Part shown: positions 1 to 64,000 of the stretch, piece by piece | How positions within the stretch are numbered: the stretch's first letter is position 1 | Layout of the letters: the number at the start of each line of letters is the position of its first letter | NCBI RefSeq assembly: GCF_001029285.1 | Contig: NZ_LDZY01000003.1 | Span: 62,001 to 126,000, forward strand | DNA length: 64,000 nt | Direction: 5' to 3' | Origin: Desulfosporosinus acididurans | Lineage (GTDB): Bacteria > Bacillota > Desulfitobacteriia > Desulfitobacteriales > Desulfitobacteriaceae | Translations under genes and position numbers: made by a program | Notes under the pieces: model-generated | Database searches by the model: none | The model's input: the letters and a program-made list of their open reading frames with translations, nothing else | Told to the model about the DNA's origin: nothing

Positions 1-48
1 CAAAAGCTCCGTTTCTTCTACAAGTTTTAAATTCTGATCCTGATCCAT
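1..48 (-). CDS. N-terminus of an unidentified protein (partial)
   Basis: The minus strand has an ATG at 48 preceded by AAGGAGTGAGACT, a strong ribosome binding site with good spacing. Sixteen codons (MDQDQNLKLVEETELL) then run off the left edge of the window. The peptide is acidic and polar with no signal sequence. Too little is visible to name the protein. It is divergent from the hydrogenase operon and separated from it by the REP-like repeats. Confidence 0.5.
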   Translation of the reverse strand, partial: MDQDQNLKLVEETELL

Positions 49-118
49 AGTCTCACTCCTTACCCCGAGAGAGTATTGATCCAAGCTTATTATAAGCTTC
101 GTAAATACTTCAGGTCAA

Positions 119-300
119 TGTGTCAGGGGGACGGTCCTTTTGACACACTTAACTGCATAAAAGACAGAGAGCCTTCGTAAAAAAACTATTTCAACTTATT
201 TTGCACCACTGACGATTTGAAAGAGTGTTAATAGGACCGTCCCTTTAACACACCTTTAACAAATTAAAGAGTGTTGAAAGGACCGTCCCTTTGACACACC
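119..300. repeat. Three REP-like palindromes
   Basis: Three copies of a roughly 27-nt palindrome lie at 119-147, 225-251 and 271-297. Each has outer arms GTGT(C/T)..(A/G)ACAC around a core GGACSGTCC (GGACGGTCC or GGACCGTCC). The first copy is inverted relative to the other two, and the second and third are in direct orientation about 20 bp apart. They resemble REP elements mobilised by REP-associated Y1 transposases, but no such gene is in the window. They lie between two divergent genes and could fold in either transcript. Confidence 0.7.
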
Positions 301-382
301 TTTACTGCAAATTTTTAATACGTAATTTTTTTATCAATGGGTATGCTAACTTTATGTACTAATAAAAAAAGGAGGTTTCCCG

Positions 383-892
383 ATGTGTGACAACCCTTCC
401 CCATATAATCCTTATCAACAGCTTGACCGCTACATTGACGGCCTTCCTTATAAAAAGGAAAATTTGATCGCCATTCTGCATCATGCCCAGCAGCTTTTTG
501 GCTACTTGCCGGATAAAGTCCAGCGTCATATCGCTGCGAAACTTGATATTCCTTCAGCCAAGGTTTACGGAGTCGTAAGCTTTTACTCTTTTTTTACAAT
601 GAAACCTCGGGGAAAACATGTTGTTAATGTTTGTATGGGAACCGCTTGCTTTGTCCGAGGTGCTGAGAAATTGCAGCAGGAAATTGAAAAACAGCTTGGA
701 ATTAAAACCGGCCAAACGACAGAGGATGGGCATTTTTCCCTTGATTCCTTACGTTGTATCGGGGCCTGCGGCCTTGCCCCTGTTATGATGGTCGATGGTA
801 AAGTTTATGGCCGCCTTATCCATCCGGAAGATATCAAACAGATCTTAGATGAATACCGAGAACCTGCGTTGAAGGAAGGAACATCAACATGA
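383..892 (+). CDS. hydC: [FeFe] hydrogenase subunit HydC (NuoE-like)
   Basis: The 169-residue protein is a 24-kDa NuoE-type thioredoxin-fold subunit. Its four [2Fe-2S] ligands are visible as C84, C89, C125 and C129 (VCMGTAC and RCIGAC). It carries electrons between the flavin subunit HydB and the catalytic subunit HydA in soluble trimeric hydrogenases. The start is set by AAAGGAGG nine bases before the ATG. The stop overlaps the hydB start (ATGA), so the two are translationally coupled. Length and motif spacing are normal for the family. The order hydC-hydB-hydA is typical of NAD-linked, electron-bifurcating trimers. Confidence 0.93.
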   Translation: MCDNPSPYNPYQQLDRYIDGLPYKKENLIAILHHAQQLFGYLPDKVQRHIAAKLDIPSAKVYGVVSFYSFFTMKPRGKHVVNVCMGTACFVRGAEKLQQEIEKQLGIKTGQTTEDGHFSLDSLRCIGACGLAPVMMVDGKVYGRLIHPEDIKQILDEYREPALKEGTST

Positions 893-2772
893 AACTAAAA
901 ACCAGAGACGACCTTAATAACCTAAAAGCTCAACACCAGGTTCTCCTTCAGAATCGACGATCTGCCCAACCAATTTCTGTCTCTGAGGCTCAAGGAAAGC
1001 CGAGACAGGTTATGGTCTGCGGCGGAACAGGCTGTCACGCCTCGAATAGCCCTCAGATTGTCGAGGCACTTAAGGCAGAACTTCAGCGACGCGGCCTTGC
1101 AGAACAAATTAATGTTCTGCAAACGGGCTGTTTTGGCTTCTGCGAAAAGGGCCCCATTCTTGAAGTTCACCCCGATAACGTCCTTTACCTAGAGGTTTCT
1201 CCCAAAGATGTGCCTGAACTTGTTGAAGAACATTTCATTCAGGGAAAACCCCTTGAACGCCTTCTCTATCAAGATCCAAATACCGAAGAACGCATCGCTT
1301 CAGACCTTCCTTTTTATCACAGCCAAATGCGTATTGCCTTGCGCAACTGCAGCTTGATTTCACCTGAGGATATCCTGGAATATATTGCTGTCGACGGTTA
1401 TCAAGCCTTAGCCAAGGTCTTATTTGCCATGACGCCGGAATCAGTCATTGATGTTATAAAGCAAAGCGGTCTGCGCGGCCGCGGCGGCGGAGGATTTCCC
1501 ACCGGTGTAAAGTGGGAGTTGACTCACAACAATGAGGCAAATAATCGTTATATTATTTGCAATGCTGACGAAGGTGATCCGGGAGCTTTCATGGACCGCT
1601 CAATTTTGGAGGGAGATCCTCACAGCGTCTTAGAGGCTATGTTGATAGCCGGACATACCATTGGTGCCTCTCACGGCTTTATCTATATCCGAGCTGAATA
1701 TCCTCTGGCTATTCATCGCTTAGAAATCGCCATTAAACAAGCCAAGCAGTATGGATTGCTCGGCAAAAACATTTTAAGCAGCGATTTTTGTTTTGACATT
1801 GAAATTAAATACGGAGCAGGAGCCTTTGTCTGCGGAGAGGAAACAGCACTAATCCATTCTATCGAAGGAACCCGCGGCGAACCTTCGGTTAAACCGCCCT
1901 TTCCCGCTCAACAAGGACTTTGGGGGAAACCAACTTGCGTCAATAATGTCGAAACCCTGGCCAATATTCCCCCAATTATTTTAAAAGGAGGGGATTGGTT
2001 CGCAGGGATTGGTACAGAAAAAAGCAAAGGAACCAAGGTCTTTGCTCTGGCAGGAAAGGTCAACAATGTAGGACTGGTAGAAGTTCCTATGGGAACGACA
2101 CTGCGGCAAATTATTTTTGACATCGGCGGAGGAATTAAGCACCACAAGACCTTCAAAGCCGCGCAAACAGGCGGCCCCTCAGGAGGATGTATCCCCACAA
2201 AATTCTTGGACACTCCGATTGATTATGAATCCTTAATCGCCATTGGTTCCATGATGGGATCGGGCGGGCTGATTGTTATGGATGAAAGCGATTGCATGGT
2301 CAATATTGCCAAGTTCTATTTAGAATTTACCGTCGACGAATCTTGCGGCCGCTGTACGGCCTGTCGTGTGGGAACGAAACGTCTCCACGAAATTCTTACG
2401 AAGATCACCGAAGGCAAAGGAACCCTTGATGATTTGGATCAGCTTGAGAAATTAGGCAAGACCATTAAAGATTCTTCGCTTTGCGGCCTGGGCCAAAGCG
2501 CTCCTAACCCCATCTTATCCACTATTGAGTATTTTCGGGATGAATACCTTGCTCATATCGTTGACAAAACGTGCCCGGCGGGGGTTTGTAAGAGCTTACT
2601 TCGATACGATATTACCGATAAATGCAAAGGCTGTACTCTTTGTGCCAAAAATTGTCCGGCAGGCTGTATTACAGGCTCGCCCAAAGAACCACACATCATT
2701 GATCAAGAACGCTGCCTAAAATGCGGAGCATGTTTGGAAAAATGCCGCTTTGACGCTATTATTCGCCATTAA
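889..2772 (+). CDS. hydB: [FeFe] hydrogenase flavin subunit HydB (NuoF-like)
   Basis: This 627-residue NuoF-like subunit has four parts. Residues 40-115 are a thioredoxin-like [2Fe-2S] domain (C44, C49, C81, C85). Residues 140-440 are the FMN/NAD domain, with GRGGGGFPTG at 197-206 and NADEGDPG after it. The NuoF [4Fe-4S] site uses C486, C489, C492 and C532. The C-terminus is a two-cluster ferredoxin domain (C579-C589 and C609-C619). The extra N- and C-terminal iron-sulfur domains are the layout of bifurcating HydB, which couples NADH and reduced ferredoxin oxidation to H2 formation or the reverse. The bifurcating role is inferred from domains only. It overlaps hydC by 4 bp, and hydA follows after 23 bp. 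Confidence 0.93.
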   Translation: MKLKTRDDLNNLKAQHQVLLQNRRSAQPISVSEAQGKPRQVMVCGGTGCHASNSPQIVEALKAELQRRGLAEQINVLQTGCFGFCEKGPILEVHPDNVLYLEVSPKDVPELVEEHFIQGKPLERLLYQDPNTEERIASDLPFYHSQMRIALRNCSLISPEDILEYIAVDGYQALAKVLFAMTPESVIDVIKQSGLRGRGGGGFPTGVKWELTHNNEANNRYIICNADEGDPGAFMDRSILEGDPHSVLEAMLIAGHTIGASHGFIYIRAEYPLAIHRLEIAIKQAKQYGLLGKNILSSDFCFDIEIKYGAGAFVCGEETALIHSIEGTRGEPSVKPPFPAQQGLWGKPTCVNNVETLANIPPIILKGGDWFAGIGTEKSKGTKVFALAGKVNNVGLVEVPMGTTLRQIIFDIGGGIKHHKTFKAAQTGGPSGGCIPTKFLDTPIDYESLIAIGSMMGSGGLIVMDESDCMVNIAKFYLEFTVDESCGRCTACRVGTKRLHEILTKITEGKGTLDDLDQLEKLGKTIKDSSLCGLGQSAPNPILSTIEYFRDEYLAHIVDKTCPAGVCKSLLRYDITDKCKGCTLCAKNCPAGCITGSPKEPHIIDQERCLKCGACLEKCRFDAIIRH

Positions 2773-2795
2773 GGACCCCAGAAGGAGGCTTCTCT

Positions 2796-4538
2796 ATGGA
2801 TGTACAATTAACGATTAATGACATACCCCTTACAGTTCCGGAAGGAATGTCTATTCTAGATGCCGCAAGAACCGTTAATATCGATATTCCAACTTTATGT
2901 TATTTGAACTTACATGAGATGAGACTTAATAATCACATCGCTTCTTGTCGTGTCTGCCTGGTCGAGGTTGAAGGCCGCCGTACTTTGGCCCCCGCTTGCT
3001 CGACCCCGGTATCTCATAATATGGTCGTTAAAACAGATACGCCCCGTGCTATCCAGGCCAGACGAACCATGGTGGAGCTTCTGCTCTCCGACCATCCAAA
3101 ATCATGTTTAACCTGTGCCAAGAATTTGGATTGTGACCTCCAGGCTCTCGCCGCCGATCTTGGAGTACGGAATATCACCTACGAAGGCGAAGAAACTAAA
3201 TTTGAAATCGACAAATCAAGTCTGGCTATTATCCGTGATCCCAACAAATGCATTCGCTGCCGGCGCTGTGAAACGATGTGTAACGATGTGCAAACTGTCG
3301 GTGTTTATTCCGCCGTCGGACGTGGTTTTGAGACCGTTGTAAAAACTGCTTTTGATTTACCCCAGCATGAAACCTCATGCACCTTCTGCGGTCAATGCAT
3401 TGCTGTCTGTCCAACTGGAGCGTTAATGGAATTGGATCAAGTCGATAAGGTCTGGAAAGCTCTTAACGATCCGTCACGCTACGTAATTGTGGAAACAGCC
3501 CCAGCAGTAAGAGTTGCACTGGGCGAAGGTTTTGGTCTGGAACCGGGGACCATAGTCACAGGCAAAATGGTGGCAGCTCTACGCCGTCTCGGCTTTGACC
3601 GTGTCTTTGATACGGAGTTTGGAGCAGACGTAACGATTATGGAAGAGGCTACAGAATTCATTCACCGTCTGAAACATGGAGGACGGCTGCCGATCCTGAC
3701 AAGCTGCTGCCCTGCCTGGGTTAAATTCTTTGAGCATCAATTCCCTGATCTCCTGGATATCCCATCGACCTGCAAATCCCCTCACGAAATGTTAGGAGTC
3801 TTAGCCAAAAGCTATTATGCAGATACCTACGGCATCGATCCTCAGAAAATAACCGTTGTATCGGTCATGCCTTGCGTTGCTAAGAAATACGAAGCCGCCC
3901 GGCCGGAACTGGGGCAAGATCCTGTCACACCGGATGTGGACATTGTTATTACCACCCGGGAGTTATGCCGCATGATTCGGGAAGCCGGGATTCACTTTGA
4001 ACGGCTTAACGATGAAGAATTCGACCATCCTTTAGGCGAGTCAACGGGAGCTGCCGTCGTTTTCGGCACGACAGGAGGAGTTATCGAAGCTGCCCTGAGA
4101 ACCGCCTACGAATGGCTGACAGGAAAACCCTTGGAACATGTCGAGTTCGAAAGTCTCCGCGGCATGGACGGCATTAAAGAAGCCGTTATCCCTATCGAAG
4201 GGCGGGAGTTTAAAATAGCAGTAACCCACGGCCTGGGCAATGCGCGCACAATTCTGGAAAAGATACAAACCGGTGAAGCCGAGTATGATGCCATCGAGAT
4301 TATGGCCTGTCCCGGCGGATGCATCGGCGGCGGCGGGCAGCCTTATCATCATGGCAATGTGGAAATTCTTAAAGCTCGGGCCGCCGCCATCTACGAAGAA
4401 GATCGCTCCAAACCCCGCCGTAAATCTCACGAAAACCCTGCCGTCATAGAACTGTACAAAAAGTACATCGGTGAACCATATGGTGAAAGGGCCCATGAAC
4501 TTCTTCATACAAGCTTCACTCAACGTCCTAAGATTTAG
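2796..4538 (+). CDS. hydA: [FeFe] hydrogenase catalytic subunit HydA
   Basis: This 580-residue catalytic subunit has the full M3-type layout. An N-terminal [2Fe-2S] domain uses C35, C51, C54 and C68. A His-Cys3 [4Fe-4S] site uses H100, C104, C107 and C113. A two-cluster ferredoxin domain uses C152-C162 and C195-C205, followed by the H-cluster domain. The three H-cluster motifs are TSCCPAW at 302-308, MPC ending at C360, and MACPGGC with C505 and C509. The small-subunit region is fused at the C-terminus. An AGAAGGAGG site precedes the ATG. The protein makes or consumes H2 in the cytoplasm with HydB and HydC. No maturase genes (hydEFG) are present in the window. Confidence 0.95.
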   Translation: MDVQLTINDIPLTVPEGMSILDAARTVNIDIPTLCYLNLHEMRLNNHIASCRVCLVEVEGRRTLAPACSTPVSHNMVVKTDTPRAIQARRTMVELLLSDHPKSCLTCAKNLDCDLQALAADLGVRNITYEGEETKFEIDKSSLAIIRDPNKCIRCRRCETMCNDVQTVGVYSAVGRGFETVVKTAFDLPQHETSCTFCGQCIAVCPTGALMELDQVDKVWKALNDPSRYVIVETAPAVRVALGEGFGLEPGTIVTGKMVAALRRLGFDRVFDTEFGADVTIMEEATEFIHRLKHGGRLPILTSCCPAWVKFFEHQFPDLLDIPSTCKSPHEMLGVLAKSYYADTYGIDPQKITVVSVMPCVAKKYEAARPELGQDPVTPDVDIVITTRELCRMIREAGIHFERLNDEEFDHPLGESTGAAVVFGTTGGVIEAALRTAYEWLTGKPLEHVEFESLRGMDGIKEAVIPIEGREFKIAVTHGLGNARTILEKIQTGEAEYDAIEIMACPGGCIGGGGQPYHHGNVEILKARAAAIYEEDRSKPRRKSHENPAVIELYKKYIGEPYGERAHELLHTSFTQRPKI

Positions 4539-4990
4539 TCCCCACATTCCTCTCCCTCACTTCTATCGTAGTCCTTTCAAGAGAAGTTTCTGTCCGAAAT
4601 ATCCGCTGCTCATATACCGTCATTAGCTAATAATTATTAGACTCGCAGGCCGTTATTAAGGGCATCACGAATAATGAAAACAAGCTATTGACAGAGTAAA
4701 CAATAATATCAATTAGTTTACTTATGCCAAAGAAGCAGAGTGAGGTCGAAAACCGCGGTAACCCCAAGATTAGCTTATTTGTAGATGGTTATGCTACAAT
4801 AACAGTGAGCCTCCCCTACCAACACTTCGCTAAGCACGTTATCCTTATTTCCCTTATTTCACCACAACAAGAACAAGTTTAGAACTGGTGTTCTACAATA
4901 ATTGGGGAGCGGCGATTCATCTCGCCGCCTAAAAAGGATGAGAGTCTTCTCGCCGCAAAAAGATAAATAATTCTCTATACGGGGGACACG
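4539..4990. other. Intergenic region between hydA and tcdA
   Basis: No convincing gene is seen here. The stretch holds a hairpin at about 4913-4934 (GCGGCGA/TCGCCGC). It also holds a 26-nt string at 4942-4967 that recurs exactly at 34733-34758, upstream of the ECF sigma gene. That string contains CTTCTCGCCGCAAAAAG, loosely like the GCGGCGAAG part of the dispersed element family read on the other strand. No clear hydA terminator was found. Confidence 0.5.
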
Positions 4991-5758
4991 ATGGAACATA
5001 AATTTTCGAGAACTGAACTTTTAATTGGCAGTGAGGGCTTAGAAAAGCTTCGCCTCAGTACGGTCCTCATTTTCGGAATAGGCGGAGTCGGTTCCTATAC
5101 CGTCGAAGCACTGGCGCGCGCCTCAGTTGGTCATTTAATTATGGTTGATTTTGATGAAATCAGCATTTCAAATCTCAACCGTCAAATCCATGCTCTTCAC
5201 TCCACGATTGGTGAAGCGAAGGTAGAAGTTATGCAACGCCGAATCAAAGAGATAAATCCGGAGGCTCACGTTGAAATCTTCAAAGAATTTATTTCAGCAG
5301 AAAATGTTGCCGATTTCCTGCAAAGGAAACCGGACTATGTGGTGGATGCCATCGATACAGTTTCCAGCAAAGTAATTTTAATCAAAGAATGTTTAGCACG
5401 GGAAATACCTTTAATCTCAAGTATGGGGGCTGGCAACAGGCTTACAGCCGAAAATTACCAAGTCAGTGACATTTCCAAGACCAGTGGTGACCCCCTGGCG
5501 AAAACCATGCGCAAATTACTGCGTCAAGAAGGTATCACGCGCGGCGTGAAGGTAGTTTCCAGTTCCGAACTTCCGATCGCCCCTATTTCTTCAGTCTCTC
5601 CGGCTCCTTCGTCCGACAATTCAACGACTATTAATTCCGAAAACGAAGGAACTCTCGCGATGCAAAAGCGTCAAACTCCGGGAAGCATCTCCTTTGTGCC
5701 ATCGGTAGTTGGGTTGCTTATAGCGGGAGAAGTTGTCCGGGATCTATTAAAGGGATAG
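4991..5758 (+). CDS. tcdA: tRNA threonylcarbamoyladenosine dehydratase
   Basis: The 255-residue protein is an E1-like (ThiF/MoeB fold) enzyme. The nucleotide loop GIGGVGS spans 29-35, the acidic DFDE follows at 53-56 and NLNRQ lies at 61-65. VVDAID and SSMGAGNR are further family marks. TcdA uses ATP to cyclise t6A37 of tRNA to ct6A. The length matches the family. The ribosome binding site is a weak GGGGGA. The TAG stop shares its last two bases with the first two of a dispersed element, so that element may have inserted exactly at the stop codon. A distant ThiF-type activity cannot be excluded, but the C-terminal FVPSVVGLLIAGEVV pattern favours TcdA. Confidence 0.88.
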   Translation: MEHKFSRTELLIGSEGLEKLRLSTVLIFGIGGVGSYTVEALARASVGHLIMVDFDEISISNLNRQIHALHSTIGEAKVEVMQRRIKEINPEAHVEIFKEFISAENVADFLQRKPDYVVDAIDTVSSKVILIKECLAREIPLISSMGAGNRLTAENYQVSDISKTSGDPLAKTMRKLLRQEGITRGVKVVSSSELPIAPISSVSPAPSSDNSTTINSENEGTLAMQKRQTPGSISFVPSVVGLLIAGEVVRDLLKG

Positions 5759-5888
5759 TGAACTCGTTCAGCCAAAGCTGAGTATCGGGGCTTCAGATAC
5801 AATAATGCCCAGTGGATATATTTGCCGAGCCGCCTTTCCCAATAGGAATACTTAGCGGCGAAGGAGGACTCTACCCCACCTGAAGTTA
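5757..5888 (+). repeat. Dispersed hairpin element, type I, copy A
   Basis: This is one of about eleven related copies or fragments. It begins AGTGAACTCGTTCAG, the left-end hairpin region. Paired segments follow: CTTCAG (5791-5796) with CTGAAG (5880-5885), an imperfect internal hairpin around 5801-5825, and GCCGC (5829-5833) with GCGGC (5855-5859). The right end seems to be lost next to the Uma2 fossil. No reading frame is present. The hairpin ends suggest a non-autonomous IS200/IS605-type element, and the conserved pairing suggests a structured RNA. The origin is inferred. Confidence 0.7.
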
Positions 5889-5910
5889 TTTTCCAGTAAG
5901 GAGTGATTTT

Positions 5911-6192
5911 ATGCCTTTACCGGAATCAAAGGAGAAATTACCTACGCCGATTACTTAACGTGGCCGGAAGATGAGCGATGGGAAATCATTGACGGGATAC
6001 CCTATAGGCAGGCAGCTCCCTACCTGGCAACACCAAAGTATTTCAAGAGAATTACTCAGACAAATCTCCAATTACTTACTACATAAGCCATACCAAGTAT
6101 TTGCTGCTCCCTTTGACCTCTGTATCCCTGAACTTAATGAAACTGATGAAATCTGTGACGAAAGCAAACTTCGAAAAACAGGATATTTTGGA
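5911..6192 (+). pseudogene. Uma2-family (DUF820) protein remnant
   Basis: Frames must be joined to recover a Uma2-like protein. An ATG at 5911 behind TAAGGAG opens MPLPESKEKLP and stops after 15 codons. A second frame gives TYADYLTWPEDERWEIIDG and then a third gives SRELLRQISNYLLHKP and VFAAPFDLCIPE. These are recognisable Uma2 N-terminal segments, of a family with a restriction-endonuclease-like fold that is common and often decayed in such genomes. The C-terminal catalytic half is missing. After about 6150 another frame (FEKQDILDDKLVKLHKHERLAVAKYI, ending near 6262) looks like the tail of a different protein, so this is a patchwork of fossils. Confidence 0.7.
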
Positions 6193-6263
6193 TGATAAAC
6201 TGGTGAAATTACACAAACATGAAAGACTTGCTGTTGCAAAATACATAAACGCCCTTCATTAAA

Positions 6264-6319
6264 CAAAACCCTGCATAAATAGTGGTGTAAAATCTCCCAC
6301 TTATATGCAGGGTTTTATT
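6264..6319. terminator. Long palindrome, probable bidirectional terminator
   Basis: AAAACCCTGCATA pairs with TATGCAGGGTTTT, and the helix continues inward to GTGG/CCAC around a short loop. It has A-rich and T-rich edges and could stop transcription from either side, including the HD-GYP/DUF5317 transcript on the minus strand. Its length (about 20 pairs) is more than a terminator needs, so it may be a small palindromic insertion. Confidence 0.6.
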
Positions 6320-6427
6320 TATAAAACAGATAGATAATCATTATGAAACGGTCCCTTTTTAGTTTGTTTCTTTAAAGACCTCAAATAGTGCATTAGAGAT
6401 TATTTTAGAAATGAAGAAATAAAAAAA

Positions 6428-6988
6428 TCAAGCAGTTTGCTTTTCTTGCTTATTGGCCGATCTCCTTGTCGTCTTAAAAATCAACGTAAAGCATCCTATA
6501 TCAATAAGACAGTCTCCGATACTAAACACTTGTTTCTGAAGCCCAGGAACAGCCAAATAAAACCGATCGGCCAAAATCTTTAAATGAGTTGCTGCAGTCA
6601 TCAACCCATGCGTACCCTGCCCGGCCAGCAACGCCTTACGGCTGGTTTCCGGCAGAAAAAGGGGATCAACGGGCATAACCCCCCCGTTTAAAGCTATTAC
6701 TAAGGTATTGAGGAAGACCCCTCCAGCAATTAGCCATATTCCCTTTAGGGAACGATTTCGTAACGTAAAGATCAGCAGCAAAAAATATGACCCGGTATCA
6801 AGAAGCGAACAAAGCTGACCAGGAACCAGACCGCTATGTCGAAGGCTCGCCCAATAAACTACGCCCTGCAGCAAGAAAGCCATTGGGACAAACCAAAACT
6901 GCCGCAAGGCTAGCTCACCCAAACGATTTAGTTCTCCTCCGCATAGTAAACTTACAATTAGCGATAAAATCAAGGTTTCAATAAGCAT
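6428..6988 (-). CDS. DUF5317-type membrane protein
   Basis: The 186-residue protein has about five hydrophobic segments (roughly 1-20, 30-50, 68-78, 85-103 and 155-172). It carries the NGGVMPV and FSIGD motifs seen in DUF5317 proteins. The function of the family is not known. The start follows GAGGTAAAGC. The gene lies 28 bp downstream of the HD-GYP gene on the same strand, so the two probably share a transcript ending at the palindrome at 6264-6319. DUF5317 proteins are often found beside HD-GYP genes in clostridia, which hints at membrane signalling. The last part is my inference. Confidence 0.65.
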   Translation of the reverse strand: MLIETLILSLIVSLLCGGELNRLGELALRQFWFVPMAFLLQGVVYWASLRHSGLVPGQLCSLLDTGSYFLLLIFTLRNRSLKGIWLIAGGVFLNTLVIALNGGVMPVDPLFLPETSRKALLAGQGTHGLMTAATHLKILADRFYLAVPGLQKQVFSIGDCLIDIGCFTLIFKTTRRSANKQEKQTA

Positions 6989-7016
6989 GCTTTACCTCAA
7001 CTTCCATCTAATATGC

Positions 7017-8312
7017 TCAGCAGGACGAAGCTATCTGAATCTTCCCGGCATTAATTATCCGAGATACCGATTCCAGTGTGACGACTCTACAAAAAACCTC
7101 AACTAATTTAGGGTCTAATTGTGATCCGGCAACTCTCTTCAGCTCTTCAATGGCTTCCTCATGAGTCTTACCTTTACGGTAACTCCGATCTGACGTAATC
7201 GCATCATAGGTATCGGCTACAGCAATAATCCGAGACTCTAGGGGAATATCTTCTCCTTGAATCCCATCGGGATAGCCTTTGCCGTCATAACGCTCATGAT
7301 GATGACGAACTACTTGTCCGATATCGAACATAAATTTTATGCTTTTGATAATGGTTTCCCCAATAACCGGATGACTGCGAATGGATTCCCATTCCGAATC
7401 CAACAATTTGCCTTCTTTATTCAAGATTATTTCGCTAACCCCTATCTTTCCGACGTCATGCAATACAGCTGCATATTTAAGAAACTCCGTCTTATCTTCG
7501 TTCATTTCAATTTCTTCTGCTATGACGACGGCAAGTTTCCCAACTCTTGCCGAATGCCCGCTAGTATATTTATCCTTGGCCTCAAGAGCCTGGACAAGAG
7601 CTTCTACAGTATTAAGGTAATTTTCGCGCATATCCATATAGAGTTGAAAAGAATGGCGGCAAACTAAGAGAGGAATAAAAAGCAAAAAAAGTCCTAAGGC
7701 TCCATAATTATAAAAAATTAAGGCCATTAAATAGCCCACTGGCACAAGAGCCATGAAGTTTGGCAAAGCCCAACGCATATTACTTATCCATATTGACCAA
7801 GGAGACTTTCTTTGAAGAAAGCCCAGAGCTAAAGTTACTATAGAAATATTAGTAATCATGTAAGCAAAAGCTACCAATATATAACCTACTAAAGAAGAAA
7901 TTTTTGTATGAAAACTTTCTATTCCTGTCAGCTTTAAAACACATACAGCTGCTGCTTGCGATAATAAATATTGAGAACCGTTAAATACACGTTTAAATAG
8001 AGGCGTATCTTTGGACGCATTTCCTAAGGGAAAAAGGCCTCCTACAGCTGCAACAATAAGAGCTCCACAGGAAGGAAAAAGGATCACTGCTGTAAAGAAA
8101 ACTGAATAACTAACTGTAACAAATCCACCTCTTGGAAGAGCAACTGGAAGAGATTCGCTGGCAATTGCTAAGATGCTAAAAATTAGAATGTCAATAAACT
8201 GATTATTATTCCAAACCGAATTTTTTGCGGAAATAATCAATATTAAAACGGCTAATATAGTAACTAAAATAAAAAGGCCTTTAAATCTTTTGGATAATGA
8301 ATGCATCTTCAA
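7017..8312 (-). CDS. Membrane-anchored HD-GYP c-di-GMP phosphodiesterase
   Basis: The 431-residue protein has an N-terminal membrane domain (residues 10-220, about six helices) with a conserved VALPRGGFVTVS loop at 57-68. A C-terminal HD-GYP domain follows. The metal-binding HD is H285-D286, HHHERYDGKGYPDG holds the GYP triad at 346-348, and RIIAVADTYDAITSDRSYR follows. All expected catalytic residues are present, so hydrolysis of cyclic di-GMP is likely. It is a paralogue of the protein at 33345-34625. Its start lies just inside a segment bounded by 32-nt inverted repeats (8329-8557) and 36 bp after a small ORF, so its expression may depend on that segment. Confidence 0.9.
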   Translation of the reverse strand: MKMHSLSKRFKGLFILVTILAVLILIISAKNSVWNNNQFIDILIFSILAIASESLPVALPRGGFVTVSYSVFFTAVILFPSCGALIVAAVGGLFPLGNASKDTPLFKRVFNGSQYLLSQAAAVCVLKLTGIESFHTKISSLVGYILVAFAYMITNISIVTLALGFLQRKSPWSIWISNMRWALPNFMALVPVGYLMALIFYNYGALGLFLLFIPLLVCRHSFQLYMDMRENYLNTVEALVQALEAKDKYTSGHSARVGKLAVVIAEEIEMNEDKTEFLKYAAVLHDVGKIGVSEIILNKEGKLLDSEWESIRSHPVIGETIIKSIKFMFDIGQVVRHHHERYDGKGYPDGIQGEDIPLESRIIAVADTYDAITSDRSYRKGKTHEEAIEELKRVAGSQLDPKLVEVFCRVVTLESVSRIINAGKIQIASSC

Positions 8313-8328
8313 TACCTCTAAAGAATTA

Positions 8329-8557
8329 TTTGGCCGACTCTTTCACAATCAGATTCTGAAGCTAGCGCCGCCGGCAAGAACGAGTGTTACGAGAACAGTA
8401 ATAGCTTTTAATAATTTGCTCATTGCGGTAAACCTCCTTGATTTTTTTCAAAGGTATAGTTTAACCGCTCCGCTCTTTTTCCGTTCCGCTGTTTTTTCCG
8501 CTTCGCTCAAGGGAATCAAACAGAATTCAAAATCTAATTGTTAATAAGTCGGCCAAA
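8329..8557. repeat. 229-bp segment bounded by 32-nt inverted repeats
   Basis: The left arm (8329-8360) and the reverse complement of the right arm (8526-8557) agree at 27 of 32 positions. The outer 11 bases, TTTGGCCGACT, are identical. The roughly 165-bp interior holds a ribosome binding site, a 24-codon ORF facing the HD-GYP gene, and a run of GCGGA-type repeats. No clear target-site duplication was found and there is no reading frame for a transposase. It could be a miniature transposable element or an invertible switch. Confidence 0.7.
8349..8423 (-). CDS. Short hydrophobic peptide upstream of HD-GYP gene
   Basis: An excellent site (AAGGAGGTTTACCGC) precedes an ATG at 8423 that opens 24 codons: MSKLLKAITVLVTLVLAGGA then SFRI. 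It has a basic N-terminus followed by one hydrophobic stretch. The leader resembles those of AgrD-type cyclic-lactone autoinducer precursors, but the Cys-containing core and acidic tail are absent. The stop codon falls inside the left inverted repeat, so the peptide may be truncated by the element or a decoy of it. It lies 36 bp before the HD-GYP start on the same strand. Translation is plausible but function is unknown. Confidence 0.4.
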   Translation of the reverse strand: MSKLLKAITVLVTLVLAGGASFRI

Positions 8558-8567
8558 ATTAGCAAGT

Positions 8568-9224
8568 TTAATCGTTTATGAGAAATTTAAGCTTTCTGTT
8601 GACTGCATCTAGAGTCGCCTTAACCACTGCTTCTCGGTCATCACTCCGGACCAAAGCACATCCGGTCAAGGACTGCTCTCCCATAGGGGCTATTAAGGTT
8701 ATAGATACTAAAGCAACCTCTTGTTTAGCCAGTCGCATGATACCTACATCTTCAGTTACAAATATAAATTCTTTTAACGCAATGGATGCAATGGCCTTAA
8801 GGGTGGCATCGACGAAGAGGCGAAGTTTGTTATAGGCGGAAGATGGCCCTTCAGCAATTCCTTCAATCAGCTTGTCTCCAGACAATAGCTCGACTTTAAC
8901 TTCAGCCATACCATTGACGGTTCTGAGGGTAACGCCGACCAATTTTGGCCGGGTTGACTCAACAACAGCGAGTACGTTGTTTTCCTCATCATCCCCGATT
9001 TGCGCCACACTGATCTTTTTATGATCGATCTCCAAACCAAACTGTGCAGCCATCACTGATTCAACATCTCGGACTACCTGTTTAGGAGGTCTTCCTGAAT
9101 TAGCCAGAACATGAACTTCTTCGATTTCCCCTTGATTATTGAGATTAATACGAGCAGCGATCACCGATTTAATTTGCATAATAGCCTGCTCCCAGTCTTG
9201 GCTAGAAAAAGTCACTTCTGACAT
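8568..9224 (-). CDS. Conserved protein of unknown function
   Basis: I do not recognise the family with certainty. The 218-residue protein is soluble, with no signal peptide or membrane segment. I chose the ATG at 9224 (MSEVTFSSQDW) because GAGGAG lies about nine bases upstream. The frame stays open further upstream, but with no ribosome binding site there. Residues 1-75 include a charged segment ending VLANSGRPPKQVVRDVESV. The rest has two similar alpha/beta stretches (residues 75-140 and 145-218, each with a V/I-rich strand then ARLAV-like helix). It is transcribed alone and ends just outside the right inverted repeat at 8557. Confidence 0.6.
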   Translation of the reverse strand: MSEVTFSSQDWEQAIMQIKSVIAARINLNNQGEIEEVHVLANSGRPPKQVVRDVESVMAAQFGLEIDHKKISVAQIGDDEENNVLAVVESTRPKLVGVTLRTVNGMAEVKVELLSGDKLIEGIAEGPSSAYNKLRLFVDATLKAIASIALKEFIFVTEDVGIMRLAKQEVALVSITLIAPMGEQSLTGCALVRSDDREAVVKATLDAVNRKLKFLIND

Positions 9225-9508
9225 GAAAACTCTCCTCGATCCTTTAAAATAAAGTTTAAAGTTCCTATCCAAAGTTATTTTCGACGTGAAAATTCTTTTT
9301 CCTCCCATGTAACTGACAATTTTGACAAAAGTTTCATCCGGAATTTGCGATCATTAAATTCACATCCCGGTTTTCTAAAATCTTCATGGCTTTAAAATCC
9401 TATAGTAATCCATATAACAACAATAGTTTACCTAAAGCAAAAAAAGTGTGACGATGCACACTCATACTTATCCACAGGTCCAAAATATATACTTTCCTAT
9501 ACAACAAT

Positions 9509-9553
9509 AAAGAGTTGCAGCAAACCGGTTCTCCGGTTCACTGCAACTCTTTT
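9509..9553 (-). terminator. hcp terminator
   Basis: AAAGAGTTGCAG pairs with CTGCAACTCTTT, and an inner stem AACCGG/CCGGTT closes a four-base loop. The minus strand continues into a T-rich tail. It lies 14 bp beyond the hcp stop codon. Confidence 0.85.
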
Positions 9554-9566
9554 CTGCACCATTTAA

Positions 9567-11210
9567 TTATCCCAGGAAGATCTTCAGATCATCCTCAACA
9601 TTAGTGATACCTGCAATACCAAAGTTTTCAACGAGAACTTTAGCAACATTCGGGGATAAGAAGGCCGGGAGCGTGGGGCCTAAGTGAATGTTTTTTACAC
9701 CCAGATAAAGGAGAGCCAGTAAAACGATAACCGCTTTTTGCTCATACCAGGCGATGTTGTAGGAAATAGGAAGCTGGTTCACATCGTCAAGTCCAAAGAC
9801 TTCTTTGAGTTTCAGGGCTATTACTGCTAAGGAGTAGGAATCGTTGCATTGGCCCGCATCAAGAACTCTGGGAATGCCGCCGATATCTCCTAAGTTTAAT
9901 TTATTGTATTTATATTTTGCACATCCTGCGGTCAGAATCACAGTGTCTTTCGGCAAAGCCTCGGCGAAGTTGGCGTAATAGTCGCGACTCTTCATGCGGC
10001 CATCGCAGCCGGCCATGACGAAGAAGCGTTTAATGGCACCTGATTTTACTGCTTCAACAACTTTATCCGCCAGGGCCAGGACTTGATTGTGAGCGAAACC
10101 TCCGATTATTTCCCCTGTTTCAATCTCAGTGGGGGACGGGCATTGCTTAGCGTGTGCAATAAGAGCAGAGAAATCTTTGCTTTGGCCGTCAGCACGGTCA
10201 GAGATGTGCTTAATTCCTTCAAAGCCCACAGCTCCCGTTGTATAGAGGCGGTCTTTGTAGGAATCCTTGGGAGGAATCAGGCAGTTCGTGGTTAGTAAAA
10301 TCGGTCCATTGAAGGATTCGAATTCTTTATCTTGTTTGTACCAAGCATTTCCATAGTTGCCTACGAAATTGTCGTATTTCTTAAAGGCCGGATAGTAATG
10401 GGCCGGGAGCATTTCACCGTGAGTATAAACGTCAACACCTGTACCCTGGGTTTGAATCAGTAATTCTTCAAGATCTTTTAGATCGTGTCCACTGACCAGG
10501 ATGGCCGGATTGTTTCTGACCCCGATATTTACTTTAGTCAGTTCAGGATTGCCATAGGTTGTGGTATTAGCCTTGTCCAGAAGAGCCATAACCTCAACGC
10601 CATATTTTCCTGCTTCCAAGTTCAAGGCGACGAGAGCATCTGCTGCTAAGGTATCATCTAACGTAGCTGCTAAGGCCTTTTCAATGAAGGCAAAAATTCC
10701 ATCTTCTTTATAAGCCAAGGTATAAGCGTGTTCCGCATAGGCCGCCATGCCCTTTAGGCCGTAGGTGAGTAACTGTCTCAAAGAACGTACATCTTCATTT
10801 TCTGTCGTTAAAATTCCGACGAGAGCTGCCTTCTGATCAAATTCTCCAGCAGAACCTGTCCATGTTGCAGCGTCATTCAAGTCTGCAGATATGGTGCCGC
10901 CCGCTTTAATAATGGCTTGCTTGAGTTCATCGCGAAGTTTTAGCCCTTCTTCAATTCTTGCAACGAATCGGCTTCTGTCAAAGTTAGCATTGGTGATCGT
11001 AGTAAAGAGGCTTTCCATGATGAATTTATCAATCTCCGGTCTGACAATACCCATTTCTCGTGCTTGAAGGGCAAAGATAGAAATTCCTTTTAAGGTATAG
11101 ATGAGAAGATCTTGCAAATTAGCAACATTTTCTGTCTTCCCGCAAACTCCCTTAATGGTGCAGCCGGTTCCTTTCGCTGTTTCCTGACATTGATAGCAAA
11201 ACATACTCAT
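9567..11210 (-). CDS. hcp: Hydroxylamine reductase (hybrid-cluster protein)
   Basis: This 547-residue protein matches full-length Hcp. The N-terminal cluster ligands are C5, C8, C17 and C23, the Cx2Cx8Cx5C spacing of class I Hcp from anaerobes. Downstream hybrid-cluster segments include [50 protein letters not shown] and [10 protein letters not shown], which supply the His, Glu and Cys ligands. Hcp reduces nitric oxide or hydroxylamine in the cytoplasm and protects against nitrosative stress. The start follows AGGGGGAT. A palindrome typical of CRP/FNR regulators lies 107 bp upstream. No hcr reductase gene is adjacent, as is usual for class I. Confidence 0.95.
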
Positions 11211-11316
11211 TCGTGTATCCCCCTAAATTTTATTTAAAGTTTTGTCTTAACTCAACCTGACAATAGTTAGTTTAAAGCAAATTAGGGGAAAACACTGTGA
11301 CCAAGACAAGTCTTTT

Positions 11317-11336
11317 GGTGTGATAAAAGTCACACC
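11317..11336. promoter_or_regulatory. CRP/FNR-type operator upstream of hcp
   Basis: GGTGTGATAAAAGTCACACC is a perfect palindrome with 7-bp arms and a 6-bp spacer, the layout bound by CRP/FNR-family regulators such as HcpR. A half site (CTGTGACC) lies at 11295-11302. It sits 107 bp before the hcp start. The regulator itself is not in the window. Confidence 0.7.
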
Positions 11337-11340
11337 CAGG

Positions 11341-11512
11341 GAACTTGTTCAGCTCAAGCTGAACATCGGGGTTTCAGATACAATAATGTCCAATGGACAT
11401 TATTGCCGAGCCGCCTTTCCCAATAAGAATACTTAGCGGCGAAGGAGGACTCTACCCCACCTGAAGTTAACGAAGGACCAAGGGGATGTGTAGAAACTTA
11501 GGGTTAAAAATT
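11341..11512 (+). repeat. Dispersed hairpin element, type I, copy B
   Basis: It starts GAACTTGTTCAGCTCAAGCTGAAC, whose inner part is a hairpin. It contains a perfect internal hairpin (11381-11405, CAATAATGTCC/GGACATTATTG), then CCGCC/GCGGCG and the shared AAGGAGGACTC, and ends in degenerate GGGTTAAAAATT. It lies between the hcp operator and the GntR-ABC operon. Confidence 0.7.
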
Positions 11513-11533
11513 AAAAGTGAATTCAGATAGCGA

Positions 11534-11576
11534 AAGGCGATCTCGCTTCACTGGTATTGTGGAGTAAGATCGCCTT
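11534..11576 (-). terminator. Probable terminator of the GntR-ABC operon
   Basis: AAGGCGATCT pairs with AGATCGCCTT around a 23-base loop, 47 bp after the last gene of the operon. The trailing T tract is weak, so termination is only probable. Confidence 0.45.
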
Positions 11577-11622
11577 AAATTGAATGATTAACAAGGAGAA
11601 GCGGGGATAAACTGAATCACTG

Positions 11623-12336
11623 TTAATCCTTATCGAGGTATTGTAAGTAATTCTGCCCTTTATCAATCTTCATACTTTTAGGAACTCTCAATAAAACTTC
11701 ACTCCAACCGAAACTTGAGCTTAAACCATTTTGCAAGTTCACCGCATTTTTTCCTTCAAATTGGCTCTGAGTAAAATTCGACTTGAATAATTTAAGTGTT
11801 AACGTTTGTTGAACAGGTTCTATTACCAATAATCCATCCTGAAAGATAACTTTGGGCGGCTGAAGCAGCTTTGTATAATCCGTCTCTCCAACATAAAAAG
11901 GAGTACTATAGGTCGAAACATCGATTTTGCCGTCATCCGCCTCTTTCTGCTCAACATAAATTTGAAAGTGTCCCGGGTTCGGGGCAAACCCAAGTTTTAC
12001 TGCCCTTTGATCTATTTTAAATGTTTGGCGGCTGTTTAAATACAGCCCGGGCTGGCTCTCAAAGTCCTTCTGGGTTCTAATAGAATAAGAGGTAGTCCAT
12101 ACATTTCCTTTTTGTATGCCCCCCCCTGTATGGCTTCTCTCCATCAATCCAAAACCATGATTGGGCAATACTGCTGCAATCACAACGGATAAGATCAGGC
12201 CAAGGAGGTAAACGCCTGCTATAATCGCACTTTTGCGCCAGCTCATAAAGGTCACAACTATAGTTCCAAGTTTCCTTGCCAGCATAATTACAACAACCAA
12301 GATGGCAACAGCTATGGGAAGACCAATAATACTCAT
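11623..12336 (-). CDS. Membrane-anchored protein of a GntR-ABC operon
   Basis: I do not recognise a named family. The ATG at 12336 (MSIIGLPIAV) is chosen because GGAGGTGAGG precedes it and it overlaps the stop of the upstream permease (ATGA). The 237 residues start with two membrane helices (1-22 and 35-58), followed by about 180 residues outside the membrane that are rich in beta-type segments. The position at the end of a regulator-ATPase-permease operon suggests an accessory subunit of the transporter, comparable to the extra membrane proteins of ytr-type operons. No enzymatic motif was seen. Confidence 0.65.
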   Translation of the reverse strand: MSIIGLPIAVAILVVVIMLARKLGTIVVTFMSWRKSAIIAGVYLLGLILSVVIAAVLPNHGFGLMERSHTGGGIQKGNVWTTSYSIRTQKDFESQPGLYLNSRQTFKIDQRAVKLGFAPNPGHFQIYVEQKEADDGKIDVSTYSTPFYVGETDYTKLLQPPKVIFQDGLLVIEPVQQTLTLKLFKSNFTQSQFEGKNAVNLQNGLSSSFGWSEVLLRVPKSMKIDKGQNYLQYLDKD

Positions 12337-13064
12337 TTCCTCACCTCCATGCGATTGGAAAGCAAACAACTGAGGGAAAACACGATTAGAGACGAAAGAA
12401 TAATTCTTATGGCAAATAGTAACGGCGATGTTTCGGAGGCAAAGAAATCAAAGGATAACTTTAACATTTGCGGATTTACTTTTTCCAGTCCGAAGAGAGC
12501 CGCGGGGTATAATACTACAAAGAGCACATGGATCTGAATTAAGATTCCTAACAGATAACCCATGGAAGCAATCAGGGTCATATAAAGACCTGTCGTAATA
12601 ATCCCTAACAAAATGTCTGAAAAAACCGGGTAGAAACCATTTACCCCTATCTGGGAGCGGTCAAAGGCAAAATACATTATGATTTTAAGCACAAAGCCCA
12701 TTAAAGATGACGATATGCTGCCGAAGATTATTGTTGTCAGCAATAGTCCTATATTGGACAAATGACTTGATAAACGGTTCGTAACAAGAGTAAAATCCAT
12801 AGTTTTAGAATTAATTGATGTCAATCTTAAAGACATAAAGAAAATCCAAATAAATGTAAAACTAATTATTATATCTGCGGAGAAATATTTGACATTGACC
12901 CTCAATGTTTCAGAAACACTGGACATACTCTGAATTCCGCTGAGGGAAAATAATAAGGCCAAAACTTGGATAAAGATCAGAGAGTAGACCCCGGACGAAT
13001 TGGCCTTTAATTTATAGACATACTGGCGAGAAGCGATAGACAATAAATTATTGTTTAAAGACAT
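12333..13064 (-). CDS. ABC-2-type permease of a GntR-ABC operon
   Basis: The 243-residue integral membrane protein has about six hydrophobic segments. The start at 13064 (MSLNNNLLSIASRQYVYKL) is preceded by GGGGGATTG at proper distance and lies 17 bp inside the end of the ATPase gene, a translationally coupled arrangement. The pattern of six helices with no conserved enzyme motif fits an ABC-2 or YtrC/D-like permease paired with the upstream ATPase. The substrate is unknown. Similar operons in Bacillus respond to cell-wall-active antibiotics, but that is family knowledge and not shown here. Confidence 0.72.
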   Translation of the reverse strand: MSLNNNLLSIASRQYVYKLKANSSGVYSLIFIQVLALLFSLSGIQSMSSVSETLRVNVKYFSADIIISFTFIWIFFMSLRLTSINSKTMDFTLVTNRLSSHLSNIGLLLTTIIFGSISSSLMGFVLKIIMYFAFDRSQIGVNGFYPVFSDILLGIITTGLYMTLIASMGYLLGILIQIHVLFVVLYPAALFGLEKVNPQMLKLSFDFFASETSPLLFAIRIILSSLIVFSLSCLLSNRMEVRK

Positions 13065-13944
13065 GATCAATCCCCCCTTTGGCATTGCCTGTTAAGTAGA
13101 TGCACAAGTCTTCCAGAGACACCGGCAGAAGTTCAAGATCCTCATGTTTAAGGAATTGTTGAGAGGTCAATCCTTGATTTTTTATCACTGCATACAAACT
13201 CCCCTGGGCGAACTCCTCAGTATGTAGAATTTCCTGCCCCTTCAACCGTTCTAAAACCGTTTGCTTTGGTCCCTTAAGACCAAGAGCATATTCCTTAAGC
13301 TCAAGGACCGATTGGTGAAGGCATTTTGTCCCGTCCCTGAGAAGAAGAATATCTTCTAAAATATCCTCCACTTCACTCAGCAAGTGACTAGAAAGGATTA
13401 TAGTACGAGGATATTCCAAATAGTCCTTAAGCAACGCCCTATAGAAGTCTTTTCGTACAGCAGAGTCCATCCCGCTTGTCGGTTCATCAAAGATGGTCAG
13501 CGGGCAACGGGCAGCTAGACCGATGATCATGTTAAATGTACTTTGATTGCCTTTGGATAAGCTGCCATGCCGCTGCTTTGGATTGAAGGAAAAATAGTCA
13601 AATAATCCGTGGGCAAGTTTGGCGTTCCAATTTTGATAGTAGTGAGCAACTTCGGTTAAGATATCATCGAGACTAAAGGCAGTGGGAAAAGCCATATGAT
13701 TGTCGATGAAGATGATATTGGCAGAGACCTGAAGACTGTCAAAGGGATTGTGAGAAAATACGTTGATCTCTCCCCGGCTGGGCTTCAAATACCCGGCTAT
13801 GAGCTTCAGCAGCGTTGTTTTTCCCGCACCATTTCTGCCTATTAGGCCGGTAAGTTTATTTTCTTCGATTTGGAAGGTCAGATTGTCTAAGGCTAAAGTT
13901 TTGCCATAGGATTTGGTAAGATTCTCCCCCTGAATAACTGTCAT
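13048..13944 (-). CDS. ABC transporter ATP-binding protein (YtrB-like)
   Basis: The 298-residue ATPase has Walker A GRNGAGKTT at about 35-43, Walker B TIFDEPTSGMD at about 155-165 and the switch His in SSHLLSEVED. The signature is SLSKGNQS, which departs from LSGGQ as it often does in YtrB-like proteins. The C-terminal 80 residues form a YtrB-type extension. It overlaps the GntR gene by 4 bp and the permease by 17 bp, so the four genes are one transcript. It powers the permease at 12333-13064. Confidence 0.85.
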   Translation of the reverse strand: MTVIQGENLTKSYGKTLALDNLTFQIEENKLTGLIGRNGAGKTTLLKLIAGYLKPSRGEINVFSHNPFDSLQVSANIIFIDNHMAFPTAFSLDDILTEVAHYYQNWNAKLAHGLFDYFSFNPKQRHGSLSKGNQSTFNMIIGLAARCPLTIFDEPTSGMDSAVRKDFYRALLKDYLEYPRTIILSSHLLSEVEDILEDILLLRDGTKCLHQSVLELKEYALGLKGPKQTVLERLKGQEILHTEEFAQGSLYAVIKNQGLTSQQFLKHEDLELLPVSLEDLCIYLTGNAKGGIDHVFKQ

Positions 13945-14327
13945 TCTTTATCCTCCTCAATCTCATTGAAAACCTGGTGTATTAAATCCATTAATTCGGT
14001 CTCTTTAACATCCAGATGCTTCGCTTCAAGAACAATTTCGTTAATCAGCTGTTTCAAAACCTGACTTCTGCGTTTATGAAGAATAAACTGTTTGGCATTC
14101 GGCGCTACAAACAAACCCAAGCCCCGCTTCTTATAAGCAATAGTTTCATCGACGAGAATATTGAGCCCTTTGGCTGCGGTAGCAGGATTAATATTAAACA
14201 TTTCTGCCAGTTGGTATTGCGAGTAAATACGCTCCCCTTCTTTAAGGTTAGCCCGCAAAATTTCCGTTTCCAGCCATTCAGATATTTGAATGTAGATAGG
14301 TTTCATACTGTCGGAATTCAGGATCAC
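13941..14327 (-). CDS. GntR-family regulator (YtrA subfamily)
   Basis: The 128-residue protein has a GntR winged helix (residues 7-75, with MKPIYIQISEWLE, YSQYQLAEMFNINPATAAKGL and KRGLGLFV) and a short helical tail, the size of YtrA regulators. I chose GTG at 14327 because GGGAAGTGAG precedes it. An ATG 29 codons earlier would add residues not usual for the family. It is the first gene of the operon it probably represses. A palindrome CATTAC-N4-GTAATG lies 41 bp upstream of the start. Binding by this protein is inferred. Confidence 0.82.
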   Translation of the reverse strand: MILNSDSMKPIYIQISEWLETEILRANLKEGERIYSQYQLAEMFNINPATAAKGLNILVDETIAYKKRGLGLFVAPNAKQFILHKRRSQVLKQLINEIVLEAKHLDVKETELMDLIHQVFNEIEEDKE

Positions 14328-14368
14328 ATTCTCACTTCCCAAATTAGAGATGTTAGGGACATGTAGTA

Positions 14369-14384
14369 CATTACTGATGTAATG
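14369..14384. promoter_or_regulatory. Candidate operator of the GntR-ABC operon
   Basis: CATTACTGATGTAATG is a perfect 6-4-6 palindrome upstream of the GntR start, where an autorepressor would bind. Its sequence differs from the Bacillus YtrA box as I know it, so identification rests on position and symmetry. Confidence 0.45.
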
Positions 14385-14498
14385 CAGTATATAGTGTTTG
14401 GTGTTATTTTTCAACGTAAAATTGATTCATTAATGTCGAAAAACCATAAAGAATATAACTGGAAGGATATTCCATATTTGCAGAGAAAGCCTACTAGG

Positions 14499-14678
14499 GA
14501 ATTCGTTCACCTAAAGCTGAACATCGGAGCTTCGGTGACGAAAGTGTCCTGTGGGCACTTTCGCCGAAAGCGCCTAGCCCATAACAAATACTATCGCGCT
14601 GAAGGATGGACTCTGTCCCCACCGAAGCAAGGTATGGGAACCACTCCCACTTGTAGAGGCAGGAGTCTTACGATTGAT
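14499..14678 (+). repeat. Dispersed hairpin element, type II, copy C
   Basis: This is the fullest type II copy. It starts GAATTCGTTCAC and ends GTCTTACGATTGATTGAA. Stems seen are GCTTCGGTG (14529-14537) with CACCGAAGC (14620-14628), an internal hairpin at 14539-14563 (CGAAAGTGTCC/GGGCACTTTCG), AGCGC (14569-14573) with GCGCT (14596-14600), and a right-end hairpin near CACTCCCACTTG. An open frame covers most of it (14382-14681), but its sequence is that of the repeat and I do not call it a gene. Confidence 0.75.
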
Positions 14679-14756
14679 TGAATACTGTATGAAACATTAT
14701 AGGATGTGAAAAAATGAAATTGATAATAATCTTATTATTAATCGGCAGCGGTCTTT

Positions 14757-15520
14757 CTATTGCTGACAGGCTGTTTTCAATTGAAGGCTGATAGCCCTCG
14801 ATTCGTCTATCAAGGTAATCTTTAACATCGGCTCCACAAATCGATAAGCTCCACGCCCTGTTTTTTCGATGATTACCTTGTCAATGAGCAGATCGACGGC
14901 CCTCTTAATGTCGTTGGGATTCCCGCTCATCCCAGAGTAAATAAGGAGCCCCTTCGCTAAACTAATCAAAACTCGGCGAGAATTGCCTAAACTCCCTAAC
15001 TCATCCAGAAGCTCATCAGAGACCGGAGATAATGACAGCAGCGCCCCTTCAAAACCAAGCCTGACAAAATCCAAGCTTAAGGTCTTTACCCCAGCTTCGA
15101 GCAAGGAATAATATATTTCTGAACATAAAAGCATGGTATCTTGAGGATGTCCTTTGCTTAACGTTAGGATCTCTGAAATTACGCGGTCATTAAGCATAAT
15201 ATTTTGCGCTTGGAATTTACGAGTTATATAATCCACCAGGCCTCTGAAGGAATCGAAGGAATAGGTAAAATTGTTGCAAAACGATAAAAGGCTTGTCTCT
15301 TATCGCCAAAAATGGTATTCATCATGCCTTCTTTAGACCCGAGGAAAAGATAAGCGACATTTTGGTGTGCTTGGAAGTAAGAGCGCATGACCTTGAGTGC
15401 ATCTTCACCGGCAATCCGAATAACCTCTTGAAATTCATCGAAGACCAGGATCATATGTTTCTTATTCATCACTCTTGCTTTCGCTCGGTAAACCAATGAA
15501 AAAAAGTACTCGAAAAGGCG
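14757..15520 (-). pseudogene. Broken AAA ATPase (archaeal-type ATPase family)
   Basis: Two frames must be joined near 15233. The upstream part has Walker B (MILVFDEFQEV) and the sensor-like YLFLGSKEGMM. The downstream part begins DYITRKFQAQ and holds a winged-helix-like tail with GNPNDIKRAVDLLIDK. In an intact protein, FATILPIPSIPSEAW would run straight into DYITRKF. The N-terminal half with Walker A is missing. Upstream the frame meets a stop and the ABC-exporter terminator. This is therefore a truncated and frameshifted relic of an ATPase_2-type protein. Confidence 0.75.
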
Positions 15521-15538
15521 TTAAAACGTCTTTTCGAG
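15500..15538 (-). terminator. Terminator of the ABC exporter operon
   Basis: On the minus strand CTCGAAAAGACGT pairs with GCGCC-like ACGCCTTTTCGAG (13 bp with one G-T pair) around a TTTA loop. It is followed by TAC and seven T residues. It lies 80 bp past the end of the exporter gene. Confidence 0.85.
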
Positions 15539-15619
15539 CTAATTTGTTTTACTTTATTTTCTAAAAGCGATTTTGAATAACCCTGCTATTTTCCCAATCG
15601 TCAAAAGCCAGAGCAGTTG

Positions 15620-17497
15620 TTAAAAGACTTTAAACGAATCGGCATCTGATTCCAGCTTATCCTCATATCCCATTTGGCTTATTACCATTTCATAATAAGC
15701 CCCTTTGCTTCTCATAAGTTCATCATGAGTTCCGCTCTCCAATATTTTTCCGCTGCCGATAACCATTATTTTGTCAGCATCGCGAATGGTTGAAAGTCGA
15801 TGAGCAATTAAAAAGCTCGTCCGATTTTTCATGAGAGTCAACAGTGCATGCTGAATTTCTTTTTCGGTCTTGGTATCAACACTGCTTGTAGCCTCATCAA
15901 GAATTAAAATCGGAGCGTCGCATAGTATGGCCCGGGCGATAGCCAGTAATTGGCGCTGTCCTTGACTAAGGTTATCTGTACTGCCGGTTACGATCGTATC
16001 ATAGCCTTTGGGCAAACGGGTTATAAATTCGTCGCCATGAGCCAGCTTAGCGGCCTCTTTGACTTCCTCATCTGAGGCAGAAGGTCTTGAATAACGGATA
16101 TTATCGTAGATCGTACCTGTAAAGAGACAAGTATCTTGTAATACGACTGAGAAACAGCTTCTTAAGTTTTTTCTGGCAATTTCCGTAATATCCCTGTTGT
16201 CAATGAGAATTTTCCCTTGGTCCAGCTCATAAAAACGAGTTAATAAATTGACAATCGTCGTTTTTCCAGCACCTGTTTCACCGACTAAAGCAACAACTTC
16301 ACCAGGGCTGACTTTAAAGTTGATATCCGTTAACACCGGTTTGCCGGGATTATAGAAAAACGTGACATTACGAAATTCGACCGCTCCTTGAGGGTCAGTT
16401 AGTTCTTTTATATCCGCTCGGTCAGGGACTTCTTCTTTTTCGTCCATGATTTCAAAGACTCTTTCCGCACCGGCCAAGGCCGATTGGATGTTATTAAACA
16501 TTCCGGCAATATTATTTAAAGGCTGACCGAATTGTTTGGAGTAGGTCAGAAAACTTACGACCACCCCAACAGTTATGACTCCTTTAACTGACAATATTCC
16601 ACCTGTACAGGCAATGATAGCAAAGCTCAGGTTATTAATAACATTCATAAACGGCATCATAAAACCAGCCCAGATTTGAGCCTTTGTCGAATAATCACAA
16701 AGCTCCTGATTGGTATTCCCAAAATCCGTCAGAACATTTTGCTGCTGGTTAAAGGCTTTGACCATCTTCAAACCGTTAATGCTCTCTTCAATTACACCGT
16801 TTAACGCACCCAGCTTTTGCTGCTGCCCTAAAAAATAGCCTCGGCTGCGTCTGGTAATTGTTTTGGTTAACAAGAAAAACAGTGGTATGGATATCATGGC
16901 AACGAGCGTCAAAATGGGGCTTAGGACGAGCATCATAATAAAGGAACCTGCAATAGTAAAAACGCTCGCGATAAGCTGAGTCGTCGTCTGGGAAATAGTG
17001 CTGCTGATATTATCAACATCATTAGTAACCCTGCTCATAGTGTCCCCGTGTGATCTCGTGTCATAAAAATCCAGGGGGATGTTCTGCAGCTTAGCAAAAA
17101 ACTCGGTTCGAATGTGTTTGACAAGTTTTTGGGTAACCTTGGCCATCAGAATGCCATTGGATGTATCAAGAAGCCAGCCGGCAAGGTAACATGCCACCAG
17201 AATCAGGATATAGTCTGCCAATAATGATTTATCGACAGTATTGGTTTGGGGATGGAAGGTATTGATTGCCATGCCTAAAAAAAGCGGGGTAAATAAGGCG
17301 ACTGTGGCGGAAGTGACTGTTAAAGCGATTGACAGAAAGAAGGACCTTCGCCATAACATAAAGATCCCCAGCAGTCTTTGCAGCGTTGCTTTTGTGTTTT
17401 TCGGCTTTTCTGTGGGAGCAAATCGTCTTGGCCCTCCGCCGCCAATCCTGCCCAAGTTAGGCATATTTTCAAAGCTTTTATTGTTACTCTTAGCCAT
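15620..17497 (-). CDS. Heterodimeric ABC exporter, subunit with consensus NBD
   Basis: This 625-residue half-transporter has six membrane helices (about 50-340) fused to an ATP-binding domain. Walker A is GETGAGKTT, the signature is LSQGQRQ, Walker B is LILDEATS with the catalytic Glu, and the H-loop is IAHRLS. Its start overlaps the end of the partner gene. The partner has substitutions at the catalytic Glu and switch His, so the pair is probably an asymmetric heterodimer like BmrC/BmrD or TM287/288, exporting drugs or lipids. The N-terminal 45 residues are charged and Gly-rich (IGGGGPRRF) and precede the first helix. The substrate is not known. Confidence 0.88.
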   Translation of the reverse strand: MAKSNNKSFENMPNLGRIGGGGPRRFAPTEKPKNTKATLQRLLGIFMLWRRSFFLSIALTVTSATVALFTPLFLGMAINTFHPQTNTVDKSLLADYILILVACYLAGWLLDTSNGILMAKVTQKLVKHIRTEFFAKLQNIPLDFYDTRSHGDTMSRVTNDVDNISSTISQTTTQLIASVFTIAGSFIMMLVLSPILTLVAMISIPLFFLLTKTITRRSRGYFLGQQQKLGALNGVIEESINGLKMVKAFNQQQNVLTDFGNTNQELCDYSTKAQIWAGFMMPFMNVINNLSFAIIACTGGILSVKGVITVGVVVSFLTYSKQFGQPLNNIAGMFNNIQSALAGAERVFEIMDEKEEVPDRADIKELTDPQGAVEFRNVTFFYNPGKPVLTDINFKVSPGEVVALVGETGAGKTTIVNLLTRFYELDQGKILIDNRDITEIARKNLRSCFSVVLQDTCLFTGTIYDNIRYSRPSASDEEVKEAAKLAHGDEFITRLPKGYDTIVTGSTDNLSQGQRQLLAIARAILCDAPILILDEATSSVDTKTEKEIQHALLTLMKNRTSFLIAHRLSTIRDADKIMVIGSGKILESGTHDELMRSKGAYYEMVISQMGYEDKLESDADSFKVF

Positions 17498-19226
17498 GCG
17501 TAATCCCTTTCAAGTCGCCGCCTATTTGCGAGTCAAAAATTCCCTGATAGGTTTTACAGGACTGCAGGAGTTCTTGATGACTGCCAAAGCCAACGTTCAA
17601 TCCATTGTCAAGTACAAGAATTTTATCGGCAAACATTGCGGTTCCTATCCTTTGCGTTATCATGATTACTGTTCTGCGGTTCTCGGCTTGATTGATTGCC
17701 CTTCTGACCTTCGCTTCAGTAACGGCATCAAGGGCACTCGTGCAGTCATCCAGAATCAGAACAGGCGCTTTTTTTACCAAGGCCCTGGCAATAGAAATGC
17801 GCTGCTTTTGGCCGCCTGAAAGATTTACTCCGCCCTGACCTAAACTGCTGTCGTATTGAGCAGACATATTTTGAATAAATCCGTCCGCCTGGGCAGCGTG
17901 GGCTGCCTGAGTAATTTCCTCTTTAGAGGCTTGGGGATTTCCCCAAGCTATATTTTCGAAAACAGTTCCAGAGAAAAGCATGCTCTTTTGCGGTGCCAGG
18001 GCAATATTTTCTCTCAAGCTATCGCTGTTAAGGGTTTTAATATCCCTTCCATTAAAATAAATAGCACCTTCCAGGACGTCATAAAAATGTAGGAAAAGCC
18101 AGACAAGGGTGGATTTCCCTGAGCCCGTAGGCCCAATAATTGCCAGGGTTTCTCCTGAATTAATCTTAAAGGAGAGATTTTTGATCGTCGGCAGACCGCT
18201 GCCGCTGGGATAGGCAAAGGTTACGTTTTTAAACTCAAGCTCTCCTGAATGATGATCAGATGTTTGACCGGAACCTTTAAAATCCTCCTCGCTGTTCAGC
18301 ACCTCATTGATTCGTTCTGTAGAGGCTTTCGTCCTGACAAAGACATTGAAAATGTTCGTGATCATGATCAGAGAGGCTAAGATCTGTGTCATATAGCTAA
18401 TGAAGGCGGCTATTTTTCCGACTTCGATATCCCCATGCCCATAGAGTATGCTTCCAATATATAAAATCAGAGCAATCCCCAGATTAATACTTAGAGACAT
18501 AAGGGGGGAAAAATAGGCAATAACAATCTGGGAGGACAACGTTTTAGCAGCCAGATCAGAATTGGCGCTGTCGAACTTATCCTCCTCATCCGCATACCGT
18601 CCAAAGGCTTTAACGAGTCTTACACCCATCAAATATTCCTGAACCACTGAATTTACTTTATCAATGGCATATTGGACCTTAGAAAAACGGACATAGCTCA
18701 GTTTCATACTGATAACGATAAAAAAGGCCACAATCATCACGACGAGAAATAGGATTAAGCTCATCTGGCGGCTTAACATAACAGCCAGAATGATGCTTCC
18801 TAAGCAAGTAATTGGCGCTTTAAAAAAGATCCTCATTAAGCCGTTGATAAATTGGGTTACTTGGGAGATGTCATTGGTCATGCGAGTGATCAGCGAACCG
18901 CTTTCAATCTTATCGGAACTTACTTCAGAAAACTTGATAATCTTAGCAAAGACATCATAGCGCAGATCCGCTCCAAAGCTTTGAGACACCTTACTTGCCA
19001 GGACGCTCCTCGTGCCCGCAAAAAAGGCCCCGATTGCTGTGATCAATAACATCAGCAGCCCAAATTTAATTACGGTTGCCATTTGGCTGTTTTTCACGCC
19101 CTCATCAATGATGCGGGCCATGATTGTCGGCTGCATCAAATCACAGAGGGCCTCAAAAAATACACAGCTTACCGCTGTGAAGAATAACAATTTGTATTTT
19201 TTAAAATAAGGCTTGTAGATACCCAT
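17490..19226 (-). CDS. Heterodimeric ABC exporter, subunit with degenerate NBD
   Basis: The 578-residue half-transporter has six helices (about 15-300) and an ATPase domain. Walker A is GPTGSGKST and the signature is the consensus LSGGQKQR. Walker B ends LILDDCTS, with Asp in place of the catalytic Glu, and the switch His is replaced in MITQRIG. These are the usual marks of the non-catalytic site in heterodimeric exporters. I set the start at ATG 19226 (MGIYKPYFKKYK). The frame stays open for about 50 codons upstream, but those codons are a dispersed repeat (copy J). The downstream partner overlaps by 8 bp. Confidence 0.85.
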   Translation of the reverse strand: MGIYKPYFKKYKLLFFTAVSCVFFEALCDLMQPTIMARIIDEGVKNSQMATVIKFGLLMLLITAIGAFFAGTRSVLASKVSQSFGADLRYDVFAKIIKFSEVSSDKIESGSLITRMTNDISQVTQFINGLMRIFFKAPITCLGSIILAVMLSRQMSLILFLVVMIVAFFIVISMKLSYVRFSKVQYAIDKVNSVVQEYLMGVRLVKAFGRYADEEDKFDSANSDLAAKTLSSQIVIAYFSPLMSLSINLGIALILYIGSILYGHGDIEVGKIAAFISYMTQILASLIMITNIFNVFVRTKASTERINEVLNSEEDFKGSGQTSDHHSGELEFKNVTFAYPSGSGLPTIKNLSFKINSGETLAIIGPTGSGKSTLVWLFLHFYDVLEGAIYFNGRDIKTLNSDSLRENIALAPQKSMLFSGTVFENIAWGNPQASKEEITQAAHAAQADGFIQNMSAQYDSSLGQGGVNLSGGQKQRISIARALVKKAPVLILDDCTSALDAVTEAKVRRAINQAENRRTVIMITQRIGTAMFADKILVLDNGLNVGFGSHQELLQSCKTYQGIFDSQIGGDLKGITHG

Positions 19227-19265
19227 ATTTTCCTGATTTCCTATCTTTTCTAATGTCAAAACTGC

Positions 19266-19396
19266 TCTGAAATGATAGTCTCCACTGGAGACGATCATTT
19301 CAGAGCCTATACCAAAAGGAATACTTCGCGGCAAAGGAGGACTCTGACCCAACAAGCAACGTATGATGGGACCCACTTCCACTGCTAAAATCGGAA
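19266..19396 (+). repeat. Dispersed hairpin element, copy J
   Basis: A 17-pair hairpin (TCTGAAATGAT..ATCATTTCAGA, 19266-19304) is followed by AATACTTCGCGGC, AAAGGAGGACTCTGACCC and GGGACCCACTTCC. The order matches other copies, but the hairpin sequence is different. The left-end hairpin is missing. Its right part resembles type II and its middle resembles type I, so it may be a hybrid. It lies between the ABC exporter genes and the RND adaptor gene. Confidence 0.6.
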
Positions 19397-19414
19397 ATCT
19401 TATAATTGGATAAA

Positions 19415-20722
19415 TTACTTTTTAGTTGAGTAAGTTGAATTGGTTGTCTTAGTTTTCTTAGTCGTGGTAGTCGTGGTAGTCGTCGTGTTATCTTTAGAGA
19501 TTTTTACTTTCTCACCGTCATTTAAGAAAATTTGACCTTCGGTGATTACATTTTCACCTGGTTTTAAGCCACTGACAATCTCGGAGATTTTATCGTTAGA
19601 AATCCCAACTTGTACAGGAATCTTATCTACAGTGTTATTTACAACAGCATAAACATAAGAAACCCCGTCCTCTACAGATATTGCCCCGTTAGGTACCGTC
19701 ACGATATTATCCTTTTCTTGCGCCGGGAGAACCACTGTAGCATACATTCCTGCTTTTAATTCATTATTAGTATTATCTAAATTAACATCAATAACATAGG
19801 AATTTGTTTTGTCGGCAGCAGGACTGATAATGTTGATCGTCCCATTGACGGTTTTATTATTCAATGCGCTAATTTTAACCGGTACTGTTTGGCCTTTTTT
19901 GAGATTGATGACCGTGGTATCCGGGACATTAACCTCAGCGACGACAGTTTTAGTGTTGATCACCGTAAAAGCTTGAGTCGCACTCGATGCAATCTCTCCT
20001 ATATCTATATTACGACTTGAAACAGTCCCAGTAATCGGTGAAGTAATCGTTGTGTTTTGAACCTGAACCTGTGCATAGTTTACGGCTGACTGCGCCTGCT
20101 TTACTTGGGCTGCCGCAGCTTCTACAGACTGTGGTCCTGATTGTTCCTTGAGTAAATTCAGGTTTGAGTTGGCAGAATTCAGAGCGACAGTTGCCTCATC
20201 GAGAGTCTTTTTATCATTCTCCAGACTTTGTTGCGATAATGCTCCGGCATTATACAGCGTTTTGTCCTTATTATAAGTATCTTGAGCATTGTTATAAGTT
20301 ATTTGAGCATTTTGTTGAGCTTCCTCCGCAGTAAGCAATTGTTGCTGATAAGCTGATCCTTGTGTTTTATCATAATTGACTTGGCTTCCTTCCAGATTTG
20401 CCTGCTGCTGCTGGAGCTGAGCCTGTAAATCACTTGAGTCAAGAGTAAACAACACCTGACCTTGTGTAACCTCATCTCCTACATCAGCTTGCACCGTCGC
20501 AACCTTTCCGGCAATTTTCGGAGAAATCGTTATATCCTGAAATGGTTTTAATTCGCTGGAATATTCGACATTCGTCGTAATTGAGCCTGAAGCTGCCTGT
20601 ACAACACTAACGTTAACTGCACTCTGCTGTTTGGGAGCCGCCGTCCCGCAGGCGGTTAAAATGAACGACATACCAATACTCAAAACTGAAATCGCCATAC
20701 GCTTTTTATCATATCTCATCAC
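19415..20722 (-). CDS. RND-pump membrane-fusion (adaptor) lipoprotein
   Basis: The 435-residue protein has a lipoprotein signal (MSFILTACG, Cys near residue 25). Two biotinyl-lipoyl halves flank a long Gln/Ala-rich coiled coil (about 100-215), followed by beta-barrel and membrane-proximal domains (SPITGTVSSRNIDIGE, VTVPNGAISVEDG). The C-terminus is a simple Thr/Lys-rich tail starting near residue 413. HlyD/AcrA-type adaptors link RND pumps to the cell exterior. The RND gene starts immediately upstream on the same strand (2-bp gap), so the two are co-transcribed. Confidence 0.9.
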   Translation of the reverse strand: MMRYDKKRMAISVLSIGMSFILTACGTAAPKQQSAVNVSVVQAASGSITTNVEYSSELKPFQDITISPKIAGKVATVQADVGDEVTQGQVLFTLDSSDLQAQLQQQQANLEGSQVNYDKTQGSAYQQQLLTAEEAQQNAQITYNNAQDTYNKDKTLYNAGALSQQSLENDKKTLDEATVALNSANSNLNLLKEQSGPQSVEAAAAQVKQAQSAVNYAQVQVQNTTITSPITGTVSSRNIDIGEIASSATQAFTVINTKTVVAEVNVPDTTVINLKKGQTVPVKISALNNKTVNGTINIISPAADKTNSYVIDVNLDNTNNELKAGMYATVVLPAQEKDNIVTVPNGAISVEDGVSYVYAVVNNTVDKIPVQVGISNDKISEIVSGLKPGENVITEGQIFLNDGEKVKISKDNTTTTTTTTTKKTKTTNSTYSTKK

Positions 20723-20724
20723 TC

Positions 20725-23700
20725 TTAAGCCTCCGTATGTTTTAAAATCTTTCGTCTCTTGCGAGGACGGTTTTTTATATCATCCATAACGGTATAAACT
20801 ACGGGCAAGATAATAGGTGTGAATATCGTTGAGGCGATCATGCCCCCGATAATGACCAGGGCCATCCCAACTTTCATCTCGCTGCCCTGACCGAACGTAA
20901 ATACAGCAGGCAGCATTCCTACAATCATCGTCAATGATGTCATAATGATCGGTCTCAGTCGAGTTGTTCCCGATTCAATCAAGGCCTCTCTCAAGGATTT
21001 GCCTCTCTTCATTAGGGTATTGGTATAGTCAATAAGCAAAGTCCCATTTTTAGACGCCAAACCGTCAAGCATAATGAGCCCTATCATTGTTGTCAAGTTC
21101 AGGGTGTTTCTCGTAATCGCCAGCATGACAAAGGCTCCAATAATTGCACAAGGCAAGGAAAGCATTCTAATCAAGGGGGTCAGGAACGATTCGTAGAGTA
21201 TGACAAGAATCATGTAGACAAGTACGATTGATCCCGCCATAGCTTCGCCAAGGCTTCCAAAAGAGTCTGACATGCTTTTTTGATTTCCGCCAAATTTTAT
21301 ACTATATCCATACGGCAGGGAGATTGTGCTCAATTTGCTTTGAATTTCTGCATTAGCAGTTCCTAAAGCTACATTTTGCTGCAAATTAGCCGTAATATTA
21401 ATAACCTCTAACCTATCCTGCCTGGAGATGGTTTTCTGACTATCTGCTAAGACAATAGAGGCAACCTGATTCAAAGCGATTTGCTGTCCTGCGGCATTCA
21501 TTATCTTAATAGAACCGATGTCATCCGGGGTTTTTATCTGGTTGTCTTCAAAACTTACGACGATATCGTGGGAGGTGCCGTCGCTGTCCGTGTATTCTCC
21601 CACCGTTGATCCAGCGATACTTGTTCTTAGAATAGATGCAACATCGGAAGGAGATACGCCGTATTGATTACAGGCCAGACGGTTAACATTGACCTTAATT
21701 TCATTTTCATTTTGTCTTACAGAGTTGTTAACATCAACAATACCCGGTATTGATTTAACTAAGTCTTCAACTTTATAAGAGATGGATTTCAAAACAGTGT
21801 TATCGCTGCCTTCCAGATTTATCTGTATACCACCTCCGCCGCCTCGGCCGCCGCCGCCGAAGCCAAATCCCCCTGAACCCATGGATGCTTGGGAGACCAT
21901 TACGCTGGCACCCGTTAGTTTTTTACTCCACCCTCGAATTTCATCACCCACTTGGGCTTGGCTCTTCTTGCGCTGACTTTTATCCACAAGTCCCACAACG
22001 AAATTAGCCGTAGATTTATCACTGCCGCCTATCCTGGAAAACACGCTTGTAACTTCCGGCAACGTGTGTAAGTATTTTTCCACAACAATTGCTTTGCTTT
22101 CAGTTTGCTCTAGGCTGGCCCCGGGATTAAGCAAAAGATTTACGGACAACTGATTATTGTCGGTCTGAGGAATAAACTCTGTCTTGATGGCTCCCAAAGG
22201 CAGTAAGGCAATACTCGCAATAACTCCGATGGCAAAGACCGCGATGATTTTCATCCTGTGATTCATTGACCACAACAGAGTCTTTTCATATTGCTCTGTA
22301 GCTTTTTCGAAGGGATGTAACTCTTTGGCCTTTTGGAATAAGCTTGAACGCTCCATGACCTTGAGAAGGTATTTTCTTAACTTACTATTTCCCTTAGAAT
22401 CAAAGGGATTAACTTCGTCACGTAAGATTCTTGAAGAGAGCATAGGGGTTACGGTAAAGGAAATAAAGAGAGAAAATAAGGCTGCAAAAGCCACAGTAAG
22501 ACCGAATTCCCTAAACAGTGCCCCTGATGTTCCTGACACAAAGGCTACCGGTGTAAAAACAACAACATCGCAGAGAGTTATAGCTACAGCAGCCATCCCA
22601 ATTTCTTGCCGCCCATCCAGAGCGGCCTGCGCTGGACTTTTACCCATTTGCCGATGCCGAATAATATTCTCCAGAACGACAATGGAGTCATCAACCAAAA
22701 TGCCGATGCAAAGTGACAAAGCCAAAAGCGACATCATATTGAGAGTGAAATGGCATACGTACATGGCAAAGAAGGTTGAGACTAAGGACGTTGGAATGGC
22801 GATCAAGACAATGAGTGATGAACGCCAGTTACGCAGAAATAGGAATAACACCAGGGCAGTAGTGATGATACCTTCGATAATATTTTCCTTAATATCGTCG
22901 ACTGAAGCCTTGATAGAGGTTGTGGTATCGTAGGCAATGCCCAGATCAACTCCTTTAGGAAGAGTTTTTCTGATATTGACAAGTTCTTTTTTAACGCCAT
23001 CAACTGTCTCCACCACATTAGCATCACTCTGTTTTTGAATGCTTATGGCTATAGCATTTTTGCCGTTTAATTTAATTGAGGTATCATTTGTCGGGTAATC
23101 AAAATTAACCTGAGCAATATCACCCAAACGAACACTGCCGGAGTTACTGGTTGGAACCATGATATTTTTGACATCATCAATATTTTGGAATTCTCCGATC
23201 ATGTCCACCGTTAAGTCGCTTTGACCCTGAACAATATCCCCTGCCGGAGTATTCACATTTTCGGAACCAATTAAGGCCATTAATGTTTTTAGGTTAATTC
23301 CATAATATTCAACAGCTGATTTATCCAGTTTTACTTGCAGCTGCTTAGCGTTAGCTCCCAGAAGTGATACTTGGCCTATGTTAGGGAGATTCTGAAGGCC
23401 CTGCTGGACGTTATAAGCCACATTATAAATTTCGTCATAAGAGGTTGACCCGGAAACTGTTAGCATCAGGACAGCAGAAGCATTAGGGTCGATCTTTTGG
23501 ATGATCGGTTTATCCGCATCTGTCGGCAATTGCCTCTCGGCTCTGTCCACTGCTTTTTCCACATCCATAAGGGCAGAGTTAATATCTGTATCCTGGGTAA
23601 AGGTTATAACTGTTGTGCCTGCGCCCTGCCTTGCCGTCGATGAGATGGTATCAATTCCGCTTATCCCGGAAACGGCATTCTCTAGCGGCATTACAATTTC

Positions 23701-23883
23701 TTTATTAATTTCATCAGAACCTGCGCCTGCATAGCTGACTGAAACTGTAATAACAGGTATATTCATAGAGGGCAGCATGTCTACACCCATACTATTGTAG
23801 CCAATAATTCCCAGGCCCAAGAGTAAAACTACAAGAATAATAATTGTTGCAGGCCTTTTTATCGATAGTTCAGTAATACCCAC
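20725..23883 (-). CDS. RND efflux transporter (AcrB/HAE1-like)
   Basis: This 1052-residue transporter has the two-fold RND layout: one helix, a large outer loop, six helices, then the same again. Segments such as SIKRPATIIILVVLLLG, DDSIVVLENIIRH (proton-relay region in helix 4) and RLRPIIMTSLTMIVGMLPA are diagnostic. It uses the proton gradient to expel hydrophobic drugs. I chose GTG at 23883 because TTTGGAGGTT lies seven bases before it. An ATG eight codons earlier has no such site. In the second outer loop a Gly-rich run (GGFGFGGGGRGGGGG) is unusual. PadR lies upstream on the same strand. Confidence 0.9.
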   Translation of the reverse strand: MGITELSIKRPATIIILVVLLLGLGIIGYNSMGVDMLPSMNIPVITVSVSYAGAGSDEINKEIVMPLENAVSGISGIDTISSTARQGAGTTVITFTQDTDINSALMDVEKAVDRAERQLPTDADKPIIQKIDPNASAVLMLTVSGSTSYDEIYNVAYNVQQGLQNLPNIGQVSLLGANAKQLQVKLDKSAVEYYGINLKTLMALIGSENVNTPAGDIVQGQSDLTVDMIGEFQNIDDVKNIMVPTSNSGSVRLGDIAQVNFDYPTNDTSIKLNGKNAIAISIQKQSDANVVETVDGVKKELVNIRKTLPKGVDLGIAYDTTTSIKASVDDIKENIIEGIITTALVLFLFLRNWRSSLIVLIAIPTSLVSTFFAMYVCHFTLNMMSLLALSLCIGILVDDSIVVLENIIRHRQMGKSPAQAALDGRQEIGMAAVAITLCDVVVFTPVAFVSGTSGALFREFGLTVAFAALFSLFISFTVTPMLSSRILRDEVNPFDSKGNSKLRKYLLKVMERSSLFQKAKELHPFEKATEQYEKTLLWSMNHRMKIIAVFAIGVIASIALLPLGAIKTEFIPQTDNNQLSVNLLLNPGASLEQTESKAIVVEKYLHTLPEVTSVFSRIGGSDKSTANFVVGLVDKSQRKKSQAQVGDEIRGWSKKLTGASVMVSQASMGSGGFGFGGGGRGGGGGIQINLEGSDNTVLKSISYKVEDLVKSIPGIVDVNNSVRQNENEIKVNVNRLACNQYGVSPSDVASILRTSIAGSTVGEYTDSDGTSHDIVVSFEDNQIKTPDDIGSIKIMNAAGQQIALNQVASIVLADSQKTISRQDRLEVINITANLQQNVALGTANAEIQSKLSTISLPYGYSIKFGGNQKSMSDSFGSLGEAMAGSIVLVYMILVILYESFLTPLIRMLSLPCAIIGAFVMLAITRNTLNLTTMIGLIMLDGLASKNGTLLIDYTNTLMKRGKSLREALIESGTTRLRPIIMTSLTMIVGMLPAVFTFGQGSEMKVGMALVIIGGMIASTIFTPIILPVVYTVMDDIKNRPRKRRKILKHTEA

Positions 23884-23967
23884 CAAATTAACCTCCAAAC
23901 TTGACATTGTCGTTCATAACTGCAAATTAAAATCTTCACTTAGTTTTGTGAAACGGATTGCTCTCGA

Positions 23968-24513
23968 TTATTCGCCTTTATTGTCCATCTCCTTTAAGAT
24001 TTTTTCCAGGAACCGTTGCTCTAGCTGATAATGAGACAGAAGATATTCTTTTACCATCAGTCTCTTCGTAGGATATAACTCTTTTGTTTTTGCGAACTTC
24101 TCATTAAAATGGTTCACAAAATCATTTAGATTTATTAAGCGTTCTTGAATGGTTTGCTTGAAAATTTCCGAATCCATTAAATTGCGACAAGACAAACCGA
24201 CGCTTAAATCAAAGTAGTAGCGTTCACTGTGTTTCAAAATTTTTTCAGTTGCATTTTCAAAGGCTTTATTGCCGTTTTCCGTTATGTAGTAGCGTTTCCG
24301 TTGGGGCATGTTCCCCTCTTTTTCAATTTTGTATGCGAGAAGGCCCTTATTGCATAACCTATCTAAGGCCTGATAGATTGTCGTACCCCCAATTTTGACC
24401 CATGTTCTTATTTCCCGATCTTCAATCATCTTTTCTATTTCATAAGCATAGGACGGTTTAGTCTTGACGAATTTTAATAACATAAGTTCTTTATTTGATA
24501 ACATAGATTTCAC
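23968..24513 (-). CDS. PadR-family transcriptional regulator
   Basis: The 181-residue protein has a PadR winged helix at residues 5-85 (SYAYEIEKMIEDREIRTWVKIGG, TTIYQALDRLCNKGLL, KRYYITENG). A helical dimerisation tail follows, about 95 residues long (Vir_C-like). The start is either GTG 24513 or ATG 24504, and GAGGATGGG serves both poorly or well in turn. It lies 84 bp upstream of the RND pump on the same strand and probably represses padR-rnd-adaptor until a drug binds. An inverted repeat 15 bp upstream fits autoregulation. Confidence 0.87.
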   Translation of the reverse strand: MKSMLSNKELMLLKFVKTKPSYAYEIEKMIEDREIRTWVKIGGTTIYQALDRLCNKGLLAYKIEKEGNMPQRKRYYITENGNKAFENATEKILKHSERYYFDLSVGLSCRNLMDSEIFKQTIQERLINLNDFVNHFNEKFAKTKELYPTKRLMVKEYLLSHYQLEQRFLEKILKEMDNKGE

Positions 24514-24527
24514 CCATCCTCATTTAA

Positions 24528-24561
24528 GTACTACTTGCAATAGTAGTATTATTAGTAGTAC
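24528..24561. promoter_or_regulatory. Candidate PadR operator
   Basis: GTACTACT and AGTAGTAC face each other across 18 bp, and a further TAGTAGTA lies between them. The cluster of ACTACT/AGTAGT half sites directly upstream of padR is where an autorepressor would sit. PadR boxes of the ATGT-N8-ACAT type are not seen, so assignment is by position. Confidence 0.5.
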
Positions 24562-25000
24562 CAGTCAAGAAGAAATCGCCTCCATTTCACTTCCAAATTA
24601 TGTAGATTAAGTTCTCTTCTGTATCATCAGCTTATAACATGCCCTTTTTATAGGATAAACGAATTCTGTTAGGATTTAATGAAAAAGATCTTTAGAAAGT
24701 GTTAAACCTTATTATGGGAGGTGAATTTGTGAATTGGGAAAACTAATGAGGACCTCCGCGTCCGGAGGTCCTTGCGCAATGCCCCAATAGAGATAACCAT
24801 AAAATATTGGGACAAAATTATTGGATTATGAATGTGTCTTAATTAAGAGGCTTTTGCTAGTATAACCCGTTTACTCGTTTTTATTTGCTCCAAATGAATT
24901 GGCAATAGCAATTTGCTGATTAATGAAAGTTGTTTTACAGCAGACATTTTAGCACTGTTAATATTTCATTTCTTACTACAATTGACTGTAAGTTTTCTTT
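24562..25000. other. Intergenic region between padR and oppF
   Basis: No gene is supported. A GC-rich hairpin at 24749-24774 (GGACCTCCG/CGGAGGTCC) could end the peptide-transporter transcript, although it has no T tract and lies 230 bp past the oppF stop. The rest is AT-rich with no repeats that I can see. Confidence 0.45.
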
Positions 25001-25969
25001 TCAATCAAATAAATGGCAAGCAACAAAATGGCCAGGAGAAACTTCTTTTAATTTTGGTTCGTTGAGTTTACACTGTTCCAGTTTTTTAAAGCAGCGCGAA
25101 CAAAAACGACAGCCTGCAGGCGGATTGATGGGGCTGGGTACGTCCCCTTCTAAAATGATGCGTTCCATTTTCTTCTCAGGATTTATGACGGGAATAGCAG
25201 AAAGCAGGGCTTGGGTATAGGGATGCAAAGGATTGGCATAAAGTTCTTTCTTCGGGGCAACTTCTACCAGTTTGCCCAAATACATGACGCCTACACGGTC
25301 ACTAATATGTTTAACAACATTCAAGCCGTGGGCAATAAAGAGATAGGTCAGACCAAACTCTTCCTTTAAATCTCCTAACAGATTCAAGACCTGAGCCTGA
25401 ATGGACACGTCCAAAGCGGATACCGGTTCGTCACAGACAATGATCTTCGGTTCTACCGCCAAGGCACGGGCAATTCCGACACGCTGACGCTGCCCGCCGG
25501 AGAATTCGTGCGGGTAACGGTTACGCTGGTGTCGAGCCAGCCCTACACAGTTTAAAAGATAGATTACACGCTCTTCCACCTGATTTCTCGGCAGCAGGCC
25601 ATTGATCAGAATCGGCTCGGCAATGATATCACCTACTGTCATTTTTGGATTCAGTGAAGCGTAGGGGTCCTGAAAGATCATCTGGATATCCTTACAGTAT
25701 GCACGGCGCTGTTCTTCATTAAGAACTGTCAAATCCTTACCTTCAAAAAATAATTTGCCGCTGGTCGGCCGGTAAAGATTTACTAAAATTTTGCCGAGAG
25801 TCGTTTTTCCGCAGCCGGATTCACCTACTAAGCCAAAGGCCTCACCTTGATTGATGCTAAAGGACACGCCGTCAACAGCTTTTAAGACCGAGACAGGCTT
25901 ACCAAAGAAATTGGTATCGATTACAAAATGTTTCGCAAGGTCCTGGATATCCATCAACACTTCACTCAT
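25001..25969 (-). CDS. oppF: Oligopeptide/dipeptide ABC transporter ATPase (OppF/DppF)
   Basis: The 322-residue ATPase has Walker [10 protein letters not shown], the signature SGGQRQR, Walker [13 protein letters not shown] and the C-terminal oligopeptide-transporter domain with its Cys cluster ([14 protein letters not shown]). That Cys motif can hold a [4Fe-4S] cluster in this family. It overlaps the OppD gene by 4 bp and is last of the four transporter genes. Together with OppD it drives peptide uptake through OppB/OppC. Confidence 0.9.
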
Positions 25970-26949
25970 TGTTTAGCCGATCCCCCTTCCTTTGCATCAT
26001 GTAAAAAGCACCGGACCTTATGGCCGTCAATGTCCTGCAATTGGGGCATTTCTTGAGTACATCGTTCCATACTCTGCTCACAGCGATCAGAAAAGGGACA
26101 ACCTTTAGGCATATTCAAAGGGTTAGGGACCATCCCTTTGATCATATATAAGCGTTCGTCGCTGTCATTATCGATTTGCGGGATGGACTTCAGCAAGCCA
26201 ATCGTATAGGGATGCATCGGATTATTGAATAAGGTTCTGACATCTGCCTCTTCCATGATTTTACCGCAGTACATAACAATAACACGGTCAGCGGCTTCAG
26301 AAACCACGCCTAAATCATGAGTAATAAGCATTACTGCCATATGGAACTTTTCTCTCATGCGATAAAGCAATTCCAAAATCTGAGCCTGAATGGTCACATC
26401 AAGAGCTGTCGTAGGCTCATCGGCAATCAATAGTTCGGGGTTGCAGGCCAGAGCCATAGCTGTCATTACCCTTTGGCGCATACCGCCGCTCATTTGATGG
26501 GGGTAATCGTTGGCCCGCTGGGCCGCTGATGGTATTCCAACCGTTTCTAAAATTTCAATCGTCCGTGCTAAGGCATCCTTTTTCGAAAGTTTCATATGAA
26601 GCATAATGCTTTCCATGATCTGGTCCTTGATACGCCAAACAGGATTAAGCGATGTCATCGGTTCTTGGAATATCATGGAGATCTGATTACCGCGAAGTTT
26701 TTGCAATTCTTTTTTGCTCAAGGTACTTAAATCCTGAGATTTATAAAAAATCTGCCCCCCGGTAACCTTGCCCGGTTTTTGCAAAAGGCCCATGATGGAA
26801 AGAGACGTGACGCTTTTACCCGAGCCGGACTCACCGACAATAGCCAGAATCTCACCCTTATCTATCGTAAAGCTGATATCATCGACAGCCTTGACTATAC
26901 CGCGCTTCAGCTTAAATTCCGTTGTCAAATTTTTTACTTCCAGCAACAT
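25966..26949 (-). CDS. oppD: Oligopeptide/dipeptide ABC transporter ATPase (OppD/DppD)
   Basis: This is the second ATPase of the importer, about 327 residues from ATG 26949 ([12 protein letters not shown]). That start has AAGGTGG eight bases upstream, whereas a GTG four codons earlier would overlap the site. Walker A is GESGSGKS, the signature SGGMRQR, Walker [13 protein letters not shown], and the C-terminal Cys motif is [14 protein letters not shown]. It follows oppC by 13 bp and overlaps oppF. Confidence 0.9.
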
Positions 26950-26962
26950 CCTGTTCACCACC

Positions 26963-27892
26963 TTATTTTATTCTGGATTTGGGATCAAGGGCATCCCGCA
27001 GCCCGTCACCTAACAGGTTAAAGGCCAACACAGTAATCGTGATGGCAATACCGGGAAAGATGAGTGTATAAGGCGCCGAGAAAATGAAGCCCCTGGCCCG
27101 GCCAAGCATATCGCCCCACTCAGCAAAGGGCGGCTGTACTCCCAGACCCAGAAAACCCAGGGCTGCTGTATCCAACACTGCAGTAGAAACGCCCAAAGTA
27201 GCCCTAACAACAATTACGGAAATGACATTAGGCAGAATATGTTTATAGATAATACGGCTCGTTTTGTTGCCCATAATTTTGGCCGCATGAACATAATCAT
27301 TTTCTTTAACCGAAAGAATACTGCCGCGTACGATACGGGCATACTCAGGAATAGATACCAGTCCAATGGCAATAATCGCTTTATCCAAGCCCTTGCCTAA
27401 GGCTGCCATAAAGGCGATAGCCAATAGGATCGACGGTATGGCCAGCATCATATCCATAAGCCTCATAATCACTGTATCCGTTTTACCGCCGCGATAACCA
27501 GCAATAGCACCAAAGATAACTCCAATGGTTAAGGAAATAGCTACCGCTGTAACACCTACGAACAAGGAGATTTTGGTTCCGTCAAGAATTCTGCTGAACA
27601 TATCCCTGCCTAGTTGATCTGTACCAAACCAGTGCTGGGCATTAGGTTTAATAAAACTTTTCGTCATATCGGCATAATTAGGGTCATAGGGTAATATCTG
27701 TTTGCCCATGAGCTCACTTAGCCAAACTGTCAGAGCAATAATTGCTAAAATTCCAATGATAAACAGGCCGGCAACTGCGGCTTTGTTCTGTCTGAGTGTT
27801 TCCCACATTGCTTTAAGCTGCGATTCCGGTTTTTCCACGTATTCTGCAGCCTGTAGATTTTCATCGGGATTTGAAGAATATTTTGGTTCCAT
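26963..27892 (-). CDS. oppC: Oligopeptide/dipeptide ABC permease (OppC/DppC)
   Basis: The 309-residue permease has an N-terminal OppC_N helix (about 35-60), the periplasm-facing FGTDQLGRDMFSR motif typical of DppC/OppC, and five more helices. The coupling-loop EAA motif is EYARIVRGSILSVKENDYVHAA. It pairs with OppB five base pairs upstream. The length is normal. Confidence 0.9.
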   Translation of the reverse strand: MEPKYSSNPDENLQAAEYVEKPESQLKAMWETLRQNKAAVAGLFIIGILAIIALTVWLSELMGKQILPYDPNYADMTKSFIKPNAQHWFGTDQLGRDMFSRILDGTKISLFVGVTAVAISLTIGVIFGAIAGYRGGKTDTVIMRLMDMMLAIPSILLAIAFMAALGKGLDKAIIAIGLVSIPEYARIVRGSILSVKENDYVHAAKIMGNKTSRIIYKHILPNVISVIVVRATLGVSTAVLDTAALGFLGLGVQPPFAEWGDMLGRARGFIFSAPYTLIFPGIAITITVLAFNLLGDGLRDALDPKSRIK

Positions 27893-27897
27893 ACAAG

Positions 27898-28914
27898 CTA
27901 CACCTCTTTTTTAGAATATTTAATACGTGGATCAAGGAAGGCATAAATCAAATCGACGATCAGATTCATTAAGACATAAATGGTAGCTACCAGTAATACC
28001 ACACCCTGAACCACTGGAAAATCAGATTTCAAAATACATTCCACAGTATAAGCGCCAATCCCCGGCCAGGAGAAAACTGTCTCTGTCAATACAGCACCGC
28101 CGAGAAGACTGCCTAACTGCAGACCAATTACGGTGACAATAGGTATCAAGCCGTTGCGCAAGGCATGCTTGCGGACCACTTTGCCCTCCGGAACTCCTTT
28201 GGCCCGGGCCGTTCGAATAAAGTCCTGCTGCAGCGTGTCCAACATGCTGGAGCGGGTCATTCTGGTGATAATCGCCATGGAATACATGGCCAAAGCGCTT
28301 GCCGGCAAAATAAGATGCCGCAAGGCATCAAAGAAAGCGTCCATATTACCTGCCATCAAACTGTCAATGAGGAAAAAACCAGTGATATGCGCAGGCTCTA
28401 AGAGGGGATTAATTCGGCCATTAGACGGAAGCCAGTGCAGGGCACCTGAGAAAAGAATAATTAACAATATTCCCAGCCAAAAAATCGGCATCGAGACACC
28501 AATCAAGGCTATGAACATCCCGGCATTATCGAAAATCGAGTTCTTCTTGACTGCAGAGATTACACCGATCACTATACCGAAAAATGAGGCCAAAATGATG
28601 GCAACAATCGCCAGTTCAATGGTCGCCGGGAAACGTGACATGATTTCTTTGACAACAGGAAGCTTAGTATAGTAGGACGTCCCAAGATTTCCCGTCAATG
28701 CGCCTGTGAGATAATGATAATATTGCAAATAGATGGGGTCATTTAAGCCATTGACCTGCCGCCAGGCAGCTACAGCCTGCTGGGTGGCATGCTGGCCTAA
28801 AACAATGGGCGCAGGATCCGGTGAAAATACGCGCATGATCAGGAAAACAATAATCGAAACCCCTAAAAGCACGGGAATCAACATTAATAAGCGTTTTATG
28901 ATATATCTGAGCAT
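27898..28914 (-). CDS. oppB: Oligopeptide/dipeptide ABC permease (OppB/DppB)
   Basis: The 338-residue permease has six helices and the family start MLRYIIKRLL. GGAAAGGTG precedes ATG 28914, so this is chosen over a GTG three codons earlier. The coupling-loop motif ITRMTRSSMLDTLQQDFIRTARAKG is clear. A dispersed element (copy D) begins 20 bp upstream and separates oppB from the binding-protein gene, so the permease genes may be transcribed at a different level from oppA. Confidence 0.9.
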   Translation of the reverse strand: MLRYIIKRLLMLIPVLLGVSIIVFLIMRVFSPDPAPIVLGQHATQQAVAAWRQVNGLNDPIYLQYYHYLTGALTGNLGTSYYTKLPVVKEIMSRFPATIELAIVAIILASFFGIVIGVISAVKKNSIFDNAGMFIALIGVSMPIFWLGILLIILFSGALHWLPSNGRINPLLEPAHITGFFLIDSLMAGNMDAFFDALRHLILPASALAMYSMAIITRMTRSSMLDTLQQDFIRTARAKGVPEGKVVRKHALRNGLIPIVTVIGLQLGSLLGGAVLTETVFSWPGIGAYTVECILKSDFPVVQGVVLLVATIYVLMNLIVDLIYAFLDPRIKYSKKEV

Positions 28915-28933
28915 TAGCAACACCTTTCCCCCA

Positions 28934-29116
28934 AGTGAACTCGTTCTCTAAAGCTGAACATCGGGGCTTCGGTGACGCAAGTGTCCTGTGGACACTTGCG
29001 CCGAAAGCGCCTAGCCCATAACAAATGCTATCGCGCTGAAGGATAGAGTCTCCCCACCATCGAAGCAAGGTATGGGAACCGCTCCCACATACAGAAGCGG
29101 GAGTTTTTCAATTGAG
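28934..29116 (+). repeat. Dispersed hairpin element, type II, copy D
   Basis: It begins AGTGAACTCGTTC and carries GGCTTCGGTG, a perfect hairpin at 28976-29000 (CGCAAGTGTCC/GGACACTTGCG), AGCGC/GCGCT and a right-end hairpin (GCTCCCAC..). It ends TTTTTCAATTGAG. Compared with copy C the internal hairpin has two changes that keep a pair (A to C matched by T to G). It lies between oppA and oppB on the opposite strand. Confidence 0.75.
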
Positions 29117-29201
29117 TGAACTAAAAGATAAAATAAACAAACCGGGAACCGGCTTGAAACCGGTTCTCGGCAGTCTAAATTCTTAAAGAACTACACCAAA
29201 G

Positions 29202-30776
29202 TTATTTCTTAGATACACCTACAAAAGGAGTAATACCAGTCATATGGAAATAGAAGTTTTGGACATTAGGTCTGTAAGCACAAAGGGTTTGAGCGTGGGA
29301 AATGGGAAGCCACACAGCATCAGCAGCTGCAATTTTCTCTAATTGAGTGTAAATTGCGTTGCGGGCGTCACCGGCAGGGGTAGCTACGCCTTTTTTAATT
29401 AAGTCGTTGAATTGAGGATTGTTATAAAGGGCAATATTCATCGTCGGATCGGGATCCGATAAGAGGTTCATGAAGTTATCTGGGTCTCCGTTATCGCCGA
29501 CCCAACCGTAGAAGGCAATATCATAATCTCCTTCTTTAACTTTTTGTTTATAAGTGGTCCAGTCATAGGAATCAATTTTAACGGTTACTCCAACTTTGGA
29601 AAGATAACCTTGAATAGCTTCGGCCAATACCTGACCGGTTGCGGTGTTATAAGGTCTTGGGTTGGTATAGGTAATCATGTGAACAGTCGTTAATCCGGCA
29701 GCTTTTAACGTTTTGGCTGCAGCTTGCGGATCATAGGCTACTTGAGAAATGCTCTTGTCATACCCTTCCATGAAGGTTGGCATAATCGAGGTTGCAGGTT
29801 CAGCATAGCCTTTATATAAACTCTTTACCAATTCAGGAACATTGATCGCCTGAGATATAGCAGCGCGGAGATTTTTGTCATTGAAGGGTTTGCGTGAGGT
29901 ATTGTAAGCCATGTAGTTGATGTTCATGCCCGGTGCCTGGAAAATCTTGTTGCCGGCATCGGTAATCTGCTTTACAACAGTAGCGTCAATACCATCGATA
30001 ACATCAGCTTCACCATTGTTTAAGGCCACAACGCGGGCTGAATTGTCTTTGATAAATTTAAAGACAACATTTTTAATCAGAGGCTTAGTTCCCCAATATT
30101 GATCATTGGCAACTAAGACAATGTCTTGATCCTTATCCCACTTGACGAATTTGTAAGGGCCTGTTCCTACAGGTTTTTGGTTAACGTTATTGTTATTATC
30201 TTTAAGATCTTTAGGACTAATCATGGGTGCGGCCATGATCATTGCTAAATTCTTTAAGAATGGAGTACTTGGAGACTTCAAGTTAATTTTAACGGTATTT
30301 GGGTCAACTACCTGTACGTCTTTCACAGAACCGAAGACAAAGGAGGCATATGCCATATCCTGAGTAACCTTAGGCGGCAGCTGACGGTCAATATTAGCCT
30401 TCACTGCATCGGCATTAAAATCAGTGCCGTCTTGGAATTTAACACCTTTACGAAGATGGAAGGTATAGCTGAGTCCATCAGGGCTTATATCCCAGCTGGT
30501 AGCCAGGCAGGGTTGTACCTTCGTGGAATCTTTATCATACTTTAAAAGTCCTTCATAAATATTACTCATTACTTTAGCGGATTCGCCGTCATCAACGAGA
30601 GCCGGGTCCAATCCTCTAGGTTCTGCCCCTTGAGCATAAACCAAGGTATCGCTGCCTTTCGCGGAACTGCTGCTCGCTGCGCTGCCGTTAGTAGAGCTGC
30701 TGCCGCAACCTGTTAAGGAAACAAGGGCAAGGGTTGCAGATAGAGCAAGGGCCATCATTCTTCTTATCTTTCTCAT
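29202..30776 (-). CDS. oppA: Peptide-binding lipoprotein (SBP family 5)
   Basis: The 524-residue protein has a lipoprotein signal (LALVSLTGCGSS, Cys near 24) and a Ser-rich linker. An SBP_bac_5 domain follows, with EPRGLDPALVDDGES, YEGLLKYDKDST and LRKGVKFQDGTDFNADAVKANI as family marks. It captures peptides outside the membrane for OppBCDF. The ribosome binding site TAGGAGGAAG is strong. The upstream 200 bp is AT-rich. DppA-like, nickel-binding or glutathione-binding alternatives cannot be told apart from sequence alone. Confidence 0.88.
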   Translation of the reverse strand: MRKIRRMMALALSATLALVSLTGCGSSSTNGSAASSSSAKGSDTLVYAQGAEPRGLDPALVDDGESAKVMSNIYEGLLKYDKDSTKVQPCLATSWDISPDGLSYTFHLRKGVKFQDGTDFNADAVKANIDRQLPPKVTQDMAYASFVFGSVKDVQVVDPNTVKINLKSPSTPFLKNLAMIMAAPMISPKDLKDNNNNVNQKPVGTGPYKFVKWDKDQDIVLVANDQYWGTKPLIKNVVFKFIKDNSARVVALNNGEADVIDGIDATVVKQITDAGNKIFQAPGMNINYMAYNTSRKPFNDKNLRAAISQAINVPELVKSLYKGYAEPATSIMPTFMEGYDKSISQVAYDPQAAAKTLKAAGLTTVHMITYTNPRPYNTATGQVLAEAIQGYLSKVGVTVKIDSYDWTTYKQKVKEGDYDIAFYGWVGDNGDPDNFMNLLSDPDPTMNIALYNNPQFNDLIKKGVATPAGDARNAIYTQLEKIAAADAVWLPISHAQTLCAYRPNVQNFYFHMTGITPFVGVSKK

Positions 30777-30981
30777 TTTCTTCCTCCTACTTTGTTGAAT
30801 TAGAAAATATCACATATTTCCTATATTTTATATAACACCTCCAAATTATTTTCCCTAATTATAGCAAATGAACCTGACCAACTAAAGAAATAAAAAAGAT
30901 AAAAAGTGTTTGATTATTGTATACAATCCTAAATCGGTTACTATTATATAAGACACATAATAAATATCTATCCATTTTTAT

Positions 30982-31108
30982 AAGTGAACTCGTTGAGCTA
31001 AAGCTGAAGCCCCGATAGGAGTACTTAGCGACGAAGGAGGACTCTTCCCCACCTGAAGTTAACGAAGGACACACCCCCCACTTATAGACGTGGGGACCTT
31101 AAAAACCG
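30982..31108 (+). repeat. Dispersed hairpin element, type I, copy E
   Basis: It begins AAGTGAACTCGTTGAGC and is shortened, moving straight to CCCGATAGGAGTACTTAGCG, AAGGAGGACTC and CCACCTGAAG. The right end is intact, with hairpin CCCCAC..GTGGGG then ACCTTAAAAACCGGATCAA. It is the best view of the type I right end. It lies in the 416-bp gap between the response regulator and oppA, which otherwise shows no gene. Confidence 0.72.
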
Positions 31109-31192
31109 GATCAATAAATACGGCACTTACTAATATGCTTCATAGTAAGTGCCGCTGCTAATCCCAACTATAATTCAACTCCGGATCATAAA

Positions 31193-31819
31193 TCAAATCC
31201 AACAATAGCGATTTTTGGGCCGCCCAATTTTTTGATAACTCGGTATTGACTGAACTTTACCATTATTAACAAGATAAGTGAGATAGCGATAAACAGTAGG
31301 GACCGCAAGAGACAGCTCTTTGGAGATCTCCTCTACGGTAGAAGGTTCAGGACAATCTGTAAGATATCGTTCGATATACGAGAGCGTTGATTTACTAATT
31401 CCTTTGGTAACAAAAACTTCGTTTTGTACTTTGGTATTGGCTTGTACCGCCTTAGTCATATACAGCAGCCGCATGTGCAATTGGACCCGGGCAATTAAAT
31501 CCGGTGCCTTGGCCGGTTTAAGGGCAAAGTCAGTAGCGCCTGCATCCAGAAAACGATCAGCAATTTCCTGCCGTTCATCCACAGTGAGAACAAGGATAGG
31601 GATTTCTTGATCATGTTCTCTAATCAAGCGAACCGTTTCAAGACCATCAATTTCCGGCATATGATAATCGACTAAAATAATATCTGCTCCATGGTTAAGG
31701 AAGCCTTCGATTCCTTCTCTGCCATTGGGATAGGCTATAGGCTCCCATCCGGCAAAACTGAATATTTCGCTTAAGGTATAGCGCAGTGACTGCTCATCAT
31801 CCATAATTATTATTCTCAT
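31193..31819 (-). CDS. Response regulator with C-terminal HTH (CitB/DcuR-like)
   Basis: The 208-residue protein has a receiver domain (residues 1-120, DDE at 7-9, phosphoacceptor D51, Lys in ALKPAKAPD). The C-terminal helix-turn-helix (about 150-205, TVEEISKELSLAVPTVYRYLTYLV) resembles CitB/DcuR regulators. The start at 31819 overlaps the kinase stop (ATGA) and follows GGGAGAGAG. It is the partner of the upstream kinase. The nearest downstream genes are those of the peptide transporter, which it may control, but no binding site was identified. Confidence 0.85.
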   Translation of the reverse strand: MRIIIMDDEQSLRYTLSEIFSFAGWEPIAYPNGREGIEGFLNHGADIILVDYHMPEIDGLETVRLIREHDQEIPILVLTVDERQEIADRFLDAGATDFALKPAKAPDLIARVQLHMRLLYMTKAVQANTKVQNEVFVTKGISKSTLSYIERYLTDCPEPSTVEEISKELSLAVPTVYRYLTYLVNNGKVQSIPSYQKIGRPKNRYCWI

Positions 31820-33147
31820 TGGCTCTCTCCCAAAGGCAAGGTTATCCAAACCTTAGTTCCCTGACCGACGACGCTTTTTATATTAACAAATCCTTCATGC
31901 CCTTCAGCGACCTGTCGTACAAAGGCCAGGCCAAAACCAGGATGGTTTTTGGTGCTGTATCCGGTCTTCCAGATTCTTTTAACATCGCTTGCTGTTATAC
32001 CATAGCCATTGTCTTCCACTTCAAGGTTCACTGTATTTTCCAATGTTTTGGCACGCAAAATAACCCTCCCATTTTCACGATTCTGCACTGCATCTAAGGC
32101 ATTGTCAATCAAATTTATGATTGCCCGAGTTAACCTGATTTTATTAATATAGAGATTTGATCGCGGTTCTCCCTCTAATTCAATATCCACGGATAAGTTT
32201 GTCCCACTTAGACGGGTGGCTCGGATATAGTCAATTAGGTCTTTTAGTTCACACCAATTTTTGCGATCTTCATATAAGATCTCCGATACCATGGCACTCA
32301 TAGAATTAATGGAACGATAAATCGTTTGACAGTATTCCTGCATCTTTGGGTCCGGCCAGCGCGTCTCCATAAGAGAAACCAGCCCCTCAATGGTCGCTAA
32401 AGGCGTTTTAAGATCATGAACTAAATGAAGCACCTCTCGTCCCGAACGGGATTCATTAGCTTCAAGCTGGGCACGAAGCAAATCCTGAGAAATCGCCCAT
32501 TTCTCCATATATAAAATCAAATAAACCCACAACGTGATAGCACTGGCAACGAAGATAAAGAAAAGCACATTGGCATAAAGCGTTAAAACCTCGCCAAATC
32601 CAATTTGAATTGCTGATTGTTTCAATTTTAATGATAAGGAACCCTGGCCAAAGCCGTAAGGTGTTAGAAAAGGAACTTGATTTAACCAAGCGACGCCAAA
32701 AATCAATTGAGAAAAAACCAAGAGTTTCATCCCAATATTCAATTTTTGTTTGCTTAAGGTCTGCATCACTACAATCATGAGCCATAAAAAAATGTCCGTA
32801 GCTCCAAAGCTGTAGTTTAAGGGAGTAACCAAGTTTACAATTACATAAGCGCAAGGAACAACGGTCAAAGGGATGACGGTTTTTAAGGCAGGACGTTCAA
32901 AGACTTCCGCCATTCCATCCCCTAACATAACCACGCTGAGAAACTGAGGTATAGAAATAATCGTATTAATAGACACGATCAGGAAGGCATTTACCATCAA
33001 GGCACTTCCGTCTGTCTTATGATGCATCGTTTGCAGTAATTGGTCCAAGCCAATGAGCTGCGGTTTTATCCAATAAGGTATTAATATTCCCAATAGGAAC
33101 AACACAATTCCTATCCATATTTTTACAGACTTAAGAATCTTCCTCAC
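31816..33147 (-). CDS. Membrane sensor histidine kinase
   Basis: The 443-residue kinase has about six to seven membrane helices in residues 1-215. The H-box LVHDLKTPLATIEGL (H244), N-box INLIDNALDAV, DNGYGI and a G-box follow. No PAS or periplasmic ligand domain is visible, so the signal is probably sensed in the membrane. It overlaps the response-regulator gene. The hydrophobic sensor and CitB-type partner resemble amino-acid- or glutamine-sensing systems, an analogy and not proof. Confidence 0.87.
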   Translation of the reverse strand: MRKILKSVKIWIGIVLFLLGILIPYWIKPQLIGLDQLLQTMHHKTDGSALMVNAFLIVSINTIISIPQFLSVVMLGDGMAEVFERPALKTVIPLTVVPCAYVIVNLVTPLNYSFGATDIFLWLMIVVMQTLSKQKLNIGMKLLVFSQLIFGVAWLNQVPFLTPYGFGQGSLSLKLKQSAIQIGFGEVLTLYANVLFFIFVASAITLWVYLILYMEKWAISQDLLRAQLEANESRSGREVLHLVHDLKTPLATIEGLVSLMETRWPDPKMQEYCQTIYRSINSMSAMVSEILYEDRKNWCELKDLIDYIRATRLSGTNLSVDIELEGEPRSNLYINKIRLTRAIINLIDNALDAVQNRENGRVILRAKTLENTVNLEVEDNGYGITASDVKRIWKTGYSTKNHPGFGLAFVRQVAEGHEGFVNIKSVVGQGTKVWITLPLGESQ

Positions 33148-33310
33148 AGCTTGCCGTTGCCCCTCCCTTCGCTAATTATAAGTATACCATGAAAAAGGAA
33201 GCCGGATATCAAAATAGCCTTGAAAGGGAACAATTATCCTCTTCAAGGCTTTTCTTATTTTATGTTTGTTAATTTTATAATCATTTAACTTTTGCAGAGC
33301 GAAAGTCAAT

Positions 33311-33349
33311 AATAGTAATAGACGTTAGGGTCTTAAAAACTGGATCAAG
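33311..33349 (+). repeat. Dispersed hairpin element, right-end fragment H
   Basis: TAGACGTTAGGGTCTTAAAAACTGGATCAAG matches the right end of copy E (TATAGACGTGGGGACC and so on) with a few changes. The terminal GGATCAA supplies the stop codon (TCA on the plus strand) of the HD-GYP gene that ends at 33345. Confidence 0.55.
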
Positions 33350-34625
33350 TAAAGGAACCTAGATAACAGACTTCTTTCTGTTCAAAGTCATTTTTCATTA
33401 AATCACAGAAGACGCCTACTAATTCAGGGTCCAGTTGAGATCCTGAAACTCTCATTAATTCTTCAACCGCCTCATCATGCGATCTACCCGGTCGATAACT
33501 TCGATCAGAGATGATTGCATCGTATGTATCGGCAACGGCGATGATCCGTGATTCTAAGGGTATTTCCTCCTCCTTAATTCCGTCAGGATATCCTTTTCCG
33601 TCGTAGCGTTCATGATGATGACGTACCACTTTCCCGATATCAAACATAAATTTAATATTTTCGATGATCCCTTGTCCGATAACGGGATGGCTGCGAATTA
33701 AATCCCACTCCGTCTCCAGAAGTTCTCCTTCCTTATTGAGAATAACATCACTTATCCCGATCTTGCCAACATCATGCAAAACAGCCGCATACTTCAGAAA
33801 TTCAATTTTATCCTCACTCATCTCAATGGCCTCGGCTATAATAAGTGCAAGTCTTTCGACTCTGGACGAATGCCCGCTGGTATAATTATCCTTTGCTTCA
33901 AGGGCCTGGACAAGAGCACCAACGGTTTCGAGATGACCTTTTCGCATGGTAATATAAAGCTGAAAAGACCTGTGCGCTGCTAAGAGCGGTATTAAAAGCA
34001 GTAAAAGTCCCAAAGGTCCATGGTGATAATAAATCAAAGCCATTATGTACCCTACAGGGGCGAGAATAATAATATTTGGCAGCACCCAGCGCATATTACT
34101 CAGCCAAATTGCCCGCATCGGCTTATCTTTCAGAAAACTTAAGCCTATTGTCACAAGGGAAATATTGGAAAGCATATAAATTAGAGATACCATGACATAT
34201 ATGACGAGGGAACGAAACTTATTATGAAAACCGCCGCCAATTCCCGCAAGCCACAAAACATATTGAGCAACGGCCTGAGATAACAAATACTGAGAACTGT
34301 TATATAGCCGTTTAAACAAAGGATGTTCTTTGGCGCCCCTCCCCAACGGAAAGAGACCTCCTAATACTGAAACTGAAAAAGCAACGCCTCCAGGGTATAA
34401 AATTAACGCCGTGTAGAAAACGGCAAAACTTACTGTGACAAACCCACCTCGCGGTAAGGCTACAGGAAATGATTCACAAAGTACGGCAAGTATTCCTAAA
34501 ATCAAAAGATGTGTTATCGTTGCTGAGGTCCATTTCGTATGAACTATTGAAACCAAGAGAAGTGCAGACGCCAGAACCGTTATCAGCAGGAGAAAACGCT
34601 TAAATTTAATGGGCAAGTTGTTCAT
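33345..34625 (-). CDS. Membrane-anchored HD-GYP phosphodiesterase, second copy
   Basis: This 426-residue paralogue of the protein at 7017-8312 keeps the same layout, with a six-helix membrane domain containing VALPRGGFVTVS and a C-terminal HD-GYP domain (HDVGKIG, HHHERYDGKGYPDG, RIIAVADTYDAIISDRSYR). All catalytic residues are kept. The C-terminal tail differs from the first copy, and its stop codon lies in a repeat fragment. It has no inverted-repeat segment or small ORF upstream, so the two copies are probably regulated differently. Confidence 0.88.
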   Translation of the reverse strand: MNNLPIKFKRFLLLITVLASALLLVSIVHTKWTSATITHLLILGILAVLCESFPVALPRGGFVTVSFAVFYTALILYPGGVAFSVSVLGGLFPLGRGAKEHPLFKRLYNSSQYLLSQAVAQYVLWLAGIGGGFHNKFRSLVIYVMVSLIYMLSNISLVTIGLSFLKDKPMRAIWLSNMRWVLPNIIILAPVGYIMALIYYHHGPLGLLLLLIPLLAAHRSFQLYITMRKGHLETVGALVQALEAKDNYTSGHSSRVERLALIIAEAIEMSEDKIEFLKYAAVLHDVGKIGISDVILNKEGELLETEWDLIRSHPVIGQGIIENIKFMFDIGKVVRHHHERYDGKGYPDGIKEEEIPLESRIIAVADTYDAIISDRSYRPGRSHDEAVEELMRVSGSQLDPELVGVFCDLMKNDFEQKEVCYLGSFT

Positions 34626-34732
34626 TTTTTAAACCCCATCATTCTTGAAGCTTATAAACCAATAATAGCATGAAATAATTAGCAATGTCATCGTCTTTTG
34701 TTTTCAGGATTCCATTTTAGATAATGCTGAGG

Positions 34733-34758
34733 GAGTCTTCTCGCCGCAAAAAGATAAA
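34733..34758 (+). repeat. 26-nt string shared with the tcdA leader
   Basis: This is an exact second copy of the string at 4942-4967 (core CTTCTCGCCGCAAAAAG). Both lie shortly upstream of plus-strand genes. It may be the end of a short mobile sequence or a shared regulatory site. Confidence 0.5.
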
Positions 34759-34842
34759 GTTTATTTTTCTTCAAAAAATTATAATTGACTTTGTGACTTT
34801 TTTCTATAATCAATCGTGTTATAGATGAAAGGAGATTCTTAC

Positions 34843-35331
34843 ATGCCCCAATGGCCTGGCAGTAATTTTTCAACAAGATACAAGTTGTATGGTGACATGG
34901 TTTTCAAAATTGCCATGGTTCATCTCGGAAATAAAGATGATGCCGAAGAAATTATGCAAGAGGTATTTTATAAGCTTCTGTTCAAATCACCGACTTTTAA
35001 TAATGACGGCCATGAGAAAGCATGGCTTATTAAAGTTACGGTTAATCTTTGTCGGGATACCCTGCGCAGTGTTTGGCACAAACGAGTCATAAAAATGGAG
35101 GAAATCGATCATTATTACGATGATCCGGCAGACTCCGGTATTTTAAAAGAAATTATCAACCTGCCTACGAAGTATAAATCGGTAATTTACCTTTATTATT
35201 TTGAAGATTATTCGATTAAAGAAATCGCCCAAATTCTAAGCTGCAAAGAGTCAGCAATAAAAATGCGTTTGCAGAGGGGTCGTCAGCTTCTAAAACTGGA
35301 ATTGGAAGGAAATGAAAATGAACAGCTTTGA
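34843..35331 (+). CDS. ECF RNA polymerase sigma factor
   Basis: The 162-residue protein has region 2 (residues 15-75, with GDMVFKIAMVHLGNKDDAEEIMQEVFYKLL and AWLIKVTVNLCRDTLR) and region 4 (105-155, LPTKYKSVIYLYYFEDYSIKEIAQIL and KMRLQRGRQLLK), the ECF pattern. The ATG at 34843 has AAAGGAGA nine bases before it. It overlaps the next gene, a probable membrane anti-sigma factor. This is the usual sigma/anti-sigma pair controlling envelope responses. Confidence 0.9.
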   Translation: MPQWPGSNFSTRYKLYGDMVFKIAMVHLGNKDDAEEIMQEVFYKLLFKSPTFNNDGHEKAWLIKVTVNLCRDTLRSVWHKRVIKMEEIDHYYDDPADSGILKEIINLPTKYKSVIYLYYFEDYSIKEIAQILSCKESAIKMRLQRGRQLLKLELEGNENEQL

Positions 35332-36679
35332 TATTAAACGCGTCATCGGAAAACTTGAGCCGGATGATGACATGGAACAAAGATTATCCGCCAAATTAAA
35401 CGGGAAGCTGGCAAGGGGAATGCCCTTCAAACCTATAGCTGTAATAGCCGCTGGGCTTATCGTGGCTATTGGGGCAGGAGTACTGGCCAATTATCAGATT
35501 GCAACCCCTCCAAAATCAGCTGTTCAAAACAACACCCCCGATAACACTTCCATTGCCTTCCTTCCCGATAATAAAGGCGGCAACCAAGCGGAACAGAAAA
35601 TACAAGGAAACAATGCTCAAAATTCAAACCTCCCGCAACCTAATAACAATCTAAATAATAGCCAAATTAACAGTCAAATTAACGATCAACCTACAGACCA
35701 GCATACCGGCCAAAATAACAGCCAAACTGAAACTGTCGTTCCTCAAACCCGAAGCGACTCTGGCGTCCAAGCACCCTCTCTTCCTCCAACTAAGCAAAAT
35801 GGCAACTCAGAAGCACTTCAACAGAACAACGGGGCCAACAGTTCTCAGCAAATCCCGGCTGGAAATGAAACAACACCGGAACCCAGAACTTTGCTCAGAG
35901 GCAATGGCAATAACGGTGTCAGTTCACAGGCGCCAATATCACAAGGGTTGAATCAGCAAAATGAGGGAATTTATATACCCAAAGTTCAATTACCGGTTAG
36001 GACAAAAGATTCGGTAACAACAGCAAAAATGATGGAGCTTATTGTCTATCAAGGGAGGATTTATATTCACAGCTCTTTACCCCTGGATCTAAACAGAGCC
36101 GCTGCGCTGGTGGGCGAAAAGCTTGGCACCACAAAGAGTACTATCACAGAATGGAGTCAGCAGAACGATTATGATGAAGAATTGGCTTCGACGGTTGGGA
36201 TCCAAGACGTCTATTCCGTCAAGGGCTATGACAAGAGCTTCAGAATCATGACGTATGGACAAATCAACGGTGAAGTTGATGCTCAGTTCTTTGATTGTCT
36301 GAATGGCATCACTGTGAAAACGGGACATGATATAGTTGGTAAGTTCCAGATCGAAAACCATATTGCCTCCGTTCGTTATGAGGATTTCGATAGTTGGAAC
36401 AACGGGAAAAATAATTACAAATCCCTGTTAAATCTTGATCAATTTAATGTCTTTCTGGCAGCATTAGAAAACTCTGTTCCTGTGGCTGAAGAAGACTTAG
36501 ACTATTTATTTTCTCAACAGGGTACAACGGATCAACGATTTATAGATATCCGCTTAAAGGATGGCAGCGGTGTGGAATTACGGCTTTTTAAGGAAGGCTA
36601 TGTCTATATCAATGGCGTTAATATATTCTTCAAAGTGGACAGCCTTACATTTAATAACTTTTGGAATGGGCTGACTTAA
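35318..36679 (+). CDS. Membrane protein, probable anti-sigma factor
   Basis: The 453-residue protein begins with a short cytosolic segment (1-35). One helix follows at about 37-60 (FKPIAVIAAGLIVAIGAGVLA), then a 150-residue Asn/Gln/Pro-rich linker, and a C-terminal outer domain (225-453) with paired strand-rich repeats. GGAAGG lies eight bases before ATG 35318. It overlaps the ECF sigma gene by 14 bp, so they are coupled. The topology and context fit an anti-sigma factor of the DUF4179/RsgI kind, although the N-terminal segment has no clear zinc motif. Confidence 0.7.
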   Translation: MNSFDIKRVIGKLEPDDDMEQRLSAKLNGKLARGMPFKPIAVIAAGLIVAIGAGVLANYQIATPPKSAVQNNTPDNTSIAFLPDNKGGNQAEQKIQGNNAQNSNLPQPNNNLNNSQINSQINDQPTDQHTGQNNSQTETVVPQTRSDSGVQAPSLPPTKQNGNSEALQQNNGANSSQQIPAGNETTPEPRTLLRGNGNNGVSSQAPISQGLNQQNEGIYIPKVQLPVRTKDSVTTAKMMELIVYQGRIYIHSSLPLDLNRAAALVGEKLGTTKSTITEWSQQNDYDEELASTVGIQDVYSVKGYDKSFRIMTYGQINGEVDAQFFDCLNGITVKTGHDIVGKFQIENHIASVRYEDFDSWNNGKNNYKSLLNLDQFNVFLAALENSVPVAEEDLDYLFSQQGTTDQRFIDIRLKDGSGVELRLFKEGYVYINGVNIFFKVDSLTFNNFWNGLT

Positions 36680-36685
36680 CCAGCA

Positions 36686-36778
36686 AATTGATCCAATCGT
36701 AAGACTCCCACTTCTTTAAGTGGGAGTGGGTCCCCCACCGAAGTCTCGATGTTCAGCTTTAGCTGAACGAGTTCACTT
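36686..36778 (-). repeat. Dispersed hairpin element, type II, minimal copy F
   Basis: On the minus strand it runs AGTGAACTCGTTCAGC, AAAGCTGAACATCGAG, CTTCGGTGGGGGACCC, then a perfect right-end hairpin ACTCCCACTT/AAGTGGGAGT and GTCTTACGATTGGATCAA. The internal hairpins are deleted, so it consists of two ends only. It follows the anti-sigma gene directly. The 294-bp gap to the SIMPL gene holds nothing else recognised. Confidence 0.75.
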
Positions 36779-36973
36779 GTGGTTAACAAGCTCTGGCTAT
36801 TAATTACTATGAAAGGGGTGATTGCCCCAACAACGATAGAAGCGGACATCTTACAATTGAATGGTTATTAGTTATTTTACTAAGGCGAACTGTCAATGCC
36901 CTTAAAACCTAATTTGGTTACTGTTTTGTTAGATGATTTTTTAGAATGATAAATTACTAAGGAGGCGTCTCAA

Positions 36974-37696
36974 TTGAAAAAGAGTCTTAAGCTTATATTT
37001 TTTGCCCTTGTGCTAACCCTATTATTTGCTCAAACCGCATCTGCTGCAGAAATTCAGCAACAAGCAGGTACAATCGAGACTTCGGCAACCAGTTCCGTAG
37101 ACGTAGACCCTGACATAGTCCAACTCAATTTATCCGTAAGGACTGAAGCAAGCAGTGCGGCGTTAGCGCAGGAAAATAATTCGACTGCTGTTAACAAGGC
37201 CATGGATTTGCTTGTAGGCGAAGGTCTAAGCAAAGATGCTATTACGACTACAAACTATTCCACTTATTCCTATACAAAAACAGATAATAATACTAAAAAT
37301 GAAGTTACCGTCTACTCCTCGAACAGCAGTATGACCGTAACTATTAAAGAGTTAGATAAAGTCGGGGAAATTCTCGATAAACTGGCAGATATCAGCGAAG
37401 TCAATGTAAATTCGGTTAACTATTCCATCCAAGATCCAGCGAAATACAAAGATCAAGTCATTGCTTCCGCGATTGCCGCTGCGAAACAGAATATTCTTAG
37501 CAGTGCCAACGCTTTAGGTGTTACGATAGACAAATTAGACAGCCTCAAAATTGATTTTAATTCAGCTTCCAATATTCAGCCTTACACCAGAAATTCTGTT
37601 TCCCTTAGCACTTCTGCAACTCCCCAACCACAAAGTCCGGAAAAGATTACAATCTCGGCTACGGCTGATCTGTCTTATACGGTTCAGCAAAAATAG
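36974..37696 (+). CDS. SIMPL-domain (DUF541) secreted protein
   Basis: The 240-residue protein has a signal peptide (LKLIFFALVLTLLFAQTASAAE, cleavage near 25) and a SIMPL domain (residues 35-235, GTIETSATSSVDVDPDIVQLNLSV and AKQNILSSANALGVTI). The start is TTG at 36974 behind AAGGAGG. These proteins are exported and often linked to oxidative or signalling stress, but their function is not settled. A hairpin at 37724-37769 follows. Confidence 0.85.
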   Translation: MKKSLKLIFFALVLTLLFAQTASAAEIQQQAGTIETSATSSVDVDPDIVQLNLSVRTEASSAALAQENNSTAVNKAMDLLVGEGLSKDAITTTNYSTYSYTKTDNNTKNEVTVYSSNSSMTVTIKELDKVGEILDKLADISEVNVNSVNYSIQDPAKYKDQVIASAIAAAKQNILSSANALGVTIDKLDSLKIDFNSASNIQPYTRNSVSLSTSATPQPQSPEKITISATADLSYTVQQK

Positions 37697-37723
37697 TTCA
37701 TTGATCAACTTAGGCTAAGAACT

Positions 37724-37769
37724 AAAGGGACAGGACATTGTTTTAAAAAAACAACGTACCTGTCCCTTT
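37724..37769 (+). terminator. Terminator after SIMPL gene
   Basis: AAAGGGACAGG pairs with CCTGTCCCTTT around a 24-base, A/T-rich loop and runs into TAACTTTAT. It lies 27 bp past the stop codon. Confidence 0.6.
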
Positions 37770-37920
37770 AACTTTATACTAAAATTTCCCGAAAGTATTT
37801 TCTCTAAGCAGTGCACCTGTGGCGTAACTAAAATAAGATAATTGAAAAGTCTAATATTATAGACGAACTTCACTATTTAGATTATACTGAAAATAGCTAA
37901 ATTGTAAGGGGAGCGGTGCT

Positions 37921-38388
37921 ATGGGCAAAGACGTAAGAGAATTCAGAGCCTATGATAAAAAAGAGATGGCCTTGATTTATGATCAAGATTTATGGCTTCC
38001 TGATTATCTAAAAAAGTTAGGGCATACCGAATATCCTGTTCATATTTCCTCAGAGGGGATTCATTATACCTTAAATTGTTTGTCGAACCATTATGAAAAC
38101 GATTGGGAGGAAAAGGTCATAGCGTATATAGGGTTCGATACTATGCAATTCACGAATCTTTGGGACAAGAAAGGGAAGAAGATTTTCTGCAATGACATTA
38201 TTGCCTTCTGCCCTGCAGGTAATTTAACAAATAGTTCAGCCAAAACTTTGGGAAGAATTCAGTATAGCGAACAATCCGGTGAATGGATTATCGTTAATAA
38301 GGATGACCAATTTCTTAATCAATTAGATAAAGCGAACCAACCCGAAGTTATCGGAAACTGGTTTGAGAACGCAGAATTACTTAACTAA
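37921..38388 (+). CDS. YopX-family protein
   Basis: The 155-residue protein has the YopX pattern: an opening REFRAYDKKEM, YIGFDTMQFTNLWDKKGKKIFCNDII in the middle, and EVIGNWFEN near the end. YopX proteins come from phages and integrated elements and have unknown function. No other phage genes are near, so it is an orphan, probably acquired. The ribosome binding site (GGGGAGCGG) is moderate. It ends 8 bp before a strong terminator. Confidence 0.8.
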   Translation: MGKDVREFRAYDKKEMALIYDQDLWLPDYLKKLGHTEYPVHISSEGIHYTLNCLSNHYENDWEEKVIAYIGFDTMQFTNLWDKKGKKIFCNDIIAFCPAGNLTNSSAKTLGRIQYSEQSGEWIIVNKDDQFLNQLDKANQPEVIGNWFENAELLN

Positions 38389-38396
38389 ACGCCGCC

Positions 38397-38437
38397 AAAA
38401 AGAACTCCGCAATATTTTCATATACGGAGTTCTTTTT
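38397..38437 (+). terminator. Terminator after yopX-like gene
   Basis: AAAGAACTCCG pairs with CGGAGTTCTTT around a 15-base AT-rich loop, and a T-rich tail follows. It may also end the convergent hydA2 transcript, since the minus-strand complement begins with A-rich sequence. Confidence 0.85.
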
Positions 38438-38463
38438 CTTTTTCGCTATTTGTTTTTATTTTT

Positions 38464-38484
38464 AGTAACTCGTTCAGCGAAAGC
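38464..38484 (+). repeat. Dispersed hairpin element, left-end fragment
   Basis: AGTAACTCGTTCAGCGAAAGC matches the left end of the family (AGTGAACTCGTTCAGCTAAAGC) with two changes. No right end follows. It lies between convergent yopX-like and hydA2 genes. Confidence 0.45.
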
Positions 38485-38520
38485 CATAATTCATTTGCCA
38501 AGCTTTCCAAGAACAACTCT

Positions 38521-40248
38521 TTAGTTTCTGGCAATATAATGAGTGTGCAGTAATTGATGAGCCTTACTACTGCCTGGCTTGTCCAAAAATTCTGCGTAAA
38601 TCTTTTTAATTTCAGGATTATCATGGGATTTTCTCTTAACGGCTGTTCTGTCTAAGGAATAGATACTGGCAGCTCGTAATTGATTAACCTCTTGAGTTTT
38701 GGATTTATCCATCAAAATCGGCTGACCGCCGCCATTAATACAGCCTCCAGGGCAAGCCATAACTTCAATAAAATGATAGTCTGCTTTACCTTCCCTGATC
38801 GTATCAAGGAGCTTCGCCGCATTACCTGTCCCATGGGCAATTGCCACATTTAATTCCATCCCATTGATATTGACTGTTGCTTCTTTGGTTCCCTCTAAAC
38901 CACGAACTTCGTGATATTCAATGGTTTGAAGATCTTCACCGGTTAAAATATCAGCAACTGTTCGCAGAGCTGCTTCCATAACCCCTCCGGTATTGGCAAA
39001 GATTACACCTGCACCGGTTGAAGTGCCAAGAAGTTCATCATAATAGCTGTCTGATAGTTCATTAAAGTTTATACCCGCCTGTTTAATCATTTTAGCGAGT
39101 TCCCTCGTCGTTATGACAGCATCAACATCCTTAAGGCCATTGATCTTCAGTTCTTCACGGTCTGCTTCAAACTTTTTGGCTGTACAAGGCATAACCGAGA
39201 CAACAAAGACCTTGTTCGCATCAAGACCTGCTTTTTGCGGATAATAGGACTTAGCTACCGCTCCAAACATCTGCTGAGGTGACCTGCAGCTTGAAAGATT
39301 ATCCAGAAAATCGGAATAATTATGCTCGCAGAATTTAACCCATCCTGGAGAGCAAGAAGTAATCAACGGCAGCTTGCCTCCATTATTGATCCTGTGCAGC
39401 AGTTCTGTACCTTCTTCCATGATGGTAAGATCTGCGCCAAAGGTGGTATCGAATATCTTATTAAACCCTAATCTTTTAAGGGCAGTTACCATTTTCCCTT
39501 TAACATTGGTTCCAACAGGCAGGCCAAATTCCTCACCCAAAGCAACTCTGACAGCAGGAGCTGTTTGGACGACGACATGGAGTTCCGGATCTTCAAGCGC
39601 CTTCCAAACCTTTTCCGTATCATCTCTTTCCTGAAGTGCGCCTACGGGACAAACCTTTATACACTGCCCGCAATTTATGCAGGAACGCAGAGATAGACTT
39701 TGTTCATAGGGAGTGGTGACAGAGGTATTGGGCCCTCTATAGGCTAAGTCAATGGCATTAACCTTTTGAATGTTCGAGCAAACGCTGACACATCGGCCGC
39801 ATAAAACACATTTGCTGGTATCCCTGACCACCGGGCCGGATTGATCCAACTCCACGCAAGTTCCTTTTTTTTCATAGTAATTGGAGTCAATGCCAAAATC
39901 TTCGGCTAGTTTCTGCAGCTCACATTTTTGATTTCTCTTGCAAGATAAGCATTCCCGATTATGGTTTGCCAATATGAGCTCTAAGATGTCTCTCCGTGTC
40001 TCCCGCACCAGCCTGCTTGAGGTTTTAACTACAATCCCTTCCTCAGCCTTCGTCACGCAGGCAGGCTGCAGTCCCCTCCAGCCTTCAACTTCAACAACAC
40101 AGATTCTGCAAGAGCCTGGTTCATGAACTCCTTGCAGGAAACAAAGTGTTGGAATATCGACTTTGGCTTCTTTAGCCGCTTGTAAAATCGTAGACCCCTT
40201 GGCAACGGAAATATCTATGCCATCAATTGTCAGGTTGATCTTTTCCAT
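38521..40248 (-). CDS. hydA: [FeFe] hydrogenase catalytic subunit, second system
   Basis: The 575-residue subunit has the same domain order as the first HydA. The [2Fe-2S] site is C36, C47, C50, C64, and the His-Cys3 site is H96 or nearby with C100, C103, C109. Two [4Fe-4S] sites follow (C147-C157 and C190-C200), then the H-cluster domain. MPC and MACPGGC motifs are intact. The first H-cluster motif is TSCSPGW (297-303), with Ser in place of the second Cys of TSCCP in the first copy. It works with the NuoE/NuoF partners upstream. hydB2 ends 6 bp before its start. Confidence 0.93.
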   Translation of the reverse strand: MEKINLTIDGIDISVAKGSTILQAAKEAKVDIPTLCFLQGVHEPGSCRICVVEVEGWRGLQPACVTKAEEGIVVKTSSRLVRETRRDILELILANHNRECLSCKRNQKCELQKLAEDFGIDSNYYEKKGTCVELDQSGPVVRDTSKCVLCGRCVSVCSNIQKVNAIDLAYRGPNTSVTTPYEQSLSLRSCINCGQCIKVCPVGALQERDDTEKVWKALEDPELHVVVQTAPAVRVALGEEFGLPVGTNVKGKMVTALKRLGFNKIFDTTFGADLTIMEEGTELLHRINNGGKLPLITSCSPGWVKFCEHNYSDFLDNLSSCRSPQQMFGAVAKSYYPQKAGLDANKVFVVSVMPCTAKKFEADREELKINGLKDVDAVITTRELAKMIKQAGINFNELSDSYYDELLGTSTGAGVIFANTGGVMEAALRTVADILTGEDLQTIEYHEVRGLEGTKEATVNINGMELNVAIAHGTGNAAKLLDTIREGKADYHFIEVMACPGGCINGGGQPILMDKSKTQEVNQLRAASIYSLDRTAVKRKSHDNPEIKKIYAEFLDKPGSSKAHQLLHTHYIARN

Positions 40249-40254
40249 CCTTAT

Positions 40255-41550
40255 TTACCTCCTTACCCCGCTCATGCTGCATTTTCCACTGGGACATCGG
40301 CCCTGAACATGAGCTTCAAATTCAGCTGCAAAATGCTTGAGCAGTGTAGTAACAGGAACTGGAGCGCTTTGGCCCAGGCCGCAAAAGCTTGTATTTCTCA
40401 TCGTCCGAGCTAATCTCTGAAGACGCTCGAGATCTTCCTTCGCCCCTCTGCCTGAAGTCAGCTTTTCTAGAATTTCAACCATTCTTCGATTTCCTTCCCG
40501 GCAAGGAGTACACTTACCGCAGGACTCATCTTCGAAGAACTCCATGACCGTCTTGAGATAATCAACAACGCAATGAGTGTCATCGACAACAAGAACGGCT
40601 CCTGAACCCAGTGATAAACCGTTTTTCCGCAGGTCGTTATAACAAATTTTTGTATCCAGTAATTCTTCAGGGAAACAAGCTCCGCTTGATCCACCCAAAT
40701 GTACAAATTTCAACGTTTTGCCGCCGGCAATTCCCCCGCCGAGGCCATAAATAAGTTCTCTAAGGGTCGTTCCAAAAGGCACTTCATAAACTCCCCGCTG
40801 CACAACATTTCCGGAGAGACACATCAATTTTGTCCCGCCGCTGAATTCCGTCCCCACCGATAGAAACGTTTCTCCGCCTTCCTTAACAATCCAGGGAATA
40901 CAGGCATAAGTCTCTACATTATTTAAGACGGTCGGCATCATATTAAGGCCCGCATTCTTGATATATGGTGGTTTACGCCTGGGCCTTCCGGTTTTTCCCT
41001 CGATTGATTCAACTAAGGCGGTATTTTCGCCGCACACATAAGCTCCTGCTCCTGAAACTACCTTTATATTAAAGTTCAGTCCGGTACCCATGATGTTTTC
41101 CCCGAGGTATCCAGCCTCTGTAGCGTTCTTAATAGCACTTTTTAATATTTTTTGAATTCCGGAATACTCACCACGGCAATAAATGTATCCTTCCTTAGCC
41201 CCGAAAATAAAGGCCCCAATTGTCATCCCTTCGATTAACATCAAGGGATCCTCTGCCATAATATGGCGGTCCTTAAAAGTTCCCGGTTCTCCTTCGTCCG
41301 CATTACAAATCATGTATTTGGGCCCTTTTTCCAGAGGAATGGCATAAGCCTGTTCCCACTTAACTCCCGTGGGATATGCCGCTCCTCCTCGTCCAAAAAG
41401 ATAGGCATTTTTAATCTCCTGAATAATCTCTTCAGGTTTCATGGTAATTGCTTTTTTTAACCCTTCGTAACCACCGGCAGCAACAAATTCTTCCACGGAG
41501 TCCGGCTTAATTTTCCCAAAACGCGAACTTAATATCTTGGTGTTTCCCAT
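40255..41550 (-). CDS. hydB: [FeFe] hydrogenase flavin subunit, short NuoF-type
   Basis: The 431-residue NuoF-like subunit has the FMN/NAD domain (GRGGAAYPTG at 53-62, NADEGEPGTFKDR) and the NuoF [4Fe-4S] site (C344, C347, C350, C390). It lacks both the N-terminal thioredoxin-like domain and the C-terminal ferredoxin clusters of the first HydB. It ends shortly after a CPSGKC pair (C419, C424). Without those clusters the trimer may be an NADH-dependent, non-bifurcating hydrogenase, as proposed for some syntrophs. That is an inference. It lies between hydC2 and hydA2 with gaps of 4 and 6 bp. Confidence 0.92.
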   Translation of the reverse strand: MGNTKILSSRFGKIKPDSVEEFVAAGGYEGLKKAITMKPEEIIQEIKNAYLFGRGGAAYPTGVKWEQAYAIPLEKGPKYMICNADEGEPGTFKDRHIMAEDPLMLIEGMTIGAFIFGAKEGYIYCRGEYSGIQKILKSAIKNATEAGYLGENIMGTGLNFNIKVVSGAGAYVCGENTALVESIEGKTGRPRRKPPYIKNAGLNMMPTVLNNVETYACIPWIVKEGGETFLSVGTEFSGGTKLMCLSGNVVQRGVYEVPFGTTLRELIYGLGGGIAGGKTLKFVHLGGSSGACFPEELLDTKICYNDLRKNGLSLGSGAVLVVDDTHCVVDYLKTVMEFFEDESCGKCTPCREGNRRMVEILEKLTSGRGAKEDLERLQRLARTMRNTSFCGLGQSAPVPVTTLLKHFAAEFEAHVQGRCPSGKCSMSGVRR

Positions 41551-41554
41551 ACTG

Positions 41555-42016
41555 TTAAGCCTCCTCTCTGTAAGATTTGATGACTGCTCTGAGCGAGTCC
41601 GGTGTTAAATTGCCATAAACTTTTTCGCCGATTTTTATGGCAGGGGCTATATCGCAGGCACCAAAGCAATTGGAACGTTCCAAAGTAAAGAGTCCATCGT
41701 CAGTTGTTTCCCCCGGCTTAATTGCCAACTCTTTTTCTAACATCAGTTCAATACCTTGAGAACCTGACACATGACAGGGACCGCTCTTACAAACTTCAAT
41801 GAGATTTTTCCCTCTGGGCTTGGTGCTAAACATCCCATAGAAGGTCATAACTCCGTAAACCTTGTTCATAGGCATGTCAAGGGCCTTCGCAACATATTCC
41901 ACCCACTCCTGGGGCAAATAATTTTTCCCCGAAAGCATCTGTAGTTCGAGCAGAATTTGTATAAGGTCTTCTTTAGCATATCGGAACTTTTCCAAAACCT
42001 CGTCGACTTTTTCCAT
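41555..42016 (-). CDS. hydC: [FeFe] hydrogenase NuoE-like subunit, second system
   Basis: The 153-residue NuoE-like protein has [2Fe-2S] ligands C76, C81, C117 and C121 (VCKSGPC, NCFGAC). It is the first gene of the second hydrogenase operon. The start lies behind AAGGGGTATTACAA, a moderate site. A Rex-type palindrome and a TATAAT box lie about 100-135 bp upstream, so the operon is probably repressed when NADH is low. Confidence 0.92.
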   Translation of the reverse strand: MEKVDEVLEKFRYAKEDLIQILLELQMLSGKNYLPQEWVEYVAKALDMPMNKVYGVMTFYGMFSTKPRGKNLIEVCKSGPCHVSGSQGIELMLEKELAIKPGETTDDGLFTLERSNCFGACDIAPAIKIGEKVYGNLTPDSLRAVIKSYREEA

Positions 42017-42111
42017 TTGTAATACCCCTTTGTTTTGTTCTGCAAATAAACAATAGATATTAATTCATAATTAGTTGCAATATTTGTTCAATTCTTTGAA
42101 ACGCGCTTTCA

Positions 42112-42153
42112 TTATACAAAACAAATATTAGCTTATTGTGATAAAATTAACAA
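42112..42153 (-). promoter_or_regulatory. Probable Rex operator and promoter of second hydrogenase
   Basis: TTGTGATAAAATTAACAA (42136-42153) matches the clostridial Rex site TTGTTAA-N4-TTAACAA at 12 of 14 defined positions. On the minus strand a TATAAT (42112-42117) lies 18 bp downstream, so the operator covers the -35 region and bound Rex would block RNA polymerase. Rex senses the NADH/NAD ratio and commonly controls hydrogenase genes. The rex gene is not in the window. Confidence 0.65.
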
Positions 42154-42337
42154 GTATTTTGCCAAAGTTCTAATTTGATTATTATTCACACTTTACTTTT
42201 TGTTCTGATTAATTCTTTGATCTTTCTCGGAAACTTCTTAAGGATCAATTGCAGATCTTGCAAACAAGACCATAGTTTAACTTTCCACAAAATAGCCAAA
42301 CCATTCAATATAACCAACCATTCAGTTACCAATGGAG

Positions 42338-42389
42338 GTCAAAAAGAGTTTCAGAATTCCTATCAAGGAACCCTGAAACTCTTTTTGAC
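42338..42389 (-). terminator. Terminator after TauE-type gene
   Basis: GTCAAAAAGAGTTTCAG and CTGAAACTCTTTTTGAC pair perfectly over 17 bp around an 18-base loop. It lies 38 bp past the end of the TauE-type gene and upstream of the hydrogenase promoter, insulating the two. It should work on both strands. Confidence 0.8.
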
Positions 42390-42427
42390 TAGTTCTAATG
42401 AACTTTCTTTTGGAACATAGTTTTAAA

Positions 42428-43162
42428 CTAATGTATAAATTGAGCGAACATGGCCAGACCGCTGAACAAGATAACGCTTAGGCCAAATTTTTTAAGGGTA
42501 GGAAAATCAAGGCGAACGAATAACTTTTCGCCGATCCAGTAGCCTAAGAAAATGACCAGACAGGCAACCAAGACATTGAAATTGAGGTATTCCAAGTGAA
42601 ACGTTTGAGCAAAATAAGACATACTTAGGGTTACGATGTTTGAAAGGAGGAAAAAGCGTGCCAGGCTGGCTCTCACCAGCTCTTTATCTTCACTCAGCGC
42701 TATCATGCATAAAACCATCGGCGGTCCGCCCAGGCCGGTTGTGGCAGTCAGAAAACCGCTTATAAAGCCAAGCACAGCCTTAAACAATCCTTGGCGGCGG
42801 ATTTTAATCCTGGAACTTTTAGTCATGAGAATGGAACTCGCTATAAGAACAATGCCAACAAAGCCTTTTAAAAGACTCTCACTTATAACCCTCATAACAT
42901 ACAAACCGGGAAGTATCCCCATGATGCTGGCTGCAAAAGGCAGGATCAACTGACGGAACCTTGCTTTCCCGGCCGTTCGACAAATCATAATTACACTGAT
43001 CAGTGTTGAGGTTACCAGCGTAAACATTACGACTTCCTTTGTGTCTATAACCAAGGTAAGCAAGGGGGTCGCCAGCAAAGCATAACCAAACCCGGTCAAG
43101 GTCTGTAAAAGACTGGCCAGCAAAACAACCAGAACTATATAGAGTGTCGTCAACATTAACAC
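42428..43162 (-). CDS. TauE/SafE-family membrane permease
   Basis: The 244-residue protein has about seven to eight helices. It shows the family repeat marks GFGYALLATPLLTLVIDTKE (N-terminal half) and GFISGFLTATTGLGGPPMVLCM (C-terminal half), the two halves of TauE/SafE proteins. These export or import sulfite, sulfoacetate or other anions. The start is GTG behind AAAGGAGATG. It is divergent from the MarR gene, with a 162-bp shared region. MarR may control both, although the operator sits nearer marR. Confidence 0.82.
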   Translation of the reverse strand: MLMLTTLYIVLVVLLASLLQTLTGFGYALLATPLLTLVIDTKEVVMFTLVTSTLISVIMICRTAGKARFRQLILPFAASIMGILPGLYVMRVISESLLKGFVGIVLIASSILMTKSSRIKIRRQGLFKAVLGFISGFLTATTGLGGPPMVLCMIALSEDKELVRASLARFFLLSNIVTLSMSYFAQTFHLEYLNFNVLVACLVIFLGYWIGEKLFVRLDFPTLKKFGLSVILFSGLAMFAQFIH

Positions 43163-43238
43163 CCTAGATCATCTCCTTTATATCTGCTTGAACGCTCATG
43201 CTTTATATCATACACCAAGGAGTCTATGAAAGTCATAG

Positions 43239-43292
43239 TTGACAATTTAGTAAGGTACCTTTATAATTCTATTCATAAGGTACCTTACTAAA
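43239..43292 (+). promoter_or_regulatory. Consensus promoter with twin AAGGTACCTT operators
   Basis: TTGACA (43239-43244), a 17-bp spacer and TATAAT (43262-43267) form a perfect sigma-A promoter. AAGGTACCTT, a perfect 10-bp palindrome, sits in the spacer (43252-43261) and again at 43277-43286. The wider arms TTTAGTAAGG..CCTTAYTAAA are also mirror images, so the whole 43246-43292 stretch is a palindrome. The layout is that of a MarR autorepressor, as bound protein would cover the -35/-10 region. Confidence 0.85.
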
Positions 43293-43324
43293 TATTAATT
43301 GCTTACAGAAAGCGAGGATTAATT

Positions 43325-43996
43325 ATGACTAACAATGAGTTAGACTTATTCGATCAATTTGTCCGCCTTGAATGGCTCCTTCACCGCTATCATCAACACA
43401 ACCACAGGCACCATGGCCCCATGGGGGACTCTCATCGAGGCCAAGGCCGGGTTCTGGCACTGCTGAAGTTAAAGCCGGAAATTAGTCAGAAGGAACTCTC
43501 CGATATCTTGGATATTCGCTCCCAATCTTTGGGGGAATTGCTGGCAAAATTAGAGCGAAGCGGTTTTATCACCCGAACCCCTTCCCAGACTGACCGCCGT
43601 GTTATGGAAGTACGTTTGACGGAAGCGGGAAAAACGGTATCTGACCAAAATGAACGGCAGGGAGATCCTGAATCCTTATTCAGCTGTCTAAATCAAGAGG
43701 AGCAATCAGCTCTCAGCGACTATCTGAGTCGTATTATTGATAAGTTAGAACAGCAATTCGGAAATATTGAACCTGGAACACATTGGCATGGACATGGACA
43801 TGACCATGGACATCCGCCTTTTGACGGCAGGGGTTTTGGCCCGCATTGTGACCGGAGAGGCGGTCATCCGCCCTTCCATGGCGGACAATTTGCTCACCAT
43901 TTCGGCAGAGAAGAGGGACGGTCTCCTTTTGATCCCAGAGAGTTTGGCCAAAATCCTAAGACTGAAGATAAACCGGATAGTTTCGATGATAAATAG
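43325..43996 (+). CDS. MarR-family regulator with His-rich tail
   Basis: The 223-residue protein has a MarR winged helix (residues 40-130, KPEISQKELSDILDIRSQSLGELLAKLERSGF and RTPSQTDRRVMEVRLT). Before it is a His-rich stretch (HRYHQHNHRHH). After it is an 80-residue tail with HWHGHGHDHGH and several HPPF/HFG repeats (about 145-205). MarR proteins are normally about 140-160 residues. The His clusters could bind nickel, zinc or iron, so it may sense metal, an inference. The site GCGAGGA precedes the ATG. The twin operator upstream fits strong autorepression. Confidence 0.85.
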   Translation: MTNNELDLFDQFVRLEWLLHRYHQHNHRHHGPMGDSHRGQGRVLALLKLKPEISQKELSDILDIRSQSLGELLAKLERSGFITRTPSQTDRRVMEVRLTEAGKTVSDQNERQGDPESLFSCLNQEEQSALSDYLSRIIDKLEQQFGNIEPGTHWHGHGHDHGHPPFDGRGFGPHCDRRGGHPPFHGGQFAHHFGREEGRSPFDPREFGQNPKTEDKPDSFDDK

Positions 43997-44004
43997 ATTA
44001 TAGT

Positions 44005-44056
44005 AAAAAAACCAGCCCTCTACCTAACTTAGTTTAGGTCAGAGGGCTGGTTTTTT
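44005..44056. terminator. Bidirectional terminator between marR and MBL gene
   Basis: AAAAAACCAGCCCTCT pairs with AGAGGGCTGGTTTTTT, and an inner ACCTAA/TTAGGT extends the stem. It has A and T tracts on either side, suiting two convergent genes. Confidence 0.9.
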
Positions 44057-44130
44057 AGGCTTTTAGAAGTTTTTGTTTTTGTTTAATCGCTCAGACAGTT
44101 TTAAGTTCATCGTCTTTATGCTCTCAAACA

Positions 44131-44865
44131 TTAAAGAGCCAGCTGCAAAATCCGTTTTTGTACATCATTAGTAAATACGCCCCCATGGTAGCAAATAACA
44201 TTATCAATATCCAATCGAGCTAGTTTCTTCATCGACTTGTTCGCTTCATCTAGATCGTAAGTAGCAGAGGGATTGGGCCCTGATAATAGGCCGTCATCGG
44301 CAGTAAGGGCATCTCCGGTCACCAACGTTTTAGTTGCTTTATGATACAAACAGATATGACCGGGAGTATGTCCTGGTGTATGGATGACGATAATTCCGCC
44401 GCAATAAGGGAGTTCTTCACCATCTTCAATAGTTCTGTCAACTTTAGCTTTCGGAGGGTTGGAAAATACCGCTTGAAGTCGTTTTCGTTGCTCTTCCGGT
44501 AACGTTTCAAAGAGTTTAGATCGTTTCGCAGCATCCGCTTTAATCAGGGGCTTATCACCTTGAATGTACGGCTTTTCAACCTCATGTGCTAATACTTCAA
44601 CTTTTTGTTGTGAACAAGCCAAGATTTCCGGTAAACTGCCAATATGATCAATATCTTGATGAGTTATAATAACTTTGGTCAAGCGATCAAAGGAAACCCC
44701 GGTTTTTTCAATGGCCTCCTTAATTTGTGGTTCTAAACTCGGGAAACCGGCATCTACTAGAATTACAGAGTCTTTATCCCAAAATAGTGCTGGATAAATG
44801 GTTGTTTGACGCCCCATGAGATTAACTGTCAGTTCAAGGGCTTCAACGCCGTTTGCAATTTTCAA
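44131..44865 (-). CDS. MBL-fold metallo-hydrolase
   Basis: The 244-residue protein has the metal-binding HQDIDHIGS (HxHxDH-like), HTPGHTPGHICLY, TGDAL and the last His in CYHGG. It resembles the small zinc hydrolases related to glyoxalase II and quorum-quenching lactonases, but the substrate is unknown. I place the start at TTG 44865, eight bases after GGAGG. A codon three earlier would overlap the site. Divergent from the M48 protease gene. Confidence 0.83.
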   Translation of the reverse strand: MKIANGVEALELTVNLMGRQTTIYPALFWDKDSVILVDAGFPSLEPQIKEAIEKTGVSFDRLTKVIITHQDIDHIGSLPEILACSQQKVEVLAHEVEKPYIQGDKPLIKADAAKRSKLFETLPEEQRKRLQAVFSNPPKAKVDRTIEDGEELPYCGGIIVIHTPGHTPGHICLYHKATKTLVTGDALTADDGLLSGPNPSATYDLDEANKSMKKLARLDIDNVICYHGGVFTNDVQKRILQLAL

Positions 44866-44943
44866 TTCTCTCAACCTCCATTGTTACTCTAATTGGATCT
44901 ATAATAATAACATACACGCAAAGTTGCAAGGAGGTAATAAAAA

Positions 44944-46188
44944 ATGATAACGATCGGCAACAGCTTCCGCCGCATTTCTCAAGCCTGGTTCCTTCTTCTA
45001 AGTTTAACAGCGGTCTTTGCGCTTCTCTATCTCATTTCCGCCCTCTTTCCCAGGCCAATTGACCCTTCCATAAGCAAGTATTTTTCTTTAGCTTTAGCAG
45101 AGAAGGCCAGAATATACAATTACGCTCCCCGTATTGTTTATATCGTCCATTTGTGTTTGCAGATCGGTTTTTTAACCTGGCTGCTCTTTAGTACCAGAGG
45201 GCGCATTTTGTTTCAACGTGTCCGGAATCTTAGCCGAAATTATTGGTTAGTTTCCGTCCTTTCCATCCTTGCCATATGGCTTGTAAGCACTTTAATTTCT
45301 CTGCCTTTCTCATATTACAGCGGATACTACTGGCAGAAAATCTGGGGTTTTAGTACCCAAAGTCAAGTTGCTTGGTGGATCGATTATTTAAAAAATACAA
45401 GTATTGATCTTGTTCTCTCACTGGCAGGAGGGATTATTTTCTTCCTATTGGTCAATAAAATATCCCGCTATTGGTGGTTAGTCGGCTCACTGTTGTTTAG
45501 TCTTTGGCTCGTTGTGGAATATTTCTTTTGGCCCATTATCGTATCCCCAATTTTCAACCATTTTGAACCCCTACCTAAGTCCGCAATTACTACCATGGTT
45601 AATGAACTTGCACATAAGGCAGGATTAAACGTTGGCTCTGTTCTCGAGATGGATGCCAGCAAACAAACGACCTTTGCCAACGCCTATTTTACCGGAGTAG
45701 GCAGTACAAAGCGAATTGTAATTTATGATACCCTGTTAAAAAATTATTCCCTGCCTGAGATCAAGGCTGTTATTGCTCACGAAATGGGGCATTGGCGTCA
45801 TAACGATGTTGCCCACGGACTCCTGTTGGGAATGGCAGGCGGTTTTATCGTTTTTAGTATCTTGACCTTTCTCTTAAAGCCATGGCTGCCCAAAAACTCC
45901 ACTAAACCACCAGAGCTCTGGGCCGCCTTGCAGCTTGCACTTATTCTCCTCCTCTTTGTAAGCAGCCCCCTCCAAAATGCCATTTCCAGACAAATGGAAC
46001 GAAATGCCGATTATTTCTCTTTAGAGCTAACCGGCAACCTTCCGGCGGAAATTCAACTTCAGGAAGATTTGGCACGCAATAGTTTAACTGATCTAGACCC
46101 TCCAGGGTTCATAGTCTGGTTTAGCTATGATCATCCGCCGACCTTAACCAGAATCCACGATCTTGAACGAGAGTATCGGCCTAATTGA
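44944..46188 (+). CDS. M48-family metallopeptidase (Ste24-like)
   Basis: The 414-residue membrane protease has helices near 15-35, 65-85, 100-125, 155-175 and 180-200. The zinc motif HEMGHWRHND (about 279-288), a later pair of helices and ERNADYFSLEL with the third ligand Glu follow. The N-terminal half looks like Ste24/CAAX protease N-domain. It probably cleaves membrane or misfolded proteins. The GGAGGTAAT site sets the start. Nothing in context shows a substrate. Confidence 0.88.
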   Translation: MITIGNSFRRISQAWFLLLSLTAVFALLYLISALFPRPIDPSISKYFSLALAEKARIYNYAPRIVYIVHLCLQIGFLTWLLFSTRGRILFQRVRNLSRNYWLVSVLSILAIWLVSTLISLPFSYYSGYYWQKIWGFSTQSQVAWWIDYLKNTSIDLVLSLAGGIIFFLLVNKISRYWWLVGSLLFSLWLVVEYFFWPIIVSPIFNHFEPLPKSAITTMVNELAHKAGLNVGSVLEMDASKQTTFANAYFTGVGSTKRIVIYDTLLKNYSLPEIKAVIAHEMGHWRHNDVAHGLLLGMAGGFIVFSILTFLLKPWLPKNSTKPPELWAALQLALILLLFVSSPLQNAISRQMERNADYFSLELTGNLPAEIQLQEDLARNSLTDLDPPGFIVWFSYDHPPTLTRIHDLEREYRPN

Positions 46189-46343
46189 TTCTTTCCTTCA
46201 ATCCTTTTGCCTAGGTGCTTGCCTAGGTTTCCTTTTTATGTTGCTTCTATAAATATCAAAAACAAAGGCTAACATAAAGGGAGGGTTGAGAATCCCGATA
46301 TAAAATGCAACGTGGAGAGCTTAAACCCTCCACGCTGCAAAAA

Positions 46344-46487
46344 TTAATGAACTCTAATTCGCTGCCCAGGATAGATATAATTTGGATTAGAAATCTGTGG
46401 ATTTAAGGATATAAGTCTTCGCACACTAGTTCCATGACATTGAGCTATTTTATGCAAAGTATCGCCTCTGCGAACGTAATGATACAT
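46344..46487 (-). CDS. Single LysM-domain miniprotein
   Basis: The 47-residue protein is a complete LysM domain and nothing else: YVRRGDTLHKIAQCHGTSV, LISLNPQISNPNYIYPGQ and RIRVH. The ATG at 46487 follows GAGGAGGG. There is no signal peptide, so it acts either inside the cell or spore, or is exported by an unseen route. LysM binds peptidoglycan-type glycans. Small LysM proteins occur in spore coats of such bacteria. It follows the DUF1015 gene by 79 bp. Confidence 0.8.
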   Translation of the reverse strand: MYHYVRRGDTLHKIAQCHGTSVRRLISLNPQISNPNYIYPGQRIRVH

Positions 46488-46566
46488 TAAATATCCCTCC
46501 TCATTTCGACTACATTCCAAAATATTCCACGAGGAGTTTGTTCGGTGCTTGGGCGAAATAATTATC

Positions 46567-47805
46567 TTAGTCCAGTTCATGAATAAATAATCCGCTCCTA
46601 AGTTTCGGTTCAAACCAGGTCGACTTTGGCGGCATTAATTGACCTGCATCGGATACATTAAGCAATTCATTAATAGAAGTTGGGGACATTGCGAAGGCGA
46701 CCTTCATGTCACTGTTGACCCTTCTTTCAAGTTCCTTAAGGCCCCTTATTCCGCCGACAAAATCAATTCTCTTGTCTGTCCGAATATCCTTTATCTTCAG
46801 AATAGGTGTCAATAGATAATTTTGCAGTAAAGAAACGTCAAGCCCCTCAACCGGGTCATCTGAGCGAATCTCCTTCTTGGCGGTTAACTTATACCAAACT
46901 CCTTCCAAGTACATCCCGAATGCAGCCTTTTCTGTTGGTTTATATGGGTCTTGGCCAATATTTTCGATTAAAAATGATTGACTCACAGCCTTGAGAAACT
47001 CTTCTTTCGTATAACCGTTTAAATCTTTGACCACACGGTTGTAATCTAAGATCATCAACTGGTCATGGGGAAACAGCACGGAGAGAAAAAAGTTAAACTC
47101 CTCTTCTCCAGTATAATTGGGATTGGCTTCTCTTCGTTTTAATCCAACTTTTACTGCAGAAGCCGTGCGATGATGGCCATCAGCGATATAGACACTTTCG
47201 ATCTTTCTAAATACTCTTGCGATCTTTTCGATATCAGTCTCGTTAGCAATTTTCCATACTGTATGCCTAATTTGGTCAGGAGCGATAAAATCATATATTG
47301 GCTTTTCCCTTTTTATTTTTTCCACTATGTCATTAATAGTTTTTTGGGAACGATACGCTAAAAATATTGGACCGGTTTGAGCATTGCAAATATCCACATG
47401 ATTGATGCGGTCAATTTCTTTCTCTTCCCGCGTTTTCTCATGCTTTTTGATAACGTTATGCAGATAATCATCAATCGAGGCACAGCCAACAAGACCCGCC
47501 TGGGAACGGCCATTCATCGTTAACTCGTAGATATAGTAACAGTCCTTGTTCTCCTTGATGAAGATACCTTCGCTGATCATTTTTTGAAGGATATCTCTTG
47601 CTTTCTCATACACTTTTGCATCATACGGGTTGAAGTCCTTGGCAAATTGAGTTTCAGCTCTGTCAATCTTCAAAAAAGAGAACGGTTCTTTTAAGACTTC
47701 GGCTAGTGCTTCTTCGCGGTTAAAAACGTCATACGGCAGTGCGGCAACTCTGCCGGCAATATCTTCTCGGGGTCTTACAGCTTTAAAAGGTTTGATCGCA
47801 GCCAA
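46567..47805 (-). CDS. DUF1015-family protein linked to serine synthesis
   Basis: The 412-residue protein has the DUF1015 start IKPFKAVRPREDIAGRVAALPYDV and the later YIADGHHRTASAVKV, a kinase/transferase-like motif. Length is normal. TTG 47805 (behind GGAGGAAAC) gives MAAIKPFKA, better than an ATG upstream. It follows serC and serA on the same strand, separated from serA by 251 bp that contain repeat copy G. DUF1015 genes often neighbour serA in clostridia. A serine-kinase-type activity has been proposed for relatives, but I cannot show it here. Confidence 0.8.
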   Translation of the reverse strand: MAAIKPFKAVRPREDIAGRVAALPYDVFNREEALAEVLKEPFSFLKIDRAETQFAKDFNPYDAKVYEKARDILQKMISEGIFIKENKDCYYIYELTMNGRSQAGLVGCASIDDYLHNVIKKHEKTREEKEIDRINHVDICNAQTGPIFLAYRSQKTINDIVEKIKREKPIYDFIAPDQIRHTVWKIANETDIEKIARVFRKIESVYIADGHHRTASAVKVGLKRREANPNYTGEEEFNFFLSVLFPHDQLMILDYNRVVKDLNGYTKEEFLKAVSQSFLIENIGQDPYKPTEKAAFGMYLEGVWYKLTAKKEIRSDDPVEGLDVSLLQNYLLTPILKIKDIRTDKRIDFVGGIRGLKELERRVNSDMKVAFAMSPTSINELLNVSDAGQLMPPKSTWFEPKLRSGLFIHELD

Positions 47806-47920
47806 AGTATGTTTCCTCCATTCCCAGAAATAGTTATTCGTTGCTTCTAGTATCATTAAATTTTACGATCATTCTCCGATAAACAAAATTCAAGGGGATC
47901 AAAAATGGTCCCCTCAAGTT

Positions 47921-47990
47921 AATTTATCCAGTTTTTAAGGTCCCCACTACTTGAAGCCCCGATGTTCGGCTTTAGCTGAATGAGTTCACT
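47921..47990 (-). repeat. Dispersed hairpin element, type I, short copy G
   Basis: On the minus strand it runs AGTGAACTCATTCAGC, AAAGCCGAACATCGGGGC, TTCAAGTAGTGGGGACC, and TTAAAAACTGGATAAATT. It has lost the middle of the element. It lies between serA and the DUF1015 gene, splitting what would otherwise be a compact operon. Confidence 0.7.
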
Positions 47991-48056
47991 ATTATGCGGC
48001 ACGAAGAATTTCGTTTAATCATGTTCTTCTGCTTACCGAAGTGTAAATAGGTAGAA

Positions 48057-49220
48057 TTACTTAATGACCCTGATTCTCAAAACCCCATCAATGTCTTCGA
48101 TTCTCTTAATAATGTCAGGATTCGAAGGAGGTTCGATATCGAGCATGGTATATGCCCACTGTCCTTTACTCCTATTCATCATGTCCGATATATTAATGTT
48201 TTCTTTGGCAAACGCTGCGGTAAATTGACTTAACATGTTGGGTACATTGCGATGATGAATAGCAATACGCTCTGCCTGAGTACAAACTCCCATGTCACAA
48301 TTAGGGAAGTTGACCGAGTTTTTGATATTCCCATTTTCCAGATAGTCCATCAGCTGAACAACTGCCATGACGGCGCAATTATCTTCTGATTCATTCGTCG
48401 AAGCTCCTAAGTGAGGAATTGCGATAACTCCTTGATGTCCAACCACTTTGGGATTAGGAAAATCTGTTACATATTTGCCAACTTTGCCTGAATCTAAAGC
48501 TGCGATGATGTCGTCATCATTAACCAAAGTGTCTCTGGAGAAGTTAAGAAGTTTAACTCCATCCTTCATTAGGGCGAAAGCGTCTTGATTGAACATACCC
48601 TTGGTCGTATCGGTTAAGGGTACATGAACCGTAATAAAATCACACTCACGATAGATCTCTTCCAAAGATTTACTTGGCTTAATATACTTTGAAAGTTTCC
48701 AGGCAGAGCCCACAGAAATAAAGGGATCATAGCCGTAGACTTCCATTTCCAGTTTAATGGCCACATTGGCAACCATAACTCCGATGGCTCCCAATCCGAT
48801 TACCCCTAGTTTTTTACCTTTAATTTCAGTTCCCACGAACTTAGCTTTATTTTTTTCCACGAGTTTGGCAACCTCGGGCTCCTCCTTAACGGAAGTCACC
48901 CAGTTTATTCCTCCCAGAAGGTCACGAGAAGCAAGAATCAATGAGGCGATTACAATCTCTTTAACTCCATTTGCATTCGCGCCCGGTGTATTAAAAACAA
49001 CAATTCCTTTTTCAGCACATTTATCGAGAGGAATATTATTAACTCCGGCTCCGGCTCGGGCTATAGCCTTCAAAGAATTCGGCAGTTCTATTTCATGAAG
49101 ATTTGCGCTCCTGACAAGTGCCGCATCGGCAGTATTAAGGCCCTCCACCATCTCATAATTGTCCGTGAGTAAGTCCAAGCCCACATGGGCTATATTGTTC
49201 AATCGGTTGATCTTAAACAT
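48057..49220 (-). CDS. serA: D-3-phosphoglycerate dehydrogenase
   Basis: The 387-residue enzyme has the NAD-binding GLGAIGVMVANVAIKL (about 145-160) and the catalytic HLGASTNESE region. A short ACT-like C-terminal domain follows (about 315-387, AFAKENINISDMMNRSKG). It oxidises 3-phosphoglycerate, the first step of serine synthesis, and the ACT domain suggests serine feedback. It lies 69 bp behind serC in one operon. At 387 residues it is the shorter, type I-like form. Confidence 0.93.
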   Translation of the reverse strand: MFKINRLNNIAHVGLDLLTDNYEMVEGLNTADAALVRSANLHEIELPNSLKAIARAGAGVNNIPLDKCAEKGIVVFNTPGANANGVKEIVIASLILASRDLLGGINWVTSVKEEPEVAKLVEKNKAKFVGTEIKGKKLGVIGLGAIGVMVANVAIKLEMEVYGYDPFISVGSAWKLSKYIKPSKSLEEIYRECDFITVHVPLTDTTKGMFNQDAFALMKDGVKLLNFSRDTLVNDDDIIAALDSGKVGKYVTDFPNPKVVGHQGVIAIPHLGASTNESEDNCAVMAVVQLMDYLENGNIKNSVNFPNCDMGVCTQAERIAIHHRNVPNMLSQFTAAFAKENINISDMMNRSKGQWAYTMLDIEPPSNPDIIKRIEDIDGVLRIRVIK

Positions 49221-49289
49221 TGTTTCATCGACTCCTTCTTAAATCCTCTTGTTATTTGCCTGCTTATTATTAAATCCGCTTTTCACTCA

Positions 49290-50378
49290 CTAAAGCTGCT
49301 TGTTTTCGTCCTCAAATTTTTTCATAAATTCCACGAGCTTTCTAACACCTTCAATTGGCATAGCATTATAAATACTCGCTCTCATTCCGCCAACAGTTCT
49401 ATGCCCTTTTAGGTTTTCAAAGCCGGCTGCCTTTGATTCTTTGATAAATTTAGCATCAAGTTCCTCTGAACCCGTAACAAAGGGCACATTCATGAGCGAA
49501 CGATCCTTCTTGACGACAGTTCCCTTAAACAGTTTGCTTGAATCGAGATAGTTATACAAGATCGCTGCCTTCTCCTCGTTTCGTTTCTTCATAGCCTCAA
49601 GACCGCCTAACTTTTGAACCCACTTAAATACTTTGCCACAGATATAGATACCGTAGGCAGGAGGGGTATTATAAAGGGATTTGTTTTGGGCATGGGTCTT
49701 ATATCTTAACATTGTCGGCGTCCCAGGCAAGACATCATCGGTAATTAGATCTTCGCGAATAATAACGACCACAACTCCTGCAGGGCCAATATTTTTCTGA
49801 ACGCCGGCAAAAATGATGCCGTATTTCGTGACGTCAACCGGTTCTGAAAGAATATCCGAGGACATATCCGCAACTAAGATCTTGCCGCCTGTTTCTGGTA
49901 ACTGATTATATTTTGTGCCATAGATTGTGTTGTTATGGCAAATATACACATAATCAGCATTATCGGATATTGCCAGGTTCTTGAGGTCAGGTATATAGGA
50001 AAACATCTTATCCTCAGAAGAAGCGATGACATTGATCTTGCCATAAATTTTGCCTTCGGCGATGGCCTTTTTAGCCCATTGCCCGGTATTAATGTGATCT
50101 GCTACTCTATTCTTCATCAAGTTCATTGGAATCATCGCGAATTGTTGGGATGCTCCGCCTTGGAGGAACAATACCTTGTAATTCTCCGGAATGTTCATCA
50201 AATCTCTTAACGTTTTCTCAGCATCCGTAATTATTTCTTCAAAGGCTTTTGACCGATGACTCATCTCCATAACAGACATGCCTGTACCGTTATAATCCAA
50301 CATCTCCTCTGCCGCTTCTTTTAACACCTCTTCCGGTAATACGGCCGGACCTGCTGAAAAATTGTATATTCTTGCCAT
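49290..50378 (-). CDS. serC: Phosphoserine aminotransferase
   Basis: The 362-residue class V aminotransferase opens IYNFSAGPAVLP, typical of SerC. It has the PLP Lys in GVQKNIGPAG (about 196) and GHRTVGGMRASIYNA near the end. It makes 3-phosphoserine in serine synthesis. The GGAGGATTATTTC site is strong. It is the first gene behind the T-box leader, which fits regulation by serine tRNA. Confidence 0.95.
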   Translation of the reverse strand: MARIYNFSAGPAVLPEEVLKEAAEEMLDYNGTGMSVMEMSHRSKAFEEIITDAEKTLRDLMNIPENYKVLFLQGGASQQFAMIPMNLMKNRVADHINTGQWAKKAIAEGKIYGKINVIASSEDKMFSYIPDLKNLAISDNADYVYICHNNTIYGTKYNQLPETGGKILVADMSSDILSEPVDVTKYGIIFAGVQKNIGPAGVVVVIIREDLITDDVLPGTPTMLRYKTHAQNKSLYNTPPAYGIYICGKVFKWVQKLGGLEAMKKRNEEKAAILYNYLDSSKLFKGTVVKKDRSLMNVPFVTGSEELDAKFIKESKAAGFENLKGHRTVGGMRASIYNAMPIEGVRKLVEFMKKFEDENKQL

Positions 50379-50436
50379 GAAATAATCCTCCTTTTATTCT
50401 ATCCTCAAATTTAACTTTCTCATTATCACAATTGTC

Positions 50437-50560
50437 ACTATCTATCGCTATCTCTCACTACTATCGCTGCCTATTACTACCTACCACTGCGTAATATGCG
50501 TATTACTGCGTGTCACTACCTATTACTGCGTATTACTGCTATCACTATTTCTCGTTAACA
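50437..50560. repeat. Degenerate short tandem repeats in the serC leader
   Basis: The stretch is built of repeated TATTACTGCG-, TATCGC- and CACTACC-like words, about seven to eleven bases each, in irregular order. It sits between the second T-box terminator and the serC start. It is not a CRISPR or ORF. It could have arisen by replication slippage. Confidence 0.55.
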
Positions 50561-50619
50561 ATTTACACAACTCTCCTTTTCTTAAATATTTTAATTAAAT
50601 TGTAATATACTGGATGTCC

Positions 50620-50700
50620 AGAAAACAACAAAACCCGCCCCTTCATTGGGGCGGGAATTCCGCGGTGCCACCCAAGTTCAAGCCAGTTAAGAGCATAGGA
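50620..50700 (-). promoter_or_regulatory. Second T-box antiterminator/terminator module, no Stem I
   Basis: The T-box sequence GGGTGGCACCGCGG (minus strand, 50660-50673) is followed by a strong terminator CCCGCCCC/GGGGCGGG (50632-50657) and a T-rich tail. Only about 50 bases separate it from the terminator of the first T-box, too short for a Stem I with specifier loop. It may take its tRNA from the first Stem I or be a relic. Confidence 0.75.
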
Positions 50701-50721
50701 AATAAACGCTATAAACACAAA

Positions 50722-50958
50722 CAAACCTCTCATCCCCTAAAGGGACGAGAGGTTATTCCCGCGTTGCCACCCATGTTGCCAAAATCGGCCAACTTTTGTC
50801 CGCGCTATCGGGCGGAACCCGTCACAATTCATCATTGGCCACTCCGGGATGGAATCCTTAGACTTAGCAGACTGACTTGCACCAACCGCCAGCTCTCTAA
50901 ACGGCTTAAGACCGGGACTTCCCTTCATCGTGTTGAAGTGTATTTCGAACGTTGTATT
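50722..50958 (-). promoter_or_regulatory. Serine T-box riboswitch upstream of serC
   Basis: On the minus strand, Stem I includes GAGAGC and GGTGCAAG (50876-50883), then GGATTCCATCCCGGAGTGG with a probable UCC serine specifier at 50851-50853. The T-box core GGGTGGCAACGCGGG (50758-50772) and the terminator AACCTCTC/GAGAGGTT (50723-50754) follow. Uncharged tRNA-Ser would pair with the specifier and the T-box bulge, opening the terminator to express serC-serA. The specifier fits the operon. Confidence 0.85.
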
Positions 50959-50965
50959 GGGATTG

Positions 50966-50994
50966 ATTTTAATCCATTTATTTCTTTCTGTCAA
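50966..50994 (-). promoter_or_regulatory. Promoter of the serC-serA operon
   Basis: On the minus strand TTGACA (50994-50989) and TAAAAT (50971-50966) are separated by exactly 17 bp, just before the T-box Stem I. The transcript would start near 50959. Confidence 0.8.
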
Positions 50995-51045
50995 TACTTT
51001 TTCTGCATTTAATTAATTTAGTTCACGAGAATGAATCTCCAATAC

Positions 51046-51351
51046 CTAGCAAAGATTCCAACCTTCGATGACCAATTTCTCTCTGCGAAAAAAGCGAGTC
51101 AAATCAATCACAAGATTCATGTTGCGTAAATGAGAGGGAACATTGAGTTTAATCCCTTGGACTTCCAATGTCGTATAAGACCCTGCAGGGACCTTTAACC
51201 CTTTTCTCACCTTGAGCTCACCCAAATACACAGGGGGCGGCTCAGAAATCTGGAGGCAGCATCCATTAACAATTATCGGCATATCTACTGAAATCGTCGC
51301 GACTTCTCTTTTCTCAAGAAAAGCCAGAGCCTCCGGAGAGATTGTCCACAT
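51046..51351 (-). CDS. CC/Se-motif family (seleno)protein, Cys form
   Basis: The 101-residue protein fits the CC/Se-motif family: an N-terminal ISPEALAFLEKREVATISVDMP, a CC pair at about 37-38 (VNGCCL), then PPPVYLGEL and a C-terminal strand region. In other members one Cys of the pair is selenocysteine; here both are Cys codons (TGC, TGC) with no in-frame TGA. Function is unknown. ATG 51351 follows GAGGTGG. It lies 15 bp past cstA and is co-transcribed with it. Confidence 0.72.
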   Translation of the reverse strand: MWTISPEALAFLEKREVATISVDMPIIVNGCCLQISEPPPVYLGELKVRKGLKVPAGSYTTLEVQGIKLNVPSHLRNMNLVIDLTRFFRREKLVIEGWNLC

Positions 51352-51366
51352 TGTTCGCCACCTCAA

Positions 51367-53187
51367 TTACTTCGCTGCAAGATCTTTAACGATTTCTTGA
51401 TGTCGGAGTCTTTGGCTCTCAAGAGTTTTCTTATCTCTTATCAAGGCTGCCCATTTAACAAAAGCATCAGCAACGATGATCAAAGCCAAAATTGCCATAA
51501 TGACGGAAAGAATAACATTTAAGGTCATATGTTGAGGCAGATAAACTTTTGTGACATTAAAGTAGGAGGCATCTAAGGTCGTTATGAACAGAAAAATAAA
51601 TGGGATAAAGGTGGTTAGGGCATAGGAGATTCGCCCGGTGCTCTTTAAAATAATCGACGTACCGACCACCATAGCTAATGAAGCGAGCAATTGATTCGAA
51701 ACTCCAAAGAGCGGCCAAACTGTGGAAATATTCCCGCCATACAAGAGATAACCCCAAGCGAATGAGACAAGAGCTGCACTGATGACAGCACCCGGCCACC
51801 AGGTAATCTTTTTAAAAGGTTTAATGACAACGCCGATCATATCTTGAACAACATAGCGCGCTGCTCTCGTTCCGGCATCTACTGCAGTGAGAATAAATAC
51901 GGCTTCAAACATGATAGCGAATTGATACCAGTAAGCAACCAAATGGCTTAAACCAGGTATGCTGCTAAATACATAGGACATTCCGACTGCTAAAGAAACT
52001 GATCCACCGGGACGGCCTGCGACATTCAACCCAATAAGATTGGAAAGCATGGGTAATTTGTCAACATGCATGCCAAGGTGAGCAAAAACTGCCGGTGTGG
52101 TATTAATTGCAAAGTAATCCCCCACTGGGAGAACGGATGCGGCAATCATAGCCATAATGGCGACGAAAGATTCCATGAGCATCGCGCCAAAGCCAACAAT
52201 CTTAATATCTTTTTCACTTTCCAGCATTTTCGGTGTCGTCCCAGCAGCAATTAAGCTATGGAAACCGGACATGGCTCCGCAAGCAATGGTAATAAAGACA
52301 AAGGGCCAAACTTTACCGGCAATAATTGGGCCGCCGCCGTTGATGAACTTTGTTACAGGCGGCATTTGCAGTACGGGATTCACAAATATGATTCCCAGAG
52401 CCAAGGCACCGATTGTGCCGATCTTAAGATAAGAACTTAAATAATCGCGCGGCGCCAAAAGGAGCCAAACGGGCAAAGCCGCGGCGACAAAGGCATAGAC
52501 AGGGAGAGCGATTTCGATAGCATGAACACTGTAATTAAAGTAAGGAGCTAAAGCTGAACTCTTTATCATGGGCCCGAGCGCCACTGCCAGGAGAATAAGC
52601 GCAACTCCAATTACGGATGCCTCACCCAATTTTCCCGGGCGCAGGAAACGCATATAAATTCCAATAAAGATGGCGATGGGAATCGTCATGGCAACTGTGA
52701 AGGCCCCCCAGGGGTTGGTATTCAAAGAACTAACAATAACAATTGACAAGCCGGCCATCGTAATAATCAAGATGAATAATACCGCTAATGATGCCGCAGC
52801 TCCTGTTACAGGACCTATTTCCTTTTTAGCAATCTGAGGTAGAGATTGACCATCGTGCCGGATTGAAGCAAACAGAACCACCATATCATGAACTGCTCCT
52901 CCCAGGACTCCTCCAATCAGAATCCACAAGGTACCCGGCAGGTAGCCAAATTGAGCAGCCAAAACCGGTCCTACTAAAGGTCCGGCGGCAGCGATTGCCG
53001 CGAAGTGATGGCCAAATGCGACCCAGCGATTCGTCGGAACAAAGTCATGCCCATCTTCCAAACGTTTAGCCGGTGTAACTATCCGAGGGTCAATGGCCAG
53101 AACTTTGGAGGCCATAAACGTTCCATAAAGGCGGTAGCCAATCAGTAATATACAGGCGGCAGCAATGACGAGATAAATCGCATGCAT
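51367..53187 (-). CDS. cstA: Carbon-starvation protein, probable pyruvate carrier
   Basis: The 606-residue membrane protein has about 16-18 helices. It shows CstA marks: GHHFAAIAAAGPLVGPVLAAQFGYLPG, GGVLGGAVHDMVVLF and a C-terminal GAVISAALVSFAWGYLLYGG. CstA carriers import peptides or pyruvate with protons. A LytS/LytTR pair lies directly upstream on the same strand, the arrangement of the BtsS/BtsR system that switches on the CstA-type pyruvate carrier BtsT in Escherichia coli. A pyruvate role is therefore likely but inferred. A CC/Se gene follows. Confidence 0.9.
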   Translation of the reverse strand: MHAIYLVIAAACILLIGYRLYGTFMASKVLAIDPRIVTPAKRLEDGHDFVPTNRWVAFGHHFAAIAAAGPLVGPVLAAQFGYLPGTLWILIGGVLGGAVHDMVVLFASIRHDGQSLPQIAKKEIGPVTGAAASLAVLFILIITMAGLSIVIVSSLNTNPWGAFTVAMTIPIAIFIGIYMRFLRPGKLGEASVIGVALILLAVALGPMIKSSALAPYFNYSVHAIEIALPVYAFVAAALPVWLLLAPRDYLSSYLKIGTIGALALGIIFVNPVLQMPPVTKFINGGGPIIAGKVWPFVFITIACGAMSGFHSLIAAGTTPKMLESEKDIKIVGFGAMLMESFVAIMAMIAASVLPVGDYFAINTTPAVFAHLGMHVDKLPMLSNLIGLNVAGRPGGSVSLAVGMSYVFSSIPGLSHLVAYWYQFAIMFEAVFILTAVDAGTRAARYVVQDMIGVVIKPFKKITWWPGAVISAALVSFAWGYLLYGGNISTVWPLFGVSNQLLASLAMVVGTSIILKSTGRISYALTTFIPFIFLFITTLDASYFNVTKVYLPQHMTLNVILSVIMAILALIIVADAFVKWAALIRDKKTLESQRLRHQEIVKDLAAK

Positions 53188-53360
53188 ACTTAATCCTCCC
53201 TTTCTAAATTCTTCTAAAGCAAATGGAATATTAGAAATTTTTAGTAATTATTAGTACCAATTTTAATTATCTTTGATTCCTAAAGAATATTTACAGCGGC
53301 CACTGTGTTTTTATCATAGCAGACTTTTTTAAAAAGCGGAGAAATCTTTGACTAAGACGT

Positions 53361-53388
53361 AAAAAAACGCGCCTAAAGGGCACGTTTT
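53361..53388 (-). terminator. Terminator after the LytTR regulator
   Basis: AAAACGTGCC pairs with GGCGCGTTTT on the minus strand around CTTTA, ending in seven T residues. It lies 52 bp past the regulator stop and separates it from cstA, which needs its own promoter in the 170 bp that follow. Confidence 0.8.
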
Positions 53389-53439
53389 CTTTGATAAGAT
53401 TATAGATCACTTGAGTGAACTCGGATCAATAGCGAACTG

Positions 53440-54210
53440 CTAAAATTTTAGCGCAGAGCGCACAGATTTTACGTAGGTTCGACTAACCGGTACTTGTGAT
53501 TTTTCCGAATCTGACATAATTAAATTGTAAGTCCCGTTAAACCAAGGCACGATTTCCCGAACCATATCTTTGTTAACTAAGTAACTCTTATGCGTTTGCA
53601 ATAAACCCAATTTTGCTTCCAGTTCACTCAAACTATATCCTGTTTTATAAGTGGTCGTGTCTGTCTTCACCAAAACACGCCGATCTTCTGCCCAGGCATA
53701 AATAATCTTATTTGCTTCCAAAAGTATAATCCGTTCATTCTCTTCTACCGGAAGTTTCGCCTGACCTGAAGGTTTCTCCAGGAGGTTCAAGATTCGATCA
53801 AGTTTATCCTTTTCGAGCCTATCGGAATCTCCGACCTTTTCCAAGAAGCTGCGCAAGCGCTCAAGTGTATTTTGCAAACGCTCATCGCTGAAGGGTTTAA
53901 GGATATAGTCAATAGCATTAACCTCAAACGCTTCCAGGGCGTGTTGATCAAAGGCTGTGGCAAAGACAAACAGAGGAACGTCATGCGGTGCCATCGCAGT
54001 CAGCAGTTCACGCGCCACAGTCAAACCGGACAAATCCGGCATCTGTATATCCAAAAAAACAACGTCAGGATGCATTTGGGGAATCAACTCCAAAGCCTCT
54101 CGCCCGTTACGAGCCATCCCCACAACAGAAACATCTTCCTCCTGTTCCAGCAGATACCTTAGTTCATCCCGGGATAAAGCCTCGTCATCAACAATAAACG
54201 CCCGCATCAT
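53440..54210 (-). CDS. LytTR response regulator (BtsR-like)
   Basis: The 256-residue regulator has a receiver domain (residues 1-120, DDE at 8-10, phosphoacceptor D54, Lys in LKPFSDE) and a C-terminal LytTR DNA-binding domain (about 155-255, NKIIYAWAEDRRVLVKTDTTTY and VPVSRTYVKSVR). ATG 54210 follows AGGTGAGGGG. It is 14 bp after the kinase gene and probably controls cstA, whose promoter region lies just downstream. Confidence 0.9.
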   Translation of the reverse strand: MMRAFIVDDEALSRDELRYLLEQEEDVSVVGMARNGREALELIPQMHPDVVFLDIQMPDLSGLTVARELLTAMAPHDVPLFVFATAFDQHALEAFEVNAIDYILKPFSDERLQNTLERLRSFLEKVGDSDRLEKDKLDRILNLLEKPSGQAKLPVEENERIILLEANKIIYAWAEDRRVLVKTDTTTYKTGYSLSELEAKLGLLQTHKSYLVNKDMVREIVPWFNGTYNLIMSDSEKSQVPVSRTYVKSVRSALKF

Positions 54211-54224
54211 TTTCCCCTCACCTT

Positions 54225-55901
54225 TCAACTGGGAATACTAAACAAAATTCTTGTTCCCTTCCCTTGTTCACTTTCTATTAAAAGGCCGGAACCGTAGAGA
54301 TATTTTAATCGATCGTTCACATTGCTCAGCCCCAGTCCCATTCCCTGACTGGAATTGCCCTTCTTTTGATAGATTTCTTCGAGCCTTTCCGCTTCAATTC
54401 CCACTCCGTCATCACTAATCACGACCCGCAGAGCATTATCCTCAACCCAGCAGCTAATATCTACGGTACCACCTTCAATTTTGGGATAAATTCCATGCTT
54501 AATTGCATTTTCCACAAGCGGCTGTAATGTTAAAGCCGGTAATTGCCAATCTTCCGCCTCTGCTTGTATGTTTTCAACTACTTTAAGATTATCACCAAAG
54601 CGTGCCTGTTCAATAGTCAGGTAAGCCCTAATATGCTCAAGCTCTTGCCGTAGAGTTACAAATTTGTCTCCGCGTTGAATATTCTTTCGAAAAAATTCGC
54701 CCAATTGTATAAGCAGCTTTCTGGCCTTTTCGCCATCCGTCCGCACGAGGGCAACAATTGTATTTAGGGCATTAAAGAGGAAGTGAGGGTTAATCTGAGC
54801 CTGAAGTGCTTTAAGCTCAGCTTTACTGATTAATTTCGCCTGCTCCTCCAAGACTGCCAGTTCCAATTGTGTGGAAAACAAACCCGCCAATCCTTGAGCC
54901 AGCTGAATCTCAACACTTCCAATGCCACGTTCACGGTCCTGATAGAGTTTTAAGGAACCGCTCACTGCTCCACGGCTGAATAAAGGAACAATTACTGCGG
55001 AGCGTAAAGTACAGTCCTTATTTGGGCAGCCGATCTGCTCCTTGTCCAGAGCCAATTTCATTTCGCCGGCATTCAAAGCCTCTTTGGTAGCCTCAGTCAT
55101 TATCGGGGTACCAACTAAATGATGAGAACAACCATTTCCCACGTGAGCTAAAATCACTTCTTTGTTTGTCAGTGCCACCGCTTCGACTTCCACACGGTCA
55201 TATATTAGCTGAGCAACCTGTTTGGCTGTATACTCGTCTAAACCTTTACTTAAAATAGGCAAGGTAATTTTAGCGATTTCTAAAGCCTTTTGGGCCTGTA
55301 AAGCTCCGGCTCTTTCCTCCTCCTCAAGGGAGTTTCGAGCTATGACAACAAAGATAGCAATTCCAACAGAATTCATGACAATCATAGGCAGTCCAATAGC
55401 ACTGACTAAATCCCAGGCTGCCGAAAAAGGGCGGGCGATCGCCAGGATAATTAACATTTGCAGCGTCTCAGTCAGTACCCCAATGATAAGTCCGAACTTC
55501 CAGGAAAAATCTTTGGAGCTTCTCTTTCGAGCATACCAAGCCGCTGTACAGGCCTCCGCTACTGTAGCTAATCCGCAGGCAGCCGCTGTAAAACCTCCAA
55601 TTAAGTAACGGTGAAGCCCCGCTATGATTCCCGCTCCAATCCCGACAACCGGCCCTCCGATTAAAGCGCCAACCACAACACCAACAACCCGCGAATTAGC
55701 TAAAGCGCCCTTGATTGAAACTCCCGTGTATGTACCCATAATTCCAATAGCACTAAAAACTGAAATTAATAAGAGCTTTTCCCAGAGATTATTTTTTAGT
55801 TTCATGGCTTTTTTAAAGATCCGAGTCTTACTCAAAAGAAATGAAATAGTTACAATGACACTTATATTCTGAGCCAATTTAAAAAATAGCTGCAGAAGCA
55901 T
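54225..55901 (-). CDS. LytS-type sensor histidine kinase (BtsS-like)
   Basis: The 558-residue kinase starts with a 5TM-5TMR_LYT membrane domain (about 1-190), then a GAF domain (about 210-350) containing CNKDC-like GCPNKDCTLR, and a His_kinase/HATPase pair. The phosphorylated H373 lies in QINPHFLFNALNTI, and DDGVGI and GMGLGLSNV follow. This is the BtsS/YpdA/LytS layout that senses pyruvate or envelope signals. AAGGTGG sets the start. A T-box-like terminator relic lies upstream. Confidence 0.9.
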   Translation of the reverse strand: MLLQLFFKLAQNISVIVTISFLLSKTRIFKKAMKLKNNLWEKLLLISVFSAIGIMGTYTGVSIKGALANSRVVGVVVGALIGGPVVGIGAGIIAGLHRYLIGGFTAAACGLATVAEACTAAWYARKRSSKDFSWKFGLIIGVLTETLQMLIILAIARPFSAAWDLVSAIGLPMIVMNSVGIAIFVVIARNSLEEEERAGALQAQKALEIAKITLPILSKGLDEYTAKQVAQLIYDRVEVEAVALTNKEVILAHVGNGCSHHLVGTPIMTEATKEALNAGEMKLALDKEQIGCPNKDCTLRSAVIVPLFSRGAVSGSLKLYQDRERGIGSVEIQLAQGLAGLFSTQLELAVLEEQAKLISKAELKALQAQINPHFLFNALNTIVALVRTDGEKARKLLIQLGEFFRKNIQRGDKFVTLRQELEHIRAYLTIEQARFGDNLKVVENIQAEAEDWQLPALTLQPLVENAIKHGIYPKIEGGTVDISCWVEDNALRVVISDDGVGIEAERLEEIYQKKGNSSQGMGLGLSNVNDRLKYLYGSGLLIESEQGKGTRILFSIPS

Positions 55902-56029
55902 TTTAATACCACCTTAGAAAAAATAGTGCCCAGAATTCAAACATGGTTTGCTTTATTTAAAACTCCAATTCGGTCAACTCTAGATATAAGTATAGAGCAA
56001 CTATTCCCTAGTGTCTAATATATAACGGC

Positions 56030-56130
56030 AAGAGCTTCGAAAACTAACAAACCCCTTATCCCAACAAGAGGACAAGAGGTTATTCCCGCGAAGAAGAATA
56101 CTCCCAGCACCGTTGGTGAGAGTATTTAAG
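56030..56130 (-). promoter_or_regulatory. T-box-like terminator relic upstream of lytS
   Basis: On the minus strand a hairpin (AATACTC/GAGTATT, 56100-56130) leads into CGCGGGAATAACCTCTTGTCC and a terminator ending GGGATAAGGGGTTTGTT. This matches the end of the serC T-box (GCGGGAATAACCTCTCGTCC ... GAGAGGTTTGTT). The T-box bulge (GGGTGGCAAC) is lost or changed. The 569-bp gap 55902-56470 otherwise shows no gene. It may be a decayed or changed T-box. Confidence 0.5.
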
Positions 56131-56470
56131 TAAAAAATAGTTCCAGTAACATTGAATATTCTCTCCGGCTTTTTATTAATTATACAGCGCATACGATACA
56201 AAACATCTTAACTTCAACTTATGCTATTTCTGTGAACCGTTTTTGCCAAAAAAGAACTCCCATCCTTACCGATGGAAGTCGAAGAGGAAAATTCAAGGTG
56301 CAAAAGTATGGTAAAAGGTGTTATATAAAGAGTATCATTGCCACCACGCTTCGTCCATAGGTAAACAGTATGTTATCGATAATAATTATTTATATAAAAG
56401 ACTTAATTTGCTGCTTCTCTTACCAACGTATTGCCACTTTTCGGGGACATAAGTGATTCCAGATACATTT

Positions 56471-56614
56471 TCAGAAATTGAAATTTTCAAAATCCCTATT
56501 TAAATCATCTTCTTTCAACTCGATCAGAGTAAGAAGCAACTCCTCGATTTCTCTCATTGCCTTATAGATTTCCTCTTTTATTAATTCTTTTACAAACTTT
56601 TCTTTGTTAGACAT
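56471..56614 (-). CDS. Small acidic helical protein
   Basis: A 47-codon frame opens at ATG 56614 behind GGAGAT: MSNKEKFVKELIKEEIYKAM, then REIEELLLTLIELKEDDLNR. It looks like one long amphipathic, probably coiled-coil helix, with no membrane segment. I do not recognise it. Good ribosome binding site and helix pattern make it likely to be real. It lies near a second small gene at 56802-56987 on the same strand. Confidence 0.5.
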   Translation of the reverse strand: MSNKEKFVKELIKEEIYKAMREIEELLLTLIELKEDDLNRDFENFNF

Positions 56615-56801
56615 AAATTTAATCTCCGATTTTATTTAGCTTGGGCACATTAACTGTTATGAGTATAATTCTATAATAACCGAAACATATCGTTATGATC
56701 TTAAACAAATTGCGATGTTTATGTGATTACTCTATTAAGAATTCTTGAAGAAAATCTGGAACCTTTCGTCTATTCCGCGACATTCATTGTATTATATTTG
56801 A

Positions 56802-56987
56802 TCAATACAATAATTCAAGATCAACCATACGCTTAACACACTCATAAAATCTCTTATTTTTCTCTTCGATATCCAATTCGATACATTTATTGTTTTTGAC
56901 TATTACCTCCGCAATAACTTCCGCATTTATTACCTTGCCGGCTAACAGCTTTTCAATTTCTTCTACTGATAAACCCAAACTACTCAT
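56802..56987 (-). CDS. Small protein of unknown function
   Basis: The 61-residue protein (MSSLGLSVEEIEKLLAGKVI, then a charged helix) has a GGGGGGATAAT site before ATG 56987. It is soluble and ends VKRMVDLELLY. I do not recognise it. It may be co-transcribed with the small helical protein downstream. Confidence 0.55.
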   Translation of the reverse strand: MSSLGLSVEEIEKLLAGKVINAEVIAEVIVKNNKCIELDIEEKNKRFYECVKRMVDLELLY

Positions 56988-57230
56988 ATTATCCCCCCGT
57001 TATTGTTCTATTCTCTAGTGAAGATAATATTACCTTTGGTACTAGTATGAGGGTTTTTAATTATCACGGTATCTGCCTAATTAGCTTAATCTTAAGCATG
57101 TCTGTAAACATGACGTATGATGGTTCGCACTTAATATATAGATCACCGGAAATTGGCAGATTGAATCAAGGTTTAGAAATTTAGTTATTGCAAAGAATAA
57201 TTCAAATTGAATTTAAAGGAGTGTCAAAAC

Positions 57231-57317
57231 ATGAGTACGTTTGATCAAGGTAATCCTCCATCTTCTCCCCAAAAAAGCAATCCAACTCCTCAAATCAAAC
57301 CACCGCAGCCGAAATAA
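57231..57317 (+). CDS. Short proline-rich peptide
   Basis: AAAGGAG lies ten bases before an ATG at 57231 that opens 28 codons: MSTFDQGNPPSSPQKSNPTP then QIKPPQPK. The peptide is Pro-, Gln- and Ser-rich, with no hydrophobic stretch. A terminator follows at 57419-57454. It is too short to classify, but the clean site and terminator argue for translation. Spore or small cytosolic roles are possible. Confidence 0.45.
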   Translation: MSTFDQGNPPSSPQKSNPTPQIKPPQPK

Positions 57318-57418
57318 GCATCAATTAATTAACATCATAAGTTTTACAGCAGTCACTAAGAATCTCTTTTAAGTGCAAGTATTATTTATTGTTGTTAATA
57401 ATTATTAACCCAAAAATT

Positions 57419-57454
57419 AAGGTTATCTTCAATTATTTACTTGAAGATAACCTT
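57419..57454. terminator. Terminator between small gene and liv operon
   Basis: AAGGTTATCTTCAA pairs perfectly with TTGAAGATAACCTT around TTATTTAC. It can end the plus-strand small gene and the minus-strand liv operon, which stops about 90 bp away. Confidence 0.75.
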
Positions 57455-57511
57455 ACTATCCTTTTATATACAACCTTTTGTCGTTTATTCTATTAACAAT
57501 AGATTAACGGT

Positions 57512-57539
57512 AGAGTCCCCCGCCGAAGTCTCGATGTTG
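57512..57539 (-). repeat. Dispersed hairpin element, fragment I
   Basis: On the minus strand CCAACATCGAGACTTCGGC and GGGGGACTCT match copy F (ACATCGAGACTTCGGTGGGGGACCC). Both ends are missing. It directly follows the livF stop codon. Confidence 0.45.
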
Positions 57540-57546
57540 GCCTTAT

Positions 57547-58251
57547 TTATCCCCCCAGATAAGCTTTGCGAACATCTTCACTTGCGGCCAAATCCTGAGC
57601 TTGTCCGCCCAAAGCGATCTTGCCGGTCTCTAAAACATAAGCGCGGTTGGCAATCGACAAGGCCATATGTGCATTCTGCTCCACTAATAAAATAGTAGTG
57701 CCTTGAGCATTAATTTCCTGGATGATCGTAAAAATCTGCTTCACTAAAATAGGAGCAAGTCCCATAGATGGTTCATCCAGCAACAGCAGCTGCGGCCTGG
57801 ACATCAAGGCTCTGCCCATAGCCAGCATTTGCTGTTCTCCGCCGGACAGGGTGCCTGCGACTTGGCTTTTACGCTCCTTGAGACGTGGGAAAAGTTCAAA
57901 AACTCTCTCTACATCTTGCTTGATGCCGCTTTTGTCTTTGCGCAGATAAGCACCCATATCAAGGTTTTCCGAAACAGTCATATTGGCAAAAATCCGGCGA
58001 CCCTCGGGAACTTGGGAAATACCCTTGGCCACAATTTTCTGTGGTGGAATCTTGGATAAATCTTCACCATTAAAACTAATTTTTCCTTGTTTCGGGCGCA
58101 GCAAGCCAGAAATTGTTTTTAAAGATGTACTCTTTCCGGCTCCATTGGATCCGATCAGCGTGACAATTTCCCCTTGGTTTACCTGGAGGGAGATCCCCTT
58201 TAAAGCGTGAATGGCTCCATAATAAACATGGACATCTTCCAGCACTAACAT
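57547..58251 (-). CDS. livF: Branched-chain amino acid ABC ATPase LivF
   Basis: The 234-residue ATPase has Walker A GSNGAGKST, the signature LSGGEQQML and Walker B LLLLDEPSMGL, with the switch His replaced by Gln in VEQNA as in LivF. It begins MLVLEDVHVYYGAIHALKGI, typical of LivF. It overlaps livG by one base (TAATG) and is last in the operon livKHMGF. Confidence 0.93.
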   Translation of the reverse strand: MLVLEDVHVYYGAIHALKGISLQVNQGEIVTLIGSNGAGKSTSLKTISGLLRPKQGKISFNGEDLSKIPPQKIVAKGISQVPEGRRIFANMTVSENLDMGAYLRKDKSGIKQDVERVFELFPRLKERKSQVAGTLSGGEQQMLAMGRALMSRPQLLLLDEPSMGLAPILVKQIFTIIQEINAQGTTILLVEQNAHMALSIANRAYVLETGKIALGGQAQDLAASEDVRKAYLGG

Positions 58252-59012
58252 TAGATGGCCTCCTCTCCCAGGTAAGCTTCAATGACTTTCGGATTGGATT
58301 TAATCTCATCCGGACCGCCCTGAGCGATGATTGTTCCATAGTCTAAAACATAAATCCGTTCACAGACTCCCATGACTAAGGACATATCGTGTTCAATCAG
58401 TAAAATAGTTAGCTTAAAGGTATCGCGGATCCAGCGGATGAGTTCCATTAATTCATGTGTTTCTTGAGGATTCATACCGGCCGCTGGTTCATCGAGAAGC
58501 AAAAGCTTAGGTTCCGCAGCCAACGCTCTTGCTATCTCCAGCCTTCGTTGTTCACCGTAAGGGAGGTTTTTGGCAGCCTCTTTGGCTTTGCCCTCAAGAT
58601 GAAAGACCTTCAACAGTTCCAGGGCCTTATTCTCCATCTCGGCCTCCCCTTTGAAATAACTGGGTAACCGCAGGATTGCTCCTAAAGAGCTGTACTTAGC
58701 GTGTTGATGGTAAGCGATCTTTACATTGTCTATAACAGTCAAATCAGCAAACAAGCGAATGTTCTGAAACGTACGGGCTATCCCTCTGTGGGTTACTTGA
58801 TATGGCTTGAGGCCGCCGATCTTGCGTTCCCGAAACAAGATTTCCCCTTCCGTGGGTTCATAAACTCCCGTAATTAAATTAAATACAGTTGTTTTCCCGG
58901 CACCGTTAGGCCCAATCAAGCCAATCAGCTCGCCATCCTTAATGTCAATATTTAGATTTGAAACAGCTTTAAGCCCGCCAAAGGATTTGGAGAGACTTTC
59001 AATTTTAAGCAA
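58251..59012 (-). CDS. livG: Branched-chain amino acid ABC ATPase LivG
   Basis: The 253-residue ATPase has Walker A GPNGAGKTT, LPYGEQRRLEIARA and Walker B LLLDEPAAGMNPQE, typical of LivG, with the Pro-rich GMNPQE loop of the subfamily. The start is TTG 59012 behind GGAG, eight bases inside the livM end. It partners LivF in powering LivH/LivM. Confidence 0.93.
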   Translation of the reverse strand: MLKIESLSKSFGGLKAVSNLNIDIKDGELIGLIGPNGAGKTTVFNLITGVYEPTEGEILFRERKIGGLKPYQVTHRGIARTFQNIRLFADLTVIDNVKIAYHQHAKYSSLGAILRLPSYFKGEAEMENKALELLKVFHLEGKAKEAAKNLPYGEQRRLEIARALAAEPKLLLLDEPAAGMNPQETHELMELIRWIRDTFKLTILLIEHDMSLVMGVCERIYVLDYGTIIAQGGPDEIKSNPKVIEAYLGEEAI

Positions 59013-59955
59013 CGGTTCTCTCCTCCTTCTTCTCCAGGAAATTTAGGTTGAACTCCTTCGTCCCCATTAAACCCGAAGGACGGAATAACATCATGATGAT
59101 GAGAAGAAGGGCTGTAATAACCATCCGCAGCGATGGAATCCCTGACAAAGCCACATTTAAAACTGTCATAATTAATGCACCTAGAATGCTGCCTGTCATG
59201 CTGCCTAGCCCTCCAAGCACTACCATAACAAGAATGTTGAATGACGTTAGGAAGTTAAACGTTGTGGGTTGAATAAAATACATATAATTCGAATAGATAC
59301 CACCGGCAACACCGGCGAAAAAAGCACCCAAGGTAAAGGCTAGAACTTTGTATTTCGTTGTATTAACCCCCATTGCTTCGGCAGCAATCTCATTCTCGCG
59401 CACAGAGATACAAGCCCGCCCATGAGTGGAATTAACAAAGTTGTGGATTACGACAAGGCTAATGATTGTCCCCCAAAAAGCCCATGACCAATTGACGTGG
59501 CGGCCGACTTGCATACCTGCCGCTCCACCAAAATAGTCCATATTTTGGAAGATAATCATGACGATCTGGCCCAATCCAAGTGTGGCAATCGCCAAATAAT
59601 CTCCTCGCAGACGCAACGTTGGCAAACCAACAATGAAACCGGCCACTGCTGCTACAATACCACCTGCGAGTAAGGCCAGAAATAAAGGGCCATGGAATTT
59701 GACACTTACAATCCCGGCAAAGTAGGCTCCAATGGCCATGAAGCCTGCATGCCCGATGGAAAACTGCCCGGTAATTCCGTTAATCAAATTCAGGCTTGCT
59801 GCTAAAATCACATAGATACAGACCTGAATCAGGGTAGAAGTATAGAGGGGAGGTAAAATGTCGGTGACGATCAAGCCCTGAATGACAGCGTAAATCACAA
59901 TAACGAGGAACAACGTCAAGGCATTTTTTCGGTTAAGAATACTCACTCTTTTCAC
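59005..59955 (-). CDS. livM: Branched-chain amino acid ABC permease LivM
   Basis: The 316-residue permease has about ten helices and the family marks NLINGITGQFSIGHAGFMAIGAY, PTLRLRGDYLAIATLG and VVLGGLGSMTGSILGA. The start is GTG 59955, directly after the livH stop, with GGGAG nine bases upstream. It forms the channel with LivH. Confidence 0.92.
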   Translation of the reverse strand: MKRVSILNRKNALTLFLVIVIYAVIQGLIVTDILPPLYTSTLIQVCIYVILAASLNLINGITGQFSIGHAGFMAIGAYFAGIVSVKFHGPLFLALLAGGIVAAVAGFIVGLPTLRLRGDYLAIATLGLGQIVMIIFQNMDYFGGAAGMQVGRHVNWSWAFWGTIISLVVIHNFVNSTHGRACISVRENEIAAEAMGVNTTKYKVLAFTLGAFFAGVAGGIYSNYMYFIQPTTFNFLTSFNILVMVVLGGLGSMTGSILGALIMTVLNVALSGIPSLRMVITALLLIIMMLFRPSGLMGTKEFNLNFLEKKEERTVA

Positions 59956-60843
59956 CTACACTTTCTCCCGCAGATTTTTCCCAAAGAGCCCGCTTGGCTT
60001 GATAATCAGAACAAGAATCAAGATTAAGAAGGCCACGGCATCACGCCAGGTCGAGGCTCCTAAACCACTGACGAGAGACTCGGTGACGCCCAGAACCAGC
60101 CCTCCGACCATCGCCCCGGGGATAATCCCGATTCCTCCCAAAACAGCCGCAACAAAAGCCTTCAACCCCGGAGTGATACCCATCAATGGGTCAATAGAGT
60201 TGAAATAAATTCCGTACAGAACACCTGCTGCTGCAGCCAGGGCTGAACCTATAGCAAATGTAGCAGAGATCGTTGTGTTGACGTTTACACCCATTAAAAG
60301 AGCAGCTTCCATATCAAATGAAGAAGCACGCATAGCTTTACCAATCTTCGTATATTGAACCGTGAAGTGAAGTAAGAGCATGAGTACGAGAGCGGTCACC
60401 AGCATGACAATGTCCCCAAACTTAAAAGTAATTCCTCCAATTTTATACATCGTCTCAGGAAAAACGTTGGGGTAGGTGCGCATTTGCGCCCCGACAACCA
60501 GCATGCCGCCGTATTCAAGAAACAAGGAAACACCAATAGCAGTAATAAGAGCAGCAATACGAGTTGCGTTGCGCAAAGGCTTATACGCTGCCCGTTCAAT
60601 AATAATTCCGGCGATCGCTGCCACGATCATCGCAAAGAGAATAGCTGGGAAAAAGGGGAAGTGGAATACTGTGATTGCAAGCCAACCCATGTAAGCGCCA
60701 ACCATCATGACGTCGCCATGGGCGAAATTAATGAGCTTAACGATTCCGTAAACCATGGTGTACCCTAAAGCAATTAAGGCATAAATGCTTCCGAGTGACA
60801 GTCCATACACGAGCTGTTGCAGAAGCTCTGTGATGCTGTGCAT
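59956..60843 (-). CDS. livH: Branched-chain amino acid ABC permease LivH
   Basis: The 295-residue permease has about eight helices and the marks GSIYALIALGYTMVYGIVKLINFAHGDVMM, NVNTTISATFAIGSALAAAAGVLYG and AVLGGIGIIPGAMVGGL. AGGAGGAAC sets the start. It is 68 bp behind the binding-protein gene. Confidence 0.92.
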   Translation of the reverse strand: MHSITELLQQLVYGLSLGSIYALIALGYTMVYGIVKLINFAHGDVMMVGAYMGWLAITVFHFPFFPAILFAMIVAAIAGIIIERAAYKPLRNATRIAALITAIGVSLFLEYGGMLVVGAQMRTYPNVFPETMYKIGGITFKFGDIVMLVTALVLMLLLHFTVQYTKIGKAMRASSFDMEAALLMGVNVNTTISATFAIGSALAAAAGVLYGIYFNSIDPLMGITPGLKAFVAAVLGGIGIIPGAMVGGLVLGVTESLVSGLGASTWRDAVAFLILILVLIIKPSGLFGKNLREKV

Positions 60844-60911
60844 AATGTTCCTCCTACTGTCAGTTTAAAAATTAAAAGAAGGGGGATTGCCCCCCCTTCT
60901 CCCTACGAGGC

Positions 60912-62090
60912 TTATTTCGGAGATACTTTTGTCATAAAGACATTCTTGCCGTTTTCGATCTTGATGATGACTGCATCTTTGATTGGATTGTGAGTCTTGG
61001 GATCCATCGTGATGTCACCGTTCAAACCTTTGAAGCCCTTTAGGTTTTCGAGAGCTGTACGAATCTTATCACCGTTTGTGCTGTTCGCATCTTTGATTGC
61101 CTGGAACATGAGACGAGCAGCATCATAGCCGAGAGCGGCAAACGAATCAGGATCCTGCTTATATTTAGCCTTAAAAGCTTTGACGAAATCAGCCATGCTC
61201 GGATCGTCAATGGCCACGTGGTTAACATAATAGCAATTATTTAACTGGTCAGCACTGGCCAAGTTGAACAGTTCCGGCGAACCCCAGCCGTCACCGCCAA
61301 TAAAGGCCTGGTTCATGCCCATTTCCCGGGCTTGTTTAACAATTGGTCCAACTTCACCATAATATCCTGGCACGAACACGACATCAGGGTTGGATGACTT
61401 AATCCGGGCAAGCTGTGGGCGAAAGTCCTTGTCGCCGGCAACATATTTTTCTTGGGAAACGATTTGTCCGTTAGCACTCTTAAAATTAGCGCTGAATGCA
61501 TCTGCAAGGCCAATGGAATAATCGCTCTTTTGGTCAATAAAGATGGCGGCCTTTTTAACTTTCAAAGTATTGGCAGCGAATTGCGCCGCCACTTGGCCTT
61601 GGAAGGGGTCGATAAAACAAGCGCGGAAGATATAGGGCTTAACCTGTCCATTCTCTACAGTCACTTTGTCAGCCGTTCCGGTCGGCGTGATGAGCGGAAC
61701 TTTGTTGTCAATGGCAACTTGTGACGCTGCCAGGGTGTTACCGCTGGTCATCGCTCCGATTACTGCAACAACATTGTCTTGGGTAATCAGCTTTGTAGCT
61801 GCATTAGTAGACTCACCAGGGTCGGATTTATTGTCAGCGTAATCCATTTTGATTTGTTTGCCTAAAAGGCCGCCTTTGGCATTTTGCTGCTCAACTGCAA
61901 GATCAATAGCTTTCTGGGCAGCCGTACCAAACATTGCCACGCCGCCTGTAAGTTCGAGGTCAGCACCGATCTTTAGGTTACCCCCGGCAGCTGAACCGCC
62001 TCCGTTAGAACTGGCACCTGTGGTACCGCATCCAGCGAGCAGGCTTAGGCTCAATACTGCGGCAGTAGCCATTGCAAATAGTTTCTTCAT
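60912..62090 (-). CDS. livK: Branched-chain amino acid-binding lipoprotein LivK
   Basis: The 392-residue binding protein has a lipoprotein signal (LSLSLLAGCGTT, Cys near 21), a Gly/Ser linker and a type I periplasmic-binding fold (LKIGADLELTGGVAMFG, AVIGAMTSGNTLAAS, FVPGYYGEVGPIVKQARE). It captures leucine, isoleucine and valine or similar ligands for LivHMGF. A perfect -35/-10 promoter lies 130-170 bp upstream. First gene of the operon. Confidence 0.92.
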   Translation of the reverse strand: MKKLFAMATAAVLSLSLLAGCGTTGASSNGGGSAAGGNLKIGADLELTGGVAMFGTAAQKAIDLAVEQQNAKGGLLGKQIKMDYADNKSDPGESTNAATKLITQDNVVAVIGAMTSGNTLAASQVAIDNKVPLITPTGTADKVTVENGQVKPYIFRACFIDPFQGQVAAQFAANTLKVKKAAIFIDQKSDYSIGLADAFSANFKSANGQIVSQEKYVAGDKDFRPQLARIKSSNPDVVFVPGYYGEVGPIVKQAREMGMNQAFIGGDGWGSPELFNLASADQLNNCYYVNHVAIDDPSMADFVKAFKAKYKQDPDSFAALGYDAARLMFQAIKDANSTNGDKIRTALENLKGFKGLNGDITMDPKTHNPIKDAVIIKIENGKNVFMTKVSPK

Positions 62091-62229
62091 TTCTACTTCT
62101 CCCCCTAAAATCTCTTTCTTTAATTGTATCTTTGGCTATCGTTCAAAGATGCTTTTTTAAGTGTTGCTCCCACCTCCGCATAACCTTTTTGGAAAAAACT
62201 AAGGTTTGCCAAAATTCCCATTTATGCAT

Positions 62230-62258
62230 ATTCTATATTTTATACATTAATGTGTCAA
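62230..62258 (-). promoter_or_regulatory. Promoter of the liv operon
   Basis: On the minus strand TTGACA (62258-62253) and TAGAAT (62235-62230) are 17 bp apart. The transcript leader would be about 130 bases, with a GGGGGAG site before livK. No clear CodY box was found. The rest of the 350-bp gap to gtrA holds the gtrA terminator and nothing else recognised. Confidence 0.75.
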
Positions 62259-62395
62259 TCACTAAACTGTGTTAGTACAAAATTTCGACGTATTTTTTCT
62301 TTAGTTACCTTAATTTACCAATTATTCAACCTCTTTAACAATAATTTGTCAAAGATGTCTTTTCATATCGTCTTTTTTCCGACAAGTGCCCCCCT

Positions 62396-62436
62396 AAAAA
62401 AAATCCCCCAGACAAAAAGTCCAGGGGATTTTTTTT
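62396..62436 (-). terminator. Terminator after gtrA
   Basis: AATCCCC and GGGGATT pair, with partly matched inner AGAC/GTCC, and long A and T tracts lie on either side. It is immediately past the gtrA stop. Confidence 0.8.
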
Positions 62437-62440
62437 ACTG

Positions 62441-62854
62441 CTACTTAAAAACTACTTTACGATAAAGAACGTAATTCCATATTGTTATACAAGCCATAGT
62501 GGTTATTTTTGCAAATATCTCAACAAATCCAAGCCTGACCATTATTCGTATTGCATTAGTGCTAAACGTTAAGTTTAGTAAGAATAGAGTAAGATATAAT
62601 ATGAAACTTCGTTTTAAGTTTGAACTAGTGGAAAATGACCATCCTCTGTTGACAAAGAAATTGAATACGGTCGCTAAAACGACAGCAATAATATTGGATA
62701 TCGTAAGATCAATGAATAACATCCTTAAAAATGAGAATATCAAAAGCTCAATTAACGCAGACGATCCGCCAACAATTAAATATTTAATATACCTTGGCAA
62801 AGAATACTTTCCTTTATCCTTAAAGTTAGTAGAACCTTCCATCTCTTTATTCAT
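62441..62854 (-). CDS. GtrA-family membrane protein
   Basis: The 137-residue protein has four helices and the GtrA pattern: RYIKYLIVGGSSALIELLIF, a central NFFVNRGWSF and a Lys/Arg tail. GtrA proteins help flip lipid-linked sugars for glycosyltransferases. The only nearby glycosyltransferase is a truncated remnant directly upstream, so the pair may have lost function. The ribosome binding site is weak. Confidence 0.8.
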   Translation of the reverse strand: MNKEMEGSTNFKDKGKYSLPRYIKYLIVGGSSALIELLIFSFLRMLFIDLTISNIIAVVLATVFNFFVNRGWSFSTSSNLKRSFILYLTLFLLNLTFSTNAIRIMVRLGFVEIFAKITTMACITIWNYVLYRKVVFK

Positions 62855-62865
62855 TATTAAGTCCT

Positions 62866-63093
62866 TTACCTCGTATTCTTGAAACTCAAATATCTGGGTC
62901 TATACCTATGTTTCACTTCTTCATAAATCTTTGAAATATAAACCCCTATGTTATGAGATCTATCATTCACCATCAGAACGATTGAGTTTTCTACTTGATT
63001 GTACTCTAAGATGTATATTTCTTGCGAAACGTTCGAATAGATCTGACTTCCTTCATTATAAACAGGCATAATCACTGAATCAACCAGAAGCAC
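62866..63093 (-). pseudogene. Truncated family 2 glycosyltransferase
   Basis: About 70 residues of a GT2-type protein remain: SVIMPVYNEGSQIYSNV at the nucleotide-binding start, IVLMVNDRS (cf. LVNDGS) and IYEEVKHRYRPRYLSFKN. A normal enzyme has 230-330 residues; the catalytic C-terminal part is absent and the frame ends just before gtrA. GT2-gtrA pairs are usual, so this is probably a decayed partner. Frameshift near 62885 is possible, as another frame continues into gtrA. Confidence 0.6.
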
Positions 63094-63141
63094 CCTCCTG
63101 GTGGTCTTTCACCCCTTCCATCTGATGCCCTAACAATGTAA

Positions 63142-63172
63142 ATGACCCAATAGATATTTTTCTACTGGGTCA
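63142..63172 (-). terminator. Probable trpS terminator
   Basis: ATGACCCAATAG pairs with CTACTGGGTCAT around ATATTTTT. It lies about 30 bp past the trpS stop and has a weak T tract. Confidence 0.5.
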
Positions 63173-63202
63173 TAGCTTTATGCATCACCTATTTCCGAAC
63201 AC

Positions 63203-64000
<798 letters not shown>

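Follow-up and report, generated by a model that had tools for sequence, protein, structure and literature searches.

The hairpin-bearing repeats of Desulfosporosinus acididurans are probably non-autonomous elements that transpose in the manner of the IS200/IS605 type and would be moved as single-stranded DNA by Y1/HUH chemistry provided in trans. It was found that these repeats were precisely inserted beside a pre-existing ATNAA/TTNAT pentamer, and that a guide base of the element covaried with the third base of the target over independent insertion sites. The stems were conserved as structures, and selection for folding was supported.

The copies present in the analysed window, a 64,000-nucleotide stretch of the genome, are collected in the table. 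Read in the orientation of copy C, the core consists of AGTGAACTC, the hairpin H1 (GTTCAGCT/AGCTGAAC), ATCGGGG, the outer stem H2 (CTTCGGTGGGGG/CCCCCACCGAAG), a spacer, the hairpin H3 (ACTCCCACTT/AAGTGGGAGT) and CTTACGATTGG, and is followed by ATNAA. On the transposition (IS) strand, TTNAT is followed by CC..., the guide (T/C/A)AAG or GAG, H3, H2, H1 and GAGTTCAC(T), with H3 as the left end, H2 in the middle and H1 as the right end. Each end carries a subterminal hairpin (H1, H3), and terminal inverted repeats are absent. No open reading frame was found inside any copy.

Features of the repeat copies in the 64-kb window (positions are those of the window)
Feature	Position	Strand	Remark
Copy C, full-length type II element	14496..14676	+	IS strand probably minus
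Copy C, hairpin H1, decayed (GTTCACCT/AGCTGAAC)	14505..14522	+	IS-strand right-end hairpin; consensus GTTCAGCT/AGCTGAAC
Copy C, outer stem H2	14529..14628	+	GCTTCGGTG 14529-14537 pairs with CACCGAAGC 14620-14628
Copy C, inserted module of ~66 nt (ACG...GAAGG), hairpin a and stem b	14538..14606	+	missing in short core elements
Copy C, module hairpin a	14539..14563	+	CGAAAGTGTCC-TGT-GGGCACTTTCG, one G.T
Copy C, module stem b (third stem)	14569..14600	+	AGCGC 14569-14573 / GCGCT 14596-14600, conserved loop
Copy C, hairpin H3	14643..14666	+	IS-strand left-end hairpin
Copy C, CTT directly 3' of H3	14667..14669	+	putative guide AAG on the IS strand, from guide-target covariation
Copy A, type I, without its right end	5757..5888	+	outer stem CTTCAG/CTGAAG
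Copy B, type I, decayed right end	11338..11479	+	hairpin a CAATAATGTCC/GGACATTATTG at 11381-11405
Copy J, long-stem module and right half of core	19266..19414	+	CTCTGAAATGATAGTCTCC / GGAGACGATCATTTCAGAG, one mismatch
Copy D, type II	28934..29118	+	hairpin a CGCAAGTGTCC/GGACACTTGCG at 28976-29000; empty site in five congeneric genomes
Type I copy with internal deletion	30983..31114	+	different form at the same site in G008
Right-end fragment	33318..33348	+	
90-nt form without H2 and module	36688..36777	-	clean empty site in G008; IS-strand target TTGAT
68-nt deletion form	47923..47990	-	
H1/H2 fragment	57509..57538	-	

Size classes of about 51, 90, 116-121 and 181-190 nt were distinguished, and the whole element ranged from 113 to 340 nt. 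The shorter classes seem to have lost whole hairpins by deletion between short direct repeats. The 181-190-nt class is the core with one module (hairpin a and stem b) in the H2 loop, and types I and II are two subfamilies of this core-plus-module form. The window also contains a 300-nt direct repeat of 74% identity (7089-7388 and 33405-33704), which overlaps two predicted minus-strand genes, the second with HDIG/response-regulator matches.

All of the stems listed by a previous sequence-only reading of this DNA were located where it had placed them when the sequence was read directly, and the three stems of copy C were recovered by folding: its minimum-energy fold contained them all (z -3.2 as DNA and -2.8 as RNA). 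The fold of copy B gave a z of -4.0. The 4.64-Mb genome was found to hold 136 left ends (<=3 mismatches), compared with 0 for a reversed pattern control.

Covariation was assessed with a self-written, R-scape-like test, in which substitutions were re-thrown on a FastTree tree after Fitch reconstruction. The statistic was the APC-corrected G, and E was the number of null pairs expected over the whole alignment. The module alignment comprised 83 sequences, chosen by anchors outside most of the tested positions, and the core alignment comprised 87 sequences with distant families included. Significant covariation, which the sequence-only reading had expected from an alignment of many copies, was present above the tree-based null. 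In the modules, E<=0.1 was reached by two pairs only, and these belong to hairpin a: pair 9-19 (E=0 in 200 simulations) and pair 5-23 (E=0.015). In the core, the H1 pair 15-22 gave E=0.0125 and seven H2 pairs gave p=0.002-0.025. Every one of the three alignment-wide significant pairs fell in a stem that had been proposed, and E stayed above 0.1 for all other pairs of either alignment. The combined p values of whole helices, in which pairs were treated as independent, were 1e-11 for hairpin a, 8e-8 for H2, 6e-4 for H1, 7e-4 for stem b and 3e-3 for H3.

Same-branch double changes in hairpin a numbered five at pair 9-19, four of which kept the pair, and four at pair 5-23, three of which kept it; this was more than a founder effect alone. 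Stem b gave p=0.003-0.005 at two pairs, with only 2-3 substitutions each and no same-branch double change, hence its changes were founder-level. Hairpin a had changed several times independently, whereas the third stem (GCCGC/AGCGC) varied between founders only. A restriction to subfamily founders accounted for that stem and for several type I/II differences, but did not by itself account for hairpin a. The hairpin a change of copy D was present in a single copy among type II. Positions 7-21 of this hairpin retained a G.G mismatch in 22 of the 83 sequences of the cleaned alignment, with all other pairs matching.

Within subfamilies, the internal stems accumulated fewer changes per site than the loops (0.011-0.020 vs 0.054 for type I and 0.047-0.09 vs 0.129 for type II), a comparison in which arm a and H1 had partly served for copy detection. 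However, most stem changes broke pairs: within the genome, the type I changes comprised 47 broken, 24 wobble and 3 double-paired cases. The proposal that conservation was stronger than expected for decaying repeats was not supported for the resident copies, in which most stem changes broke or wobbled the pair. Altered stems were also recorded in other Firmicute families, namely H2 CTTCAGTGGGGG/CCCCCACTGAAG and H3 ACTCCACCTT/AAGGTGGAGT in genome G323 and H2 GAATCAGATGGAG/CTCCACCTGATT in G092.

Element-free orthologous sites were identified in close relatives for the copies at 36688-36777 and 28934 and for locus L138. At 36688-36777 the sequence is AACCACAAATCAATT where the element is absent and AACCACAA / GTGAAC...GATTGG / ATCAATT where it is present (junctions marked by slashes), hence the target pentamer pre-dated the insertion. 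The duplication amounted to 0-1 nt, and the empty site of L138 left 1 nt unexplained. In a target logo of 61 copies, the right flank was ATAAA in 40, ATCAA in 4 and ATGAA in 2, and the left flank was random. In G323, 28 distinct insertions of near-identical elements had the form A / GTGAAC...TTGGG / ATNAA; ATNAA was present in 28/28 and ATAAA in 26/28. Read on the other strand, the insertion occurred directly 3' of TTNAT.

Further, the guide base, taken as the base directly 3' of H3, was tabulated against target base 3 at distinct sites. A guide T was accompanied by a target A in 115/134 cases, and a guide C by a target G in 20/37 cases, compared with 2/134 for guide T. The association was strong (Fisher p=5e-14, or 2.5e-12 without G323); a possible common ancestry among copies of one guide type qualifies it, yet the insertion sites are separate events. 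On the transposition strand, TTTAT accompanied guide AAG and TTCAT accompanied guide GAG, which is an exchange of A-T for G-C. IS608 selects its target through pairing with the left guide (GL AAAG, CL TTAC, CR TCAA, GR GAAT; PMC5934647), and ISDra2 is inserted 3' of TTGAT (PMC2806898). If borne out, the guide-target covariation over many independent insertions would be evidence from natural evolution, beyond laboratory work, that transposons of this class choose their targets by base pairing. It also offers a computational test for finding further transposase-less members.

We proposed that a Y1 transposase would cut the element DNA in single-stranded form, with H1 and H3 folded, and that the guide would base-pair with the target in the fashion of IS608. 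Only copies that can still fold would be mobilised, which would make the stems covary, and the resident copies would then decay. Transposition alone does not account for what H2 and the modules do.

Besides the unexplained nucleotide at L138, the lack of a Y1 enzyme with these ends and of a replication orientation bias count against the IS200/IS605-type reading, as does the role of H2 and the modules. The Y1 genes inspected in Desulfosporosinus had other ends or other repeats, and none bore the element ends. A search of the collected loci for a left and a right end separated by 0.35-4.5 kb found no transposase inside the element copies, and no autonomous copy was found in plasmids, phages or viral contigs. 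IS605 copies near elements (L071, L188) had their own ends. An IS605 deletion remnant with Y1 and TnpB ends was observed between two partial elements (L071 1240-1864). A preference for the lagging-strand template is expected of IS200/IS605 members, but the copies showed no orientation bias (31/37/39/36, p=0.50; p=0.46 in G323), GC skew on contigs being the proxy for replication direction. The elements were therefore classed as probable non-autonomous elements that work like IS200/IS605 and were not filed as members.

The sequence-only reading had left the choice between RNA and single-strand DNA open. A structured non-coding RNA family, whether regulatory or left over from a TnpB system as a guide-RNA-like remnant, would explain the covariation by selection on the transcript, and the conserved module loops are in line with it. 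The ratio of G.T to A.C mispairs would reveal the selected strand; it leaned slightly towards G.T in modules (29:14, p=0.03 uncorrected) and the opposite way in the core (31:48), with no overall strand asymmetry. Orientation to the flanking genes was random (52:39), which also set aside a 3'-UTR or terminator role, and 136/140 copies lay outside open reading frames of >=90 aa, with 4/140 inside. The search of Rfam 15 with the element gave no match at E<=1, so HEARO/omega-RNA and other Rfam families were rejected as identities, and tnpB was neither within nor abutting the copies examined. A further Rfam search returned chance-level matches only, besides a c-di-AMP riboswitch (84 bits; L222 70-209, minus strand), which is unrelated to the elements and lies ~1 kb from a multi-module one. 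Because the mispairs were balanced, the gene orientation random and Rfam matches absent, the transcript is an unlikely object of selection; the pair-breaking majority of changes within subfamilies also left selection on RNA unsupported. The single-strand DNA option was better supported, since single-strand transposition fits both the guide-target covariation and the way in which the elements insert. Covariation in a repeat alone does not imply RNA, which is a caution for stem-based claims.

It is somewhat unlikely, and yet the most serious competing explanation, that the complementarity of the arms is mainly mutational rather than selected, arising by template-switch correction of imperfect palindromes or by gene conversion between copies, with only H1 and H3 mattering for mobility. 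Same-branch and single-copy double changes, such as that of copy D, could each be made by one template switch; the hairpin-removing deletions between short direct repeats (51-, 90- and 120-nt classes) mark the palindromes as mutationally active, and the absent strand asymmetry agrees with this. Against it stand the lower rate of change in internal stems than in loops within subfamilies, with the detection bias of arm a and H1 given above, and the pairing kept across families over long divergence. Movement as REPs/BIMEs by the host RAYT (TnpA_REP) was judged unlikely. The elements are intergenic mosaics of hairpin units in high copy number, a RAYT-like Y1 gene of 266 aa is present in this genome (L070 1464-2264; G000 C20:24634), relatives of 250-350 aa occur in most Desulfosporosinus genomes, and REPs inserted in palindromes are a known precedent (PMC3733652). 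However, the repeat flanking this RAYT gene is a different one, GGACCGTCC(C)...TGACAC, no element ends were found at RAYT loci, the GTAG/GGAG tag is absent, and the element measures 113-340 nt, not 20-40.

Multi-module forms of 220-337 nt were found in other genomes, including module-in-module and inverted arrangements. Among 103 modules, H2 contained 63 in the same sense and 13 inverted; 16 were classed as lying within the hairpin loop of another module, of which about 12 are real and four are mutated H2 arms, and a few sat in unrelated palindromes. A nested element of 337 nt folded at -169 kcal/mol, compared with -101 for shuffles (z -12). The ~66-nt module (hairpin a and stem b) may insert into hairpin loops in either sense, giving the nested forms, and its hosts would be the core H2, hairpin a of other modules and a few unrelated palindromes. 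We only tentatively regard the module as a mobile unit in its own right and one of the smallest known. Its targets would be the apical loops of DNA hairpins, including its own hairpins and unrelated palindromes, and recursive insertion would build nested, still foldable elements of up to 337 nt. Such nesting would represent recursive growth of a palindromic element. The module was also observed in loops of unrelated palindromic repeats of a second and a third host family (L048, L052, L053, L056, L062, L323), some of which carry further nested hairpins.

The element was also carried by other Desulfosporosinus genomes, and core homologues were detected in 13/398 Firmicute genomes of several families. 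In Tepidibacillus decaturensis (Bacillales; L237 2457) the element had H2 AATCAGGTGGAG/CTCCACCTGATT; the wide and patchy distribution suggests transfer. The G323 genome, of another family and 2.2 Mb in size, carried at least 40 copies of a 113-nt core with 98-100% identity (L339, L352, L360, L388-L407). Judged by this identity, these copies represent a recent burst, and the genome is a place to look for an active enzyme.

Compared with known systems, the element resembles IS200/IS605 in having no terminal inverted repeats and a hairpin close to both ends, in a short fixed target with insertion on its 3' side (TTGAT for ISDra2; TTTAT, TTGAT or TTCAT here), in a guide located just 5' of the left hairpin (AAAG/TTAC in IS608; AAG with TTTAT and GAG with TTCAT here) and in a right end, TTCAC(T), resembling the target. 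It differs in lacking tnpA and tnpB at a size of only 113-340 nt, in carrying nested modules and one more covarying stem, in its middle, and in showing no replication orientation bias. The REP/BIME/REPIN systems with RAYT are likewise many short, palindromic, non-coding intergenic mosaics, and for the element too a Y1 enzyme acting in trans is the probable mover. The element is longer, however, its layout is defined and asymmetric, its target is TTNAT, it lacks the GTAG tag and it does not adjoin the host RAYT. DDE-derived MITEs are similarly small, non-coding and of high copy number, whereas the element has neither terminal inverted repeats nor the usual 2-9 bp target-site duplication; both were looked for and neither was found, so a MITE identity was rejected. 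BOX and other modular small bacterial repeats have fixed outer parts enclosing hairpin modules whose number varies. The element shares this layout, but its modules nest in the hairpin loops of each other, in both senses, and also in unrelated palindromes.
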